Shown one piece after another: positions 1 through 64,000 of a stretch of 64,000 nt of DNA (its first letter is position 1; the number at the start of each line of letters is the position of its first letter). Below the pieces are notes generated by a model. That model did not search any database, was not told the origin of the DNA, and saw only the letters and a program-made list of their open reading frames with translations. Location: assembly GCF_963666525.1 (NCBI RefSeq), contig NZ_OY762905.1, positions 2,400,001 through 2,464,000 on the forward strand, read 5' to 3'. The DNA comes from an uncultured Cohaesibacter sp. (GTDB lineage: Bacteria; Pseudomonadota; Alphaproteobacteria; Rhizobiales; Cohaesibacteraceae). A program made the translations under genes and the position numbers.

Positions 1-410
1 GATTTACTCTGTAGAAACAAACATATCGATCAAATTACTTACAGAAAGAAAACAGAAAAACATCAATATATTCATCTAAAAATTGCATAATAATAGTATG
101 GCACTATGATTGATCTCTAAGATATGCAATCAATGGCGAAATTATATATTTATGTCAGATAGTTATATCAATACTGACAACAGCCAAGACATATCGATCA
201 CCTGGCCGTCACAACCGGTTTGCGAAGAATTCCCAATCGTTTCAGCAATATTCAGTTTGAAATTGAACAATGCGCGAGCGCACGTTTCCAAAAGCTGCAG
301 TCTGGAAATCTCTGGCAACAGTTGGCAAACACCTGCCCACATCTCGCCCCATCATCAGGACCGCAGATGCAGTCCTTGCCGGGTGAGACAGATGAAGGGG
401 CAAGAAAAAG
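1..410. other. AT-rich stretch at window edge, no gene seen
   Basis: No convincing coding sequence is visible. The short open frames here lack recognisable family features and a plausible ribosome binding site. The first 200 bases are AT-rich. Six-base arms TGTCAG (153-158) and CTGACA (174-179) form a small inverted repeat, too weak to call an operator. The stretch lies downstream of the leftward gene at 411-923, so it may hold that gene's 3' end signals, but no clear hairpin with a T-run was found. Confidence 0.5.
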
Positions 411-923
411 CTAGTAATCCCGCTGAACGAAGCTTTCCACCTCTTCCAGAGACATGACTTCTTCGGAGTCATTGCCGAGCTTGGAGCGGACCAGCTCGAG
501 ATCACCAACCAGACCGGCCAGACGCCCGGCAATGCGATCGTGAATGATGGCCGCCAGATCAGGATATTCATCCATGACGCGCCGGAAGGTGACCCGCCGG
601 ATCTGGATGACCCTGACATCCTCGATGGCCGTGGCCATGGCGGAGCGACGTGTTTCTGCCATCAGGGCCATTTCCCCGATCAGGCTGCCAGCACCAAGGA
701 TCTGACTCTGCACGTCAAACCCGTTGGCCGAAATGGTCATCCGAACCTGCCCTTCAGTGATGACAAAGCCTGAATCGGCCAGATCGCCCTGCCGGAAAAT
801 CACCTGCTTGGCACGATAGGCACGCATTTCCGCGCCAAAGGCCAACAGACGCAACTGGTCATTGTCAAAATCATTGAAGAAGGAAACCTGCTTGAGCAGG
901 TCGATATCACTTGTCAGGCTCAT
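411..923 (-). CDS. Cyclic nucleotide-binding domain protein (Crp-like, no HTH)
   Basis: A 170-residue protein made almost entirely of one cyclic nucleotide-binding domain (about residues 10-130). The phosphate-binding cassette is visible as GEMALMAETRRSA at residues 83-95, including the Arg-Ser-Ala expected for cNMP contact. A Crp/Fnr regulator would carry a winged helix-turn-helix after this domain. Here only about 40 residues follow, rich in Glu, Leu and Val and probably helical, with no HTH pattern. It is therefore more likely a stand-alone cNMP sensor or partner protein than a transcription factor. It stands upstream (on the minus strand, downstream in reading order) of a response regulator gene with a 127 bp gap, so cotranscription is possible. 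Function is inferred from the domain only. Confidence 0.8.
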   Translation of the reverse strand: MSLTSDIDLLKQVSFFNDFDNDQLRLLAFGAEMRAYRAKQVIFRQGDLADSGFVITEGQVRMTISANGFDVQSQILGAGSLIGEMALMAETRRSAMATAIEDVRVIQIRRVTFRRVMDEYPDLAAIIHDRIAGRLAGLVGDLELVRSKLGNDSEEVMSLEEVESFVQRDY

Positions 924-1050
924 AGACGTCTTTCAACCCGATGAGAATCCGATAGAACTGCCCCACTATAGGCGAGTTCTATCGTGGCATGTCAAGCAGC
1001 ATCAGACCCTTGCCGGTGGCATCTTCAGGCGGCAGCCGAACAGAAGCGCC

Positions 1051-1734
1051 CTACGGCACCAGCTTGTATCCGCCCGATTCCGTAATCAGCAATTCGGCAT
1101 TGGAGGGATTTTTCTCGATTTTCTGCCGCAGGCGATAGATGTGGGTTTCCAGGGTATGGGTGGTCACACCGGAATTGTAACCCCATACTTCGTGCAACAG
1201 CACATCGCGACTGACCGGTTTGTCCCCTGACCGATAGAGATATTTCAAAATCGAGGTCTCTTTTTCCGTCAATCGCACCTTGCCGCCTGATTCGTCGGCC
1301 AGAATCTTCGCCGCAGGCTTGAAGGTGAAGCGACCGACCGTAAAGGTCGCATCTTCGCTATTCTCGTGCTGACGCAACTGGGCCCGGATACGGGCGAGCA
1401 GCACGGCAAAGCGGAACGGTTTGGTGACATAGTCGTTGGCGCCGGCTTCCAGCCCCAGAATGGTATCCGAGTCCGTGTCATGGCCGGTCAACATGATGAT
1501 CGGTGCCCGGAAGTCGCCCTTGCGCAACAGCTTGACGGCCTCGCGACCGTCCATGTCTGGCAACCCGACATCAACGATCAGCAGATCATAGTGATCCGAA
1601 CGGGCTGCCCGCAACGCGTCGGCAGCGCAGTCTTCCTGCGTGATTTCGAATTCCTCGTAGAGCGACAGCTGTTCGATCAATGCTTCACGCAGTTCGGTGT
1701 CGTCATCAACCAGCAAAATCTTTCTAGCTGTCAT
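1051..1734 (-). CDS. OmpR-family response regulator, CenR-like
   Basis: A 227-residue two-component response regulator. The receiver domain (about 1-120) shows the acidic pocket DDD at residues 10-12, phospho-acceptor Asp55 in DVGLPDMDG, and the conserved Lys in the TKPFRF motif. The C-terminal part is an OmpR/PhoB winged helix with the typical WGYNSGVTTHTLETHIYRLRQK recognition region (in part). The sequence closely resembles the essential CenR cell-envelope regulator of alphaproteobacteria; this assignment rests on memory of the family, not on a search. No histidine kinase gene lies next to it, as is usual for CenR, whose kinase CenK is encoded elsewhere. The ATG at 1734 is preferred over in-frame upstream starts because GGGAG lies about ten bases before it. 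Confidence 0.85.
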   Translation of the reverse strand: MTARKILLVDDDTELREALIEQLSLYEEFEITQEDCAADALRAARSDHYDLLIVDVGLPDMDGREAVKLLRKGDFRAPIIMLTGHDTDSDTILGLEAGANDYVTKPFRFAVLLARIRAQLRQHENSEDATFTVGRFTFKPAAKILADESGGKVRLTEKETSILKYLYRSGDKPVSRDVLLHEVWGYNSGVTTHTLETHIYRLRQKIEKNPSNAELLITESGGYKLVP

Positions 1735-1926
1735 CTGTCTCATGCTCCCGGATGGTTCGAAGTCACACAATATCAAGGCCTCGTCGCCGGACTCCTGGCG
1801 AATATTCTATAGATAGAAACACTCACGAGCCAGACAAGATCTGCTTGCACTTAAGAACAGCCTAAATGATTTTCAAATCACGGCAAATCACGTCGCCGTC
1901 ATGACCTGTTTTTCCTCAGCTCCGGT

Positions 1927-2226
1927 TCAGCAACATTCGATTTCCACTTTCTCCAGCAGAGCCGCCGCCTCTTCGTCCTCATGGTCTTCGAACAGGTCAC
2001 GAATGAGGTTGATGTGCGAATGCACTAGAAACAGCGCGTCCCCAGTAGCGGTATCACCCGACCGGCTTTTCTCGATCTTGCCCAGAAAGGCCTGCCAATA
2101 GGCATTGCCCTTGGCTGGACCATGTGCAAGCCTCTCAATATACTCAACAATCCTTTCCGCATTGCGGTCGCATTCAATCCCGATAAAACTCACATAACGA
2201 TCGGTAGCAATTTCTTCCTGAGACAT
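1927..2226 (-). CDS. cowN: CowN, N2-fixation sustaining protein
   Basis: A 99-residue protein matching the small CowN family: RYVSFIGIECDRNAERIV near the N-terminus, GNAYWQAFL at residues 40-48, LFLVHSHINLIRDLFE (66-81) and the characteristic C-terminal VEIECC. CowN lets bacteria keep fixing nitrogen in the presence of carbon monoxide by protecting molybdenum nitrogenase. No nif gene is in the window, so the gene implies, but does not prove, that nitrogenase is encoded elsewhere. An AAGGG ribosome binding site sits just before the ATG. It is transcribed leftward as a probable single gene, 192 bp before the response regulator. I saw no good sigma-54 (-24/-12) or FixK/FNR box in its upstream region. 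Confidence 0.8.
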   Translation of the reverse strand: MSQEEIATDRYVSFIGIECDRNAERIVEYIERLAHGPAKGNAYWQAFLGKIEKSRSGDTATGDALFLVHSHINLIRDLFEDHEDEEAAALLEKVEIECC

Positions 2227-2573
2227 CTTTCACCCTTCTAGCGGCCCGGCCGCTCAAGCCTGCCGGATCCATCTTGCAACGCTCGAACAGATCATCAACC
2301 AAGGCCTTGATACCCAAGCCACAGCGACGAGAAGCCTATGATGCAAGATGAATGCCGCACCACGCCTCATGCGAGAGGAAGAAAGAGCCAAGGCAACAGG
2401 ACCGCCAAAATGGAATAATTTTCACCTGACAGTGCCTTCAAGAAAAAAATTTGCACAATTGCATAGTTTTGGATGGACGAATGTAATTTTCCCGACGAAC
2501 AAACAGATGCTTTCGTCACCTTCGCAACAATGCTAAAGCCAACAGACATCATCCGGCAGGGAGCTGCATCGCC
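2227..2573. other. Divergent intergenic region cowN / L,D-transpeptidase
   Basis: This 347 bp region lies between the divergent genes cowN and the YkuD-family gene and must hold both promoters. Short open frames in it look spurious. The inverted pentamers ATCAA and TTGAT separated by eight bases (about 2297-2314) have the opposite polarity and the wrong spacing for an FNR/FixK box. The half toward 2573 is AT-rich. No promoter could be assigned with confidence. Confidence 0.5.
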
Positions 2574-3104
2574 ATGACTGATATGCTTGGAGAAATCACG
2601 CTACGCAAGAAGCCGCTACAGACCACCATGGGCCTGTTGTCCTTTGGCTCCCGCACAATACCCTGCGCCCTTGGCCGCAGCGGCCTTGGCCCGATCAAAC
2701 TTGAAGGCAACGGCATCACACCGCTGATACAAACCCGCATCCTCTATGGCTTCTACCGCCCGGACAAGGAAAGGCGCCCAGTCTCCGCTCTTCCCTTCTT
2801 CCGGCTCGAAAAGAATATGGGCTGGTGCGATGCACCCGGTCATCCGAACTATAACCGTCTGGTGCAATTGCCGTTTTCGGCATCCCACGAGCGCATGTGG
2901 CGTGACGATGATCTCTATGATCTGGTGCTGGTGCTGGATATCAACATCGACCCGCGCGCCAATCGGCGCGGCAGCGCGCTCTTCATGCATGTGGCCCGCC
3001 CGGGCTATAGCGCCACGGAAGGCTGCATTGCCCTTGCCAAACCCGACCTGCGCCATCTGCTGGCCGTGATTTCCACCAAAACCAGGCTCACCATAGCCCG
3101 ATGA
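2574..3104 (+). CDS. L,D-transpeptidase family protein (YkuD domain)
   Basis: A 176-residue protein with the YkuD catalytic signature: His139 in FMHVARPGYSATEGC and Cys151 in the ATEGCIAL motif, followed by the small C-terminal part of the fold. The first half, with GRSGLGPIKLEGNGITP, fits the start of the beta-sandwich. L,D-transpeptidases form 3-3 peptidoglycan crosslinks or attach proteins to peptidoglycan. This short version, common in rhizobia, is close to an isolated catalytic domain. No signal peptide or membrane segment is visible, so its route to the periplasm is unclear and its substrate unknown. ATG 2574 is used; ATG 2583, three codons on, is equally possible. The nearest gene downstream, yggS, is convergent. 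Confidence 0.8.
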   Translation: MTDMLGEITLRKKPLQTTMGLLSFGSRTIPCALGRSGLGPIKLEGNGITPLIQTRILYGFYRPDKERRPVSALPFFRLEKNMGWCDAPGHPNYNRLVQLPFSASHERMWRDDDLYDLVLVLDINIDPRANRRGSALFMHVARPGYSATEGCIALAKPDLRHLLAVISTKTRLTIAR

Positions 3105-3183
3105 CAGGAAAGAAAAGTGAAAGGACAGCGGCCGGGCCTTTGGCCCAGCGCTTCAGAGCTGATGTATCGCGTAGGAGATGGGC

Positions 3184-3858
3184 TCAGGCCGGTTTCTTCT
3201 TGCGATCGCCGAAAATGGCACTGCCAACGCGAACATAGGTCGCGCCCTGCTTGATCGCTTCCTTGAAGTCGGAGCTCATGCCCATGGACAATTCACGGAT
3301 GTCATTGCGCTTGGCAATCTTGCGCAGCAACTTGAAATGGGGCTTGGGATCTTCATCAAACGGCGGAATGCACATCAAACCGCGAATGCCGAGGCCAAGC
3401 TCCACCTTGCAGAAGCTGATGAAATCATCCGCGTCATCAGGTAGAATGCCTGCTTTCTGCGGCTCGGCACCGGTGTTGATCTGGATGAACAACCCCAATT
3501 CCTTGCTCTGCTTCTCCATTTCAACGCGAATGGCACGCGCAATCTTCTTGCGATCGATGGTATGGATGACGTCAAACAGGGCAACCGCATCCTTGGCCTT
3601 GTTTGACTGCAACGGGCCAATCAGATGCAATTCGACATCGTCATATTTTTCGCGCAACTGCGGCCATTTGCTCTTGGCTTCCTGAACCTTGTTCTCTCCG
3701 AAAACCCGCTGACCGACTTTCAGCACTTTTTCGACCGTATCAGCATCAAAGGTCTTTGAAACAGCGATGAGTGAAACGCTCCCATCCTCCCGTCCGGCTT
3801 CCTTTTCGCACTCCGCTATGGCCTGTTTAACCTCTGCCAAATGGGACGATATACTCAT
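3184..3858 (-). CDS. yggS: YggS/PROSC family pyridoxal phosphate homeostasis protein
   Basis: A 224-residue single-domain TIM-barrel protein of the YggS (PLPBP) family. It binds pyridoxal 5'-phosphate without known catalytic activity and buffers PLP and amino acid pools. The PLP lysine is Lys35 in the AVSKTF motif; the family motifs FGENKVQEA, LHLIGPLQSNK and ELSMGMSSDF are also clear, the last near the phosphate site. Length is normal. It is transcribed leftward, away from leuS, and converges on the L,D-transpeptidase gene. The pairing of yggS with leuS, lptE and holA is a conserved Hyphomicrobiales arrangement. Confidence 0.92.
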   Translation of the reverse strand: MSISSHLAEVKQAIAECEKEAGREDGSVSLIAVSKTFDADTVEKVLKVGQRVFGENKVQEAKSKWPQLREKYDDVELHLIGPLQSNKAKDAVALFDVIHTIDRKKIARAIRVEMEKQSKELGLFIQINTGAEPQKAGILPDDADDFISFCKVELGLGIRGLMCIPPFDEDPKPHFKLLRKIAKRNDIRELSMGMSSDFKEAIKQGATYVRVGSAIFGDRKKKPA

Positions 3859-4274
3859 CTTGTTTTCATAATCCTCTTGAAAGCATTTTCGGCAAAAGAC
3901 TCTGATAAAACAGCTCGAAAATGCACCTGACTGATGCCGGAAACGATAAAATCCAGCACGCTCATCATATGGATGAGTTGTTCACTGGTCCAGACACTTT
4001 ATGCGCTGGTTTCCCTGCATTATGCACGATAAATTAGCCTCTTGGCCGCTTCATCGCAAGATTGAACCGCCTCAGAGGCCTATATGGGCTTAAAGGGCTT
4101 GACGGAAGGTATGAATTCTGATGATGGTCGGCCCTGAAAGTGACTTGGAGCGCATCCTCGGAAAGTGGTTCGACTTTCTGGACAGGGATTCGCATAAATA
4201 CAAAAGAATAGAGCATTTTCGCTGATTTCCGGATTACCGAACTTGCTCTAGAGACGAGGCATTGGCGACGATCC
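3859..4274. other. Divergent intergenic region yggS / leuS
   Basis: This 416 bp stretch separates the divergent yggS and leuS genes. An 80-codon leftward open frame (4034-4276) crosses the leuS start and has no family features, so it is treated as spurious. The right half contains the repeat-like element described separately. Promoters for both genes must lie here, but no unambiguous -35/-10 pair was identified. Confidence 0.5.
4137..4259. repeat. RIME-like palindromic intergenic element (candidate)
   Basis: The segment holds two stem-forming parts. GAAAGT and ACTTTC flank a six-base loop near 4159-4176, and AGAGCA pairs with TGCTCT across about 28 bases (about 4211-4252). The phrase TAGAGCATTTTCG and the paired AAAGTGG/ACTTT resemble the mosaic palindromic repeats (RIME-type) scattered between genes in rhizobia. 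Resemblance is from memory. A copy number in the genome would decide it. A related fragment appears in reverse orientation near 34030-34070. Confidence 0.4.
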
Positions 4275-6893
4275 ATGGCTAATGAACGCTACAACGCACG
4301 CGAAGCGGAAATTCGCTGGCAGCAGACCTGGGATACCCAGAAAATCTTCAAAACCACGAATGACGACCCACGGCCCAAATATTACGTGCTGGAGATGTTC
4401 CCCTATCCGTCTGGTCGCATTCATATTGGCCATGTTCGCAACTACACCATGGGTGATGTTGTCGCGCGCTACAAGCGCGCCAAAGGCTTCAATGTTCTGC
4501 ACCCGATGGGCTGGGACGCTTTCGGCATGCCGGCTGAGAATGCCGCCATGCAGAACAAGATCCATCCCAAGGACTGGACCTACGAAAACATCGCAACCAT
4601 GCGCGCCCAGCTGAAGCTGATGGGCCTGTCGCTGGATTGGGAACGCGAATTCGCCACCTGCGACGTGGATTATTACCACCGTCAGCAGATGCTGTTTCTC
4701 GATTTCGTCGAGAAGGGCCTTGCCTATCGCAAGAACGCCAAGGTCAACTGGGACCCGGTAGACCAGACGGTTCTGGCCAACGAGCAGGTTATCGACGGCA
4801 AGGGCTGGCGCTCCGGCGCCGAGGTCGAGCAGCGCGAACTGACCCAGTGGTTCTTCAAGATCACCGACTATGCCGACGACCTGCTCTCGGAAATCGACAA
4901 TCTCGACCGCTGGCCGGACAAGGTTCGCCTGATGCAGCGCAACTGGATCGGCAAATCCGAAGGCCTTCAGGTACGCTTCCAACTGCGTGAACCAATCCAC
5001 GGCCACACCGAAGTCGAGATCTTCACCACACGCCCGGACACGCTGTTCGGTGCATCCTTCATGGGCCTTTCCGCCGATCATCCGCTGACGAAGGAACTGG
5101 CGAAGGACAATCCCGAGCTGCAGGCCTTTGTTGACGAATGTCACCGCATGGGCACCTCGGCCGCCGAGCTGGAAACGGCTGAGAAATTCGGTTTCGATAC
5201 CGGCCTGAAGGTAGTTCATCCTCTTGATTCTTCTATTGAATTGCCGATTTATGTCGCCAACTTCATTCTGATGGACTACGGCACCGGGGCCATCTTCGGC
5301 TGCCCGGCCCACGACCAGCGCGACCTTGATTTCGCTCGCAAATATGGCCTCACGGTCACCCCGGTAGTTCTGCCGAAAGACGCCGATCCTGCATCCTTCG
5401 ATGTGGCCGACGAGGCCTACACCGGCGAAGGCACTATCTTCAATTCCGAGTTCCTCGATGGTCTGTCCATTGCGGACGCCAAGGATACGGTTGCATCCAG
5501 ACTGGAAGCCGTCATCATCGGCGACAAACCGCAGGCACTGCGCAAGACCCAGTATCGGCTGCGTGACTGGGGCATTTCCCGTCAGCGCTACTGGGGCTGC
5601 CCGATCCCGATGGTCCATTGCCCGGACTGTGGCGTCGTTCCGGAAAAGAAAGAAAACCTGCCGATCAAGCTGCCAGAGGACATCACCTTCGACAAGCCGG
5701 GCAACCCGCTCGATCGTCATCCGACCTGGCGCGATTGCTCCTGCCCGAAATGCGGCAAGCCTGCAAGGCGCGAAACGGACACCATGGACACCTTCGTGGA
5801 CAGTTCCTGGTATTTCGCCCGCTTCACTGCGCCGTGGGAGACAAATCCGACCGACAAGAAGGCCGTCGACGAATGGCTGCCGGTTGATCAGTATATCGGT
5901 GGTATCGAGCATGCGATCCTGCATCTGCTCTATTCCCGCTTCTTTGCCCGCGCCATGTGCGCCACCGGCCACATGAACGTCAAGGAGCCCTTCAAGGGAC
6001 TGTTCACGCAGGGCATGGTCGTACATGAGACCTACAAGGGCGAGGATGGCCGCTGGGTTTCCCCGGCAGAGATCACGGTAAGCGAAAAGGACGGCAAACG
6101 AAGCGCTGTTCACAAGGAAACCGGTGAAACCATCACCATCGGCTCTATCGAGAAGATGTCGAAATCCAAGAAGAACACCGTGGATCCGACCGACATCATT
6201 GAAACCTACGGCGCCGATACAGCCCGCTGGTTCATGCTCTCCGACAGCCCTCCGGAACGTGACGTCATCTGGACCGAAGCCGGTGCCGAGGGCGCCCACC
6301 GCTTCATCCAGCGCATCTGGCGCCTGACGGCCGATGTATCGGAATTTCTTGACTCCGCAACGCTCAGCAAGCCGGAAAGCCTGTCTGGCGAAGCTCTGGC
6401 CCTGCGAAAGCTGACCCACAAGACGCTGGCCAATGTGGAAAGCAACATCGAGCAGCTCGGCTTCAACCGCGCCGTTGCCCAGATCTATCAGCTGGTCAAT
6501 GCGATTGCCGCCGATGCCAAGCCCGAAAAGCTGTCTGCCGATGCCTCACTGGGCTGGGTTGTCAGTGAATCCATGCAGTTGCTGCTGCTGATGTGCTCTC
6601 CTATGATGCCGCATCTGGCCGAAGAATGCTGGTCCGAGCTCGGCATGGACGGGCTGGTTTCAACACAGGGCTGGCCAAAAGCGGACAGCGCCATGTTGAC
6701 GGAAGATGAAATCACACTTCCAATTCAGGTCAACGGCAAGAAGCGTGGCGAAATAACCGTTGCTGCGGACGCAGATAACGATACAATCGAAAAGGCTGTA
6801 CTCGCATCTGAACCCGTAATCAAAGCACTGGATGGCAAGGCTCCGCGCAAGGTCATTGTCGTGCCCAAAAGGATCGTCAATGTTGTTATCTGA
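4275..6893 (+). CDS. leuS: Leucyl-tRNA synthetase
   Basis: An 872-residue class I aminoacyl-tRNA synthetase that charges tRNA-Leu in the cytoplasm. The HIGH motif is at residues 50-53 ([12 protein letters not shown]) and KMSKS at 627-631. Between them lie the CP1 editing domain, with the conserved threonine-rich TTRPDTLFG segment, and a zinc-ribbon-like insertion with CPDCGVV and CSCPKCG. The C-terminal anticodon-binding and tail domains are complete, ending in [10 protein letters not shown]. Length is normal for the bacterial enzyme. It heads a leuS-lptE-holA cluster: the lptE start lies inside the leuS end with a 14-base overlap, indicating cotranscription and translational coupling. Confidence 0.98.
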
Positions 6894-7416
6894 CAAACAT
6901 AGCAAGACGAAAATTCTGACCCTGGCCCTCTTCCTGGGCCTCGGTCTTGGACTTTCCGCCTGTCAGGTCCGTCCGCTTTATTCCTCCACGACCGCGTCTG
7001 GCCAATCTCTGTCTACCGAGCTTTCCTCGGTAGAAATTGCCGAAGCCAAGACCCGCCTCGAACAGGAAATCCGCAACAGTCTCGTCTTCTCCTTCACTGG
7101 CGGCGGCGAGCCGGCGGCTCCGGCCTACAAGCTGTCCTTTGATGTCAAGAAGTCCAGCGATGACCTGACCATTGAAAGCGGTACCGGCCTTGCCACGACG
7201 ACCCGTGTAAGCTTGACGGCCAACTATCAGCTGATCCGGCTTTCCGACAAGACGGTTGCCACCAAGGGTTCCAGCTTCTTTACGGCGGAATATGCCAGAA
7301 GCACCCAGCGATTTGCCAATGACCGAGCCAGCCTTGACGCCGAGAACCGCGCCGCCGAGCAGATCGCCAATGACATCCAGCTCCGTCTTTCGGCCTTCTT
7401 TGCTGCCGGCACATGA
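6880..7416 (+). CDS. lptE: LPS-assembly lipoprotein LptE
   Basis: A 178-residue lipoprotein. With the ATG at 6880 the N-terminus is a basic stretch, a leucine/glycine-rich hydrophobic core and a lipobox LSAC with lipid-modified Cys28. An in-frame ATG at 6832 would add 16 residues inside leuS and is less plausible. The mature part (RPLYSSTT, then alternating beta-strand-like segments) matches alphaproteobacterial LptE. LptE plugs the LptD barrel and helps insert lipopolysaccharide into the outer membrane. It overlaps leuS by 14 bases, and a strong hairpin terminator follows it, so holA probably depends partly on its own promoter or on read-through. Confidence 0.85.
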
Positions 7417-7421
7417 TCCTC

Positions 7422-7458
7422 AAACAGAGCTTCAGGATTCTCCTAAAGCTCTGTTTTT
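7422..7458 (+). terminator. Rho-independent terminator after lptE
   Basis: The 11-base arms AAACAGAGCTT (7422-7432) and AAGCTCTGTTT (7446-7456) form a perfect stem with a 13-base loop, followed by further T residues. It lies six bases after the lptE stop. Confidence 0.75.
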
Positions 7459-7498
7459 CCTAAAGATTTACGATTCTTTCGCGTTCCAGAGGTAGGAT

Positions 7499-8533
7499 AT
7501 GGCACAAATCAAGGCCAACATGATCGATGCCTATCTGGTCAAACCCAACCTCTCCCACAAGGTCATTCTGATCTATGGTCAGGACACCGGTCTGGTCACT
7601 GAACGCGCAGATCGCCTGGCCCAGACATATCTGAAAAACAATTCCGACCCCTTTGCCGTCGTCCGTCTCGATTCGTCCGATCTGGCCAACGATCCCCTGC
7701 GACTTGCAGACGAGGCCAATACCATTTCGATGTTTGGCGGCTGCCGCGTGATCACCATCCAGATGAGCGGCAACAAGTCCATCATGCCTGCCCTTGAGCC
7801 GGTACTCAACACGCCGCCGAAGGACGCCTTCATCATCATCAAGGCAGCCGATCTCAAAAAATCGGTTCCCATGCGCAAGGCCATCGAAAATGCCTTCAGC
7901 GCCGTAGCCCTGCCCTGCTATATGGATGCCAGAGAAGCCCTCAACGGCATCATAGACGAGGAAATCGCTCTGGCGGGGCTCTCCATCACCAAGAATGCCA
8001 GAACGATGCTGCTGGACAATCTGGGCGCTGACCGCATGGCCTCCCGCGCCGAGGTGCAGAAACTGTGCCTCTATGCGATGGACGACAGCGAAATCACCGA
8101 GCAGCACATCGAAGACATCGTCGGAGATGCCTCCAACCAGCAGATCGACATGATCATCGATTCCGCAGCACTTGGAAACACTGGTGAACTGGACAGGCGG
8201 CTGGAACAGATCCTTGGATCGGGCCAGAACCCGTCGGTGATCGGCTCGGCAGCCTTGCGCCATTTCCAGATGCTGGAACGCTGCCTGCATCTCCTGGACA
8301 AGGGAACACCGCCCCAGACGGCGCTCGACAAGGCCGCCCCGATGCTGCATTTCAAGCGCAAACCGCTCATTCAAAGCCAATTGCGCATCTGGAGCAGCAG
8401 AAACGCGTCTCGCGCTTGCGAGCTGCTCTCCCAGAGCCTTGCCAACAGCCGCAAGAACTACACGCTCTCCCAGACGGTCATTTCAGACACCCTGATGATG
8501 ATCGCCGCGACAGCACAGAGAAGCGCACGCTAA
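7499..8533 (+). CDS. holA: DNA polymerase III subunit delta
   Basis: A 344-residue HolA protein, the clamp-loader subunit that opens the beta sliding clamp. Recognisable parts are the N-terminal domain with VILIYGQDTGLVTERAD (residues about 22-38), FGGCRVITI, the middle helical lid with LGADRMASRAEVQKL, and the C-terminal collar domain with HFQMLERCL. There is no functional Walker A, as expected for delta. Length is normal. It follows lptE after a terminator hairpin and precedes a transporter gene that is not part of the usual conserved neighbourhood. Confidence 0.93.
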   Translation: MAQIKANMIDAYLVKPNLSHKVILIYGQDTGLVTERADRLAQTYLKNNSDPFAVVRLDSSDLANDPLRLADEANTISMFGGCRVITIQMSGNKSIMPALEPVLNTPPKDAFIIIKAADLKKSVPMRKAIENAFSAVALPCYMDAREALNGIIDEEIALAGLSITKNARTMLLDNLGADRMASRAEVQKLCLYAMDDSEITEQHIEDIVGDASNQQIDMIIDSAALGNTGELDRRLEQILGSGQNPSVIGSAALRHFQMLERCLHLLDKGTPPQTALDKAAPMLHFKRKPLIQSQLRIWSSRNASRACELLSQSLANSRKNYTLSQTVISDTLMMIAATAQRSAR

Positions 8534-8607
8534 CCCTATCCAATACCGCGAATTTTCGCTTTTGCCCTGTGGCCTCACCCGCAGACTGGAGCCCGCATTT
8601 GCGTGAT

Positions 8608-8623
8608 CGTTTCACGTGAATCT
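8608..8623. promoter_or_regulatory. parS-like ParB-binding site 1
   Basis: CGTTTCACGTGAATCT matches the parS consensus TGTTTCACGTGAAACA at 13 of 16 positions and keeps the central TTTCACGTGAA. It is in the intergenic region between holA and the MFS gene. Confidence 0.65.
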
Positions 8624-8740
8624 ATCGAACATTTTTCTTAAGTTTTTAGGTTTATCTATTGATCACAACGAAGCAGGCAATCCGCCGGTCGCGTTTTGCG
8701 CCAGCGCCGAAAGTCTCGCGGTTCTTGAGAGTATGACCCC

Positions 8741-9997
8741 ATGCACGAAGCAAATCCGTCCCCATCCTCAAGAAGACATTCCGCCCTTTTTGCGCTCATA
8801 ACGGTCTTTCTGGATGCCATGGGGATTGGCCTGATCATGCCGGTCATGCCCGATCTCCTGCAGCATCTGACGCACTCAAGCCTCAGCAATGCAGCGATCT
8901 ATGGCGGCTATCTGAGCTTTGTCTATGCCACCATGCAGTTTCTCATGGGACCGACGCTGGGCAACCTGTCCGACCGTTTCGGAAGACGGCCAGTCATGCT
9001 GGTCTCGCTGGCCTTCATGGGCATCAATTATCTGATCATGGGCTTTGCGGGGTCCCTTGCGTTGTTGTTCATCGCCCGCCTGCTTTCCGGTATCACCGGA
9101 GCAACCCACACCTGTGCCCTCGCCTTCGTGGCGGATATCTCAAAACCGGAAGAGAAAACCCGCAATTTCGGCCTTGTCAGCGCCGGATTTGGCCTAGGTT
9201 TCATTGCCGGGCCGGTCATCGGTGGGCTTACTGCCGAAATCAGCGTAGTGGCGCCATTTTTCTTTGCCGCCGGCTTGACTGTCCTCAACCTGCTCTATGG
9301 CTATTTCATCTTTCCCGAAACACTGGAGCCGAAAAATCGCCGTCCGTTTGAATGGCGTCGCGCAAACCCTGCGGGAACGTTGATCCAGGCGACAAAGACA
9401 CCCGGAATCATTCTGTTTTTCGCCGCCTTTTTCTTCTTCCATCTGGCAACACAGATCTACCCCACCGTCTTCCCCTTTTTCACCCGCGAGGTCTTCGGCT
9501 GGTCAAGCCTTCAAACGGGCATATCGCTCGGCATCTATGGCTTTTTCTATGCGCTGGTGCAGGTCTTTCTAATCCGTATGATGCTCAACTGGTTTCAGGA
9601 AAAAACCGTGGCCTTCATCGGCATCTCGATCGAAGCGCTGGGCATGTTGGCATTCCTCTTCATCACCAAAGGCTGGGTCCTGATGGCTGGCCTGCCAATT
9701 ATCGCCATTGGTGGTGTCGGCATGGCAGCGCTGCAGGGGCTGGTCTCCAATCGGGTTCCGGCCAATGCACAGGGTGAGTTGCAGGGCGGAATTTCATCCA
9801 TCATGTCACTGACGGCAATTCTCAGCCCGCTGATCATGACCCACACCTTCTCCTTTTTCAGCGAACAGGGAACATCGCACTACTTCCCGGCTGGAACTTT
9901 TGGCGTGGCCGGGCTGATCGCCCTCATCACCTTGTGGCCGCTCCAACGCGCCATTGCGTCGACCAGCCCTCGCTCAAACGCGAAAACCGACCACTAG
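8741..9997 (+). CDS. MFS drug exporter, TetA-like
   Basis: A 418-residue major facilitator with about twelve hydrophobic segments. The cytoplasmic loop motif A is visible as GNLSDRFGRRP (residues 74-84). The opening TVFLDAMGIGLIMPVMP and the antiporter-type GLVSAGFGLGFIAGPVIGG motif C are typical of the TCR/Tet group of proton-coupled drug exporters. The substrate cannot be told from sequence; tetracycline transport is not implied. Neighbours holA and parB are usually close together in this order, so the gene looks like an insertion. It is bracketed by two parS-like sites (8608 and 10116). No regulator gene of the TetR type is next to it. Confidence 0.85.
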   Translation: MHEANPSPSSRRHSALFALITVFLDAMGIGLIMPVMPDLLQHLTHSSLSNAAIYGGYLSFVYATMQFLMGPTLGNLSDRFGRRPVMLVSLAFMGINYLIMGFAGSLALLFIARLLSGITGATHTCALAFVADISKPEEKTRNFGLVSAGFGLGFIAGPVIGGLTAEISVVAPFFFAAGLTVLNLLYGYFIFPETLEPKNRRPFEWRRANPAGTLIQATKTPGIILFFAAFFFFHLATQIYPTVFPFFTREVFGWSSLQTGISLGIYGFFYALVQVFLIRMMLNWFQEKTVAFIGISIEALGMLAFLFITKGWVLMAGLPIIAIGGVGMAALQGLVSNRVPANAQGELQGGISSIMSLTAILSPLIMTHTFSFFSEQGTSHYFPAGTFGVAGLIALITLWPLQRAIASTSPRSNAKTDH

Positions 9998-10115
9998 ACA
10001 GCGATCTTCTTCCTCTTGGCTGGCCCCTACCCGTTCCTCAACACGACTCAAATGAAAGCGTGAGCCGCCAAGCTTCCCGACAAAACCCTAGAGTCATCGA
10101 ATCAAACGATAAATT

Positions 10116-10131
10116 CGTTTCACGTGAATCA
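10116..10131. promoter_or_regulatory. parS-like ParB-binding site 2
   Basis: CGTTTCACGTGAATCA matches the parS consensus at 14 of 16 positions. It lies between the MFS gene and the 3' end of parB, just beyond the parB terminator. Confidence 0.75.
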
Positions 10132-10140
10132 GTTGGCAAC

Positions 10141-10165
10141 AAAAAAGGGAGCCGAAGCTCCCTTT
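10141..10165 (-). terminator. Rho-independent terminator of parB
   Basis: Read on the minus strand, GGGAGC-TTCG-GCTCCC is a tight stem with a UUCG-type tetraloop, followed by a run of six T residues (10146-10141). It starts 22 bases after the parB stop. Confidence 0.9.
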
Positions 10166-10187
10166 CAAAAACCGTTCTGGACCCGTC

Positions 10188-11057
10188 TCACTTCTCGAGA
10201 ATTGAGATAATCGCATCAAGCTGCTCAAGAGATTTGTACTGGATCTTCAACTCGCCGCCTTTTTTCTTTGGCGCAATGAAGACATTCCAGCCAAGGCGGT
10301 CCGTCAGCCGCTTTTCCAGGGCTACCGTATCGGCGTCCTTTTCCTTCTTCGGCTTTGGCTCTTTCGGATTCTTGTCCTTCTCCTGCCCTGCCTTTTCAGC
10401 ATCACGCACGGTCATGCCGTCTTCAACGATTCGGCGGGCCAATTCTTCCGGATTTTCAGCCGTAATCAGCGCACGGGCGTGCCCAGCCGTCAACTCACCC
10501 TTCTTGAGATAATCCTTGATGCTTTCTGGCAGTTTGAGCAGACGCAGGGTGTTGGCAACATGCGAACGGCTCTTGCCGATGACATCGGCCAGTTCCGCCT
10601 GCGTATAGTCGAACTCGGCGATCAGCTGATCATATCCCAGAGCTTCTTCCAGAGCATTGAGGTCGGCGCGCTGTACGTTTTCAATGATGGCGAGTTCGAG
10701 CGCTTCCTTGTCATTGACGTCATGAATGAGCACCGGCACTTCATGAAGACCGGCGGCCTGGGCAGCCCGCCAGCGACGTTCACCGGCGATGATCTCAAAG
10801 GAATCGCTGCGCCCATCTACCGGACGGCAAAGAATGGGCTGCATGATACCCTTTTCCTTGACCGAGCGAGTCAGATCATCGAGATCCTTCTCGACGAAAT
10901 CCCGGCGCGGATTCCTCGGGTTTGGCCGCAGGAATTCAATCGGAATGCGGCGCTGGGACCGAGCCCGCTCGATCGCCTGCGATTCGTTATCCATATCACC
11001 AATGAGAGCGGCCAATCCGCGTCCCAACCGTTTGCCTTCAACTGGTTTTTTCGTCAT
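10188..11057 (-). CDS. parB: Chromosome partitioning protein ParB
   Basis: A protein of 289 residues. The N-terminal KRLGRGLAALIGD is the ParA-stimulating region. The ParB/CTPase domain carries GERRWRAAQAAG (box II) and IENVQRADLNALEEA (part of box III), followed by the KorB-type helix-turn-helix with IGKSRSHVANTLRLLKLP. A Lys/Glu-rich linker leads to a C-terminal dimerisation domain. ParB loads at parS as a CTP-dependent sliding clamp and organises the origin region for segregation. The start at 11057 is chosen because the upstream in-frame starts (11066, 11075) have no Shine-Dalgarno-like sequence; the support is modest. It is the last gene of mnmG-rsmG-parA-parB and ends at a strong terminator. 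Confidence 0.95.
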   Translation of the reverse strand: MTKKPVEGKRLGRGLAALIGDMDNESQAIERARSQRRIPIEFLRPNPRNPRRDFVEKDLDDLTRSVKEKGIMQPILCRPVDGRSDSFEIIAGERRWRAAQAAGLHEVPVLIHDVNDKEALELAIIENVQRADLNALEEALGYDQLIAEFDYTQAELADVIGKSRSHVANTLRLLKLPESIKDYLKKGELTAGHARALITAENPEELARRIVEDGMTVRDAEKAGQEKDKNPKEPKPKKEKDADTVALEKRLTDRLGWNVFIAPKKKGGELKIQYKSLEQLDAIISILEK

Positions 11058-11138
11058 TTTCCGCATTCCCATCAAACCCGCAGCGCGACCGCTTCACCCG
11101 GATCCGACTTCCCTCTTGTCAATTTGAGACAGCCTTGA

Positions 11139-11969
11139 TCAGGCTGCCTTGTTACGCAACTTCTTCTCACGCTGAATGATTTCCGAAGCGAGCTTGAGAT
11201 AAGCCTGGCTGCCAGAGCATTTCAGATCATAGAGCAGCGCCGGCTTGCCGTAGGATGGAGCCTCGGATACCCGCACATTGCGCGGAATGATCGTCTCATA
11301 AACCTTGTCACCCATATGCTCCCGCACATCTTCCACCACCTGATTGGAGAGATTGTTGCGGCTGTCATACATGGTCATCACGATTCCATGAATTGAAAGC
11401 TCCGGATTGAGTGCGCCTTTCACCTGATTCACAGTCTGAATGAGCTGCGTCAAACCTTCAAGCGCAAAGAACTCGCACTGCAATGGCACCAGAATGGAGT
11501 GAGCTGCAGCCATGGCATTGATAGTCAGGAGGTTGAGGGATGGTGGGCAATCAATCAGAACATAGGTAAAACGCTTATCTTCCGGGATCCTGTCACCCAT
11601 TTCGCCATGCCGCTCAATGGCCCGGCGCAACCGGAAGGCACGATCCTTGTCACCCGAAATTTCCTGTTCAAGACCAAGCAGATCCATAGTCGAAGCAGCA
11701 ACGGACAGGCGCGGAACCGCAGTCGGAATCGCAGCTTCCATCAACGTAGCTTCGTTCAGAAGAAGCTCTGCCGTCGAAATATTGCGTGACTGACGATCGA
11801 TCCCAAGCCCGGTGCTCGCATTACCCTGAGGATCAACATCCACGATCAGAACGGTCTCACCAATCGCCGCCAAAGCGGTACCCAAATTGATTGCAGTCGT
11901 CGTTTTCCCGACGCCGCCCTTCTGATTGGCAAGGGTCAGAACGCGGGGAGATTCAGGCAGTGAACTCAT
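11139..11969 (-). CDS. parA: Chromosome partitioning ATPase ParA
   Basis: A 276-residue deviant Walker ATPase. The Walker A motif is KGGVGKTTT (residues 18-26) with the signature lysine, and Walker A' is VDVDPQGNAS; Walker B appears as VLIDCPPSLN. It binds DNA non-specifically as an ATP dimer and drives movement of ParB-parS complexes. The short N-terminus indicates a chromosomal Soj-type ParA without a DNA-binding HTH extension. GTGAGG precedes the ATG. It lies 28 bases after rsmG and about 80 bases before parB in one leftward operon. Confidence 0.97.
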   Translation of the reverse strand: MSSLPESPRVLTLANQKGGVGKTTTAINLGTALAAIGETVLIVDVDPQGNASTGLGIDRQSRNISTAELLLNEATLMEAAIPTAVPRLSVAASTMDLLGLEQEISGDKDRAFRLRRAIERHGEMGDRIPEDKRFTYVLIDCPPSLNLLTINAMAAAHSILVPLQCEFFALEGLTQLIQTVNQVKGALNPELSIHGIVMTMYDSRNNLSNQVVEDVREHMGDKVYETIIPRNVRVSEAPSYGKPALLYDLKCSGSQAYLKLASEIIQREKKLRNKAA

Positions 11970-11997
11970 AAAGTAGCCTCACTTCGCATTTGTTTCA

Positions 11998-12654
11998 CTA
12001 TGCGTTTTTGGGTGATAAGCGGCGCAAAATGACGACCCTCGCATCCGGATCTGTCCTGCTGCTTTGTTGTACCAGATCTACATTCCAGCGGACACTAGCC
12101 TCGCTCAATTCTCGATCAAAGTCCCGACCTTTGTGGAAAACACCCACACAACTTTCAGAAATATGGGGATGAATAAAGCCGCACAATTTATCGAACGAAG
12201 CAAGCGCCCGGGCACTGAAGGCATCGACCGGATCGGACCAGTTTTCAAGCACCGATTCGATTCTGTCGCCATGTACCACCACCTTCAATCCAAGCTCACG
12301 CGCCACTGTCTTGAGGAAGCTGCCCTTGCGCCCGTTGCTCTCGATGAGATTGACCCGATAGTCCTCTCCCAGATCATCCAGCAGGATCGCCGTCACCAGC
12401 CCTGGAAAGCCAGCCCCCGACCCCATATCGATCCAGTAGCGGGCCTCAGGACGCGCTGCATGAATCTGAACACTGTCGGCGATGTGCCGCACCCAGATTT
12501 CGTCCAGAGTCTTGGGCGCCACCAGATTCTGTGCTGGTTGCCACTTTCTCACCAGCGCCGCGTAGGCATCCAGCTTGCCCACGGATTCACGTGAAACCGG
12601 GAGCATGGAAGAAATCAGCTCGATGCCGCGTGTCTTGTCGTCCATTTGCTTCAT
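11998..12654 (-). CDS. rsmG: 16S rRNA (guanine-N7) methyltransferase RsmG (GidB)
   Basis: A 218-residue Rossmann-fold methyltransferase that makes the m7G527-type modification of 16S rRNA in the 30S decoding region. The SAM motif GSGAGFPG is at residues 78-85. RHIADSVQ and the ESNGRKGSFL motif are typical of the family. Loss-of-function mutations of rsmG often give low-level streptomycin resistance in other bacteria. It lies between mnmG and parA in the classic gidA-gidB-parA-parB order. A parS-like 16-mer (12583-12598) is embedded in its 5' coding part. ATG 12654 is used; ATG 12645 is the alternative. Confidence 0.95.
   Translation of the reverse strand: MKQMDDKTRGIELISSMLPVSRESVGKLDAYAALVRKWQPAQNLVAPKTLDEIWVRHIADSVQIHAARPEARYWIDMGSGAGFPGLVTAILLDDLGEDYRVNLIESNGRKGSFLKTVARELGLKVVVHGDRIESVLENWSDPVDAFSARALASFDKLCGFIHPHISESCVGVFHKGRDFDRELSEASVRWNVDLVQQSSRTDPDARVVILRRLSPKNA
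12583..12598. promoter_or_regulatory. parS-like ParB-binding site 3, inside rsmG
   Basis: GGATTCACGTGAAACC matches parS at 13 of 16 positions and keeps TTCACGTGAAAC. It lies within the rsmG coding sequence, so its preservation must be compatible with codons for the N-terminal VSRES region. Confidence 0.65.
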
Positions 12655-12719
12655 CCATTCATTGAAGACAACGAAACAAGGACCTCTCCCTGCTCCCGTT
12701 AGCTTCTATCTTCTTGAAA

Positions 12720-14564
12720 TCACATCCGCTTGCTATGCGCCAATACCAGCGTCAGAGCGGCAGGCGTCATACCATCGATGCGCGAGGCCTGGCCCAGTGT
12801 CTGTGGCCGGACGTGATTGAGCTTCTGCTTGAGTTCGTTGGACAAACCGTTGATCGCATCAAATTGCAAATTCGACGGAATCGCCAGAGCCTCATCCTTG
12901 TTGAAGGTCTCGATGTCATCGGTCTGACGTTCCATATAGACCTGATAGAGCGCCTCCACTTCCAGCTGCTTGCGTGCGCCCTTCGAGAAATTCCCGAACT
13001 CGGGCCACACCGCAGTCAGGCGATCAAGATCAAGATCCGGATAGGCCAGCAACTCATAGACGCTGCGGCGCTGACCATCCTTGTTGATCTTCAACCCATG
13101 GCGCTCAGCTTCGTTCGGCGTCAGGCTCTTTTCCCGCGCCAGAGCCGAGATGGCTTCCAGTTCTTCCTTCTTGTGATTGAAACTCTTGCGTCGTGCATCG
13201 TCGATCAACCCCCAGGCATCCGCCTTTCCGGTCAGCCGCTGATCGGCATTGTCTGCCCGAAGCGACAGACGATACTCGGCGCGGGAGGTAAACATCCGAT
13301 AAGGTTCCATCACCCCTCGGGTGATCAGATCATCAATCATCACGCCGATATAGGCATCCGAGCGGCTAAGCACCACACCATCCTGACCACCACACTGCCG
13401 GGCAGCATTGAGACCGGCGATCAAACCCTGAGCCCCAGCCTCTTCATAACCGGTCGTGCCATTAATCTGCCCGGCCAGATAAAGTCCGGACACCCGCTTG
13501 GTCTCAAGTGTCGCCTTCAGCTCGGTAGGATCGATATAGTCATATTCGATCGCATAGCCATACTGCTTGATCTCGACATTTTCGAGACCGGGGATGGAAT
13601 GGATATAGGCATCCTGAACGTCTTCAGGCAGCGACGTGGAAATGCCGTTCGGATAGACCGTATCCACATCCAACCCTTCAGGCTCCAGAAACACCTGATG
13701 GCCATCGCGATCGCCAAAGCGATTGATCTTGTCCTCGATGGACGGACAATAGCGCGGCCCCACCCCTTCGATCCGACCCGAATACATAGCGGATTTGTGG
13801 ATGTTGTCGCGAATGATCTTATGGGTCTTGTCGACGGTACGGGTCACATGGCAATCGATCTGAGGCGTCGTGATCTTTTCCGTCAAATAGGAAAAGGCCA
13901 CTGGTTCATCGTCACCCGGCTGCGTTCCCAATGATGAATAGTCGATCGTGTTGCCATTGAGTCGTGCTGGCGTTCCGGTCTTCAGACGACCAAGACGGAA
14001 ATTTTCCGACATCAACCGCAGCGACAAATCATTGGCGGCAGGATCACCCATCCGCCCGGCAGAGAAACTCTTCTGCCCGATATGAATGAGCCCACGCAGA
14101 AACGTACCCGTTGTCAGCACGACTGCACCACAGGCAATCTCGGCACCATTCGCCAGAGTAACGCCCGTCACCTGCCCGTTTACAATCGCCATGTCCGCGA
14201 CCTCACCATCGATGACAGTAAGAGTCGGGATATCGAACAGTAGCGCCTGAACAGCATCACGATAGAGTTTTCGATCTTCTTGCGCCCGTGGCCCCTGCAC
14301 GGCCGGACCCTTGCGCCGATTGAGAAGACGAAACTGGATTCCACCCCTGTCAGCAGCCAGCCCCATGACACCACCCAGTGCATCAATCTCGCGAACGAGA
14401 TGGCCCTTCCCCAATCCGCCAATTGCCGGGTTGCAAGACATCACGCCGATGGTATTGCGACTGTGCGTAACCAGCGCCACAGACGCACCGACGCGAGCAG
14501 CCGCAGCCGCAGCCTCGGCACCAGCATGTCCACCACCAACAACCACCACATCGAACCGGTTCAT
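12720..14564 (-). CDS. mnmG: tRNA uridine-34 5-carboxymethylaminomethyl enzyme MnmG (GidA)
   Basis: A 614-residue FAD-dependent enzyme that, with MnmE, adds the carboxymethylaminomethyl group to U34 of certain tRNAs. The dinucleotide-binding [10 protein letters not shown] is at residues 10-19. The conserved [23 protein letters not shown] stretch (only in part quoted), CPSIEDK and [17 protein letters not shown] motifs are all present. The C-terminal helical MnmE-binding domain is complete, ending SKRM. Length is normal. GAGAGGG precedes the ATG. It is first in the leftward mnmG-rsmG-parA-parB run and is separated from its partner gene mnmE by 310 bp that carries four parS-like sites. Confidence 0.97.
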
Positions 14565-14725
14565 TCAAAACCCTCTCATTTCGAGAAAAGCACCAGATGG
14601 CACTAAAATTTACATCTCACTCATCGACACCACATAGCGCGTCCTGACAGGAGACGATCTCCAGGATCCATTTCTTCAGATCTTGTTTACATCTCACATG
14701 ATAGCCTGAATAGACCCTGTTTTCA

Positions 14726-14741
14726 GGATTCACGTGAAACA
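14726..14741. promoter_or_regulatory. parS-like ParB-binding site 4
   Basis: GGATTCACGTGAAACA matches parS at 14 of 16 positions; first of the four clustered sites. Confidence 0.8.
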
Positions 14742-14772
14742 GAAAATCTCGCACAATTCTGCGCATTTTCTC

Positions 14773-14788
14773 AGATTCACGTGAAACA
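14773..14788. promoter_or_regulatory. parS-like ParB-binding site 5
   Basis: AGATTCACGTGAAACA matches parS at 14 of 16 positions; second of the clustered sites. Confidence 0.8.
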
Positions 14789-14811
14789 TTCTAGGTAGAT
14801 TTATCGATTCG

Positions 14812-14827
14812 TGATTCACGTGAAACA
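14812..14827. promoter_or_regulatory. parS-like ParB-binding site 6
   Basis: TGATTCACGTGAAACA matches parS at 15 of 16 positions; third of the clustered sites. Confidence 0.88.
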
Positions 14828-14853
14828 GAGTCAATCGCGAATTTCAAAAACTA

Positions 14854-14869
14854 TGTTTCACGTGAAACG
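14854..14869. promoter_or_regulatory. parS site 7 (best match)
   Basis: TGTTTCACGTGAAACG matches parS at 15 of 16 positions and contains the full 14-base palindrome GTTTCACGTGAAAC. It is the strongest candidate nucleation site in the window. Confidence 0.92.
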
Positions 14870-14874
14870 ATCCA

Positions 14875-16218
14875 CTATTTGCCCACACAGAACTGTGAAA
14901 AAATAACGCCGAGCATTTCCTCAACATCAATTCTTCCAGTTATTTTCCCCAGTTCATCCCCAGCCTGCCGCAAATATTCAGACCGGATTTCGATTGGGGA
15001 ATCTGTATAGATAAGCGATTTATTAACATTATCCACACACGAGCTCAGCAATTTCTTATGCCGCTCGCGTGTGATTAGCACATCTTCAGCGCCATCAAAC
15101 AGGGATTCGATTTGTTTCACAAACGAATCGTAAAAGACATCCATACCGATCCCAGCCTTCACCGAAGCGAAAAACGCCTGATCTTCGCCCTTTTCCATGG
15201 AATTTTCATGAAACGGATCCGAATCGATCCTGTCGATCTTATTGAACAGGACCATCCGCCGTGCAGTGCTGTTAAGTTCCACCCGAGCCTCTGGATGCTG
15301 GCCGTCCACCACTTCTATCAACAGGTCGGCATTTTCGCTTTTCTCCAAGGCGCGGCGAATCCCTTCCCGCTCGACAATATTGTCGGACTCCCGCAAACCG
15401 GCCGTATCGATCATCGTCACCGGGTAGCCTTCGATATCGAGATGCAGCTCCAGAAGATCGCGCGTCGTCCCTGCCTCTTCTGTAACAATGGCAACGTCGC
15501 GCTTGGCAAACCAGTTCAGCAAGGATGATTTGCCGGCATTGGGATGACCCGCCAACACCACCGTCAGACCATTACGCAACCGCTCGCCATGATCGGCCTT
15601 GGAGAGATGTCGCTCAATATCGGCTTTCAGTTCGCGCAGCTTTGGCCAGATCACATCGGAAATCGCACCCGGAATATCCTCTTCATCGGAGAAATCGAGT
15701 TCAGCCTCAATCATGCTGCGCGCATGCAGCAACGTCTCGCGCCAACCATCGATCACGCTCTTGTGCGCACCGCTTGCCTGCCGAATCGCCTGCTTGCGCT
15801 GATTCTCCGTTTCCGCATGAATAAGGTCGGACAGTCCTTCCACTGCGGTAAGGTCATATTTGCCGTTTTCAAACGACCGCCGGGTGAACTCCCCTGCTTC
15901 GGCCATCCGGCAGCCATCAAAACTGCCAAGCAGTGCGAGCATCGCCTTGACGACGGCCCGGCCGCCATGCAGATGGAATTCAACCGCATCCTCACCCGTA
16001 AAGGATTTCATGTCGGGAAAATAGATCACCAGCGCCTGATCGATCACATCCCCGCTGTCCGGATGGGTAATGTAGCGCAGAGCGGCAAAACGCGGCTTGG
16101 GTTCCTTGTCAATCAGCCTGTTCATGACTGCGCGGGCCCTGGGGCCAGACAGACGAATCACCGCAACACCGGCAGGCACTGCACCGCTCGAAAGGGCAAA
16201 AATGGTATCTCGCGTCAT
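14875..16218 (-). CDS. mnmE: tRNA modification GTPase MnmE (TrmE)
   Basis: A 447-residue three-domain GTPase, the partner of MnmG in U34 tRNA modification. The N-terminal tetrahydrofolate-binding domain starts with TIFALSSGAVPAGVAVIRLS (residues 5-24). A helical domain encloses the G domain with P-loop GHPNAGKS (224-231), TTRD switch (251-254), DTAG (271-274) and NKID. The C-terminus is CVGK, the catalytic CxGK motif. Length is normal. The gene is transcribed leftward after a gap of about 300 bp from rho. Confidence 0.97.
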   Translation of the reverse strand: MTRDTIFALSSGAVPAGVAVIRLSGPRARAVMNRLIDKEPKPRFAALRYITHPDSGDVIDQALVIYFPDMKSFTGEDAVEFHLHGGRAVVKAMLALLGSFDGCRMAEAGEFTRRSFENGKYDLTAVEGLSDLIHAETENQRKQAIRQASGAHKSVIDGWRETLLHARSMIEAELDFSDEEDIPGAISDVIWPKLRELKADIERHLSKADHGERLRNGLTVVLAGHPNAGKSSLLNWFAKRDVAIVTEEAGTTRDLLELHLDIEGYPVTMIDTAGLRESDNIVEREGIRRALEKSENADLLIEVVDGQHPEARVELNSTARRMVLFNKIDRIDSDPFHENSMEKGEDQAFFASVKAGIGMDVFYDSFVKQIESLFDGAEDVLITRERHKKLLSSCVDNVNKSLIYTDSPIEIRSEYLRQAGDELGKITGRIDVEEMLGVIFSQFCVGK

Positions 16219-16524
16219 GGCTGTTTTCCTGACGGTTCCGAATGATGGAAACGCTCTCTGATCGACCGAAAATTTGATTGTTTCAGCACCGAATCTATCT
16301 GCACAAACCGGTTTGTCTGGATCATCCGAAGAAGCCGCAAGCGGGTCCGGATCATTTGGCTGACACGACAGTCTCTCACCACCTGGAAAAAGTCCGCCTG
16401 TCGATGAAACGGCGCCATGGCTGATGAAATGCCATAAAACAAAAAGCCGCCTGACGACTGTCAGACGGCTTTCTAGTCTTTTGTTCGCCTTCGGGCAAGC
16501 CCAATTTGAGAGCGTGCCCGGCGA
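16219..16524. other. Intergenic region rho-mnmE
   Basis: The stretch holds the rho terminator (16441-16470) and, by position, the mnmE promoter. A 75-codon leftward open frame here has no family features and is judged spurious. Two similar phrases, GTCTGGATCATCCG and GTCCGGATCATTTG, occur about 40 bases apart without clear meaning. Confidence 0.5.
16441..16470 (-). terminator. Rho-independent terminator after rho
   Basis: An 11-base stem (16445-16455 with 16460-16470, one G-U pair) closes a GACT loop; on the minus strand it is followed by a run of T residues (AAAAA at 16441-16445 on the plus strand). Confidence 0.85.
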
Positions 16525-17790
16525 TCAGGTATTCATATTGTCGAAGAATTCGGCGTTGTTCTTGGTCGACCGCAGCTTGTCGAGCAGGAACTCGATGGCA
16601 TCGACATTGTTCATGGCACCAAGAATACGACGCAGAACGAAAACCTTCTGCAGATCCTTGCGCTCGACCATGAGTTCTTCCTTGCGGGTACCGGACTTGA
16701 GAATGTCCATCGCCGGGAAGATACGTTTGTCGGATACCTTGCGATCAAGAACGATTTCGGCGTTACCCGTGCCCTTGAATTCTTCGAAGATGACCTCGTC
16801 CATGCGGCTACCCGTATCGATAAGGGCTGTCGCGATGATCGTCAGCGAGCCGCCTTCCTCGATATTACGAGCCGCACCGAAGAAGCGCTTCGGGCGCTGC
16901 AATGCGTTGGCATCAACACCACCGGTCAGAACCTTGCCCGAAGACGGAATGACCGTGTTGTAGGCGCGTCCAAGGCGCGTGATGGAATCAAGAAGAATGA
17001 CCACGTCACGGCCATGTTCCACTAGGCGTTTTGCCTTTTCGATGACCATTTCAGCAACCTGCACGTGGCGGGAAGCCGGCTCATCGAAGGTGGAGGAAAC
17101 CACTTCGCCATTCACCGTCCGCTTCATGTCGGTCACCTCTTCAGGGCGCTCGTCGATCAGAAGGACAATGAGGCAGCTGTCCGGATGGTTTGCAGTGATC
17201 GACTTGGCGATATTCTGCAACAACACGGTTTTACCGGTACGCGGCGGCGCAACGATCAGGGCGCGTTGACCTTTGCCAAGCGGAGCAACCAGATCGATCA
17301 CACGGCTGGACATGTCCTTGCCTTCCGGATCAGTCGATTCCAGCTTGAACCGTTCATCGGGATGCAATGGCGTCAGGTTGTCAAAATGCACCTTGTGGCG
17401 CGCTTTGTCCGGATCTTCAAAGTTGACAGTATTCACCTTCAGAAGGGCAAAATAACGTTCGCCTTCCTTGGGGCTGCGAATATGTCCTTCCACCGTATCA
17501 CCCGTACGCAAGGAAAAGCGCCGGATCTGAGAAGGTGAAATATAGATATCGTCGGGGCCAGGCAGATAGTTTGCATCTGGTGACCGCAGAAAACCGAAAC
17601 CATCCTGCAATACCTCGACGACACCTTCGCCGATGATATCGGTTTCCTGTTCTGCTAGCTGTTTGAGGATCGCAAAAAGCAGCTCCTGCTTTCGCAGCGT
17701 GCTGGCATTTTCGACCTCGAGCTCTTCAGCAAAGTTCAATAGCTCTGTTGGAGATTTTTGTTTGAGTTCTTTTAATTTCATTTCGCGCAT
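16525..17790 (-). CDS. rho: Transcription termination factor Rho
   Basis: A 421-residue hexameric RNA helicase that ends transcription at rut sites. The N-terminal helical domain ([14 protein letters not shown]), the cold-shock/OB RNA-binding domain with [20 protein letters not shown], the Walker [13 protein letters not shown] and Walker [16 protein letters not shown] are all present. The C-terminus, [12 protein letters not shown], is typical of rhizobial Rho. The ATG at 17790 is preferred because GAGAG precedes it by seven bases and the resulting [10 protein letters not shown] matches the usual start. The 270 bp upstream leader may allow autoregulation, which is known for rho in other bacteria but not shown here. 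Confidence 0.97.
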
Positions 17791-18060
17791 AGCGAAACTC
17801 TCATATAAGGGATAAGCAACCAAGGGAAAAAGGTAGGAAGAAGAAACAAGGCACTGTTGTTTGTTATTGTGCCTCGCTATAGCCTTGGAAACAGAGGAAA
17901 GAAAGCGTTTCCAAGTTAGTCATCGTTAGAAACGATTTCGCGGAACATAGCTGCTTCGCAAAAGTTGGGCAAGCCCCATCAACGAAAAATATGCCAACAA
18001 GCGAATGGAAAGACCCCAATTGAGACCAATTGCTAGTCTCGAATCCCGATTAGGCTGTCA

Positions 18061-18510
18061 TTAAAATGGCTTAACAACAGCCAGAATAACAATCGCCAGC
18101 ATCAGCAAGGTCGGAATTTCATTGAAATAACGATAGTAGACATGGCTCTTGCGATTTTGATCGGCTGCAAAAACGCGAACATAGCGTGCGCAGACCATAT
18201 GGTATGCGGTCATCAGACTGACAAGCAGAAACTTGACATGCAGCCAGATGGCATCGGCCGCCCAGATGCCGTGACCAAAGGCCAGCCATAGCCCGAAAAT
18301 CCAGCTGGCTATAAGCGAAGGATTCATGATGCCCTTGAGCAGCTTGCGCTCCATCACCTTGAAAGTCTCGGATTTATCGGAACCGATCTCGGCCGATGCA
18401 TGATAGACGAACAGCCGCGGCAGATAGAAGATACCCGCCATCCAGGTGATCACGCTGATGATATGCAGCGCCTTGGTCCACTCATAAGGCAGGAATTCCA
18501 GAAAATCCAT
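18061..18510 (-). CDS. hemJ: Protoporphyrinogen IX oxidase HemJ
   Basis: A 149-residue membrane protein of the HemJ (UPF0093) family, which oxidises protoporphyrinogen IX to protoporphyrin IX in haem synthesis. Four hydrophobic segments are visible. The conserved N-terminal part EWTKALHIISVITWMAGIFY includes His16, a likely haem ligand, and LPRLFVYH follows. The in-frame TTG at 18522 is rejected in favour of ATG 18510, which has AGGA about eight bases upstream. It is next to hemE on the same strand, consistent with a haem-synthesis pair. Confidence 0.93.
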   Translation of the reverse strand: MDFLEFLPYEWTKALHIISVITWMAGIFYLPRLFVYHASAEIGSDKSETFKVMERKLLKGIMNPSLIASWIFGLWLAFGHGIWAADAIWLHVKFLLVSLMTAYHMVCARYVRVFAADQNRKSHVYYRYFNEIPTLLMLAIVILAVVKPF

Positions 18511-18599
18511 TTCAGTCCTCAATAGTATTGATCAAAATCTGGTTCGCACAACAAGTGCCACTTATATGGCCTGGATCGGGCAATTGCGCCCAGACTGCA

Positions 18600-19631
18600 C
18601 TACCCGTGATAGGACCGTACACGATCTATCAGACGATGAACCAGATTGATATCACCCTGTGGGGAAATACCATGACCAAGGTTGAAGATGAAAGGCCCGT
18701 TGCTCCACGCGGCCATGATCCGGTCGATGGCCTCATCCAGATGACGTTCATCGGACATCAGAAGGGTAGGATCCAGATTGCCCTGCAAAGCCACCTTCGG
18801 CTGAAGAGCGTCCCGCGCCCAGTCAAGTGGCACGGTCCAGTCGAGCCCGATCGCGTTGACGCCGGTCACCGAAACAAAATCCTCAAGCCGCATACCGGCC
18901 CCTTTCGGGAAACCGATGATCTTTGCATCGGGGATTTGTGCCCGAACGCCAGCAACGATTTTGGCAATCGGATCTCGAGACGCTGTCACATAGAGCGCAT
19001 CATCCAGTACGCCAGCCCAGCTGTCGAAAATCTGCACAGCATCGGCTCCACACTGCAGCTGCTTGACCAGATAGAGGATCGAAGCTTCAACGAGAACATT
19101 GATCAACACCGCGAAAGCCTCGGGATGCTTGCGCGCAAACAGACGGGCCGGTGCCTGATCCGGTGTGCCATGCCCGGCAATCATATAGGTCGCCACAGTC
19201 CAGGGTGCACCACAGAAGCCAAGAAAAGTCGTTTCCTCCGGTAGCCCATGACGGATCTTGCCGACCGCCTCGAACACCGGTGAGAGATGATCAATCACCT
19301 TGGAAGGATCGAGATCCATGATTTCTTCGGGAGAAATCGGATCAAGCTGCGGACCTTCCCCTTGAACAAACCTGACCGAACGCCCAAGTCCATCGGGGAT
19401 CACGAGAATATCCGAGAAGAGAATTGCTGCATCGAAGCCAAACCGGCGAATGGGCTGCAACGTCACTTCGGTTGCCAGATCCGGATTGTAGCAAAGGGAA
19501 AGAAAATCACCTGCCTGGGCTCTGGTGGCACGATATTCGGGAAGATACCGTCCCGCCTGCCTCATCAGCCAGATGGGTGGGGTCTTCTCGGTCTGGCCAT
19601 TCAGAACGTTCATCAAGCGTCGATTGATCAC
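18600..19631 (-). CDS. hemE: Uroporphyrinogen decarboxylase
   Basis: A 343-residue cytoplasmic enzyme that removes four acetate carboxyls from uroporphyrinogen III to give coproporphyrinogen III. The signature WLMRQAGRYLPEYR is at residues 21-34. FCGAPWTVATYM, the active-site Asp and IFDSWAG are present, as is the C-terminal FNLGHGI motif. Length is normal. The gene reads leftward, away from the hemE-maf gap. In alphaproteobacteria such as Caulobacter the replication origin adjoins hemE on this side. Confidence 0.97.
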   Translation of the reverse strand: MINRRLMNVLNGQTEKTPPIWLMRQAGRYLPEYRATRAQAGDFLSLCYNPDLATEVTLQPIRRFGFDAAILFSDILVIPDGLGRSVRFVQGEGPQLDPISPEEIMDLDPSKVIDHLSPVFEAVGKIRHGLPEETTFLGFCGAPWTVATYMIAGHGTPDQAPARLFARKHPEAFAVLINVLVEASILYLVKQLQCGADAVQIFDSWAGVLDDALYVTASRDPIAKIVAGVRAQIPDAKIIGFPKGAGMRLEDFVSVTGVNAIGLDWTVPLDWARDALQPKVALQGNLDPTLLMSDERHLDEAIDRIMAAWSNGPFIFNLGHGISPQGDINLVHRLIDRVRSYHG

Positions 19632-20277
19632 GATATTTGTCTCCCCGTTTGCAGGCCGAATTGAGCACGATTCCCAGCAAACTTCCTAATAAAATATTTT
19701 AGTTTAATGTTTTGTTTATTCTTTTAGGCCGTGGATTGTGGGGGTTCTTTTTCGCCCACAAATTCCCCACAACACGTCTTGAACAACTGTGATTTTTCTG
19801 ATGCCGATTTCAAGACGACTTTCTGGGATTACGGGGACAAGTCGAGTCCGCCGCAGAAAGCTGCGCCCTCCAATGTGATCAAGTTCAGGTATGTTTGGGA
19901 GACAACTATTGAGCAATTTTTAACAAATTGTGTATTTACTGTTTGTTAACCTTGGTAAACAGAGTGTTAACAACTCGCTCGTTGCTCAATCGAGCTTGGG
20001 GATTAAAAAATGGTTAACGAGCATGAAATCGTGAACACTGAATAAACCGCCTGTTTATCCCACTTTGCCCACAGCCCCTGGGGAAGAATCGCTCACGGGG
20101 CTGTCAATAAGCCAGTTTCAAGACAGTTTGATGAAGGAAATGGCTGAACCCTGCGGGTTTGTCCTCCGGATAGGGTACTATTGGACAAACTGGGGGGAAG
20201 GATCCACAAAGAGCGTTTAGTTTCGCTGCCTGTTGCTCTAAATATCGAACCAACCTTTTACAGCTTGGACCAGTTTC
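19632..20277. other. Putative chromosomal replication origin (oriC)
   Basis: This 646 bp gene-free region lies between hemE and maf. It has an AT-rich block at 19684-19729 and another at 19911-19950. It carries three GTTAAC hexamers (19945, 19966, 20013), a full CtrA box (20003-20018) and DnaA-box-like 9-mers: TTCCCCACA (19763-19771), TTGCCCACA (20065-20073) and GGATCCACA (20200-20208). The perfect inverted nonamers ATTGAGCAA (19908-19916) and TTGCTCAAT (19982-19990) enclose the central TTAA-rich part. Location next to hemE, divergent flanking genes and a nearby parS array fit the alphaproteobacterial origin. The DnaA boxes are weak, so the exact minimal origin is not defined. Confidence 0.75.
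20003..20018. promoter_or_regulatory. CtrA-binding site in the putative origin
   Basis: TTAAAAAATGGTTAAC is an exact TTAA-N7-TTAA match, the CtrA consensus. In Caulobacter, phosphorylated CtrA bound at oriC sites blocks initiation in swarmer cells. Role here is inferred from site and position. Confidence 0.7.
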
Positions 20278-20874
20278 ATGATTCCATTGATTCTCGCTTC
20301 GAAAAGTCAGGCACGGGCGTCTCTTCTGTCCAATGCCGGACTGTCCTTTGAAACCTTTGCCGCTGAAGTGGATGAACGGGCCGCGGAACAGCCGCTGATC
20401 GAGACTGGTGCTCCGCCTTCCGATATCGCCACCCTGCTGGCGGAAGTGAAGGCGATGGATGTGTCCACCCGCCATCCTGACGCCCTGGTGATCGGGGCTG
20501 ACCAGACTCTGGGCTTTGGGGATAAACGCTTCAACAAACCGGAAAATGAGGACGCCGCCCGCCGGCAACTGTTGGAACTCTGCGGACAAAGCCATCAGCT
20601 GCATTCGGCAGTGGCCTGTGCAAAGGGTGGGGAAATCCTCTGGAGTCACGTCTCGACAGCCACCCTCACCATGCGACCTTTGAGCCCACAGGAGATCGGG
20701 CGCTATATGGCAAGAGTGGGCGATCAGGTGCGGTCCAGTGTCGGCTGCTACCAGTTGGAAGGGCTGGGCGTGCAGCTGTTTGAACAGATCGACGGTGACT
20801 ATTTCACCATTCTCGGCCTGCCCTTGCTGCCCCTTCTTGGCTATCTGCGCCAGCATCAGGGATTGGAATTTTGA
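20278..20874 (+). CDS. maf: Maf-family nucleotide pyrophosphatase
   Basis: A 198-residue Maf/HAM1-fold protein. LILASKSQARASLLSNAG (residues 4-21) is the Maf signature with the conserved Ser and Arg; VIGADQTL contains the catalytic Asp; SSVGCYQLEG is the conserved C-terminal segment. Maf proteins hydrolyse non-canonical nucleoside triphosphates to monophosphates. It is the first rightward gene after the putative origin, followed at once by aroE (2 bp gap), coaE and dnaQ, a conserved alphaproteobacterial run. Confidence 0.92.
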   Translation: MIPLILASKSQARASLLSNAGLSFETFAAEVDERAAEQPLIETGAPPSDIATLLAEVKAMDVSTRHPDALVIGADQTLGFGDKRFNKPENEDAARRQLLELCGQSHQLHSAVACAKGGEILWSHVSTATLTMRPLSPQEIGRYMARVGDQVRSSVGCYQLEGLGVQLFEQIDGDYFTILGLPLLPLLGYLRQHQGLEF

Positions 20875-20876
20875 TC

Positions 20877-21740
20877 ATGAGCGCAGCAACAACCACTCAC
20901 ATGCAAAAGGCTTTTGTCATCGGCTGGCCGATTGAACAGTCCAAATCACCGCTTATTCATGGCCACTGGCTTAATCACTATGACCTTGTCGGCAGCTACG
21001 AGAAAATTGCCGTTGAACCGGAAAACCTCGGTGCCTTCATCAGCGAAATGAAAGAGCGGGGCTTTGTCGGCGGTAACGTGACCATCCCCCACAAGCAGGC
21101 AGTGCTGGATCATGTCGATGTTATCCATCCGGCCGCCCAGAAGCTCAAGGCCGCCAATACCCTGTGGTTCGAAGATGGCAAGCTGCATGCGGATAATACC
21201 GACGGCTACGGTTTTCTGGCCAATCTCGACCAGCAGCAGCCCGGTTGGGACAGGGCAACGAGTGCAAATGCCATGGTGCTCGGTGCTGGTGGGGCTGCCC
21301 GCCCGGTTATCAATGGACTGATCGAGCGAGGCTTTGAAACCGTTACGATAGCGAATCGAACAAAATCAAAATCAGAAGAGCTTGTGCAACTGTTTGCCGC
21401 GCTCGGACTGGGCGATCGGGTTCTCGTGGTCGACTGGGAAAAGCGCGCTGAAAGCCTTAAATCCATTGATTGTCTGGTCAATACCTCAAGCCTTGGCATG
21501 ATCGGGCAACCGCCTCTTGATCTTTCTCTTGATGCTCTGCCCGTTTCGGCGCTGGTCACTGATATTGTCTATAATCCGCTGGAAACGGACATCCTGCGGC
21601 AGGCCCGGTTGCGCGGCAATCCGGTAGTCGATGGCCTTGGTATGCTGTTGCATCAGGCTGTTCCGGGCTTCGAGCACTGGTTTGGCAAACGGCCTGTGGT
21701 CACCGACCTATTGCGTCAGACGGTTCTGAAGAGCTTGTAG
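20877..21740 (+). CDS. aroE: Shikimate dehydrogenase
   Basis: A 287-residue NADP-dependent enzyme that reduces 3-dehydroshikimate in aromatic amino acid synthesis. The shikimate-binding SKSP is at residues 22-25 after GWPIEQ, and the catalytic Lys is in NVTIPHKQ. The NADP site shows VLGAGGAARPVI and ANRTKSKSEEL; the C-terminal helix has DGLGMLLHQ. The ATG at 20877 is used: an in-frame TTG at 20871 overlaps the maf stop, and ATG 20901 is a shorter option. It is tightly packed between maf and coaE, so the three are probably cotranscribed. Confidence 0.95.
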   Translation: MSAATTTHMQKAFVIGWPIEQSKSPLIHGHWLNHYDLVGSYEKIAVEPENLGAFISEMKERGFVGGNVTIPHKQAVLDHVDVIHPAAQKLKAANTLWFEDGKLHADNTDGYGFLANLDQQQPGWDRATSANAMVLGAGGAARPVINGLIERGFETVTIANRTKSKSEELVQLFAALGLGDRVLVVDWEKRAESLKSIDCLVNTSSLGMIGQPPLDLSLDALPVSALVTDIVYNPLETDILRQARLRGNPVVDGLGMLLHQAVPGFEHWFGKRPVVTDLLRQTVLKSL

Positions 21741-21749
21741 GAGCATCTC

Positions 21750-22352
21750 ATGATCAAGATTGGCCTCACCGGCTCCATAGGAATGGGCAAGACGACCACC
21801 GGACAGATGTTTGTAGACCGCGGTTGTCCGCTGCATGATGCCGATGCGGTGGTCCACCGCCTCTACAAGGGAGCGGCCGTGCCGCTGATTGAAGCGGAGT
21901 TTCCTGGCACCACAGGGCCCTTGGGAGTGGATCGGGCAGCACTCTCGTCCCGGGTTATCGGCAATCCTGAGGCCATGAAGCGCCTTGAGACCATCATCCA
22001 CCCGCTGGTGCGACAGCAAGAGCGGGAGTTTTACGAACAGGCCCGCGCCGATGGCATTGAAATGGTGGTGCTGGATATCCCGCTGTTGTTCGAGACCGGC
22101 GCCGAGGATCGTGTCGATGTCGTGGTGGTTGTCTCAGCCGATGCAGACACCCAGCGCCAACGGGTTCTGGCGCGGCCGGGCATGACGATCGCAAAATTCG
22201 AGGCCATCAAGGCCAAACAGATGCCTGATGAGGAAAAACGCAGCCGGGCGGACTATATCGTCGATACCGGAAGAGGTCTGGATGCCGCCGTCGCTCAGGT
22301 TGATGCCATCCTCGAGGATATCAAAAGACGCTTTGCACAAAGAGGCGAATAG
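21750..22352 (+). CDS. coaE: Dephospho-CoA kinase
   Basis: A 200-residue P-loop kinase that performs the last step of coenzyme A synthesis. The P-loop GSIGMGKT is at residues 8-15, after the start [16 protein letters not shown] follows at about 30-38, the lid carries RVLARPGMT, and [10 protein letters not shown] is the family substrate motif. Length is normal. AGGAG precedes the ATG. It lies nine bases after aroE. Confidence 0.96.
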
Positions 22353-22397
22353 ATCATAGTCACCCCTTGTGGTGATTTGTTTGCGAAAGAGTTGGAA

Positions 22398-23138
22398 ATG
22401 GCACTGAGGGAAATTGTATTCGATACCGAAACAACCGGTCTGGACGTCATGACGGGGGACAGGGTTGTCGAAATCGGCTGCGTGGAACTGATCAACCATC
22501 TGCCGACGGAGAACAATTTTCACGTCTATATCAATCCAGAGCGGGACATGCCCGAAGAGGCTTTCCGAGTGCATGGGCTTTCGCAGGAATTTCTCTCCGA
22601 CAAGCCGAAATTTGCCGAGATCGCCAAGGATTTCCATGAATTCATCAAGGATACGGTGCTGATCGCTCACAATGCCAGCTTCGACGTCAAGTTTCTCAAC
22701 TGGGAGCTTGATAAGGCCGGATTCCCGAAAATCGACAATGACCTGGTCATTGATACGCTGGCGATGGCGCGCCAGAGATTTCCGGCCGGTCCTAACAACC
22801 TCGATGTGCTCTGCAGCCGTTTTGGCATCGACAACTCGAAACGCACCTTGCACGGCGCTCTGCTCGATAGTGAGATTCTGGCGGACGTCTATCTGGAACT
22901 GATCGGAGGCCGCCAGACCAGTTTCATGCTGTCCAGTGATCAGCAGAGTGACGCAGACAGTGCTGGTGGTGGCACCGGGCTGCGCCAGCCTGCCAGAACT
23001 CGCCCCTCGCCTCTTCCCGCCCGTTTGACTGAAGCCGAGATTGAAGCGCATCTGACATTTCTGAAAGAAGTCAAGGGCGACGTCATCTGGGCGCAATACA
23101 TGCCTCAGCCAGAGGTCGCCGATCAGAGCGAGGGCTGA
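22398..23138 (+). CDS. dnaQ: DNA polymerase III subunit epsilon (proofreading exonuclease)
   Basis: A 246-residue DEDDh exonuclease. Exo I is FDTETTGLD with Asp9 and Glu11; HNASFDVKFLN gives the exo II Asp; HGALLDSEILADVYLEL gives the exo III His and Asp. The C-terminal 60 residues, rich in Ser, Gly, Pro and Arg, form the linker to the alpha-subunit-binding tail. The in-frame TTG at 22377 is rejected for ATG 22398, which gives the usual MALREIVFDTETTGLD start. A parS-like site begins four bases after its stop, followed by a bidirectional terminator shared with secB. Confidence 0.95.
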   Translation: MALREIVFDTETTGLDVMTGDRVVEIGCVELINHLPTENNFHVYINPERDMPEEAFRVHGLSQEFLSDKPKFAEIAKDFHEFIKDTVLIAHNASFDVKFLNWELDKAGFPKIDNDLVIDTLAMARQRFPAGPNNLDVLCSRFGIDNSKRTLHGALLDSEILADVYLELIGGRQTSFMLSSDQQSDADSAGGGTGLRQPARTRPSPLPARLTEAEIEAHLTFLKEVKGDVIWAQYMPQPEVADQSEG

Positions 23139-23141
23139 TCT

Positions 23142-23157
23142 GGATTCACGTGAAACC
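23142..23157. promoter_or_regulatory. parS-like ParB-binding site 8
   Basis: GGATTCACGTGAAACC matches parS at 13 of 16 positions and is identical to the site inside rsmG. It lies between the dnaQ stop and the shared terminator, on the other side of the putative origin from the other seven. Confidence 0.65.
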
Positions 23158-23186
23158 TGATTAACAAGCCGTTAACAGCGGCAATG

Positions 23187-23219
23187 AAAAAGCCGACTGG
23201 ATGGTCCAGTCGGCTTTTC
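23187..23219. terminator. Bidirectional terminator between dnaQ and secB
   Basis: Perfect 11-base arms AGCCGACTGGA (23191-23201) and TCCAGTCGGCT (23205-23215) are flanked by AAAA on the left and TTTT on the right, so it can stop transcription from both convergent genes. Confidence 0.92.
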
Positions 23220-23243
23220 TTGTTCTTGCGCTTGGCAGCCAGC

Positions 23244-23741
23244 TTATTGGGTTGGCTGGGTCTGCTGCTGCTGAGCAGCCATTTCCATCATCCGCTGACG
23301 ATAGAGCTGGGCAAAATCGATCGGATCCACATTCAGCGGAGGGAAGCCGCCGCGCATGGTCGCGTCGGAAATGATCTGACGGGCAAACGGGAAGAGCAGG
23401 CGCGGGCATTCGATCATCACGAACGGATGCAGCTGTTCCTGCGGAACGTTGGACACCGAGAAGATGCCGGCATAGAGCAGTTCGACGTTGAACATGGTGG
23501 TATCGTCGACGGTTGCCTTGGCGTTCAGGGTCAGCTCGGCTTCGAATTCGGTTTCGGAAAGCGGAGTGGCGTTCACGTTGATCTGAACGTTGATATCCGG
23601 AGCCTTCTCGCGGGGACGCAGGGAATCTGGTGCATTGGGATTCTCGAATGACAGATCCTTGATATACTGGGCCAGAATTCTCATGCCAGGCAGTTTGAGG
23701 TCTCCGCCTGCAGCTGCGCCATTTTCTTGTGCGTCGCTCAT
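23244..23741 (-). CDS. secB: Protein-export chaperone SecB
   Basis: A 165-residue SecB, the tetrameric cytosolic chaperone that keeps preproteins unfolded and hands them to Sec[16 protein letters not shown] (about residues 27-41) and the conserved C-terminal half with [21 protein letters not shown] are diagnostic. A Gln-rich tail ends the protein. The frame is open for 20 codons further upstream, but ATG 23741 gives the usual short acidic N-terminus MSDAQENG. It is convergent with dnaQ. Confidence 0.96.
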
Positions 23742-24057
23742 AAAACTGTTTCCTAATTCATTGGTTGAACAAACTGGGACAACAAAGGGAACTCCCGGCA
23801 ACCTGGCACCTGAATTGTGTCGAGATCAGGCGCTTGAGCCCGATCGCCTCCCTTGGATCATTTGGGTGCAACAGAAGGGTTCGATTTGATTATCCTCTTG
23901 TCTATGAAACGCTGTAGCATGATGAACAGGCTGAAACAAGGAAAAGGCCCACGCGCCCATCGCATTTGACCGCTTTGCCCAAGTTTCTGGTCTGGCGGCT
24001 GTCTGGCAGCTCTTGATTGCTGCCGCATTTATCTTGGTGGCGCGAATTCGTTGCTTG
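23742..24057. other. Intergenic region secB-fxsA
   Basis: This 316 bp stretch carries the secB promoter by position and the 3' end region of fxsA. No credible open frame, hairpin terminator or known operator was recognised. Confidence 0.5.
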
Positions 24058-24627
24058 TCAGGAAGACTTGTTCCAGGGGGAATCCGGACCATTACCATTT
24101 TCTATGACCGCATGATCTTTCACTTCGCCAAACTGGTCCTCATCCAGATCGATGATGTCGTCATTCGAAGGTCGCGGGCCGGTGTTGCGGGACTGATAGC
24201 TGTAGCTTTCATAATAGGTACCGCCGCCGCTGCCAAAAGACTGGCTGTGCAGTCCGGCTACGGTGACGCGGCTCTTGAAAAAGTGGAAAATGCCGTCCCG
24301 AATACCGGGAACCAGCAGCAGGAAACCGAAGGTGTCGGTAACAAAACCCGGCGTCAGCAAAAGCAGACCGGCAGCCAGCAGCATGACGCCATGCGCCATT
24401 TCCTTGCCCGGAATCTTGCCCTGGTTCATCTGTTGCTGTGCCTGCCCGATCAGGGCAAAGCCCTGCCGACGCAGAAGGATCGTGCCGATAACCGCCGTCA
24501 GGAGCACGCCAAGCAATGTGTTGACCACACCGATTTGCCCGCCAACAAGGATGAAGACGCCAATTTCCAGGATCGGCACTGCCAGCAGCAGAAAAGGAAG
24601 GAATGGAAAGAGCGATCTGTTCGTCAC
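24058..24627 (-). CDS. fxsA: FxsA family membrane protein
   Basis: A 189-residue cytoplasmic membrane protein. Hydrophobic segments lie at about 7-27, 30-50 and 80-108. Between them RRQGFALIGQAQQQMNQGKIPGKE (in part) is the family hallmark loop. The C-terminal 70 residues are hydrophilic with a Gly/Ser/Tyr-rich part and an acidic segment. FxsA was named for relieving F-plasmid exclusion of phage T7 when overproduced; its normal role is unknown. It is divergent from the Tim44-like gene, an arrangement common in this order. Confidence 0.88.
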   Translation of the reverse strand: MTNRSLFPFLPFLLLAVPILEIGVFILVGGQIGVVNTLLGVLLTAVIGTILLRRQGFALIGQAQQQMNQGKIPGKEMAHGVMLLAAGLLLLTPGFVTDTFGFLLLVPGIRDGIFHFFKSRVTVAGLHSQSFGSGGGTYYESYSYQSRNTGPRPSNDDIIDLDEDQFGEVKDHAVIENGNGPDSPWNKSS

Positions 24628-24773
24628 CTATGCGGTCTCCTCAAAAGATTGTGTTTTTTATGCTCCTTTCGTTTTCCATTATGGATTTGCAAGGAGCCCT
24701 TCCTTAAATATAGAAAGAAAAGTGAAAGTTTCAGTGCTTTATTGCAAAATTCAACCTGATCAAGGCGAGCTAT

Positions 24774-25505
24774 ATGTCCCAATTCCTCGGTTTCGATTTA
24801 ACTTCAGTTGTTTTCCTCATTATTGCCGTCGTCCTGTTCTGGCGCTTGAAGGATGTTCTTGGCACGAGGACAGGCAATGAAGCCGATCCTTTCGACCCCT
24901 TCTCGGATCACGAAAAGGACAGGGAGAGAAAAGCGCCTCCTGCGGATGACGTAGGGGACAATGTGATTGCCTTGCCAGACCGTGGCGAGAGTGAAGCCGA
25001 AACGGTGGAAGAGAAGAACCGGCGCATCGAGAAGATTGCTCCTGTCGGCTCATCGCTCAATGCTGCACTGTCCCAGCTCATGGCCATGGATCGCAGCTTT
25101 GATCCGGACAGCTTCCTTGCCGGGGCCCGCATCGCCTATGAAATGATCGTGACCGCCTATGCAGAGGGAGACCGCAAGACCCTCAAGCAGCTACTGGCCG
25201 CCGATGTGTTCACCGGCTTCACCAGTGCGCTGGACGAACGGGAGAGCAAGAATCTTCGCGTCGAATTCACCTTCATCGGCATCAACAAGTCATCCATCGT
25301 GGAAGCGGAAGTGGCGGGCAACGAGGCACAGATCACCGTGCGCTTTGTCTCCTCAATCACCTCCTGCACCAAGGACGATATCGGCCATGTCATTGAAGGG
25401 GATCCGAATTCGGTCGAGGAAGTCACCGATATCTGGACCTTCAGCCGCGACATGAGCAGCCGTAACCCGAACTGGAAACTGATCGGAACCGAATCGGCCC
25501 AATGA
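24774..25505 (+). CDS. Tim44-like domain membrane protein
   Basis: A 243-residue protein. A single N-terminal membrane segment (about residues 8-24, LTSVVFLIIAVVLFWRL) is followed by a charged low-complexity linker (about 30-85). A C-terminal Tim44-like domain (about 90-240) begins with FDPDSFLAGARIAYEMIV. The fold is related to the mitochondrial import factor Tim44; bacterial versions are membrane-anchored proteins probably involved in inner-membrane protein assembly. Function is inferred from the domain. Its stop overlaps the mltA start by four bases (ATGA-type), so both are translated together. Confidence 0.88.
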   Translation: MSQFLGFDLTSVVFLIIAVVLFWRLKDVLGTRTGNEADPFDPFSDHEKDRERKAPPADDVGDNVIALPDRGESEAETVEEKNRRIEKIAPVGSSLNAALSQLMAMDRSFDPDSFLAGARIAYEMIVTAYAEGDRKTLKQLLAADVFTGFTSALDERESKNLRVEFTFIGINKSSIVEAEVAGNEAQITVRFVSSITSCTKDDIGHVIEGDPNSVEEVTDIWTFSRDMSSRNPNWKLIGTESAQ

Positions 25506-26623
25506 GCGCGGAGACTGAACCACTGGATTTTTCCGATCTGGCAGGATGGGATGATCATGATCACGAGGCGGCTTTTGCCGCCTTTTTTCATTCCGCCCAC
25601 CATCTTCTGCACCGTCCGCCCACCTCGAGAGCGGGTAGCGCGGCGGCTGAAGACCTTCTGATGATAGCCAGAGCCGCTCTGGCCCAGTCCGGGGTACTTG
25701 ATCGGAAGGCGGCCCGCCTGTTCTTTGAAAGCCACTTCCTGCCGGTTGCCCTTGCCAGCCCGGGCCTTCTGACCGGCTATTATGAACCGGTGTTCGAAGC
25801 CCGTCTCAGCCGCGACGAGACCTTTGCCTTCCCATTGCACAAGCGGCCTGATGATCTGGTCCCTCTGACCCCAGAAGAGGCAGAGAAGGTGGGCTTTACG
25901 CCAGAAACCAGTTTTGCTCGCAAAACCGCTGACGGCTTGTGCTTTCATGCCAGCAGGGCTGAAGTCATGGCCGGGGCGCTCGATGGCAGGGATCTGGAAC
26001 TTGCGTGGTTGAAAGATCCGCTTGAGGCCTATGTCATTCACATTCAGGGCTCGGCCAGACTTGACCTTGGCGATGGAGCGACCATGCGGATTGCCTTTGA
26101 TGGCAAGTCCGGCCATCCCTATCGCTCGCTTGGCAAGTATCTGATTGAACGTGGTGTTTTTACGGCCAGCAGCATCACCATGGATGGCTTGCTGGCTCAT
26201 CTGCGCTCCCTTGGCAGAGAGGGAACAAGGCTGTTGGGGGAAAACCCCTCCTATATCTATTTCAAGGCTGTCTCTGAGGGGCATGAAGCCGTTGAGGCAG
26301 GGAAGGATGCCCGGTTCGGACCGAAGGCCGCAGCAGGAGTTCCCCTTGTTCCCATGCGCAGCATCGCGGTGGATCGGCACATCCACACCTTCGGTTTGCC
26401 ATTTTGGCTGGAAACCTTCTTGCCTGATGCGGGCGGAGAGGGTAAACCCTTCAGGCAAATGGTCTTTGCCCATGACACTGGGTCTGCCATCAAGGGCGCA
26501 GCTCGTGGCGACCTGTTTGTCGGAACCGGTCCCGAAGCCGGGGCATTGGCCGGACAACTTCAACAACAGACACGCTTTATCTGCCTGATGCCAAGCCGGG
26601 TAGCTGACAACAGAGGAGGATGA
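25502..26623 (+). CDS. mltA: Murein transglycosylase A (MltA-type)
   Basis: A 373-residue lytic transglycosylase that cleaves the MurNAc-GlcNAc bond to form 1,6-anhydro ends. The MltA domain includes GLLTGYYEP (about 90-98), the insert with HIQGSARLDLGDG, and the C-terminal 3D domain with AHDTGSAIKGAARGDLFVGTG, whose Asp residues serve catalysis. No signal peptide or lipobox is visible: the N-terminus is acidic (MSAETEPLDFSDLAGWDDHD). Rhizobial homologues commonly start like this, so export may need an upstream start or another route. It lies in the Tim44-mltA-smr run with overlapping or adjacent ends. Confidence 0.92.
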   Translation: MSAETEPLDFSDLAGWDDHDHEAAFAAFFHSAHHLLHRPPTSRAGSAAAEDLLMIARAALAQSGVLDRKAARLFFESHFLPVALASPGLLTGYYEPVFEARLSRDETFAFPLHKRPDDLVPLTPEEAEKVGFTPETSFARKTADGLCFHASRAEVMAGALDGRDLELAWLKDPLEAYVIHIQGSARLDLGDGATMRIAFDGKSGHPYRSLGKYLIERGVFTASSITMDGLLAHLRSLGREGTRLLGENPSYIYFKAVSEGHEAVEAGKDARFGPKAAAGVPLVPMRSIAVDRHIHTFGLPFWLETFLPDAGGEGKPFRQMVFAHDTGSAIKGAARGDLFVGTGPEAGALAGQLQQQTRFICLMPSRVADNRGG

Positions 26624-26624
26624 A

Positions 26625-27251
26625 TTGGCCCGTAAACCTCCCCTCAGTCGCAAGGATATCCGGCTCTGGAAGAAGGTGACTGAAACGGTCAAGCCGCTGG
26701 AAGGGCGCTCTGCCGAGCTCAAGGCGCTGATTGAAACGCTCAAGGAGCCGAAAGCGCGCGACAACAGCAACACTCCTGATCCTGCTCATCCCGTTCAGCG
26801 AAAGCGCGCCAGCGCTGCCGAGCTTGATGTCCTGAGGCAGGCAGGCATTCATGGCAGGGACGTGCCGGTCAGCCGAACCACTCCTCCTCTTGCCGGTATC
26901 GATCGCAAGGAAAAGAAGCGCATTGTTCAGGGACGGCTTGCCATCGACGCGCGTCTGGATTTGCACGGCATGACCCAGCGGGAAGCGCACACCGCACTGT
27001 TCGGCTTCCTCAAGAGCAGTCACCAGCAGCACTACAAGCATGTGCTTGTCATCACCGGCAAGGGCAGCCGTGGCGAGATGGAAACCTATGCCATCGGGCA
27101 GGAAAAGGGTGTGCTGCGACGGGTTGTCCCGAAGTGGTTGTCCGAGCCGGATATCCGCAGCATCATCGTCGGCTTCGAGGAAGCCCACCCGACGCTCGGT
27201 GGGGCGGGAGCCTTGCATATCCGCCTCAGAAGGCGTAACAAAATCAAATAG
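26625..27251 (+). CDS. Smr/MutS2 domain protein
   Basis: A 208-residue protein with a basic, linker-like N-terminal half and a C-terminal Smr domain. The Smr motifs are LDLHGMTQREAH (from residue 111) and ITGKGSRGE (from 143), ending with a conserved GGAGALHIRLR segment. Smr domains bind nucleic acid and often have nicking endonuclease activity; the target of this family is unknown. The start is a TTG at 26625, supported by an excellent GAGGAGG ribosome binding site five bases upstream and by the one-base gap after the mltA stop. Confidence 0.88.
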   Translation: MARKPPLSRKDIRLWKKVTETVKPLEGRSAELKALIETLKEPKARDNSNTPDPAHPVQRKRASAAELDVLRQAGIHGRDVPVSRTTPPLAGIDRKEKKRIVQGRLAIDARLDLHGMTQREAHTALFGFLKSSHQQHYKHVLVITGKGSRGEMETYAIGQEKGVLRRVVPKWLSEPDIRSIIVGFEEAHPTLGGAGALHIRLRRRNKIK

Positions 27252-27309
27252 AAGCGATCCCTTCGCGCAGTTTCCCAGCTTATTCCTGGCGGTAACAAGG
27301 ATCTGATCC

Positions 27310-27711
27310 ATGACTCCCTTCGGTGCAAAATTGCGGCGTATGCGCAAGGAGCGGAACATCACGCTCAAGGAAATGGCGGATCGGCTGGATGTCTCCAGCG
27401 CCTATCTCTCGGCGCTTGAACATGGCAAGAGGGGCAAGCCGACCTGGTTCCTGATCCAGCGCATCATCGCCTATTTCAACATCATCTGGGATGAAGCTGA
27501 AGAGCTGCAGCGGCTGGCTGAAATTTCGGATCCGAATCCAACCATCCGTACTGCCGGCCTGGATCCGCGTGCAACCGAGCTGGCCAATCTGCTGGCCGAA
27601 CGCATCGACCAGATATCCAAGGAAGGGCTGGAAGCGCTGATCCTTCAGGTCCGGTCGGCCTCCTCGCGCGGACGCGGCATGGGAACGCCCGATTTCAGGG
27701 ATCAGACCTGA
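27310..27711 (+). CDS. XRE-family helix-turn-helix regulator
   Basis: A 133-residue protein. An HTH_3/XRE domain occupies about residues 4-60, with KLRRMRKERNITLKEMADRL and SSAYLSALEHGKRGKP as the two HTH helices and following turn. The C-terminal half is helical (ATELANLLAERIDQISKEGLEAL, in part) and ends in a short Arg/Ser/Gly tail. Homologues sit at this position beside smr in many Hyphomicrobiales. The operator and target genes are not known. A bidirectional terminator separates it from convergent hslU. Confidence 0.88.
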   Translation: MTPFGAKLRRMRKERNITLKEMADRLDVSSAYLSALEHGKRGKPTWFLIQRIIAYFNIIWDEAEELQRLAEISDPNPTIRTAGLDPRATELANLLAERIDQISKEGLEALILQVRSASSRGRGMGTPDFRDQT

Positions 27712-27754
27712 GGCGAAGTTATTCTTATGCTAACAAAAGCAATCGTCAGGCATT

Positions 27755-27792
27755 GAAAAAGGGCACATCCGAAAGCGGAGTGCCCTTTCTTT
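27755..27792. terminator. Bidirectional terminator between the XRE gene and hslU
   Basis: Arms AAAGGGCAC (27758-27766) and GTGCCCTTT (27780-27788) plus an inner TCCG/CGGA pairing form a long stem, with A-rich sequence on the left and T-rich on the right. Confidence 0.9.
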
Positions 27793-27820
27793 TATCATTC
27801 CTGGGTCTGGTGACCGGACG

Positions 27821-29128
27821 TCAGAGAATATAGCGGCTGAGATCGGTATTCTTTGCCAATTCACCGACATTCTCGCGCACAAACGCGCCGGTGATCTCGA
27901 TTGCCTCGCCACCGCGATCTGGTGCTTCGAAGGAAATATCCTCGAGGATCTTTTCCATCACGGTCTGCAGACGCCGGGCTCCGATGTTCTCGACCGTGCT
28001 GTTGAGTTCCACCGCGATGTCGGCAATGGTCTCGATGGCGTCGTCGGTAAAGGACAGCGTGACCTCTTCGGTGGCCAGCAGCGCCGAATACTGCTTCGGC
28101 AGATTGGCCTCCGTGTCGGTCAGGATGGCCTTGAAGTCTTCCCGTGTCAGCGCGCGCAGCTCTACCCGGATCGGCAGTCGGCCCTGCAACTCGGGCAGGA
28201 GGTCAGATGGCTTGGACACATGGAAGGCGCCAGAAGCTATGAACAGAATGTGGTCGGTCTTCACCGGACCATATTTCGTTGTCACGGTGGTGCCCTCGAT
28301 CAGCGGCAGAAGATCGCGTTGAACGCCTTCGCGGGACACATCGGCCCCACCCCTACCCTCGCGAGCACAGATCTTGTCGATTTCGTCAAGGAATACAATG
28401 CCGCTGTTTTCAACCAATGATATCGCTTCCGAAACAATTTGATCCTCATCCAGAAGCTTGTCAGATTCTTCAGTGATCAGAAGTCCATAGGAATCCTTGA
28501 CGTTAACCTTGCGCTGTTTGGTGCGGCCGCCAAAGGCCTTGCCGAACATGTCGGAAAGATTCATCACGCCCATCGATCCCCCGGGCATGCCGGGAATTTC
28601 AAAGGACGACATCGGCGAGCCGGTGTCTTTCACCTCAATCTCGATTTCCTTGTCATCCAGCAGGCCATCGCGCAGCTTCTTGCGGAAACTGTCACGGGTG
28701 GCTGGACCTGCCCCCGGTCCCACCAGTGCATCAAGCACACGCTCCTCGGCGGCACCGTGCGCCTTGGCCTGAACGTCCTTGCGCCGCTTTTCGCGAGTGA
28801 GAATGATGCCGCTCTCGATCAGGTCACGCACGATCTGGTCGACATCACGGCCCACATAGCCAACCTCGGTGAATTTGGTCGCCTCGATCTTGATGAAGGG
28901 CGCGTTTGCCAGTTTGGCCAGACGGCGGGAAATCTCGGTTTTGCCAACGCCGGTTGGCCCGATCATCAGGATGTTCTTGGGCAGAACTTCTTCCCTGAGA
29001 TCGTCATCCAGCTGCTGTCGGCGCCAGCGGTTGCGCAGGGCAATCGCCACGGCCCGCTTGGCGTCTTTCTGGCCGACGATAAAGCGGTCGAGCTCGGAAA
29101 CGATCTCGCGAGGGGAAAAATCGGTCAT
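27821..29128 (-). CDS. hslU: ATP-dependent protease ATPase subunit HslU
   Basis: A 435-residue AAA+ unfoldase that feeds substrates to the HslV peptidase. [20 protein letters not shown] is the classic start, Walker A GPTGVGKT is at residues 57-64, the I-domain insertion follows [11 protein letters not shown], Walker B is [11 protein letters not shown], and the C-terminus ends DLSRYIL, which docks into HslV. ATG 29128 is preferred over the open upstream extension because AGGAGAG precedes it. It follows hslV after 127 bp on the same strand. Confidence 0.97.
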
Positions 29129-29255
29129 TCTTGTCTCTCCTGAAGGCTTGCGGCTCGTGCCGCGTCCTTTTCGCTCCGGCCAAGTCGGCTCCAACAGTCT
29201 TGCGTCTGCCCTTGCGGCAGCGGCGACGGTTCGGAGTCAGGCCGAAAGGCATGCC

Positions 29256-29825
29256 CTATTTGGCATCCAGTACTTCAATCGTCAGATGGTTGTTGGTGTA
29301 AACACAGATTTCCGCAGCAATGGCCATGGCCTTGCGGGCGATGGCCTCGGCGTCCATGTCCGTATCCATCAGGGCACGGGCGGCCGCCAGCGCATAGTTG
29401 CCACCGGAACCGATGGCCGTGACACCATATTCCGGTTCAAGCACGTCGCCGGTACCGGTCAGCACCAGCGAAACCTCCTTGTCGGCGACGATCATCATTG
29501 CTTCAAGACGTCGAAGGTAGCGATCGGTCCGCCAGTCCTTGGCCATATCGACGCAGGCGCGGGTCAGCTGATCAGGATACTGTTCGAGTTTGGCCTCCAG
29601 ACGTTCAAACAGCGTGAAGGCATCGGCGGTCGCTCCGGCGAAGCCGCCAATCACATTGCCTTTTCCCAAAGGGCGCACCTTGCGGGCGTTTCCCTTGATC
29701 ACCGTTTGTCCGAGGCTGACCTGGCCGTCGCCTGCAACAACGACCTTGCCGCCCTTGCGAACGGTGAGGATGGTGGTTCCGCGCCAGCCGGGAAAAGCCG
29801 AATTTTGAGAAGACTGATCTGTCAT
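29256..29825 (-). CDS. hslV: ATP-dependent protease peptidase subunit HslV
   Basis: A 189-residue proteasome-like N-terminal nucleophile peptidase. A 16-residue propeptide precedes the catalytic Thr17 in GTTILTVRK, and family motifs [10 protein letters not shown] and [14 protein letters not shown] follow. It forms the HslVU protease with HslU and degrades misfolded and regulatory proteins. It is divergent from hisB. I looked for an alphaproteobacterial RpoH promoter upstream and found no convincing one. Confidence 0.97.
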
Positions 29826-30145
29826 GAATGAATTTGTCCATCATCTTGCCCGTTGTATCGGGCCGTGCGGGGAAGCGAACTGACTGTCCAACAATCCGCG
29901 TGGGTTTAACCAGATGTAAGCATCCGTCTGTGATTTTCAATCTCGCTTTTATCGAAAGCGGAATGCAAGGCTTTTGCGCCCATTTGCGCCATATAGCGTA
30001 GCTTTCGTTGGCATTCCGTCAACAATGCGACTAAAACCGCAAATATAGATGCATTCCGATTGCATTTTGGGCGCGCTGCCCTATGGATTTGTCCCCTGTG
30101 CCCTGATACATAACGTTGGAATGAACAAAGCGAAGGAAAGCCTTC
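29826..30145. other. Divergent promoter region hslV / hisB
   Basis: This 320 bp region must carry promoters for the hslVU and histidine operons. It contains short imperfect repeats of a TGCATTCCG/CGGAATGCA type (about 29959-29967 and 30049-30057) but no recognised operator, leader peptide with His codons, or terminator. Confidence 0.5.
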
Positions 30146-30739
30146 ATGCGCACCGCATCGATCACCAGAAAGACCAATGAAACCGACATTTCGCTCTCCA
30201 TCAATCTGGATGGAACCGGCAACTATACCATTGATACCGGAGTCGGATTCCTGGACCACATGATCGACCAGCTGTCGCGCCATTCGCTGATCGACATGAC
30301 GATCAAGGCAAAGGGCGATCTGCATATCGATGCTCATCACACGGCTGAAGACATCGGCATTGCCCTCGGGCAAGCCTTCAAGGAGGCGCTGGGCGACAAG
30401 AAAGGCATAACCCGTTATGCTGATGTGCATCTGCCGATGGACGAAACCATGACCCGCGCTGCGGTTGACGTGTCCGGCCGCCCCTATCTGGTCTGGGACG
30501 TGACCTTCAGCCGCGACAAGGTCGGGGACTTTGATACCGAGCTGTTCGAGGAATTCTTCCACGCATTCGCTCAGAACGCCGGCATCACCCTGCATATCAC
30601 CAATCTTTACGGGACCAACAACCACCATATCGCCGAGAGCTGCTTCAAGGCAGTGGCGCGTGTGCTGCGCAAGGCGGTCGAGGTGGATCCCCGTCAGGCC
30701 GATCGTGTTCCCTCGACCAAGGGAACATTGAATGGATGA
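30146..30739 (+). CDS. hisB: Imidazoleglycerol-phosphate dehydratase
   Basis: A 197-residue manganese enzyme for the sixth step of histidine synthesis. The metal-binding repeats [10 protein letters not shown] and NNHHIAES, and [13 protein letters not shown], are all conserved. It is the monofunctional form without the N-terminal histidinol phosphatase of enterobacteria. It starts the run hisB-DUF2628-hisH-hisA-hisF-hisE-coaA that is standard in Hyphomicrobiales. Confidence 0.97.
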
Positions 30740-30808
30740 TTGGGCGGGCTTGTCGGATTGAGCTGCTCGATCCCAGGCATTTGCAAGCCCCGTTGAAGAG
30801 GCAGGATC

Positions 30809-31348
30809 ATGGCTTCCTACACGATCTATGAAAAACCCGGTCTGTCACTGGATGAGACCATTGAAAGCGCCGTGATTGTAAAAAATCGCTACTCGGCGCT
30901 GGCTTTCTTTCTGCCGATCGTCTGGATGTTGATGAGGCGGCTGTGGTGGGTGCTGTTCGGCTACGTGCTGTTCATGCTGCCACTGTGGTCGCTCTATGGC
31001 TATCTGCCGTTATGGTCGGAGATGCTCATCAGTCTGCTGATCAGCGTCTGGGTCAGCGTCGAGGCGCCGAGCCTCATCGGCTGGCAGCTGGAAAGAAAGG
31101 GTTATGTGGAAGTCGTGACCCTGTTTGCCGAAAGTCGGGATCATTGCGAATTGCGCTATGTTGACTTCAGGCTGAAAGCTGCCAAACAGGCCAACCCGGC
31201 ACCCACTGGCTCTGCAACAACGGCCAAACCGCCTTTGTCGCAAAAACATGATTCGCCTTTCTTCAAGGTGAAACCGACCGACAGGATGGAAAGTGGCCCG
31301 GTGATCGGGTTGTTTCCAACGCCAGATCCCTCCCAGGAGACAAAATAA
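30809..31348 (+). CDS. DUF2628 membrane protein
   Basis: A 179-residue protein with the DUF2628 pattern: an N-terminal YTIYEKP segment, a [14 protein letters not shown] membrane part and further hydrophobic segments to about residue 95. The C-terminal 60 residues are hydrophilic. Function is unknown. It is embedded in the histidine operon: its stop shares one base with the hisH start, so it is translated as part of the operon. That position is conserved in the order and suggests a housekeeping rather than a histidine-specific role. Confidence 0.85.
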
Positions 31349-31998
31349 TGCGCATCGCAATCATCGATTATGGCTCGGGCAACCTGTGCTCGGCGGCCAA
31401 GGCATTCGAGCGGGCCGCTCGCGAGAGCAGTCTTCAGGCCGAGGTTCTGGTTTCCTCCCATCCCGAAGATGTTCGTCTGGCGGATCATATCGTGCTGCCC
31501 GGTGTGGGCGCCTATGCGGATTGTCGGGCCGGTCTGGATGCGGTTGATGGCATGGTCGAAGCGCTCAACGAAGCCGTGATCGCCAAGGGCAGGCCGTTCC
31601 TCGGCATCTGTGTCGGGTTGCAACTGCTTGCCAGCCGCGGTCTTGAATATCAGGTCACTGAAGGACTTGGCTGGATTCCCGGCGACGTGGTTTCCCTTGA
31701 GCCGTCCGATTCGAGCCTCAAGATTCCGCATATGGGCTGGAACACCGTGGAGCTGTTGAGGGATCATCCGGTCTGGGCTGGCATCCCCACCGGACCTGAC
31801 GGGCTGCATGCCTATTTCGTGCATTCCTATCATCTGAAGGCTGCCGATCCGGCACATGTGTTGGCAACAGCCGACTATGCCGAAACCGTGACGGCCTGCG
31901 TTGGTCGCGACAATATCATCGGAACCCAGTTCCATCCGGAAAAAAGCCAGAAGCTGGGCCTTGCCCTGATTTCCAATTTCCTCAAATGGAGGCCATGA
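31348..31998 (+). CDS. hisH: Imidazole glycerol phosphate synthase, glutaminase subunit
   Basis: A 216-residue class I glutamine amidotransferase that supplies ammonia to HisF. The nucleophile is in GICVGLQLL and the catalytic His in [26 protein letters not shown] is the N-terminal signature. It overlaps the DUF2628 gene by one base and is directly followed by hisA. Confidence 0.97.
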
Positions 31999-32751
31999 AT
32001 GATCATCTTTCCCGCTATCGATCTGAAGGACGGTCAGTGCGTACGCCTCAAGCTGGGTGACATGGAGCAGGCCACCGTTTTCAACAATGATCCGGGCGAT
32101 CAGGCCCGCCGTTTTCAGGATCAGGGCTTTGAATGGCTGCATGTGGTCGATCTGAATGGCGCTTTTGCCGGCAAGTCGGAAAACACTGCCGCCGTTGACA
32201 GCATTCTGAAGAACACCACCAATCCGGTGCAGCTCGGCGGCGGCATCCGCGACCTGAAAGGGATAGAGCATTGGCTGGAAAAGGGGATCACCCGCGTGAT
32301 TCTCGGCACCATCGCCGTGCGCGATCCGCAGTTGGTGCGTGAAGCTTGCAAGCAGTTCCCTGGCCGCGTCGCCGTCGGCATCGACGCCAAGGGCGGCAAG
32401 GTCGCCGTTGAAGGCTGGGCCGAAACGTCCGAACTGACCACCGTCGATCTCGCCAAGCAGTTCGAGGATGCCGGTGTTGCCGCCATCATCTATACCGATA
32501 TCGATCGCGATGGCATTCTGAAGGGCCTCAATATTCCTTCGACGCTGGAACTGGCCAACGCGACTTCCATTCCCGTCATCGCCTCTGGCGGACTGGCATC
32601 GATCGATGATGTCAAACGACTGCTTGAGCCCGACTGCGCCATTCTGGAAGGGGCGATCACGGGACGGGCACTCTATGATGGCCGCCTTGATCCGAGCGAA
32701 GCCCTCGGCCTGATTGCCGCGGCCAAAGCCGCAGGAGAAAAAGCATGCTGA
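31999..32751 (+). CDS. hisA: ProFAR isomerase HisA
   Basis: A 250-residue TIM barrel that isomerises N'-((5'-phosphoribosyl)-formimino)-AICAR ribotide. The catalytic Asp8 is in [13 protein letters not shown], the second Asp in [10 protein letters not shown], and the phosphate site is in LGGGIRDL and ASGGLAS. The start immediately follows the hisH stop, and its 3' end overlaps hisF by seven bases. Confidence 0.97.
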
Positions 32752-33527
32752 AAGCCCGTGTCATTCCCTGCCTTGATGTGAAGGACGGTCGCGTCGTCAA
32801 GGGCGTCAATTTCGTCGATCTGAAGGATGCCGGGGATCCGGTGGAAAGCGCCAAGGCCTATGATGCCGCCGGCGCCGACGAGCTTTGTTTCCTCGATATC
32901 ACCGCCAGTCACGAAAATCGCGGTACCATTCTGGATGTGGTGCGCCGCACAGCCGAGGAATGCTTCATGCCGGTGACCGTCGGTGGCGGCATTCGCACCA
33001 CTGATAATATCCGCGATCTTCTGAAGGCCGGTGCCGACAAGGTGTCGATCAACACCGCCGCCGTGCTGCGCCGGGAGTTCATCAGGGAAGCATCAGAGAA
33101 ATTCGGTGCCCAGTGCATCGTGGCCTCCGTTGATGCCAAGCGTGTCAACAAGGAGGGAGAGCCGCTCAAATGGGAAATCTTCACCCACGGCGGCCGCACA
33201 CCCACGGGCATTGACGCCATCGAATATGCGCAGGAAGTGGTTGATCTTGGCGCTGGTGAAATCCTGCTGACTTCGATGGACAGGGATGGCACCAAGATTG
33301 GTTTCGATATCGACCTGACCCGCAGGATTGCAGATATGCTGACCGTTCCGGTGATTGCGTCCGGCGGTGTCGGAACCCTTGAACATCTGGTCGAGGGTGT
33401 GCGTGATGGCCACGCCACGGCGGTTCTGGCTGCTTCCATTTTCCATTTTGGCGAATATTCCATCAGGGAAGCCAAGGAGTATATGGTCAAGGCAGGCATT
33501 CCGATGCGGATGGATCTGGACAAATAG
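32745..33527 (+). CDS. hisF: Imidazole glycerol phosphate synthase, cyclase subunit
   Basis: A 260-residue TIM barrel that makes imidazole glycerol phosphate and AICAR with ammonia from HisH. Asp11 in [14 protein letters not shown] and Asp in LTSMDRDGT are the catalytic pair; VGGGIRT and ASGGVG bind phosphate. It overlaps hisA by seven bases. Confidence 0.97.
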
Positions 33528-33601
33528 TCTCTACCAAGTCAAACGACAATCGCAAGCAGGGTCCCTCCGGCGGGAGACGGCCTTTCTTTGCAGGAAAGGG
33601 A

Positions 33602-33931
33602 ATGATCGTGACAACATTCACTCTGAATGATCTCGAGGCGATTATCGCACAACGTGCCGGTTCCGAAGATCCGAAGTCCTACACCCGCAAGCTGATCGGC
33701 AAGGGCGTTGGCAAGTGCGCCCAGAAAATGGGTGAGGAGGCTGTGGAAGCCGTTATCGCCGCCGTCAAGATGGACAAGGAAGAGCTGACCTCGGAAACGG
33801 CTGATCTGCTTTATCATCTTCTCGTCGTGCTCAAGATTTGCGATGTGCCGCTCAGCGATGTCATGGCAGAGCTGGCAAGCCGCACGGGCCAGACCGGACT
33901 CGAGGAAAAGGCCTCACGCCCGGCCGACTGA
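33602..33931 (+). CDS. hisE: Phosphoribosyl-ATP pyrophosphohydrolase
   Basis: A 109-residue all-helical MazG-like enzyme for the second histidine step. [29 protein letters not shown] (quoted only in part) contains the metal-binding Glu cluster, and [13 protein letters not shown] the second acidic site. ATG 33602 with AGGA eight bases upstream is used; GTG 33608 is possible. It is separated from hisF by 74 bp. No hisI is fused or adjacent. Confidence 0.95.
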
Positions 33932-34288
33932 CGTGAAACAGCCGACCCCGGCATCGGACAAGTGGCATCATCAGGCACATTCTGGCCCAGTCTTTCGGAC
34001 CGGGAGGATGGCTGATGAAACTCCCACGGGTCCGATTTTTGGCGTAAATGCTCTAAAGTCTAGTGGAATGGCCATCTTATTCGCGTTAGCAGGTGCAAAA
34101 GCCTGTAGACATTGAGCTTGATCAACCCCTTTGAAGTCTTCAATCGCTAGGGTGCGCGCGCCCGACATGGTCAAAGGTTTGGCACCAGAGCCAGGGCCAG
34201 ATCAGTTCAGATCAGGACCAGTTGGGTTGAAGGAGCGCGAAACGGGAAATCGGCGGACAGTCGATCAATTAGGCTCCGAGGATATGTG
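33932..34288. other. Intergenic region hisE-coaA with repeat-like fragment
   Basis: About 357 bp without a credible gene. On the minus strand the phrase TAGAGCATTTACGCC (about 34043-34057) resembles the TAGAGCATTTTCGCT part of the element at 4137-4259, suggesting a decayed copy of the same intergenic repeat. No hairpin terminator after hisE was evident. The incomplete parS-like string at 33926 was rejected. Confidence 0.4.
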
Positions 34289-35242
34289 ATGAAGCAAACG
34301 GTAAACCGCCAACTGTCCCCCTACAGGGTCTTTACCAGTGACGAATGGGCGACTCTGCGCGCCGATACTCCCCTCACTCTGACAAAGTCCGATCTGCAGA
34401 AAATCAAGAGCCTGAACGATCCGATTTCTCTTGATGAGGTGGAAGAGATTTATCTGCCGCTGTCCAGACTGCTCAGCTATTATGTCGAGTTTGCCAAGGG
34501 CCTCAACAATGCCACCCAGCATTTTCTTGGCACCAACGAGCCGAAGACACCGTTCATCATCGGCATTGCCGGTTCGGTTTCTGTCGGCAAGTCGACCACG
34601 GCGCGCCTGTTGCAGACCCTGCTGAGTCGCTGGCCTGCCAGCCCCAAGGTGGACCTTGTCACCACAGATGGCTTTCTTCTGCCCAACGCCGTGCTTGAGG
34701 CCGAAGGCCTGATGCGCCGCAAGGGCTTTCCGGAGAGCTACGATCGTACGGCTTTGATCGAGTTTCTGACCAATATCAAGGCGGGCAAACGCAATGTGCG
34801 CGCCCCGGTCTATTCCCACTTCTATTATGATGTCATGTCGACCGAAGCCCAGATCGTTGATCAGCCGGATATTCTGATCCTCGAAGGCCTCAATGTGCTG
34901 CAGACGAGCATTCTGCCGACGGACGCCAAGGACATTCCGTTCGTGTCCGATTTCTTCGATTTTTCGGTCTATATCGACGCCGATGAAGACAGGCTGCATC
35001 AGTGGTACCTGGAGCGCTTCATGCGTTTGCGGGAAACCGCCTTCCGTGATCCCGGCTCCTACTTCCACCGCTATTCCCTGATCGAGGAAAAGGAAGCCCT
35101 GCAGATCGCCAATGATCTCTGGACGTCCATCAACCTGGTCAATCTGAGGGAGAACATCTTCCCCACCCGGCCACGCGCCGATCTGGTTTTGCGCAAGGAA
35201 GACGGTCACGCCATCACTACGGTCATGTTGCGCAAACTCTGA
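34289..35242 (+). CDS. coaA: Pantothenate kinase (type I, CoaA)
   Basis: A 317-residue P-loop kinase that starts coenzyme A synthesis by phosphorylating pantothenate. The P-loop GSVSVGKST lies near residue 95. TTDGFLLPN, the RKGFPESYD motif, and ILEGLNVLQ follow; the C-terminus is complete. The frame also opens at GTG 34286, but ATG 34289 has GAGGA seven bases upstream. With coaE at 21.75 kb, the window holds the first and last CoA genes. Confidence 0.96.
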
Positions 35243-35273
35243 CGCTGCAGGCTTCAGACCGGATGCAAAACAA

Positions 35274-35300
35274 AGGGCGGCCTCAGGGACCGCCTTTTTT
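35274..35300 (+). terminator. Rho-independent terminator after coaA
   Basis: GGGCGGCC and GGACCGCC pair around TCAG with one bulge, followed by six T residues (35294-35300). It sits between convergent coaA and the PfkB gene. Confidence 0.8.
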
Positions 35301-35329
35301 CATGTCTTGATGGTTCTCCGGTCGCCGGG

Positions 35330-36328
35330 CTAAAGCAGGCGGGCCTGATCCGCTGCCTGCCGCAGGTCATGCTCTGGCCGTGGCCCCACATGCTGGATCA
35401 CCTCGGAAGCGCAGAAATTGCCAACCATGGCGCATTTTTCAAGGCTCATGTCCTGTGAAAGACCATAGAGGAAGCCGGAAGCATAAAGGTCACCGGCGCC
35501 CGTGGTGTCGACCAGTTCGCGGATGGAGCAGGCCGGAACGTGATGGGTCTGGTTGCCGGCAATAGCCACAGACCCTTCGTTGCCGAGGGTCACCGCCGAC
35601 AGGGCGGTATCCTGCCTCAGGGCATTGAGGGCGGTTGCCCGGTCAGCCGTCTGGTAAAGTGCCTTGGCTTCGGATTCGTTGGCAAACACGATATCGACCT
35701 GTTTGGTCTGGATCAGTTCGAGGAACTCGTCCCGGAACCGGTCGACACAGAAACTGTCAGACAGCGTGATCGAAACCTTGCGCCCGGCGGCATGGGCCAC
35801 CTTGGCTGCCTTGCGGAAGGCATTCTTGGCGTTTTCCTTGTCCCACAGATAGCCTTCCATGTAGAGAATGCCGGAATCGGAGACCACCGACTCGTCGATG
35901 TCCAGTTCGGTCAGTTCGCTGCAGGCACCAAGGTAGGTGTTCATGGTGCGCTCGCCGTCAGGCGAAATCAGCACCATGCAGCGGGCGGTCGGATCGCCGC
36001 CGACCAGCGGCTTGGTGTCGAAATGGGCACCAAGCGAGCGCATGTCATGGGCGAAGATCTCGCCAAGCTGGTCATTGGCAACCTTGCCGAAATAGGCGGC
36101 CTTGCCGCCTAGGCTGGCGATACCGAAAATGGTGTTGCCAGCGCTGCCGCCGGAGGATTCGATGCCCGGGCCCATTTTGCCATAGAGATATTCGGCGCGC
36201 TCGGTATCAATCAGATTCATCGACCCCTTGTGCAGGCCTTCGGCCACAAGGAAGTCATCCTCAACCCGCGCAAGCACATCAACGATGGCGTTGCCAATTC
36301 CCAGAACATCAAAACGTGGTGCAGTCAT
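35330..36328 (-). CDS. PfkB-family carbohydrate/adenosine kinase
   Basis: A 332-residue ribokinase-fold kinase. The first PfkB motif is GGSAGNTIFGIASLGG and the second, with the catalytic Asp and anion hole, is DTTGAGDLYASGFLYG near the C-terminus. The N-terminus FDVLGIGNAIVDVLARV and the AANDQLGEIF-like region match the adenosine-kinase-like subgroup widespread in Hyphomicrobiales. Substrate is uncertain: adenosine, another nucleoside or a sugar. ATG 36328 is chosen over the open 38-codon extension because GGGAGAAGAG precedes it. Confidence 0.9.
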   Translation of the reverse strand: MTAPRFDVLGIGNAIVDVLARVEDDFLVAEGLHKGSMNLIDTERAEYLYGKMGPGIESSGGSAGNTIFGIASLGGKAAYFGKVANDQLGEIFAHDMRSLGAHFDTKPLVGGDPTARCMVLISPDGERTMNTYLGACSELTELDIDESVVSDSGILYMEGYLWDKENAKNAFRKAAKVAHAAGRKVSITLSDSFCVDRFRDEFLELIQTKQVDIVFANESEAKALYQTADRATALNALRQDTALSAVTLGNEGSVAIAGNQTHHVPACSIRELVDTTGAGDLYASGFLYGLSQDMSLEKCAMVGNFCASEVIQHVGPRPEHDLRQAADQARLL

Positions 36329-36535
36329 TCTCTTCTCCCGCCGGAAACGCGCCTCCGGCAAGGTGAAGGGACCGAAGGAAACCCGGCGTATCTTGTTTGC
36401 CAGAAGTCGCAGGCAGTATAGGGAGACGACAAGGCATGGCAACCGGCAAATCCGTCCAATTCCCCTTGCACATGCGCTTATGCCCGCCTATGTGAGACGG
36501 GAATACCCGTTAACAGTGCAAAGAGAACTCCGATC

Positions 36536-37234
36536 ATGTTGTCTCCGGCCCTTCTGGCGCTCAACCAGCTTTTCACCAAACCGTTCCGTTCTGTCCTCTG
36601 GAAGATGCTGGGCATCACGCTGCTGCTCCTGCTGCTGGTCGGGATCGGAATGCAGTCCGGGCTGGAATATCTGCTGAGCCAGGAATCCTTCCTACCCGGC
36701 TGGGCTGAAACGATGGCAGGCATTCTGGCAGGCCTCGGGCTGTTTTTGGGGCTCGGTTTTCTAATCGTGCCGGTTTCGGCCGTCGTTGCCAGCCTCTTTC
36801 TCGACGAGGTCAGCCATATCGTAGAGAGCACCTACTACCCCAATGAGCCCAAAGGGCGTGACATGCCGATGATGGAAGCGATTGTTCAGACGGTGCGCTT
36901 TCTGGGGGTGGTGATCGGGGTCAACCTGCTGGTGCTGATCCTGATCCCTTTCCTTGGCCTCGGGGTACCGCTGTTCTTTGTTGCCAACGGCTATCTGTTG
37001 GGGCGGGAATATTTCGAACAGGCTGCTTTTCGCTTCAGGTCCCGACAGGATATCAAGGAACTGCGCGCCCGGCATGGGGCCAAGATCTTCCTGTCCGGTC
37101 TGATCATCGCGCTGTTTGTGGCCATTCCGTTCCTCAACCTGCTGACGCCACTTTTCGCCACCGCCTATATGGTGCATGTCCACAAGCGGGTAACAGGCTC
37201 GCAGCCCTCGCGCCTTGAAGCGCAGGTCGCATAA
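36536..37234 (+). CDS. EI24/CysZ-like membrane protein
   Basis: A 232-residue protein with about four long hydrophobic segments (about 22-45, 58-90, 120-150 and 180-205), of the EI24 domain family that includes the sulfate transporter CysZ. Motifs include VPVSAVVASLFLDEVSHIVE and GYLLGREYFEQAA. CysZ of enterobacteria takes up sulfate for cysteine synthesis. No cysteine genes are adjacent, so sulfate transport is only a possibility. It is divergent from the PfkB gene and convergent with nth. Confidence 0.8.
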   Translation: MLSPALLALNQLFTKPFRSVLWKMLGITLLLLLLVGIGMQSGLEYLLSQESFLPGWAETMAGILAGLGLFLGLGFLIVPVSAVVASLFLDEVSHIVESTYYPNEPKGRDMPMMEAIVQTVRFLGVVIGVNLLVLILIPFLGLGVPLFFVANGYLLGREYFEQAAFRFRSRQDIKELRARHGAKIFLSGLIIALFVAIPFLNLLTPLFATAYMVHVHKRVTGSQPSRLEAQVA

Positions 37235-37276
37235 GGTCGGTGCATGACTGGCCGGACCCTAAAATCGAACCAGAAC

Positions 37277-37317
37277 AAGCCACCTTTCTATGCCGTTTTG
37301 GAATAGAAAGGTGGCTT
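37277..37317. terminator. Bidirectional terminator between the EI24 gene and nth
   Basis: Perfect 15-base arms (37277-37291 and 37303-37317) with core AGCCACCTTTCTAT / ATAGAAAGGTGGCT flank an 11-base loop and are followed by TTTT on the plus strand. Confidence 0.88.
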
Positions 37318-37326
37318 TTCCTGTCT

Positions 37327-38142
37327 TCAGCTCCCGAATTCACCGGTCTGGTCTGGTGTGCTTTGCTTGTTTTCGTAGGGATCAAGCTCGACAATTGGCG
37401 CTGCCACGGAATAGGTTTTGTCCTTGAAGCGGCAGAGGTCGGCGACGATGCATTTGTGACAGTCGGGCTTGCGCGCCTTGCAGACATAGCGGCCGTGCAG
37501 GATCAGCCAATGGTGGGAATGGCGGACATAGGGCTCGGGAATAACATGTTCCAGCGCCAGTTCCACGTCCTCGACGGTTTTGCCCGGTGCCAGTTCCAGC
37601 CGGTTTGCGAGCCGGAAGATATGGGTGTCGACGGCAATCGTCGGCTGGCCAAAGAAGATGTTGAGCACCACATTGGCTGTCTTGCGCCCGACACCGGGTA
37701 GGCTCACCAGCGCCTCGCGATCATCGGGAACCACGCCGCCGAACTCATCGATCAGCTTTTGGCTAAGCAGGATGACATTCTTGGCCTTGTTGCGATAAAG
37801 TCCGATGGTCTTGATATAATTCTCGACCACCTCCTGCCCCAGCGCCACCATCTTTTCCGGGGTGTCAGCCACGGCAAACAGTGGACCTGTTGCCTTGTTG
37901 ACGCCGACGTCGGTGGCCTGTGCCGACAGGACAACAGCCACCAGCAGGGTGTAGGCGCTGGTATAGTCGAGCTCGCCGCGCGGATTGGGGCGTTGCCGGG
38001 AAAAGCGCGCAAACAGCTCTTCGATGTCTTCCCTGGACATCTTGCTCCATTTGCGGCGGCGCATGGGCTTCTTGCCCGTCGTTGCTGCCTTGCTGGCCTT
38101 CCTCACCTTACCCTTGGCGCTGGCTGCTTCGCTGTCCTTCAC
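37327..38142 (-). CDS. nth: Endonuclease III
   Basis: A DNA glycosylase/AP lyase of about 271 residues that removes oxidised pyrimidines. The helix-hairpin-helix with catalytic Lys region is SLPGVGRKTANVVL, and the catalytic Asp is in AVDTHIFRLANRL. The [4Fe-4S] ligands C-X6-C-X2-C-X5-C are intact in CKARKPDCHKCIVADLC. Starts are uncertain: GTG 38142 has AGGGGG five bases upstream and gives a basic Lys/Arg/Ala-rich N-terminal tail of about 45 residues before the core. A shorter start at the MRRRKWSK region is possible. The frame is open further, into the divergent AraC-MGMT gene, which cannot be coding. Confidence 0.9.
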   Translation of the reverse strand: MKDSEAASAKGKVRKASKAATTGKKPMRRRKWSKMSREDIEELFARFSRQRPNPRGELDYTSAYTLLVAVVLSAQATDVGVNKATGPLFAVADTPEKMVALGQEVVENYIKTIGLYRNKAKNVILLSQKLIDEFGGVVPDDREALVSLPGVGRKTANVVLNIFFGQPTIAVDTHIFRLANRLELAPGKTVEDVELALEHVIPEPYVRHSHHWLILHGRYVCKARKPDCHKCIVADLCRFKDKTYSVAAPIVELDPYENKQSTPDQTGEFGS

Positions 38143-38355
38143 AATGGCCCCCTTGATGCTATTCGGCTGGCGGTTGGTCCCCTGCCCGATCCCTTTATCC
38201 GATTCTTCTGGGGTTGAGACAAGGCCCAACTTGCGAAGAATGACAGGCGCGAAAGCAAGTTTCGGGTGGTTGATCCAACGCTGACACTGTAGCATCAGGG
38301 ACCGTGATGTGGAGCGAGCAAAGGCTCGAAGAAAGGCGCAACAGAGGGGTGAACC

Positions 38356-39303
38356 ATGACACACGAGAAGATGCTGCCGGCCAGCCTGCCGCTTGATGGC
38401 GACTGCCCCATCCTGCCCGATGCCCTGACTGGCATGGAAGAAAAACAGGAAGCGCTGAGGGACTATGACACCATCCGTCGTTCCATCGAATATCTGACCG
38501 AGCATTGGCGCGATCAGCCGAGCCTCGAGACGCTTTCCGATCACATCGGACTGTCACCCCACCACCTCCAGCGTTTGTTCACCCGCTGGACTGGCGGCCT
38601 GTCTCCGAAGGGCTTCATTCAGGCAGTCACTCTTGATAATGCCAAGAAAATGCTCGATCAATCCGCATCCGTAATGGAAACCGCCTTTGAAGTGGGCCTG
38701 TCCGGCTCTTCCCGCCTGCATGATCTGTTTGTCACCCACGAAGCCATCACGCCGGGGGCCTACAAGGCCAAAGGCGCGGGGCTGTCCATCGACTATGGCT
38801 TCCATCCCAGTCCCTTCGGGCAGGCTCTGGTGATGGTGACCGAGCACGGCCTTGCCGGTCTGGCCTTTGCCGATCCCGGCGAGGAACAGGCGGCCCTTGC
38901 AGACATGTGTACCCGCTGGCCAAGGGCGCACTATCGACAGGACCAGCAGGCGACAGGCCCCTATGCCCGTCGTATCTTCAATCCTTCCGCCTGGCAGGAA
39001 GAGCAGCCCTTGCGGATCACCCTGATCGGCACCGACTTCGAGGTCCGCGTCTGGGAGATGCTCTTGAAAATCCCGCTGGGCAACCTGACCACCTATTCGC
39101 ATATTGCCGAAGGTCTGGGCAAGCCCACGGCGGCCCGCGCGGTCGGAACGGCGGTGGGCAAGAACCCGATTTCTTTCGTCGTGCCCTGCCATCGGGTTCT
39201 TGGCAAGGGTGGCTCCATTTGCGGCTATCACTGGGGCCTGACGCGCAAACGGGCGATCCTTGGCTGGGAACAGGGTCAGGTTCAGGCCAGCGGTGAGGCC
39301 TGA
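38356..39303 (+). CDS. AraC-type HTH fused to O6-alkylguanine-DNA methyltransferase (Ada-like)
   Basis: A 315-residue fusion. Residues about 35-135 are an AraC-family double helix-turn-helix with LSDHIGLSPHHLQRLF and MDQ-type helices; residues about 150-312 are a methylated-DNA-cysteine methyltransferase with GNLTTYSHIAEGLGKP and the acceptor Cys278 in VPCHRVLG. Compared with E. coli Ada it lacks the N-terminal four-cysteine zinc domain that repairs methylphosphotriesters and switches the regulator on. It would repair O6-methylguanine and may regulate genes by another trigger. It is divergent from nth, another repair gene. Confidence 0.92.
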   Translation: MTHEKMLPASLPLDGDCPILPDALTGMEEKQEALRDYDTIRRSIEYLTEHWRDQPSLETLSDHIGLSPHHLQRLFTRWTGGLSPKGFIQAVTLDNAKKMLDQSASVMETAFEVGLSGSSRLHDLFVTHEAITPGAYKAKGAGLSIDYGFHPSPFGQALVMVTEHGLAGLAFADPGEEQAALADMCTRWPRAHYRQDQQATGPYARRIFNPSAWQEEQPLRITLIGTDFEVRVWEMLLKIPLGNLTTYSHIAEGLGKPTAARAVGTAVGKNPISFVVPCHRVLGKGGSICGYHWGLTRKRAILGWEQGQVQASGEA

Positions 39304-39321
39304 CAATGCTAAGGGCACAAA

Positions 39322-39345
39322 AAAGGGTGGCCTAAGCCACCCTTT
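39322..39345. terminator. Bidirectional terminator between the Ada-like gene and gpmA
   Basis: Perfect 10-base arms AAAGGGTGGC (39322-39331) and GCCACCCTTT (39336-39345) around CTAA, with extra A residues to the left, between convergent genes. Confidence 0.9.
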
Positions 39346-39372
39346 CAATCATCAGCAATCATGCCGCGTCGA

Positions 39373-39990
39373 TTAGCCAAGAATTTCCTTGGAAGCGATC
39401 GTGGTGTCTGCGTTGAATTTGTAGACGATCGGAACACCGGTGCCCAGGTTGACTTCAAGGATTTCTTCCTTGGTCAGACGGTCCAGAACCATCACGATGG
39501 AGCGCAGGGAGTTGCCGTGAGCAGCGCAGAGCACAGACTTGCCAGCCATGACCTGTGGCAGAATGTCGGTGATGAAGTAAGGCAGCGTGCGTGCTGCGGT
39601 GTCCTTCAGGCTTTCGCCGCCCGGAGGAGGCACGTCGTAGGACCGGCGCCAGATGTGAACCTGTTCTTCGCCCCATTTCTTGCGAGCGTCGTCCTTGTTG
39701 AGGCCAGACAGATCGCCATAGTCGCGTTCGTTGAGGGCCAGATCGCGGTAGGTCGTGAGGTCGGACTGACCAACGCCATCGAGGATATGCTGGCAGGTCT
39801 TCTGGGCGCGCTGCAGGTCAGACGTAAAGGCGACGTCGAATTTCATGCCCATATCGTTGAGCTTCTTGCCAGCAGCAATAGCTTCAGCCGTGCCCTGCTC
39901 GGTAAGGTCGGGGTCTTTCCAGCCGGTGAAAAGGTTTTTCAGGTTCCATTCGCTCTGGCCATGACGTGCCAGCACTAGTGTCCGTTCCAT
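39373..39990 (-). CDS. gpmA: 2,3-bisphosphoglycerate-dependent phosphoglycerate mutase
   Basis: A 205-residue histidine phosphatase superfamily mutase that interconverts 3- and 2-phosphoglycerate. The phospho-histidine is in [12 protein letters not shown] (residues 4-15). LTEQGTAEA, the RHYGDLSG-like [12 protein letters not shown], and the second His in [10 protein letters not shown] complete the site. At 205 residues it is the short alphaproteobacterial form. ATG 39990 with AGGAG eight bases upstream is chosen over GTG 39999. It follows dapB on the same strand. Confidence 0.95.
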
Positions 39991-40156
39991 CGGATCCACT
40001 CCTTCACTGCAAATTGAAGCGCTTCACTGTTGGTCTGAGCCGCAGAACGGACAGGAAAGCGCTGTGTTAATTCGGTTTGCAGCACTTCCCGCGAACTGGA
40101 TTTCGCGAGAATTGCCCTTATTGCGGTAACAAACTCCAGCCATGCGGCGGCTCTGT

Positions 40157-40969
40157 TCAATTCAGTCCCAGAACATCCATCATGGAGTAAAAGCCAACGG
40201 GTTTGTCTTTTGCCCACAGTGCAGCCTTCACGGCACCACGGGCAAAAATGGAGCGATCCTGGGCCTTATGCGTGAGCTCGATGCGCTCGCCTTCCCCTGC
40301 CAGGATCACACTATGCTCGCCAATGACCGATCCGCCACGCAACGTGGCAAATCCGATGCTTCCCCGTTCCCGGGCTCCGGTCATGCCTTCGCGGGACATG
40401 ACGGCATTGGCGTGCAAATCGATGCCGCGTCCACGCGCAGCCGCTTCGCCAAGCAACAGGGCCGTACCGGACGGTGCGTCTACCTTGTGCTTGTGATGCA
40501 TTTCAAGAATTTCGAGATCGAAGTCGGCGTCGAGCGCCTTGGCCGCCTGCTCGATCAGTTTCGAGAGCAGGTTGACCCCAAGGCTCATGTTGCCTGAGCG
40601 CACCATGGTGGCGCCGCCCTCGGCAATGCCTTTCAGCTCGGCTTCCTCTTCCGGCGTGAAGCCAGTGGTGCCAACAATGTGGATCTTGTTTTTGGCCGCC
40701 GTGATGCGGGCAAAGGCAAGCGAGGCCTTTGGAGCGGTGAAATCGATCACGCCATCGGCAGTATCAAGTGCCTTGTCGAGATCGCTGGTGACAGCCACGC
40801 CAAGCGGCTGCAGACCGGCCAGCGTACCGGCATCCATGCCCAGACAATCGGATCCTTCCCGTTCCACGGCACCGGCAACGCACAGACCCTGTTGTTCGGA
40901 AATCGCGGTGATGAGTGCACGACCCATGCGCCCCTGAGCACCTACAACAACAAGCCGTATGTCGGTCAT
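40157..40969 (-). CDS. dapB: 4-hydroxy-tetrahydrodipicolinate reductase
   Basis: A 270-residue NAD(P)H-dependent reductase in the lysine and meso-diaminopimelate pathway. The dinucleotide site is [12 protein letters not shown], the catalytic region [14 protein letters not shown], and GTTGFTPEE is conserved. The C-terminus is complete with [11 protein letters not shown]. The frame is open for 30 codons further, but ATG 40969 gives the canonical start. It precedes gpmA by 166 bp. Confidence 0.96.
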
Positions 40970-41095
40970 GACGGAATCCCACCTTTGGTTTCGAGAAGGA
41001 GGCAAAATATTCAGGCTTTCTTCTATGCGGTATGTGACCTTAGTGCAAGTCCAATGCATTCATTTGCCGGTCCTATTCCGAAGAATGCATGAATT

Positions 41096-42100
41096 TTATG
41101 GCAAGACGGAAAGCTTATCGGCCAGCAGGCGGCCGAGCCCTTCAAGATAGTCTTCCTGCATCGGGGTCAAGCGGCTGATCGCGTCGGCTGCCATCGAAGG
41201 CGAAAGCCGGGGGCAGTCAATGAGCGTGAGCCACTCCTTTTCAACCAGCATCTCATAATAGTCCTTCTCGTCTGCCGATTGAATGGAAGCGGCAGGAACA
41301 AGGGCCGCTACGGGCTTGCGACAGGCGACGGCCTCGGTGACCATGGAGATGGAATCGGAGGTGACGAAAATCTCATCGGCATCCAGCATGACCGAAATCG
41401 CTTCGCCCGGCCCTGTTTTGGCATAGTCACGGAAGACGAGCCGTTCCGGATGACGCGCGGCAAGGTCGGCAAGATCCTTCTGCCAATTGGCCGGTGTGCG
41501 GCGGGAGCTGGAAATCACCCAGTTGCGGCTTGCAAGGTCTGCTTCAAGGAAGGACAGCAGCGCCGCCCAGTCCCCATCGGACAGCGGATGCGACCGGGTT
41601 GGCGCTCCGACCATCAGCGCCCGATAGGAGCCAGAGGAGCCTTGGCCCAGCGAAAGATCCTTGCCGGTGTCGCGGTCCACCGGACTTGGCTTCAGCGTAA
41701 CAATGGCGTTGGGATAGCGCAGATAGGACTTGGAAATGTGCAGGATCGCGGTGAAGCGATCAGCCGGAATGTTGCGGATGCTGCCGGAAAACAGGCTGTG
41801 GCAGCCATAGCGGCGGGCCATCAGCAGCAGATAGGGCAATGTCCTGCCGCCCGCCGAGACGACTAGGTCAGGCTTCTGCCGGGGCATTAATCGGTTCGAT
41901 AGCGAAATGAATTCAAGGAAAGACAGTGGCAGCACCGAATTGGCGCACAGGGTACGCACGGTCTGCTGCGGCAGCAGGCCTCGCTGGGGAACAGTCAGCC
42001 ATTCCACCTCCACTGGCCACAATCGACCAAGCGCCATCGCGACGGCCTCGCTCTGGTGATAGTGACCGGGCTTGTCATCCCTCAACACAAGAATTCGCAT
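41096..42100 (-). CDS. ELM1/DUF1022 family putative glycosyltransferase-like protein
   Basis: A 334-residue protein of the mitochondrial-fission ELM1 family. The N-terminal LRDDKPGHYHQSEAVA (residues 5-20), RLMPRQKPDLVVSAGGRTLP in the middle and FVTSDSISMVTEAVACRKPVAALVP near residue 260 are the family hallmarks. The architecture resembles GT-B glycosyltransferases such as MurG, and bacterial members often lie among surface polysaccharide genes. The precise reaction is unknown. It follows the pyruvyl-transferase-like gene by 66 bp, so the two may act in one surface-glycan process. Confidence 0.85.
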   Translation of the reverse strand: MRILVLRDDKPGHYHQSEAVAMALGRLWPVEVEWLTVPQRGLLPQQTVRTLCANSVLPLSFLEFISLSNRLMPRQKPDLVVSAGGRTLPYLLLMARRYGCHSLFSGSIRNIPADRFTAILHISKSYLRYPNAIVTLKPSPVDRDTGKDLSLGQGSSGSYRALMVGAPTRSHPLSDGDWAALLSFLEADLASRNWVISSSRRTPANWQKDLADLAARHPERLVFRDYAKTGPGEAISVMLDADEIFVTSDSISMVTEAVACRKPVAALVPAASIQSADEKDYYEMLVEKEWLTLIDCPRLSPSMAADAISRLTPMQEDYLEGLGRLLADKLSVLP

Positions 42101-42166
42101 GAAACTTCCTTAAACCAGCCGGACGGCTGCCCAAAACCGGGTATCTTGAGCGCCTGAATCGCATCT

Positions 42167-43255
42167 CTAGAGGGATGGATTGACCAAAATGGGAGCCCCG
42201 TCAAGGGCCCTTCTTTCGGCCGCCTGCTCGTCACACATCCGCCTGATCTCTCCGAACATCGCGTCGGCCTTCTTGCGACAGGACTGTCGAAAGGCCTGGA
42301 TGCTGGCCAGTTCTTTATCTGAAAAAGCCCCGAAAGCCGTTTCGAGCGCAGCGAGGTCCATCGCCTCAAGGCTGTCGATGTCGATCAGGCGATGTCCAAG
42401 CCCGGCTTCCTCAAGCAGTGCTTCGGTCTTCCAGCTGTTGGACTTGAGGGCGCAGAACGGAACATCATAAAGCAGGGCGTAACAGACTGCGTGAAACCGC
42501 CCAGCCACCAGCAGCGATATGCCGGATTGGAAAAGGGCCCGAAAATCGGCAGCGCGGGGAATGCAGTAGGCATATTTGGGATTGCCGATCGCACCCGAAG
42601 AGCCCTTGCCGACGAGATGCTTGATCCAGAACAGGCTGGTGCGCTTGAAATTGCCAAACGGACCTTTACCCAGAGTCTCTGGGGTCGCGGCAAGAGACAG
42701 GAAACGACTGCCTTTGAGGCGTGCCGCCCGATTGCGCAGACGGCGGCTGATGGCCTTGAGCGTGCTGTCGGTGAAGGTGACAGTGCCGCCATTGCCTTGC
42801 TTGCCGTTGCTACCGACCTCTGAGGGATCAAAGGAAAGGGTCAGGTCAGGCACATGGCGTGCGGCAAGTCCGGCCTTTTCCGCCTCCTTGAGGCTCTGTT
42901 GATCGCGCACGAAAATGGCCGTCGCTGAAGCCAGATCGGAGCGAATCGCCTCACCCAGATTCTGAAACAGCGAGTTGATGAGAAACACAGGCACATTGTG
43001 GTCGGTGCCCCAGCGGCTGGCACGGGCGATGGCAAAGGACGACGGGCTGTCGTCATGCAGGCTGCCCTCGCCATTGATGATGACGAGATCGATCCTGTCG
43101 GCGTCGATGGCAATGGTCATGTCGCTGGTGTAGCGGGCGACGATCTCGATGCCGTAGCGATGGCAAAAGTAGCCGATCTGCTCGCAAACCAGACGGCAAC
43201 CGTGGTGCCCCAGAGCCGATGTGTCGTTGAAGAGGACAGCTCTCAGAATCTTCAT
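42167..43255 (-). CDS. Polysaccharide pyruvyl transferase family protein
   Basis: A 362-residue protein of the pyruvyl transferase (PS_pyruv_trans) family. Visible features are the N-terminal NDTSALGHHGCRLVCEQIG, the NGEGSLHDDSP segment (about 73-83), RDQQSLKEAEKAG, and the C-terminal SLLVAGRFHAVCYALL with the conserved RFH. Family members add ketal pyruvate to sugars of cell-wall or capsular polymers or make related linkages. ATG 43255 is preferred over a 61-codon extension, since AAGGG precedes it and the N-terminus becomes canonical. It pairs with the ELM1-like gene; no other glycan genes are nearby. Confidence 0.85.
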   Translation of the reverse strand: MKILRAVLFNDTSALGHHGCRLVCEQIGYFCHRYGIEIVARYTSDMTIAIDADRIDLVIINGEGSLHDDSPSSFAIARASRWGTDHNVPVFLINSLFQNLGEAIRSDLASATAIFVRDQQSLKEAEKAGLAARHVPDLTLSFDPSEVGSNGKQGNGGTVTFTDSTLKAISRRLRNRAARLKGSRFLSLAATPETLGKGPFGNFKRTSLFWIKHLVGKGSSGAIGNPKYAYCIPRAADFRALFQSGISLLVAGRFHAVCYALLYDVPFCALKSNSWKTEALLEEAGLGHRLIDIDSLEAMDLAALETAFGAFSDKELASIQAFRQSCRKKADAMFGEIRRMCDEQAAERRALDGAPILVNPSL

Positions 43256-43821
43256 GGGAAACCCTTGCTGCTTGAAGAGGGAGTGCGATAGGACGCCCGA
43301 AGGCGGCCGGTTCATACCGGACCGGGCCTGCACCGGACTTGAGGCGGATGATAGTGGATCCTTGGTCAATTGACAATTGCACCGACGCATGGTCGCCAAG
43401 GCAATATCGGCCAGGTTTGCAAGGAGTTGATGCGTCACGGGCTCAGAAAAGGATTGTCAAAACCTGGCATTCTGGCGCCTTTCCTGCGTTCAGTTCTTCG
43501 GATGGGGAGTTCCGATTTGGATCTGAAAGACTTTTCTGTCGGCAAGACTCTGCACACCGAAAGTAAAGATTACTCCGGCGATATGAAGACTCTGCAGTTC
43601 ATCAGGCAAAGTAGAGTTGTCAGCGGAAGACTCTGCCAATCGCTGACCCAAAATATAGATAGACTGGCGGCTTCATGGCCATGTCATATCAGCCTAATAA
43701 AAAATACTGATAGACTCCAATTGGGGAATCGCCTTTCCATTCATTCCTGTGATATAAATATTTTAACGGAAAATTAATAATTTCATAAATTCATCTTTTC
43801 TTTAAAGCCGAGAGTAATGCC
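43256..43821. other. Gene-poor region with three phased 10-mer repeats
   Basis: This 566 bp region is divergent between the pyruvyl-transferase gene and the DUF3592 gene. Rightward open frames of 75 and 135 codons have no recognisable features and are doubtful. AAGACTCTGC occurs exactly three times, at 43544, 43586 and 43627, all in the same orientation. The right end (43690-43800) is AT-rich and probably carries the promoter of the next gene. Confidence 0.5.
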
Positions 43822-44454
43822 ATGCGTTATCAGTCCGCATACCACTATCCCGGTTCAAAGGGTATTCATCACGCCACCTCGAGGGATCGCAAGATCCGCG
43901 CTGTCAGCTCACGGCAAGGTAGCGCCGGGCGCATCGGGTCGTCCGACATCATCAGATTTTTCCTGCTCATGACCGGTCTCTTGCTGTTCATTGTCGGTCT
44001 TGCCCATTTTTCCTCGGCCCATACGATCAAGGGGTGGGATCAGCGTGAGGTGACCATCACCCGCGCAGACGTCGTTCGGATGCCCTACGAGGATGGCGCT
44101 CCTGTCTTTACCGCGAAAATCGAATATCAGTTTGTCGAGAACGGAAAGCTGATGACGGGGCATCAATTGTCCCTCACGCAGATCCGCTCCAAGTCGCCCG
44201 GTCAGGTTAAACGGGAAATCGCGGCCTATTCCATCGGCCGGACCGTGCTCGCCCATGTCAACCCGCAGGATCGGACGAAATCATTTCTCAAGACCAATCC
44301 GCTGACCTATGTCTATGCATTGATAGCGCCTGGCCTGGTGTTGATGTTCATCAGCCTGATGATGGCGCAAATCCAGTATTGGCGCACAATGAAGACACAG
44401 CGCCGGAATTGGCGATTCGGCGAGTTCAATGGACTAGTGCCGCAGCCAGCCTGA
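43822..44454 (+). CDS. DUF3592 membrane protein
   Basis: A 210-residue protein with a basic N-terminal tail (about 1-40), a membrane segment (about 45-66), an extracytoplasmic domain and a second membrane segment (about 165-185). The middle domain carries EYQFVENGKLMTGHQLSL and LAHVNPQDRTKSFL, matching the DUF3592 pattern. The unusually long basic N-terminus ahead of the first membrane segment is uncommon and might mean a later start; no strong alternative start with a ribosome binding site was found. Function unknown. Confidence 0.75.
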   Translation: MRYQSAYHYPGSKGIHHATSRDRKIRAVSSRQGSAGRIGSSDIIRFFLLMTGLLLFIVGLAHFSSAHTIKGWDQREVTITRADVVRMPYEDGAPVFTAKIEYQFVENGKLMTGHQLSLTQIRSKSPGQVKREIAAYSIGRTVLAHVNPQDRTKSFLKTNPLTYVYALIAPGLVLMFISLMMAQIQYWRTMKTQRRNWRFGEFNGLVPQPA

Positions 44455-44566
44455 TATTTGACGTGCCGCTTTGTACCTGAAACCGCGTGGCAGGAGTGCT
44501 GGCGTTTGTCGGTGTGCACCTTTCAATCAGTGCTGCAAAGAGAGTTGCAGCACTGATCTGTTGTCC

Positions 44567-45277
44567 TCAGGCTCGTTCGGCGAGGGCGGCGCTGATGTCG
44601 TCGATAATCTGTGCTGCCATGGCCTTGCGGTTATCGGCGGCCAGAATCGGACGCCCGACGACCAGATAATCGGCACCGGCGGCAATTGCCCGCTTCGGGG
44701 TCATGACGCGCTTCTGGTCACCGACATCGCTGCCGTCCGGGCGGATGCCTGGCGTGACGATAGCCATGTCCGGCCCAACGATGGAGCGCATGGCTTCGGC
44801 TTCCTGTGCCGAGCAGACAATCCCGTCCATGCCTGCTGCACGGGCATCGGCGGCGCGCTTGGCGACCAGTTCGGTGGCGGTAAAGCGATAGCCAGCATCC
44901 ACAAGGTCTGCATCATCCATGGAGGTCAGAACCGTGACACCCAGCAGATTGAGGCGGCTGTTCCCCTTGCCAGCCACCGCCGACCGCATCGCCTTGGGAT
45001 AGGCGTGGATGGTCAGGAATTTGGCACCCATTGCCGAGATCGAGGCAACGCCCTTTTCGATGGTGTTGTCGATGTCCAGCAGCTTCAGGTCCATGAAGAC
45101 ATCCTTGCCCTCGGCAATCAGCTCCCGGGCAAGGTCAAATCCGCCGGCATAGCCAAGCTGATATCCGATCTTGTAGAAGGAAACGGTCTCGCCGAGGTCA
45201 GCGATGATGGCGCGGGCTTCATCAACGCTTGGAACATCAAGCGGAACGATCAGGCGGTCACGCGGGGAAAGGGACAT
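44567..45277 (-). CDS. pyrF: Orotidine 5'-phosphate decarboxylase
   Basis: A 236-residue TIM barrel that makes UMP from OMP in pyrimidine synthesis. The catalytic charge network is DLKLLDIDNTIEKG; the N-terminal RDRLIVPLDVPSVDEA and C-terminal GIRPDGSDVGDQKRVMTP phosphate gripper are conserved. ATG 45277 has GAGGAG nine bases upstream. Proximity to pmtA and dnaJ is typical of the order. Confidence 0.96.
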   Translation of the reverse strand: MSLSPRDRLIVPLDVPSVDEARAIIADLGETVSFYKIGYQLGYAGGFDLARELIAEGKDVFMDLKLLDIDNTIEKGVASISAMGAKFLTIHAYPKAMRSAVAGKGNSRLNLLGVTVLTSMDDADLVDAGYRFTATELVAKRAADARAAGMDGIVCSAQEAEAMRSIVGPDMAIVTPGIRPDGSDVGDQKRVMTPKRAIAAGADYLVVGRPILAADNRKAMAAQIIDDISAALAERA

Positions 45278-45365
45278 CTGCAGCACTCCTCTGGGGTCGG
45301 AAAAAATTTGCAAAGCCTTATCACTTCACTCGACCAAGGTCCAGATCTGGCGGGCGCTTTCTTGA

Positions 45366-45950
45366 TCAGATGCATTCCAGCGGCTTTTTTCGCTGCCCCA
45401 GATGAACGAGGTTGCGCGCGCAGGCACTCAGAAAGGCGGCATCCCGGTCATTTTTCAGGTTGCCCTTGGCATCAAAGGCCTCATGAGCGGCGCTGACGCT
45501 GATCTGCTCCGGGATGGTCAGAGCACCCAGCGCGGTCAGGATGTCGCGCAAATGGGCCAGCGAGCGCATGCCACCCAGTTTGCCCGGTGACGCAGCGCCG
45601 ATCGCATAGACCGGACCGGAGAATGGTCCCCGCTGCTGGACAGGGACACGGGACATCCAGTCCAGTGTGTTTTTCAGCAAGGGTGTAACGGAGCCGTTGT
45701 GTTCCGGGCTGGCGATAAAGATGCCATCATGGGCCGCGATCATTCTGGCCAGCTTGACGGCATTCTCGGGCAGGCCCTTATCCTTCTCGTCATCGGCATT
45801 GAATAGCGGCAGGGGATAGTCTGTCAGGGACAGAAAAGTGACATCCATCTCCAGAAGGCTCAGTTCTTTGGCCATGGCACCGGCAAGACGCTGGTTGAGG
45901 CTGCCGGATCGGATGGAGCCGGCAAAACAGAGAAGGCGGATTTGCTGCAT
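45366..45950 (-). CDS. NAD(P)H-dependent FMN reductase
   Basis: A 194-residue flavodoxin-fold flavoprotein. The FMN-phosphate loop FAGSIRSGSLNQ is at residues 8-19; IFIASPEHNGSVTPLLKNTLDW is the FMN/NAD(P)H reductase signature (quoted in part). Proteins of this kind (azoreductase/chromate reductase-like) reduce FMN or quinone-like substrates. The substrate is not evident. ATG 45950 with AAAGG is chosen over the in-frame TTG 45968. It lies 88 bp upstream of pyrF on the same strand. Confidence 0.9.
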   Translation of the reverse strand: MQQIRLLCFAGSIRSGSLNQRLAGAMAKELSLLEMDVTFLSLTDYPLPLFNADDEKDKGLPENAVKLARMIAAHDGIFIASPEHNGSVTPLLKNTLDWMSRVPVQQRGPFSGPVYAIGAASPGKLGGMRSLAHLRDILTALGALTIPEQISVSAAHEAFDAKGNLKNDRDAAFLSACARNLVHLGQRKKPLECI

Positions 45951-46120
45951 GATGATATGCCTTTGCAAGAGGAATGCTGCGCGTTGCTAAAGGCATTAGT
46001 AGGATTGCACGGGTGTCTTGTGCAATCCCTCTTTTGAGATTTGTGACAACAAGGCTGCGACCTGTTGCGCAAGCGTCTGCCAAGATAAGGGCAAGGCGAG
46101 CCTGACTTTTGGCCGGATTC

Positions 46121-46723
46121 TCAATTCACCGGGCGTCGATAGACCCAGACTCTGGCGGGCGGCAGATTTCCCAGAATCCAGTTGCTTGTTTCGATCGTGA
46201 AATTGCCTTCCTTCTCGGGCACCGGTGGCACCAGTGCGTAGGAAAACTGGATGAATGGTGCTCCGGGAGCCAGAGCATCAAGGCAGAGCGAAATCAGCCG
46301 CTTGCGCATTGGCTTGGGTTTGGTGAAAAGCGGCAGGCTGGACACGACGGCTGCCAGCGGTTCGCGGATGTGATTCTGCCGTATCGTCTCGAAATCATAG
46401 GCGTCTCCCTCGATCACCGATACCCCGGCGAAGCGATCGCGCAGCATCGCGACGAAGTCGCTGGAATATTCGACGGCCAGAACCCGCGCCGGATCGATTC
46501 CGTGCTTCAGGACCGCATGGGTCACCACGCCGGTCCCAGGGCCAAGTTCCAACACCGGACCCGGCAGGTCATTGGGAATGTAGGAGGCCATCTTGCGGGC
46601 CAGCGCCGGGCTCGAAGGAGCAACCGCACCGGTCTTGATCGGATTGTCAAACCACTGGCGCAAAAAGCGGATTTCGTCCGGAATATGGTCTTTCAAAGGA
46701 TGATTTCGCAATTGTTTGAGCAT
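46121..46723 (-). CDS. pmtA: Phospholipid N-methyltransferase PmtA (Sinorhizobium type)
   Basis: A 200-residue soluble methyltransferase. The SAM motif VLELGPGTGVVT and the downstream LAVEYSSDFV match rhizobial PmtA, which methylates phosphatidylethanolamine three times to phosphatidylcholine. The membrane-associating N-terminus IRFLRQWFDNPIKTGAVAPSS is typical. The frame is open 69 codons further, but ATG 46723, preceded by GAGGG, gives the expected start. pmtA next to dnaJ and pyrF is a known rhizobial neighbourhood. The organism probably makes phosphatidylcholine. Confidence 0.88.
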   Translation of the reverse strand: MLKQLRNHPLKDHIPDEIRFLRQWFDNPIKTGAVAPSSPALARKMASYIPNDLPGPVLELGPGTGVVTHAVLKHGIDPARVLAVEYSSDFVAMLRDRFAGVSVIEGDAYDFETIRQNHIREPLAAVVSSLPLFTKPKPMRKRLISLCLDALAPGAPFIQFSYALVPPVPEKEGNFTIETSNWILGNLPPARVWVYRRPVN

Positions 46724-46931
46724 AGGACCCTCAAAATCACATCTCTCCGGGGGTGAAAGTACACCGGACCGGACGGCCAATCGGTGCATGAAACATCTTC
46801 GCACCAAACAAAATAAACTGCCAGTAAATATGTAAGATCTAACTATGTCAGAGAAAAGACCGAGTACGCAAGAGACATTGAAATTTTGACGAATTGACCC
46901 CGCAGCGAAGGGCTGCAAAGACATGTCCAAT

Positions 46932-46964
46932 AAAAAAGGAGATATCCGTGGGATATCTCCTTTT
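46932..46964 (-). terminator. Rho-independent terminator after dnaJ
   Basis: A perfect 14-base stem (46934-46947 with 46951-46964; core GGAGATATCC / GGATATCTCC) with a three-base loop; on the minus strand a T-run follows. It is 25 bases after the dnaJ stop. Confidence 0.9.
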
Positions 46965-46988
46965 CAAACGACTGGATTGTCTCTGGGA

Positions 46989-48113
46989 CTATTCACTGAT
47001 GCGCTCGATGAAATCCTTCACCTTGGCGAAGAAGCCTGTACTGTCGGGATGATTGTCTTCGCTGGTCAGCGAATCGAATTCCTGAATGAGCTCGCGCTGG
47101 CGCTTGGTCAGCTTGCGCGGCGTCTCGACTTCCACCTGAATATACATGTCACCATATTGCTGACTGCGCAGCACCGGCATGCCCTTGCCGCGCAGACGGA
47201 ACTGCTTGCCGCTCTGGGTGCCTTCTGGCACTCGCACGCGGGTCTTGCCGCCATCAACGGTCGGAACCTCGAACTGGCCGCCCAGAATGGCTGTGCTGAT
47301 GGAAATCGGTACACGGCAGAAGATGTCGGCACCGTCGCGCTGGAACAGATCATGCGGCTTCTGTGTCAGGAAGATATAGAGGTCGCCCGGAGGCCCTCCC
47401 CTGACGCCAGCTTCGCCCTCGCCTGACAGTCGAATGCGGGTGCCGTCTTCGATCCCGGCCGGAATGTTGACCGAGAGCGTGCGGTTTTCCGTGGTCCGGC
47501 CGACGCCGCCACAGCTGTCGCACGGATCATCGATGATTTCCCCGCGGCCATGACAGTTCGGGCAGGTTCGTTCAACGGTGAAGAAGCCCTGCGTCGCACG
47601 GACCTTGCCCATTCCGCCACAGGTCGGGCAGGGTTTGGGTGAGGTGCCGGGTTTGGCGCCGTTGCCGGAGCAGGATTTGCAGGTCACCGATGTCGGCACT
47701 TCGATCTCGGCAGTCTTGCCGTGGAAGGCCTCTTCAAGGGTGATCTCCATGTTGTAGCGCAAGTCGGCACCACGCTCGCGCCCACGCGACCGTCTGCCAC
47801 CACCCATCATGTCGCCGAAGATATCCTCGAAGATATCGGACATGGAAGAGCCGAAGTCATTGCCAAAGCCCTGGCCCATGCCGCCCTGTTCAAAGGCCGC
47901 ATGGCCATAACGATCATAGGCTGCGCGCTTCTCGCGATCCTTCAGGACCTCGTAGGCTTCGTTGACTTCCTTGAAACGCGCTTCCGCATCCGGGTTGTCC
48001 GGATTGCGATCGGGGTGAAACTGCATGGCCTTCTTGCGGAAGGCGCTCTTCAATTCCTTGTCGTCAGCCCCACGGGACACCCCTAGCGTTTCGTAATAAT
48101 CGGCTTTGGACAT
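46989..48113 (-). CDS. dnaJ: Chaperone protein DnaJ
   Basis: A 374-residue type I Hsp40. The J domain (1-70) has the HPD tripeptide in FHPDRNPD. A Gly/Phe/Met-rich linker follows. Four zinc modules, [24 protein letters not shown] and CDSCGGVG, form the two zinc sites, and the C-terminal substrate-binding domains are complete. DnaJ stimulates DnaK ATPase and presents unfolded clients. ATG 48113 is the canonical MSKADYYE start. Only four bases separate it from the stop of the fkbM-type gene upstream, so it is cotranslated with that gene rather than directly with dnaK. Confidence 0.97.
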
Positions 48114-48117
48114 GCGT

Positions 48118-49020
48118 CTAGTTTCCTGGCTGGCTGGAAGCAAGCCGCGTTTCAGGCGCTTCCAGGCTCAAATATGCGTTTATGTTAATGGCCTTTTCAA
48201 CCTTATAGCCGATCGACAGGCACATCTTGAGGGCTTCGCTGACCTGACTGCGCCCGACCTCGATGAGAATCTTGCGCGGCCACAGGTCTCTCGGCGCCGT
48301 CTTGAAGAAAGGCTCCAGAGCATGAATCTCGTGGCCCTCAACGTCGATTTTCATGACATCGATATGATCGAAGCCATGCTCGCCAAGCAGATCGAGGAGC
48401 GGACGCATCGGCACGCTGACGACAGCACCTTCCGGCAGGGTTTCCTTGCCGGTAAGTACATGCGCCTCGCCGCGATTGCTGACAGCGCTGACAAACTGCA
48501 CCGTTGAATTTTCCCGGCCAACCGCAAACGGGGCCAGAATGATCTCTCGGGCACCAGATGCGGCCAGATTGAAGGCCAGTCTCTTCTGGTTGATCGGGTC
48601 CGGCTCTATGGCCATGCCCCGAAAAATCTTGCCTCTGGCAAGGGCCTCGTCGCGGGCAAACAGGCTGTAAAGGCCGACGTTGGCGCCACAATCAAGAAAG
48701 ACGAACGGTGTGTGGTCGTCATGCCGTGCGATATCCGCGGCAATGGCTGCCCGTTCCTGATCGTCCCAGGAAGACAGACCGACAAAGGCCCTCTTCTCGC
48801 AGCGATTGCTTTTGGGGAAAAGCCTGACGCGCTGGTTCCGGAAGACCGTAACGTCATACGGTGCCTTGCTGATGGAATAGAGCAATCTGCGAATAAGCGA
48901 TGCAATCCGCTTGTCGTAATAGGACGCGCCCCGATCATTGGCAAAGTTGCGCAAGGCCGCAAGGGGCCGTGGCAAGGTGTAGGTACCAAATGCCGGTTCC
49001 AGCTGTTCCCGTTCGCTCAT
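48118..49020 (-). CDS. FkbM-family SAM-dependent methyltransferase
   Basis: A 300-residue methyltransferase of the FkbM family. The SAM-binding motif is [16 protein letters not shown], followed by [16 protein letters not shown] and the family core [19 protein letters not shown], with KILIEVG near the end. Family members O-methylate sugars or small molecules, often in glycan or antibiotic pathways. The gene lies between dnaK and dnaJ on the same strand, 109 bases after dnaK and four bases before dnaJ, so it is probably cotranscribed with the chaperones. ATG 49020 follows GGAGAGGG. Its substrate is unknown. Confidence 0.88.
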
Positions 49021-49076
49021 GATGCTGCCCTCTCCGAGTCTTTGGTCAAAACAGAAAACGGATTTCAGCTTTTGAC

Positions 49077-49116
49077 AAAAAGGGAACAGCACAGCCCTTG
49101 GCGAGCTGTGCTGTTC
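49077..49116 (-). terminator. Hairpin after dnaK (terminator or processing site)
   Basis: Perfect 12-base arms GAACAGCACAGC (49084-49095) and GCTGTGCTGTTC (49105-49116) around a nine-base loop; on the minus strand CCC-TTTTT follows. It may partly stop or stabilise the dnaK message before the fkbM and dnaJ genes. Confidence 0.75.
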
Positions 49117-49129
49117 TTTTCAACCCAGA

Positions 49130-51049
49130 TTAGGATTTTTTCGCATCGTCGTCATGAACTTCTTCGAAGTCCGCGTCGACGATGTCTTCATCTTTGGCCG
49201 CGTCGGCAGCAGCGTCAGCCGCAGCGCGGGCTTCTTCATCAGACTGCTGGGCAGCATACATGGCTTCACCCAGCTTCATGGAAGCCTGCGTCATGGCATC
49301 GGTCTTGGCCTTGATGTCTTCCAGATCGTCACCTTCAAGCGCAGCCTTCAGGTCGGCGATGGCAGACTCGATGGCAGACTTGTCAGCGCTGGAGACCTTG
49401 TCGCCATATTCAGCAACAGATTTCTCGGCCGAATGGACCAGAGCTTCACCCTGGTTCTTGGCTTCAACGAGCTCACGACGTTTCTTGTCGGCTTCAGCGT
49501 TGGCTTCAGCGTCCTTGACCATCTTTTCGATGTCGGCGTCGGACAGACCACCAGAAGCACGGATCGAGATCTTCTGCTCCTTGCCGGTGCCCTTGTCGAG
49601 AGCGGACACGTTGACGATGCCGTTGGCGTCGATATCGAAGGTCACTTCGATCTGTGGAACGCCACGTGGTGCCGGCGGAATACCAACCAGATCGAACTGG
49701 CCAAGCATCTTGTTGTCGGCGGCCATTTCACGCTCGCCCTGGAAGACGCGGATCGTCACGGCATTCTGATTGTCATCAGCCGTGGAGAAGACCTGGCTCT
49801 TCTTGGTCGGGATCGTGGTGTTGCGGTCGATGAGGCGGGTGAACACACCGCCCAGGGTTTCGATACCCAGAGACAGCGGGGTCACGTCGAGCAGCAGAAC
49901 GTCCTTGACGTCGCCCTGCAACACGCCTGCCTGAATGGCAGCACCCATGGCAACCACTTCGTCCGGGTTCACACCCTTGTGCGGTTCCTTGCCGAAGAAC
50001 TGTTTCACCGCAGCCTGAACCTTAGGCATACGGGTCATGCCACCAACCAGAACCACTTCGTCGATTTCGGAAGCGGACAGGCCGGCGTCTTTCAGCGCAG
50101 CTTCGCACGGTTTGATGGTGCGTTTGATCAGATCATCCACCAGCGCTTCGAATTTGGCGCGGGTCAGCTTCAGGGTCAGGTGTTTCGGACCGGACGCATC
50201 AGCGGTGATGTATGGCAGGTTGATCTCGGTCTGGGTCGCAGAGCTGAGCTCGATCTTGGCCTTTTCGGAAGCTTCCTTCAGGCGCTGCAGAGCCAGATTG
50301 TCCTTCTTGAGGTCAATGCCGTTCTCTTTCTTGAACTCTTCTGCCAGATAGTCGACCAAACGCATGTCGAAGTCTTCACCACCAAGGAAGGTATCACCGT
50401 TGGTGGACTTCACTTCGAACACGCCATCGCCGATTTCCAGAACGGACACGTCGAAGGTACCACCACCAAGGTCATAAACCGCGATGGTCTTGCCGTCGTT
50501 CTTGTCGAGGCCATAGGCCAGAGCTGCAGCAGTCGGCTCGTTGATGATACGCAGCACTTCCATGCCGGCGATCTTGCCTGCATCCTTGGTTGCCTGGCGC
50601 TGGGCGTCGTTGAAGTATGCCGGAACCGTGATGACGGCCTGAGTAACAGGCTCGCCGAGGTAGTCCTCTGCGGTTTCCTTCATCTTCTGCAGGATCATGG
50701 CAGATACCTGGGAAGGAGAGTATTTGGTACCCTCTACTTCGACCCATGCGTCGCCGTTGTCGCCCTTGACGATCTTGAACGGGACCAGATCCTTGTCTTT
50801 TGTTACTGCCGGATCATCGTAACGGCGGCCGATGAGACGCTTCACTGCGAACAGTGTGTTCATCGGGTTGGTCACAGCCTGACGTTTTGCCGGCTGGCCT
50901 GCCAGACGCTCGCCATCATCCGTGAAGGCGATCATGGAAGGGGTTGTACGTGCACCTTCCGCGTTTTCGATGACTTTTGGTTCTTTGCCATCCATGATGG
51001 ATACGCACGAGTTGGTGGTACCCAAGTCAATACCAATGACTTTGCTCAT
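49130..51049 (-). CDS. dnaK: Molecular chaperone DnaK (Hsp70)
   Basis: A 639-residue Hsp70. The nucleotide-binding domain starts [19 protein letters not shown] and includes [17 protein letters not shown] and [14 protein letters not shown]. The interdomain linker [16 protein letters not shown] leads to the peptide-binding beta-sandwich and alpha lid. The C-terminal tail ends in acidic repeats and DDDAKKS. Length is normal. It is preceded by a very good RpoH-type promoter (51170-51201). Confidence 0.98.
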
Positions 51050-51169
51050 TTTCTTTCTCCTTTCGGCAGGCCGGTCAAACCCTTCAAAAGCGGTTATAAG
51101 CGCCGATATATCGGCCCAGCCCCCATGAAGATGCGCAAGTGTTGCGCGGGTTGGGATTTACATTCAAGG

Positions 51170-51201
51170 CACATATAGGAGCCGTCTAGGCGGACTGCAA
51201 G
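51170..51201 (-). promoter_or_regulatory. RpoH (sigma-32) heat-shock promoter of dnaK
   Basis: On the minus strand CTTG (51201-51198), an 18-base spacer, and CCTATATGTG (51179-51170) match exactly the alphaproteobacterial heat-shock consensus CTTG-N17/18-CYTATNTNNG. It is about 120 bp upstream of the dnaK ATG. No CIRCE inverted repeat was seen here. Confidence 0.85.
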
Positions 51202-51460
51202 GCGCAAATCCAGCATCTTTGAATGCATTTGCGACGTTTTTTGAAAATTGGCACCTCTCTTATAAGAGTGATGCGCGAAAATAAAGAGGGTCTGGCAAGT
51301 TAAGGTCAGGTTAAAGGCAAAAATTCCCCACATCTCTGACAATCCTTGCGGCAATGGCGCTGCGAATCAGGTGATTCTGCCGGGGAGCGAATCACGCCAT
51401 GATGAGTCGGATGCGTCCGGTTGGGTCGTATTGAGGAAAATCCAAGGGGAGCAAGGGGAT
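51202..51460. other. Divergent region dnaK / alkB
   Basis: The rest of the 411 bp gap between dnaK and alkB. It must contain the alkB promoter. A short leftward open frame and a 30-codon upstream extension of alkB are not supported. No operator was recognised. Confidence 0.45.
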
Positions 51461-52054
51461 ATGCAATATTTGCCAGCCTATCTGGATGACGCGGCCCAGA
51501 AGGTCCTTGTCGGCGAGATTCGCGCACTTGTCGCAAGGGCGCCCCTGTTCACGCCGACCATGCCGCGCTGGGGGCGGCCCTTCTCTGTCCGCATGAGCAA
51601 TTGCGGCCCGCTTGGCTGGGTCTCGGACAAGTCCGGCTACCGCTATCAGCCAACCCATCCGGTCACCGGCGAGCCATGGCCGCCGATACCGCAAAGCCTT
51701 CTGGATCTGTGGGATCAGACGACCGGCTATGCCCTTCCCCCTGAAGCCTGCCTCATCAATCATTACAGCCCGGACGCCAGAATGGGATTGCATGTGGACA
51801 ATGATGAGGAGGATTTCGACGCGCCGATCCTCTCGGTCTCGCTGGGTGACGATGCCCGATTTCGTCTCGGTGGCAGGGAACGAAAGGACCCCACCCGGAG
51901 TTATACCCTCAGGTCAGGCGATCTCTTCATTCTCGATGGTGAAGACCGGCTGGCCTACCACGGCATCGACAAAATCTATCCGGGAACCTCGCTGTTGCTG
52001 AAGGAACCCGGGCGAATCAACCTGACCATGAGACGGGTCACGCGCGCGCAATGA
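51461..52054 (+). CDS. alkB: Alkylated DNA repair dioxygenase AlkB
   Basis: A 197-residue Fe(II)/2-oxoglutarate dioxygenase that oxidatively removes methyl groups from 1-methyladenine and 3-methylcytosine. The iron ligands are His111 and Asp113 in LHVDNDE and His167 in LAYHGIDKI. The 2-oxoglutarate-binding arginines are in RINLTMRRVT near the C-terminus. NHYSPDARMG is the family motif before the first His. ATG 51461, with AAGGGG just upstream, is preferred over an open 30-codon extension. It is not next to the Ada-like gene (13 kb away), as it would be in E. coli. Confidence 0.93.
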   Translation: MQYLPAYLDDAAQKVLVGEIRALVARAPLFTPTMPRWGRPFSVRMSNCGPLGWVSDKSGYRYQPTHPVTGEPWPPIPQSLLDLWDQTTGYALPPEACLINHYSPDARMGLHVDNDEEDFDAPILSVSLGDDARFRLGGRERKDPTRSYTLRSGDLFILDGEDRLAYHGIDKIYPGTSLLLKEPGRINLTMRRVTRAQ

Positions 52055-52244
52055 ACAGACCGTACCATGGCGGCAAGACAACAAGGTCATGGTTCACAGG
52101 GCGGTTGCTGATTGCGCAGGAGCGCCTTCCGTTCATGGTTTTGGCCTGTCTGGGTTTTGGCCTGTCTGGTGTCGATTCAGAATTAGTGCTATCTACTTAC
52201 TAATGTTTTTTGCGCGCCGTAACAGGCCAACCGTCAGGCAGGAT

Positions 52245-53048
52245 ATGTCCTTCGTCATTTTTACCGATCTCGATGGAACCTTGCTGGATCACGCCAGCTA
52301 CTCCTACGCCCCGGCCAGACCGGCGCTGGCTCTGCTGCACAAACGGGCCATTCCGCTCATTCTGGCCTCCAGCAAGACCGCCTTCGAAATTGCCCCCTTG
52401 CGCATCGAACTGGGCTTTGCCCATTGTCCGGCAATTGTCGAGAACGGGGCCGGGCTGCTGCCTGCAGGGGCCGATCCGGAAAGCCTTGTGAGTGCCGACA
52501 GCGATTACCAGCGCCTTCGGGCGATCCTGCAAGGGATGCCTGCCGAATTGCGCCGCCTCTTTGTCGGCTTTGGCGACTGGAGCGTGAAGGAGATCGCGGC
52601 CCGCACTGGCCTGCCGATGGACAAGGCCGCTCTGGCTGGCCGACGCCTCTTCTCTGAACCGGGTGTTTTTACCGGCACCGTCGATGAGAAGCGGCGCTTC
52701 GAGACCTATCTTGAAACCACGGGCCTGAAGGCGCGACAGGGCGGGCGCTACTACACGCTGTCTTTCGGGGCCACCAAGGCCGACCAGATGACCCGGCTGA
52801 TCGCGGACTTTTCCGATGAACCGGGTGCGGTGACGGCGATCGCGCTTGGCGATGCGGCCAATGACATCGAAATGCTCGAAGCCGCGGATATCGGGGTCAT
52901 CATCAGCAATCCTGCGGGCAGCCCCCTGCCCCATCTGTCGGGTGAGGATGCAGGCCGCATCATCCGCACCAGAGCTGCCGGCCCCGCGGGCTGGAATGAC
53001 GCAATACTGAAATTTATTGGCCCGAGCGATCTGCAATCGCTGGCTTAA
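52245..53048 (+). CDS. HAD-family glucosyl/mannosyl-3-phosphoglycerate phosphatase
   Basis: A 267-residue HAD phosphatase of the mannosyl-3-phosphoglycerate phosphatase subfamily. Motif I is FTDLDGTLLD (residues 5-14) with the nucleophile Asp; motif II is LASSKTAFEI; ENGAGL is the subfamily hallmark; motif IV is LGDAANDIEML. It should dephosphorylate glucosyl- or mannosyl-3-phosphoglycerate to the free compatible solute. The next gene encodes a matching synthase 29 bp downstream, which favours glucosylglycerate (GpgP role). ATG 52245 is used; the open upstream extension is not supported. Confidence 0.88.
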   Translation: MSFVIFTDLDGTLLDHASYSYAPARPALALLHKRAIPLILASSKTAFEIAPLRIELGFAHCPAIVENGAGLLPAGADPESLVSADSDYQRLRAILQGMPAELRRLFVGFGDWSVKEIAARTGLPMDKAALAGRRLFSEPGVFTGTVDEKRRFETYLETTGLKARQGGRYYTLSFGATKADQMTRLIADFSDEPGAVTAIALGDAANDIEMLEAADIGVIISNPAGSPLPHLSGEDAGRIIRTRAAGPAGWNDAILKFIGPSDLQSLA

Positions 53049-53077
53049 TCGATCATTTTCAAGGAAGGGAGCCTCTC

Positions 53078-54304
53078 ATGGGAGATTTTCATCAGAATGG
53101 CAAGGTTGCGACCCTGCATCATTTTCCGACCGCATCGGCGGAGAATATGGAACGCATTCTGGAACAATACGCCCAGAACAGGAAAATCACGCTGATTCTG
53201 CCTTCCCTGTTCTCCGAGCTCGAACAGCCTGCCCTTGCCAATATCCTTGATGAGCTGGCCAAGGCCAAATTCATCAACCAGATCGTGATCGGGCTGGATC
53301 GTGCTGATGAAGCGCAGTATCGCTATGCCAAACAGTATTTCGCCCGTCTGCCGCAGGACCATGTGGTGCTGTGGAATGACGGTCCGCGCCTGAAGGCCAT
53401 CGACGCCCGGTTGAAGGCATTGGGCCTTGCGCCAACCGAACCCGGCAAGGGGCGCAATGTCTGGTATTGCATGGGCTATGTCCTGTCGGCCAAGAACAGC
53501 GACGTGGTGGCGCTGCATGATTGCGACATCATCACCTACAACAAGGAAATGCTGGCCCGGCTGGTCTATCCGGTGGCCAATCCCAACTTCTCCTACCAGT
53601 TCTGCAAGGGCTTTTACCCTCGCATTGCCGACGGCAAGCTCAATGGTCGCGTGACCCGCCTGTTCATCACGCCGCTGCTGCTGGCGCTGCGCAAGCTGAT
53701 CGGCAACAACGAATATCTGGAATATCTGCAGGCCTTCCGCTATCCGCTGGCCGGTGAATTTGCCATGCGCACCTATATGCTGCCGGACATGCGCATTCCG
53801 TCCGACTGGGGGCTGGAAATCGGCGTGCTTTCGGAGGTGCACCGCAATTTCTCCTCAAAGGCGGTCTGTCAGGTGGAAATCGCCGATATCTATGATCACA
53901 AGCACCAGCCCCTGTCCGAGGAAGATGCCTCGGCGGGCCTGTCGCGCATGTCCACCGACATCGCCAAGGCGCTCTATCGCAAGCTGGCGATTGATGGCGT
54001 GGTCTTCTCGGGCGAGTTCTTCCGCACGCTCAAGGCGACCTATCTGCGCCTGTCGCTGGACATGGTCGAGACCTATTACAATGACGCCATGATGAACGGC
54101 CTGCACACCGATCGCCACGTGGAGGAGCGCAGCTGCGAGCTGTTTGCCGCCAACATTGTCGAAGCTGGTTCCGCCTATATGGACAATCCGATGGAAGTGC
54201 CCTTCATTCCCAACTGGAGCCGTGTCAGTGCCGCCGATTACGATCTGCTGCTCGATTTCTTCAATGCGGTGAAGCAGGACAACGAAGACTATGGCGCCGT
54301 TTGA
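53078..54304 (+). CDS. gpgS: Glucosyl-3-phosphoglycerate synthase (GpgS, GT81-like)
   Basis: A 408-residue GT-A glycosyltransferase. The nucleotide-sugar core LILPSLFSELEQPAL lies at residues 39-53, the metal-binding ALHDCDIITYNKEM (DxD-type) at about 146-159. FRYPLAGEFAM and IPSDWGLEIGVLSEVHRN match bacterial and cyanobacterial GpgS enzymes, which join glucose from a nucleotide sugar to 3-phosphoglycerate. Paired with the phosphatase gene, it would give glucosylglycerate, an osmoprotectant used especially under salt stress or nitrogen limitation. The identification rests on recalled family motifs; a mannosyl donor cannot be excluded. Confidence 0.82.
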   Translation: MGDFHQNGKVATLHHFPTASAENMERILEQYAQNRKITLILPSLFSELEQPALANILDELAKAKFINQIVIGLDRADEAQYRYAKQYFARLPQDHVVLWNDGPRLKAIDARLKALGLAPTEPGKGRNVWYCMGYVLSAKNSDVVALHDCDIITYNKEMLARLVYPVANPNFSYQFCKGFYPRIADGKLNGRVTRLFITPLLLALRKLIGNNEYLEYLQAFRYPLAGEFAMRTYMLPDMRIPSDWGLEIGVLSEVHRNFSSKAVCQVEIADIYDHKHQPLSEEDASAGLSRMSTDIAKALYRKLAIDGVVFSGEFFRTLKATYLRLSLDMVETYYNDAMMNGLHTDRHVEERSCELFAANIVEAGSAYMDNPMEVPFIPNWSRVSAADYDLLLDFFNAVKQDNEDYGAV

Positions 54305-54334
54305 TCCGTCAGGCGGGCATGGAGACATCGGAGC

Positions 54335-55249
54335 ATGACCGAAAAGGATCCATCCCGGCGCGTTGCCGCTTTTCTCAACACCGGCAGTGGCACTTTCCAG
54401 ATGCTCGAACTCGACAGGGTGCAGGACATGCTGGAAAGGTCCTTCGGACAGAAGGGCTATGAGCTGAAGGTCTACACCGGCGGCGGGGCCGAGCTCATCG
54501 CCGGTATGAAGGAGCATACCGAGGCGGGCGATTTCGACATTCTGCTGGCTGGCGGGGGCGACGGTACGGTCTCGGCTGCTGCCGACACCGCATGGCGCAA
54601 CGGCAAGACGCTGGCCGTCTTGCCCGGTGGCACGATGAATCTCTACGCCCGGGCGCTCAACATCCCGCTTGACGTCGAGATGGCAATTAACGCGCTGGCC
54701 AATGGCCGGATAAGGAACAGCGACATCGCCACAGCCAATGGCGACCCCTTTGTCCATCAGTTTTCAGTGGGCCTCCACCCAAGAATGATACGGAAGCGAA
54801 ACAGTCTTCCCTATCAATCCCGCGTCACCAAGATGCTGGCCAGCGCACGGGCCTTCTGGGAAACCATCGCCCACATGCCGACCTGTGGCGTGGCCATCGA
54901 ACTCGACGGCAGGTGCATCGAGCGCCAGTTGAGTGCCCTGTCGGTTTCGAACAATCTGTTTGGCTCCACAGCCCCACCCTATGCCGAGAAACTCGATGGC
55001 GGCGAGCTGGGCGTCTATATGGCGGGCAAGCTCACCTGGCAGAAGGCACTGGTGCTCGGCGCGGACCTGCTGATAGGGCAGACGCCGAACAATCCCGATC
55101 TGGATATCCAGACGGCCAAACGCGTCAAGCTGACGGTGCACGAAAAGCCGCAGGGCTCGCAGTGCGTCCGTGATGGCGAACTCTATGACCTGCCTGATGA
55201 AATCACCATCGAGCTGCACGCCAGGGAGCTGTCGGTTCTGGTGCCGTGA
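54335..55249 (+). CDS. Diacylglycerol/lipid kinase family protein
   Basis: A 304-residue protein of the DAGK catalytic/YegS lipid kinase family. The nucleotide-binding motif is LLAGGGDGTVSAAADTAW (about residues 68-85), and VLPGGTMNLYARAL follows. The C-terminal beta-sandwich domain ends with CVRDGELYDLPDEITIELH (in part). Its substrate may be diacylglycerol or another lipid. It follows gpgS by 30 bp and is probably in the same transcript; whether it serves the glucosylglycerate pathway or only shares the transcript is not known. Confidence 0.85.
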   Translation: MTEKDPSRRVAAFLNTGSGTFQMLELDRVQDMLERSFGQKGYELKVYTGGGAELIAGMKEHTEAGDFDILLAGGGDGTVSAAADTAWRNGKTLAVLPGGTMNLYARALNIPLDVEMAINALANGRIRNSDIATANGDPFVHQFSVGLHPRMIRKRNSLPYQSRVTKMLASARAFWETIAHMPTCGVAIELDGRCIERQLSALSVSNNLFGSTAPPYAEKLDGGELGVYMAGKLTWQKALVLGADLLIGQTPNNPDLDIQTAKRVKLTVHEKPQGSQCVRDGELYDLPDEITIELHARELSVLVP

Positions 55250-55263
55250 TGGGGCAAGCAGGC

Positions 55264-55896
55264 TCACATCTTGAAAAAGACATAAAGAGCCAATCCGATC
55301 AAAACGGGGCCCATCAAACCGACAATGAAGAGCGGCCACGGATTGAATGGACCTCCCCCAAACTTGAGATCTATGTCATTGATATCGATTGTCGGATCAG
55401 TTCGAGCAAGCTCGGTTATGCGTGCATCTCGATAGTGATTGAGCAGATCTACAGTATTTTTGGGACAGCCAAATTCTTGAGCAAAAAAGCATATTTGCTG
55501 CCTTTTCTTATGCTTTTTGCGCTGGTTCAATCGCTTTTCGTTTAGCCCGAAAGTTATCTCGAGGCTGTTTATTTTACCCTTGTGATGGATTTGAAACGGC
55601 CTTGTAATGTCTTCCCATCGATAAAATTCGCTTCGAAACAGCTTGTGGATCTTTATGCCCTCGTTATCGATGCTGAGCTGAAGAGGGCGAAATAGAAGAT
55701 ACGACCGAATGACTGCCAAAAAGGCAATGCAGAAAAATGCTCCCCAATGGCAAATGAGATAGACAATACTTTGTGGGGGGACACGCTCAGAGAGATATAC
55801 TCCCCAAGAAAGAAGTATGAATCCGGATGCGAGCAGGAATCTTCGCTCGAAGCTAGCGGTAAAAATCTGTCTTTCGAGCGTAGGTGCTTGTTTCAT
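55264..55896 (-). CDS. Membrane protein of unknown function (PH-like)
   Basis: A 210-residue protein not assigned to a known family with confidence. Two hydrophobic segments lie at about 20-36 and 44-64, followed by LQLSIDNEGIKIHKLFRSEFYRWEDI (in part), a bacterial-PH/YcxB-like beta-strand pattern. A basic stretch RLNQRKKHKKRQQ sits in the middle, and a third hydrophobic segment closes the C-terminus (about 190-208). The gene is lower in GC than its neighbours, perhaps a recent arrival. It is convergent with the lipid-kinase gene (15 bp apart). Confidence 0.6.
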   Translation of the reverse strand: MKQAPTLERQIFTASFERRFLLASGFILLSWGVYLSERVPPQSIVYLICHWGAFFCIAFLAVIRSYLLFRPLQLSIDNEGIKIHKLFRSEFYRWEDITRPFQIHHKGKINSLEITFGLNEKRLNQRKKHKKRQQICFFAQEFGCPKNTVDLLNHYRDARITELARTDPTIDINDIDLKFGGGPFNPWPLFIVGLMGPVLIGLALYVFFKM

Positions 55897-55952
55897 AAAA
55901 TGCCTCGATCAAGTCGCTTTCACTCTCTTATCGAAGCACTCTTAAGTTGAGA

Positions 55953-56402
55953 CTAACCCCTATCCTTAACGCTTTCCATCACCACGAAGGTGGAGGTGTG
56001 GGAGACATAGGGAAGCGCGGAGATCTTTTCGCCCAGCACCTTGCGATAGTTGCTCATGTCGCGGGTGCGGATCTTCAGGAGATAGTCGAAATTCGATGCA
56101 ATCATGTGGCATTGCTCGATCTCGCGGATATGGCGCGTGGCCTCGTTGAAGGCGTTGAGCGCTTCCGAGCGGGTGTCGCTGAGGGTCACCTGCACAAAGG
56201 CGATATGGCCCTCGCCGAGCTTCTCCGGATCGAGAATGGCGCCATAGCCCCGGATGAAACCTCCCTCCTCGAGTCTGCGCATGCGGATCTGGCACGGTGT
56301 CTTGGACAAACCGACCTTTTTCGCCAGCTCGGTCACGGTGATACGACCGTCATCTGCGAGAATTGCGAGGATATTTCGGTCTATCTTATCCAAATTGTCC
56401 AT
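55953..56402 (-). CDS. putR: Lrp/AsnC-family regulator, probable PutR
   Basis: A 149-residue Lrp/AsnC regulator. The N-terminal winged HTH reads DNLDKIDRNILAIL and TVTELAKKVGLSKTPCQIRMRRLE (in part), and the C-terminal RAM ligand domain follows with GHIAFVQVTLSD and CHMIASNFDYLLKIRTRD. It is divergent from putA, the usual arrangement of the alphaproteobacterial PutR activator, which turns on putA with proline. ATG 56402 gives the standard N-terminus. The 232 bp shared promoter region contains a short palindrome at 56447. Confidence 0.85.
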   Translation of the reverse strand: MDNLDKIDRNILAILADDGRITVTELAKKVGLSKTPCQIRMRRLEEGGFIRGYGAILDPEKLGEGHIAFVQVTLSDTRSEALNAFNEATRHIREIEQCHMIASNFDYLLKIRTRDMSNYRKVLGEKISALPYVSHTSTFVVMESVKDRG

Positions 56403-56634
56403 CAAATGCCCATTTCGTAGAGAATTGGCAAAAATTAAGCCAAATAATTCGTGCGAATATCCTAAATCTATCAGAACTATGGTCACTCTGCCTAGCCGAT
56501 TTCAGCTATTCTTGAACGATAATAAGTCACAATCACACAGCCTGCCGGTTGTTGCATCTGACAATGAAACTGCGTCAAAAGCAGATCAGAGCGCCCATCA
56601 CAATCGTCAGGATCTCACTTTCCAGGAGAGCCCT
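56403..56634. promoter_or_regulatory. putR-putA divergent promoter region
   Basis: This 232 bp region separates the two start codons. It contains ATTCG-TG-CGAAT (56447-56458), a 12-base palindrome with perfect five-base arms that could be a PutR or proline-responsive operator. The surrounding sequence is AT-rich. A potential frame continues upstream of the putA ATG but has no support. Confidence 0.4.
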
Positions 56635-59600
56635 ATGGATCAGCAGTCTTTTGACTCAAGCACCGATCTGGACGCCCGCCTATCCGAGCTGCGTCAGGTC
56701 ATTCGCGAGCACTATCTGGCCGATGAAGCCAGCAACGTCCGCCGGTTGATTGAAGAAGCCCACATGGATGAACGCATGAGCCTGCGCATTTCCCAGCGCG
56801 CGGCCGACCTCATCCGTACCATCCGCACCACCACCAAGCCATCGATGATGGAAAACTTCCTTGCCGAATATGGTCTGTCGACCCGTGAGGGCGTGGCGCT
56901 TATGTGCCTGTCCGAAGCGCTGCTGCGCGTGCCCGATGCCGAGACCATCGATGCCCTGATCAACGACAAGATCACCCCCAGCGAATGGGGCCAGCACCTG
57001 GGTCAGTCCACCTCGTCGCTCATCAATGCCTCCACATGGGGCCTGATGCTGACCGGCAGCATCCTGAAGGAAAAGGAAGAGGAAGGTCTCGCCGCCTCCA
57101 TGCGATCCATGGTCAAGCGCCTTGGCGAGCCGGTGATCCGCACCGCCGTCGGTCAGGCCATGAAGGAGCTGGGCCGCCAGTTCGTGTTGGGTACCACCAT
57201 CGAGAAAGCCATCGAGCGCGGCAAGCATTACGAAGCCAAGGGCTTCACCTATTCCTATGACATGCTTGGCGAGGCAGCCCGCACCGAAGCGGACGGCATC
57301 AAGTATCATCTGGCCTATTCCAAGGCCATCGCCACTCTTGCCCCTTTCTGCAAGTCGCCATCGGTGCACAAGAACCCCGGTCTCTCGGTCAAGCTTTCTG
57401 CCCTGCATCCGCGCTATGAAGAAGGCAAGAAGGCCCGCGTGATGTCCGAGCTGGTGTCACGCACCTTCGGTCTTGCCCTGCTTGCCCGCTCGGCGAACAT
57501 GAACTTCACCATCGACGCCGAGGAAATGGATCGCCTTGATCTGTCGCTTGATGTCATCGAGGCAGTTCTGTCCAATCCGGCCCTTGAGGGCTGGGACGGT
57601 TTTGGCGTGGTCGTGCAGGCCTTCGGCCATCGCGCCTCCTTCGTCATCGACTGGCTCTACATGCTGTCCAGGAAACTCGATCGCAAGATCACGATCCGTC
57701 TCGTCAAGGGCGCCTACTGGGACAGCGAAATCAAGCGTGCCCAGGTCATGGGCCTGGAAGGCTTCCCGGTCTTTACCCGCAAGGTAAACTCAGACGTTTC
57801 CTACCTTTCGAACGCCCGTCGTCTGTTTGACATGACCGACCACATCTATCCGCAGTTCGCCTCGCACAACGCCCACACGGCAACCGCCGTGATGGAAATG
57901 GCCGTCTCCGCTCGCGTTGGCAAGGGGTCCTACGAGCTGCAGCGCCTGCATGGCATGGGTGATGCCCTGCATGATACCCTCGTCAAGCAGGAAAAGGTCG
58001 CCTGCCGCATCTATGCGCCGGTCGGTGCCCATTCCGATCTGCTGGCCTATCTGGTCCGCCGCCTGCTGGAAAACGGCTCCAACTCCTCCTTCGTCAACCA
58101 GATCGTCGACACCGACATCTCGCCGGAAGAAATCGCCGGGGATCCGTTTGCCAAAGTGCGCGAGCTGGGTGACTCCATCGAGAATCCGTTCCTGACCAAG
58201 CCGAAGGACATCTTCAAGGGCACCCGTCGCAACTCCACCGGCTGGGATCACACCGATCCGCTGACCATTGCCGCCATCGACGCCGAGCGGAACAAGTTCA
58301 AGTCCCACATCTGGGACGTGTCGCCGCTCATCGCCGATTACAAGTCAAAGGAAGCGTCCGCTCCGGTCTATAACCCGGCGGATCGTGACGAACAGATCGG
58401 TACGCTCGTCAAGGCTGCTCCGGCCGACGTCGAAAAGGCACTGGCCGCCAGCGAGAAGGGCTTTGCCGAATGGTCAGCCAAACCGGCGGCAGAACGCTCG
58501 GCCATTTTGCTCAAGATTGGTGAGCTCTACGAAGCCAATGCGCCGGAACTCTTTGCCATTGCCGCCCGTGAGGCTGGCAAGGTGATGACCGACGCCATCG
58601 GTGAAGTGCGTGAGGCGGTCGACTTTGCCTATTACTATGCCGCCGAAGCCGAGCGGATCGAAAACGAAGCCAAGAACGGCCGGATGGCGCGTGGCACCAT
58701 CGCCTGCATCTCGCCATGGAACTTCCCGCTGGCCATCTTCTCCGGCCAGATCTTCGCAGCGCTCGCTGCCGGCAATGCGGTCATCGCCAAGCCAGCCGGC
58801 CCGACCGGCATCATGGCCTTCCGCGCGGTCCAGCTGATGCATGAAGCTGGTGTTCCAAAGGGAGCCATCCAGTTGCTGCCCGGCAGCGGCTCCGTTGTCG
58901 GCACGCCGATCACCTCCGATCCGCGCATTGCCGGTGTCTGCTTCACCGGTTCCACCGATACCGCCCAGACCATCAACCGCGCCATGGCAGAGACGCTCGA
59001 TCCGAGCGCTCCGCTGATTGCCGAAACCGGTGGTCTGAATGCCATGATCGTCGACTCGACGGCGCTGCCGGAACAGGCGGTCAAGGATGTCGTTTCGTCT
59101 GCGTTCCAGTCGGCAGGTCAGCGCTGTTCCGCTTTGCGTATGCTGTATGTTCAGGAAGATATCTATGATCATGTCATGAAGATGCTGCAAGGCGCCATCG
59201 ATCAGCTTTCCCTCGGCAATCCGTGGGACTGGTCAACAGACATCGGTCCGGTGATCGACGAAGCCGCCAAGGCCGGTATCGACAATCACTGCGACAAGAT
59301 GCGGGGCAAGGGTCGGCTGATCAAGCAGCTGACCACGCCGAAGAAAGGCGTCTTCTGTGCTCCGACCATCATCGAGCTCAGCGGCATCGAGGAACTGGAA
59401 GAGGAAATCTTCGGTCCGGTTCTGCATGTTGCCAAATTCAAGGCTGGTAAGCTCAATGATGTCATTGCGGCCATCAACGCCAAGGACTTCGGCCTGACAT
59501 TCGGCCTGCACACACGCATGGACAATCGCGTGCAGGAAGTGATCGACCAGATCAAGGTCGGCAACGCCTATATCAACCGCAACCAGATCGGCGCCGTCGT

Positions 59601-60339
59601 TGCCTCCCAGCCATTCGGTGGCGAGGGGCTGTCTGGCACCGGCCCGAAGGCGGGCGGTCCCAACTATGTGGAACGCTTCTATCTGCCCAACAAGCATGAG
59701 GAACCTGCCGTACCGGAAGGGGACGCCGCACCAGTCACCGAGGTGCAATATGCGATCCACCAGATCCGAGCCGACAAGACCAAACGCAAGAGCTGGGCCG
59801 GCAAGGAATTCCGCTTTGCCGCGCTCAAGAGCGCCTATAACCTGCCGGTATCCTTCGATAGCTTCCTGCGTCGCGACATGAGCCCGCGGGAGATGTCTGG
59901 GCCGACCGGAGAATCCAACCGGCTGACCTTTGCGCCGCGCGGTGTGGTGCTGGTCGCCGGTGCAACCGAACAGATGGCGCTTCTGCAGACCGTCGCGGCT
60001 CTGGTGGCTGGCAACGGCGTGGTCCTCGTTGGTCCGGGTGCCAAGGTGATGGCTGGCAAACTCTCCGAGAGTGGTGCGCCGGTCATCGGTCTTGAAGGCA
60101 TTCTGGATCCCGAAGCCATGGGCAAGCTGGAAGGCGTCGATGCAATTGCCTATATGGCCGACAACGACACCCTGCGCAAGGTTCGCAAGGGACTGGCCAA
60201 ACGGGACGGGGCGTTGCTGCCTCTGATCACGGAAGCCAATCCGTTCCGCTTCAGCCTTGAACGCCATGTCTGTGTTGACACCACCGCAGCCGGTGGCAAC
60301 GCAACATTGCTGGCCGCAGCCGAGGGCGAAGCCAAATAA
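56635..60339 (+). CDS. putA: Bifunctional proline dehydrogenase / glutamate-semialdehyde dehydrogenase PutA
   Basis: A 1234-residue enzyme that oxidises proline to glutamate in two linked steps. The FAD-binding proline dehydrogenase barrel occupies roughly residues 180-460 (KLSALHPRYE, RLVKGAYWDSEIKRAQ). The aldehyde dehydrogenase has catalytic Glu797 in ETGG and Cys831 in QSAGQRCSALR. The C-terminal region (from about residue 1085, PRGVVLVAGATEQMALLQ) is the extra ALDH-like domain of long type B PutA. There is no N-terminal ribbon-helix-helix DNA-binding domain, so unlike E. coli PutA it is not autoregulatory; divergent putR fits. ATG 56635 has CAGGAGAG upstream. Confidence 0.96.
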   Translation: MDQQSFDSSTDLDARLSELRQVIREHYLADEASNVRRLIEEAHMDERMSLRISQRAADLIRTIRTTTKPSMMENFLAEYGLSTREGVALMCLSEALLRVPDAETIDALINDKITPSEWGQHLGQSTSSLINASTWGLMLTGSILKEKEEEGLAASMRSMVKRLGEPVIRTAVGQAMKELGRQFVLGTTIEKAIERGKHYEAKGFTYSYDMLGEAARTEADGIKYHLAYSKAIATLAPFCKSPSVHKNPGLSVKLSALHPRYEEGKKARVMSELVSRTFGLALLARSANMNFTIDAEEMDRLDLSLDVIEAVLSNPALEGWDGFGVVVQAFGHRASFVIDWLYMLSRKLDRKITIRLVKGAYWDSEIKRAQVMGLEGFPVFTRKVNSDVSYLSNARRLFDMTDHIYPQFASHNAHTATAVMEMAVSARVGKGSYELQRLHGMGDALHDTLVKQEKVACRIYAPVGAHSDLLAYLVRRLLENGSNSSFVNQIVDTDISPEEIAGDPFAKVRELGDSIENPFLTKPKDIFKGTRRNSTGWDHTDPLTIAAIDAERNKFKSHIWDVSPLIADYKSKEASAPVYNPADRDEQIGTLVKAAPADVEKALAASEKGFAEWSAKPAAERSAILLKIGELYEANAPELFAIAAREAGKVMTDAIGEVREAVDFAYYYAAEAERIENEAKNGRMARGTIACISPWNFPLAIFSGQIFAALAAGNAVIAKPAGPTGIMAFRAVQLMHEAGVPKGAIQLLPGSGSVVGTPITSDPRIAGVCFTGSTDTAQTINRAMAETLDPSAPLIAETGGLNAMIVDSTALPEQAVKDVVSSAFQSAGQRCSALRMLYVQEDIYDHVMKMLQGAIDQLSLGNPWDWSTDIGPVIDEAAKAGIDNHCDKMRGKGRLIKQLTTPKKGVFCAPTIIELSGIEELEEEIFGPVLHVAKFKAGKLNDVIAAINAKDFGLTFGLHTRMDNRVQEVIDQIKVGNAYINRNQIGAVVASQPFGGEGLSGTGPKAGGPNYVERFYLPNKHEEPAVPEGDAAPVTEVQYAIHQIRADKTKRKSWAGKEFRFAALKSAYNLPVSFDSFLRRDMSPREMSGPTGESNRLTFAPRGVVLVAGATEQMALLQTVAALVAGNGVVLVGPGAKVMAGKLSESGAPVIGLEGILDPEAMGKLEGVDAIAYMADNDTLRKVRKGLAKRDGALLPLITEANPFRFSLERHVCVDTTAAGGNATLLAAAEGEAK

Positions 60340-60379
60340 TAATAGTCAAAGACTGAATGAATACCCCTATTCCTGGAAG

Positions 60380-60411
60380 CCCCGGAAGCCTCGTGCTTTC
60401 GGGGTCTTTTT
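60380..60411 (+). terminator. Rho-independent terminator after putA
   Basis: CCCCGGAAGC and GCTTTCGGGG pair over ten bases with one G-U pair and a five-base loop, followed by TC-TTTTT. Confidence 0.88.
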
Positions 60412-60562
60412 ATGGGCGGGCCGTCTTTGGTCAGACTCTGTTCAGGTTATCGGCAGATTTTCTGGGCGACCGTTTCCAATCCCCGCTTGTGAATTCTCCT
60501 GCGTCCTGTAAAACAGGGGAAGACAGCATGACAACGACAGCGCTGCAGTCTCGAGGACCATT

Positions 60563-61483
60563 GTGCCAAGAAAACTCCCCCCTTTCAGTGCCCTCAAGGC
60601 ATTTGAAGCGGCAGCCAGAAACGGATCATTCGCGCGGGCGGCCGTAGAGCTAGACGTCACCGCCACCGCCGTCAGCCAGCATGTCAAAGGCATGGAAAGC
60701 TGGCTGGGTGAGGCCCTGTTCGAGCGTCATTCCAACGGCGTGGCACTTACGCCCCGTGCCGAAAGGCTTCTGCCCGAAGCAACCCGCCTGCTGGACGACA
60801 TTGCCCGCCTGCTGCCCCCGGCGGCGCAGGAGGATCAGACCGTTTCCGTAACGATATCTGCACTCAAGGCTTTTGCAGACGGCTGGCTTGGTCCGCATCT
60901 GGCGGATTTCCAGGCCGCCAACCCAGGCGTGACGGTGCATGTGGAAACCGAAAACCGGCATGGCCATTTCGAAAGGGAACAAGACAGCGATCTGATCATC
61001 GCCCTTGCACCCACCGAGAAGAGCGGTTTGCTGTCCGAACTGCTGTTCGAGGACACAATCATGCCGGTCTGCTCCGAGCAATATCGCGATCTTCTGGGGT
61101 TGCGGTCGGAGGCTGTCTGGACCTCGGTTACCCTGCTTCACGATAGCCTGTGGGAGGGTGACTGGCAGCAATGGGGTCAGTTGTCGACCAGCGCGGCGTT
61201 AAAGCCGGCAGCACTCGACTGGACTGTCGGGCCACGCTATCCCAATCACTGGCTGCTGCTGGAGGCTGCCCGACAGGGCCGCGGGATCGCCATGGCCCAT
61301 ATGGCGCTGGCCGCCTCGTCTCTTGCCGATCATTCGCTGGTACCGCTTGCCGCAGCATCTGTGCCCACCGGCCAGAGCTACCATCTGATCCGGCATCGGG
61401 GCCATCGGTCTCCCGCCGCAATTCAGCTGCGCGCCTGGTTATTGCAGGCATTGAGAACGGTGGATCACCGCCCGGCTGTCTGA
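60563..61483 (+). CDS. LysR-family transcriptional regulator (GcvA-like)
   Basis: A 306-residue LysR regulator. The winged HTH (about 6-65) reads FSALKAFEAAARNGSFARAAVELDVTATAVSQHVKGME in part, with LGEALFERHSNGVALTP at its end. The rest is a periplasmic-binding-type effector domain. The start is GTG 60563 with GAGG upstream. It belongs to the GcvA-like branch by the FSALKAFEAAAR pattern. The target is unknown. No divergent gene partner is next to it: putA ends 224 bp upstream, reading the same way. Confidence 0.88.
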   Translation: MPRKLPPFSALKAFEAAARNGSFARAAVELDVTATAVSQHVKGMESWLGEALFERHSNGVALTPRAERLLPEATRLLDDIARLLPPAAQEDQTVSVTISALKAFADGWLGPHLADFQAANPGVTVHVETENRHGHFEREQDSDLIIALAPTEKSGLLSELLFEDTIMPVCSEQYRDLLGLRSEAVWTSVTLLHDSLWEGDWQQWGQLSTSAALKPAALDWTVGPRYPNHWLLLEAARQGRGIAMAHMALAASSLADHSLVPLAAASVPTGQSYHLIRHRGHRSPAAIQLRAWLLQALRTVDHRPAV

Positions 61484-62004
61484 TTGCCGCGAAAACACAT
61501 CAACTCGATCGAAAGAAAAGAAAAAAGGAGACCCCCAAGCTGGAGCCTCCTTGAGAATGTGATCCATGGGCGTAGCACCAGCAGAGGAACGTCGAGGGGA
61601 GGAGAGAGACGCACTGGCAAGCCCGAACCACAAGGTTACAATCAATCTAGACTGCGCGCTTCGCGCACACTTTGATCAAGGTCATTTTGGCGTTTCTATT
61701 GGTGTTGGACCTATGCGACGAAACAGCGCAGTTTGGAAAAACTACTTATACTTTCGACATTCGCACTTTCCGTAAAGGGAAGATTTGGGCTCGCAATCGC
61801 TCAACGGACCATTCCGTTTACGTGAAGAGAAGTATTGAGGATTGCCGCTTGATGTCCTTTTCAATCCCTTGAAATATAACGCATTCATATGCAGCCGCAA
61901 AGGCGAAAAAAAATCGCCCGGAATGGTCCGGGCGACGATCTTGTCCAAAAAAGATGGTTCGGTTTCCCTTTACGATAAGGGAAAGTGCAACAGCAAGGGC
62001 TGCC
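61484..62004. other. Intergenic region LysR gene - grpE
   Basis: The 521 bp gap between convergent genes holds several short open frames without family features, judged spurious. A weak hairpin with arms AAGGAG (61525-61530) and CTCCTT (61547-61552) may end the LysR transcript. The grpE terminator (61906-61934) is strong. Confidence 0.5.
61906..61934 (-). terminator. Rho-independent terminator after grpE
   Basis: Perfect 8-base arms CGCCCGGA (61915-61922) and TCCGGGCG (61927-61934) around ATGG, followed on the minus strand by a run of eight T residues. Confidence 0.9.
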
Positions 62005-62670
62005 CTAGATGCTACGGTCGAGACCTTCGCTATCAGAGGCCCCACTGCCCTGCCCGCCTGTGTCGCCAGCTGCCTGTGGGGCGATTTTCGGGCCACCCTT
62101 GGCAACCCCTACCATCGCAGGGCGCAGTACGCGGGTGCCGATGACATAGCCAGCCTGCATGACCTGAATCACCGTGTTGTTCGGAACATTCGGGTTGGGC
62201 ACTTCAAACATTGCCTGATGATAGTTCGGGTCGAATTTCTCACCTTCCGGGTCGAGCTTCTTGACGCCATGCTTCTCCAGCGTCTTGAGCATTTCCCGTT
62301 CGGTCATCTCGGTGCCTTCGAGCAGTGCCTTCAGAGTTCCGTCCGCTGAGGTCTTTTCCTCGTCCGGGATCACTTCAAGCCCACGGCGCAGGTTGTCGGC
62401 GACTGCCAGCATGTCGCGGGCGAAGCTGGCAACGGAATACTGCTTGGCGTCGCTGATTTCCTTTTCTGTGCGACGACGCAGGTTTTCCATCTCGGCAATG
62501 GTGCGCAGCAGATGGTCCTTCATTTCGGACGCTTCTTTTTCCATTTCGGCGATGCGAAGCTCTGCTGCCTCCAGCGGATTGAGATAAGGCTCCTCTTGGG
62601 AAACCTCTTCAGCCGGAGCCTCGGCAAGCGGGTCTACGACAGCTTCGGAGTTACGGGTTTCGTCAGACAT
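62005..62670 (-). CDS. grpE: Nucleotide exchange factor GrpE
   Basis: A 221-residue protein, longer than E. coli GrpE because of acidic and low-complexity ends. The N-terminal helical coiled-coil covers about residues 30-85 ([20 protein letters not shown], in part). The C-terminal beta-wing has [18 protein letters not shown] and [27 protein letters not shown], the GrpE signature in part. GrpE releases ADP from DnaK. It lies 157 bp after hrcA on the same strand and ends at a strong terminator. Confidence 0.96.
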
Positions 62671-62827
62671 TTATCAGCCTCTATTTTGCTTGGTTGCCCA
62701 TCAATCACTATGAGCGGTATCGGTGCGAGCCATAAGGTTGCCCCGGATATCGAGCTTTCTGACAAAAAAATCAAGGGCTCTGCGGGAAAGAGTTGGATAA
62801 AGCCCCATTATTGGCCCGATTGTGTCA

Positions 62828-63940
62828 TCACTCGTTGGTTTCAAACCGCCTTGCCGGATCCGACAGCATGCTGCTGAGCACGCGCGCCGTGTAATCGACC
62901 ATCGGCACGATGCGGGCATAGTTGAGCCGCGTCGGTCCGATGATGCCGAGCACGCCGACGATCTTCTGGTTGGCATCCCGATAGGGCGAGACGATGACCG
63001 ATGAACCGGACAGGGAAAACAGCTGGTTCTCCGAGCCGATATAGATGCGTACGCCGTCGCCCTTTTCGGCGAGTTCAAGCAGCTGGATGAAATCCTTCTT
63101 GGACTCCAGATCATCAAACAGATGCCGGATGCGCTCCAGATCTTCCTGGGCGCTGACGTTTTCCAGAAGCTTCGACCGGCCACGGATGATCAGACTCTGC
63201 GGATGATCGGCACTGGCCCCGGCCCATGTCGCCACGCCCGATTCCACCAGCTTGGCGGTGAGGTCGTCAAGTTCGGCCTGCAGCTCACCGCGATGGGCCT
63301 CGATTTCGCGCTGGGCTTCCGACAGGGTCTTGCCGCGGATATGGGCATTGAGAAAATTGCTTGCCTCGGTGAGCGCCGAGGCCGGAAGGCCCTTGGGCAG
63401 GGTCATCAGACGGTTCTCGACCTTGTCATCCTCATCGACGAGGACCACCAGCGCCTTGGTCGCTTCCAGCCGCACAAACTCCACATGCTTGAGGCGCTGG
63501 TCCTGCTTGTTGGCCAGCACCAGTCCCGCCCCGGACGAAAGGCCGGACAGCATCTGGCTGGCCTTGGTCAACAGGGTTTCAAAGCCCGCATCGGGTTGAT
63601 GGGAGGCAACCATCTGGCGCTTGATGGTATTGCGCTCGTCGTTGGAAAGATCGCCGAACTCCATCATGGCGTCCACGAAGAAGCGCAGGCCCATTTCCGT
63701 CGGCAACCGCCCGGCGCTGGTATGCGGCGAATAGATCAGCCCCAGCTGCTCCAGATCCGACATCACGTTGCGCACCGAAGCAGGAGATAGCGAAATCGGC
63801 AGGGCGCGGGAGATGTTCCGCGATCCGACCGGATCACCAGTGGACAGATAGGATTCCACGATGTGACGGAAAATGTCCCTCACCCGGTCATCCATTCCGA
63901 TCAATGGCGGAATCTGATTGAGACGATCACGTTCAAACAT
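62828..63940 (-). CDS. hrcA: Heat-inducible transcription repressor HrcA
   Basis: A 370-residue repressor. The N-terminal winged HTH carries DIFRHIVESYLSTGDPVGSRNISR (in part) and LSPASVRNVMSDLE; the C-terminal GAF-like domain ends in RLNYARIVPMVDYTARVLSSML. HrcA normally represses groESL, and sometimes dnaK, through CIRCE. No CIRCE repeat was seen anywhere in the window, so its targets lie elsewhere. ATG 63940 is used. Its promoter region is cut by the window edge. Confidence 0.95.
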   Translation of the reverse strand: MFERDRLNQIPPLIGMDDRVRDIFRHIVESYLSTGDPVGSRNISRALPISLSPASVRNVMSDLEQLGLIYSPHTSAGRLPTEMGLRFFVDAMMEFGDLSNDERNTIKRQMVASHQPDAGFETLLTKASQMLSGLSSGAGLVLANKQDQRLKHVEFVRLEATKALVVLVDEDDKVENRLMTLPKGLPASALTEASNFLNAHIRGKTLSEAQREIEAHRGELQAELDDLTAKLVESGVATWAGASADHPQSLIIRGRSKLLENVSAQEDLERIRHLFDDLESKKDFIQLLELAEKGDGVRIYIGSENQLFSLSGSSVIVSPYRDANQKIVGVLGIIGPTRLNYARIVPMVDYTARVLSSMLSDPARRFETNE

Positions 63941-64000
63941 GTCACTACCCGTATCAAGGCCGTCCGGTTCACAAGGCGAACAGGATAGGGCCGCTGCATC
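63941..64000. other. Window edge upstream of hrcA
   Basis: Sixty bases upstream of hrcA; too short to call a promoter or neighbouring gene. Confidence 0.4.

Follow-up and report, generated by a model that had tools for sequence, protein, structure and literature searches.

Four clustered parS sites between mnmE and mnmG as a probable ParB-loading core in Cohaesibacter

The gap between mnmE and mnmG in the genome of an uncultured Cohaesibacter carries four parS-type sites within 144 bp. This array is very probably the ParB-loading core of the Cohaesibacter chromosomal centromere, probably grown by duplication and possibly damping its own operon. Its most likely function is to load ParB, judging from the sequences that we have compared. 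Strong support for the proposal of the earlier note, a parS array on which ParB nucleates, comes from the sequence of the sites, from their clustering within the genome, from their conservation in 18 of 18 genomes of the genus and from the presence of a cognate ParB.

The sites of the array

In the window (the whole stretch of 64,000 nucleotides that was analyzed) the stop of mnmE and the start of mnmG are separated by a gap of 310 bp, and this houses all four sites. Sites A (14726..14741, plus strand; GGATTCACGTGAAACA), B (14773..14788, plus; AGATTCACGTGAAACA) and C (14812..14827, plus; TGATTCACGTGAAACA) differ from the 16-mer TGTTTCACGTGAAACA at two, two and one positions, respectively. Site D (14854..14869, no strand assigned) has the symmetric core GTTTCACGTGAAAC and a single mismatch, and lies 5 bp from the mnmE stop. 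At each of the four there is thus the palindrome TGTTTCACGTGAAACA, or a close relative of it, that is expected of a chromosomal ParABS centromere. The four sites of the earlier note are real, and its mismatch counts and its start-to-start spacings of 47, 39 and 42 bp were right. Its start positions hold for the 16-mer; its motif proper, TTCACGTGAAAC, begins three bases further on.

The same note had described the spacing as about four helical turns, and this does not stand. In the 18 genus genomes the spacings range from 39 to 61 bp, and the 16 unique values show no significant phasing, with p = 0.22 for a period of 10 bp, 0.14 at 10.5 and 0.10 at 11, so that helical phasing near multiples of 10.5 bp was rejected. 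A sharp period is also absent from a broader set of 301 spacings, the range of which is fixed by the search pattern.

Clustering of sites around parAB

The array does not stand alone. The window contains eight matches to TGTTTCACGTGAAACA at up to three mismatches where 0.14 are expected, at 8608, 10116, 12583, 14726, 14773, 14812, 14854 and 23142, and none of 100 shuffled windows reached eight. Four of these are further sites, beyond the array of the earlier note. The site at 8608..8623 (minus strand; three mismatches, exact TTCACGTGAA core) lies between holA and an MFS gene, and that at 10116..10131 (minus; two mismatches) between the MFS gene and parB. The site at 23142..23157 (plus; three mismatches, exact core) is located beyond the likely oriC, where its neighbors are a dnaQ-like exonuclease gene and secB, identified by Pfam RNase_T and SecB. 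The fourth, a match to the pattern at 12583..12598 (plus), falls within the rsmG reading frame, where it is translated as VSRES; the corresponding peptide is VSRET in four genus genomes and in the family relative G018. All 18 relatives that were compared (17 of the genus and one of another genus) have a core within rsmG. In 4 of these 17 from the genus the site is symmetric, and so it has changed over time.

At the level of the genome, the full pattern occurs at 25 places with three mismatches or fewer, compared with nine for the reversed control, and the five places with no more than two mismatches are all inside the window. The exact core TTCACGTGAA is found at 11 places in the 5.18 Mb genome (control 2), of which eight fall in one stretch of 14.6 kb around parAB. 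For 11 random points the probability that any four lie within 14.5 kb is 5e-5 by simulation, and that of four within 144 bp is at most 3e-11. The scan at three mismatches that the earlier note had proposed thus finds the sites concentrated here rather than at equal density throughout the genome; they are gathered near parAB and the likely oriC, and are rare elsewhere.

The par genes and the likely origin

The order of genes is parB, parA, rsmG and mnmG (all on the minus strand), the array, mnmE, rho, hemE, the likely oriC and maf. The putative operon begins with mnmG (gidA; 12720..14564, Pfam GIDA), followed by rsmG (gidB; 11998..12654, GidB), parA (11139..11969, AAA_31 and CbiA) and parB (10188..11075), which is 3.7 kb from the array. 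The neighbor upstream of the array is mnmE (trmE; 14875..16218, minus, TrmE_N and MnmE_helical).

The parB product matches Pfam ParB_N, HTH_ParB and ParB_C, and aligns with Caulobacter ParB (6t1f) with E = 6.7e-72. The alignment shows that the stretches GKSRSHVANT and GHARA are kept, and the parS-contacting residues reported for Caulobacter ParB are located within them, according to the available text of PMC7383237. With its ParB_N, HTH and dimerization domains and the contact residues of a parS-binding protein, this is the ParB cognate to the array. A second match to the ParB_N domain was seen far from the par locus (G000:C1:3574260-3574574), within an open frame of 738 aa.

The gap between hemE and maf (19632..20277; flanking genes Pfam URO-D and Maf) is the likely position of oriC, ~5 kb from the array. 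It was placed there with the help of what we take to be the usual alphaproteobacterial gene order. The gap is partly AT-rich, with a single TTAA-N7-TTAA at 20003, and has no match to the two patterns for DnaA boxes that were tried. The steep fall of the cumulative GC skew stops near 2.42 Mb and is followed by a shallow plateau; over the 404 kb examined the minimum is at 2.48 Mb.

Conservation and frozen asymmetry in the genus

All 18 genus genomes have four sites in the gap, as three consecutive close pairs. In every one of them the inner 14-mers of A, B and C are GATTCACGTGAAAC, all facing the same way, and that of D is the symmetric GTTTCACGTGAAAC, at a distance of 42–44 bp from C. Between the sites the spacers diverge beyond close relatives, to saturation, and at 439 four-fold sites the genus tree has a length of 10.8 substitutions per site. 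At the fitted four-fold rate on this tree ~4.7 A-to-T changes would be expected at each of the three A positions, and none is observed. Thus selection probably maintains both the asymmetry of A–C and the symmetry of D, because the 14-mers are frozen where neutral sites are saturated and because D differs from its neighbors despite being so close to them. Gene conversion inside the array could mask some changes; nevertheless D stays distinct from C. In other words base 2 of the half-site is fixed as A or as T, site by site, across a genus with saturated neutral sites, and this suggests that in vivo one kind of half-site cannot simply stand in for the other. Outside the genus, the family relative G018 (another genus) has two gap sites forming one pair, and G019 (87% complete) has no close pair.

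Arrays in other genomes

How general are such arrays? A three-site pattern matched at least 120 stretches, from Firmicutes, Actinobacteria, Planctomycetes, Alphaproteobacteria and others. Among the matches listed, the largest cluster in each stretch has 3 to 12 sites, and 75 of the 120 contain homologs of par-region genes, with parA or parB in 62 and mnmE or mnmG in 45. The order used for the genome searches is what we take to be the GTDB Rhizobiales; at NCBI the order of Cohaesibacter is Hyphomicrobiales. Here a close pair is found in 66 of 297 genomes. The other 231 have no pair of exact cores spaced 35–65 bp apart, and so a tight array is not needed for segregation. The Cohaesibacter array is therefore ordinary in kind, a known compact chromosomal parS array with similar ones in the same gap of relatives and near par genes in many phyla. 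Pannonibacter, Mesorhizobium, Hoeflea, Bradyrhizobium and others share 2–5 sites in this gap at similar spacing, mostly co-oriented where asymmetric, while the number of sites, the direction of the asymmetry and the presence of GATTC vary by lineage.

The sites of parS1–4 in Pseudomonas aeruginosa are not known to be packed into one gap. They resemble the present set in being four in number and near oriC, as described in the accessible part of PMC4368675. Caulobacter crescentus offers another parallel, an alphaproteobacterium with several parS sites on one side of ori and one half-site better conserved than the other; at least five sites are clustered ~8 kb from ori, the five strongest within 5 kb, whereas Cohaesibacter has four in 144 bp in the mnmE–mnmG gap (PMC5815017, from the portion available).

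The direction of asymmetry was analyzed in 58 alphaproteobacterial loci outside the family, from among the matches listed and with second places in G253 and G170 left out. We denote a site by its left and right halves with mnmG drawn on the left, so that in TA the A half faces mnmE and in AT it faces mnmG. The 138 sites in mnmG–mnmE gaps divide into 67 TA, 18 AT, 51 TT, 1 CA and 1 TC. Where a gap array has at least two asymmetric sites these are uniform in direction in 32 of 36 cases and mixed in four (L025, L317, L318 and L319). A general rule by which the weak half would face a set way with respect to oriC or mnmG was rejected, since lineages differ and there are these mixed arrays. Mixed orientation is also seen in clusters that lie outside the gap (L320, L321 and L330), and outlying sites of G002, G007 and G008 face the opposite way. 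In two of these clusters, L320:2062-2130 and L321:2065-2133 (one family), three sites of mixed orientation follow one another at ~26 bp, and their position is within a few hundred bases of rho instead of in the mnmE–mnmG gap.

Two large arrays were seen elsewhere. A Clostridiales assembly (L119:2094-2561) has twelve cores with a period of 41–42 bp in the mnmE/mnmG interval, and a Ruminococcus MAG (L102:25-493) has nine with a period of 57–58 bp upstream of parA; in both the spacers are near-identical. From their sequences these read as young tandem arrays, and such near-identical units indicate that arrays can grow by tandem duplication. A mostly uniform direction with a sign specific to the lineage is what would be expected of tandem duplication plus some later change. 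Duplication alone fails for the 4 of 36 gap arrays of other alphaproteobacteria in which asymmetric sites face both ways.

A model for the array

We suggest that ParB dimers would bind the four parS sites, shut as CTP clamps and slide onto the flanking DNA. Together with the four outlying sites the array would build a partition complex moved by ParA, some 5 kb from the likely oriC, and the packing of sites at 39–61 bp would raise the local rate of ParB loading. The array has probably grown by tandem duplication of a unit of parS plus spacer, after which the spacers would have decayed and the sites been kept by selection. When bound to the array, ParB may in addition reduce the activity of the mnmG-rsmG-parA-parB promoter. 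On this reading the array adds a well-conserved compact chromosomal centromere to those known, and it points to tandem duplication as the way in which such arrays expand.

Affinity tuning

The fixed asymmetry of A–C could have a purpose in binding. The T-to-A change might tune affinity, with a full-strength half anchoring ParB and a weakened half setting the rate at which it loads or leaves, so that three tuned sites and one strong one give the right occupancy. Such tuning is in keeping with the finding of A in both halves at 0 of 185 sites in the 58 alphaproteobacterial loci outside the family (among the matches listed), and it agrees with Caulobacter, where the GTGAAA half is conserved and affinity varies among sites (PMC5815017, as far as its available text goes). 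However, in 4 of 4 Bradyrhizobium loci every site of the gap is symmetric, which means that weak sites are no general requirement. Nor does any ParB residue separate carriers of the A variant from non-carriers among 98 ParBs from outside the genus (56 with the variant, 42 without). These belong to a sample of 109 from 286 matching genomes, made up of the 30 best-scoring loci and 79 picked for spread of genera. The best residue test gave p = 1e-4, uncorrected and out of many tests. A residue permitting the variant was sought at position 184, for example, the counterpart of which in Noc (by our mapping) touches the phosphate of thymine 2, and none was diagnostic among the 98. We thus hold the tuning of affinity as a tentative idea, rather unlikely as it stands.

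The array as an operator

Loading of ParB at a centromere core remains our preferred reading, and the next question is how far the array serves transcription. A candidate promoter for the mnmG operon, CCTGAA-N17-CTATCA, lies at 14699..14727 on the minus strand, with its −35 element overlapping the end of site A. ParB at site A would cover this element, and so control of mnmG-rsmG-parA-parB by ParB through the candidate promoter is plausible. The stronger form of the idea is that the array is chiefly an operator, ParB (or its competition with RNA polymerase at A) repressing the operon for homeostasis of ParAB, and the centromere being secondary.

Half of the genus genomes (9 of 18) have the motif CCNGAA-N17-CTATNA next to site A, with equal spacing and a variable 17-mer, yet the other nine keep the array without it. 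In 14 of the 18, TTGAC directly precedes site C on the minus strand, but as a −35 element it was rejected since by eye no −10 is conserved at 16–18 bp from it. A scan with a consensus promoter gave two matches where 0.5 would be expected, and one of the two is on the opposite strand; four other sites lie away from the promoter altogether. There is a precedent in P. aeruginosa, where ParB on parS upstream of PA0011 and PA0013 represses both (PMC7022226, in the part available). Taken with the evidence on the other side, we think it unlikely that repression is the chief role. Past the candidate promoter and well upstream of the mnmG start, a GATGTAAACAAG..TCTGAAG-like block at 14650–14690 of the window is conserved in part of the genus.

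GATTC half-sites and methylation

The T-to-A change at base 2 also creates GATTC, an instance of the GANTC motif of CcrM. The GATTC half of A–C might then be a selected CcrM target, such that ParB loading, or transcription of the operon through GcrA, follows the state of methylation after replication. The freezing of A–C as GATTCACGTGAAAC in every genus genome is in keeping with this, as is the taxonomic distribution of the half-site. GATTC makes up 44 of 212 halves in 23 alphaproteobacterial array loci (three of them Cohaesibacter) compared with 2 of 826 in the 97 loci that belong to other groups, among the matches listed and with groups assigned by hand from record titles. In the alphaproteobacterial array loci listed the A halves always follow G, and within the order 139 of 297 genomes have the A variant, whereas the C and G variants combined are found in 32 of the 297. 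The genome encodes GcrA and a protein with a RAMA domain, which we take to be the C-terminal domain of CcrM; among 14 control genomes only Caulobacter has such a protein.

Yet the exact variant is carried by just 5 of 171 genomes with RAMA outside the order, and by 1 of 66 without. GANTC is in no excess in symmetric gap arrays of other alphaproteobacteria (3 against 6.4 expected; nine loci), and in little excess in GATTC arrays (18 against 14.4; 25 loci). CcrM is therefore not supported as a sufficient cause of the variant. As to local density, no 144-bp stretch other than the array has five GANTC in the 404 kb examined; outside the parS sites the gap has 32 where 13.0 would be expected, as counted over 17 genus genomes (that of the window and G018 left out). 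However, three other nearby gaps also exceed expectation by 1.5–1.8 fold. Gaps such as maf–dnaQ contain genes, and the low GANTC counts there are not intergenic values. Moreover, in Caulobacter extra methylases left the state of methylation at the parS locus unchanged (PMC5172544, as stated in its accessible text). Overall this role for methylation is quite improbable.

A broader version, to which we attach very little weight, is that in part of the order the parS sites are methylation-sensitive centromeres with a selected CcrM half-site, at which ParB loading differs between hemimethylated new origins and old DNA. If it were true, such sites would couple the assembly of the centromere to the replication fork as it passes. 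A literature search found the literal variant sequence in no paper on parS, subscription papers, supplements and figures being outside its scope. Within the same scope, and in the text available, the search found no study of GANTC within a chromosomal parS palindrome, a weak negative. GANTC near the parS sites of repABC has been noted previously (PMC11514494 and PMC9040568, in the portions available).
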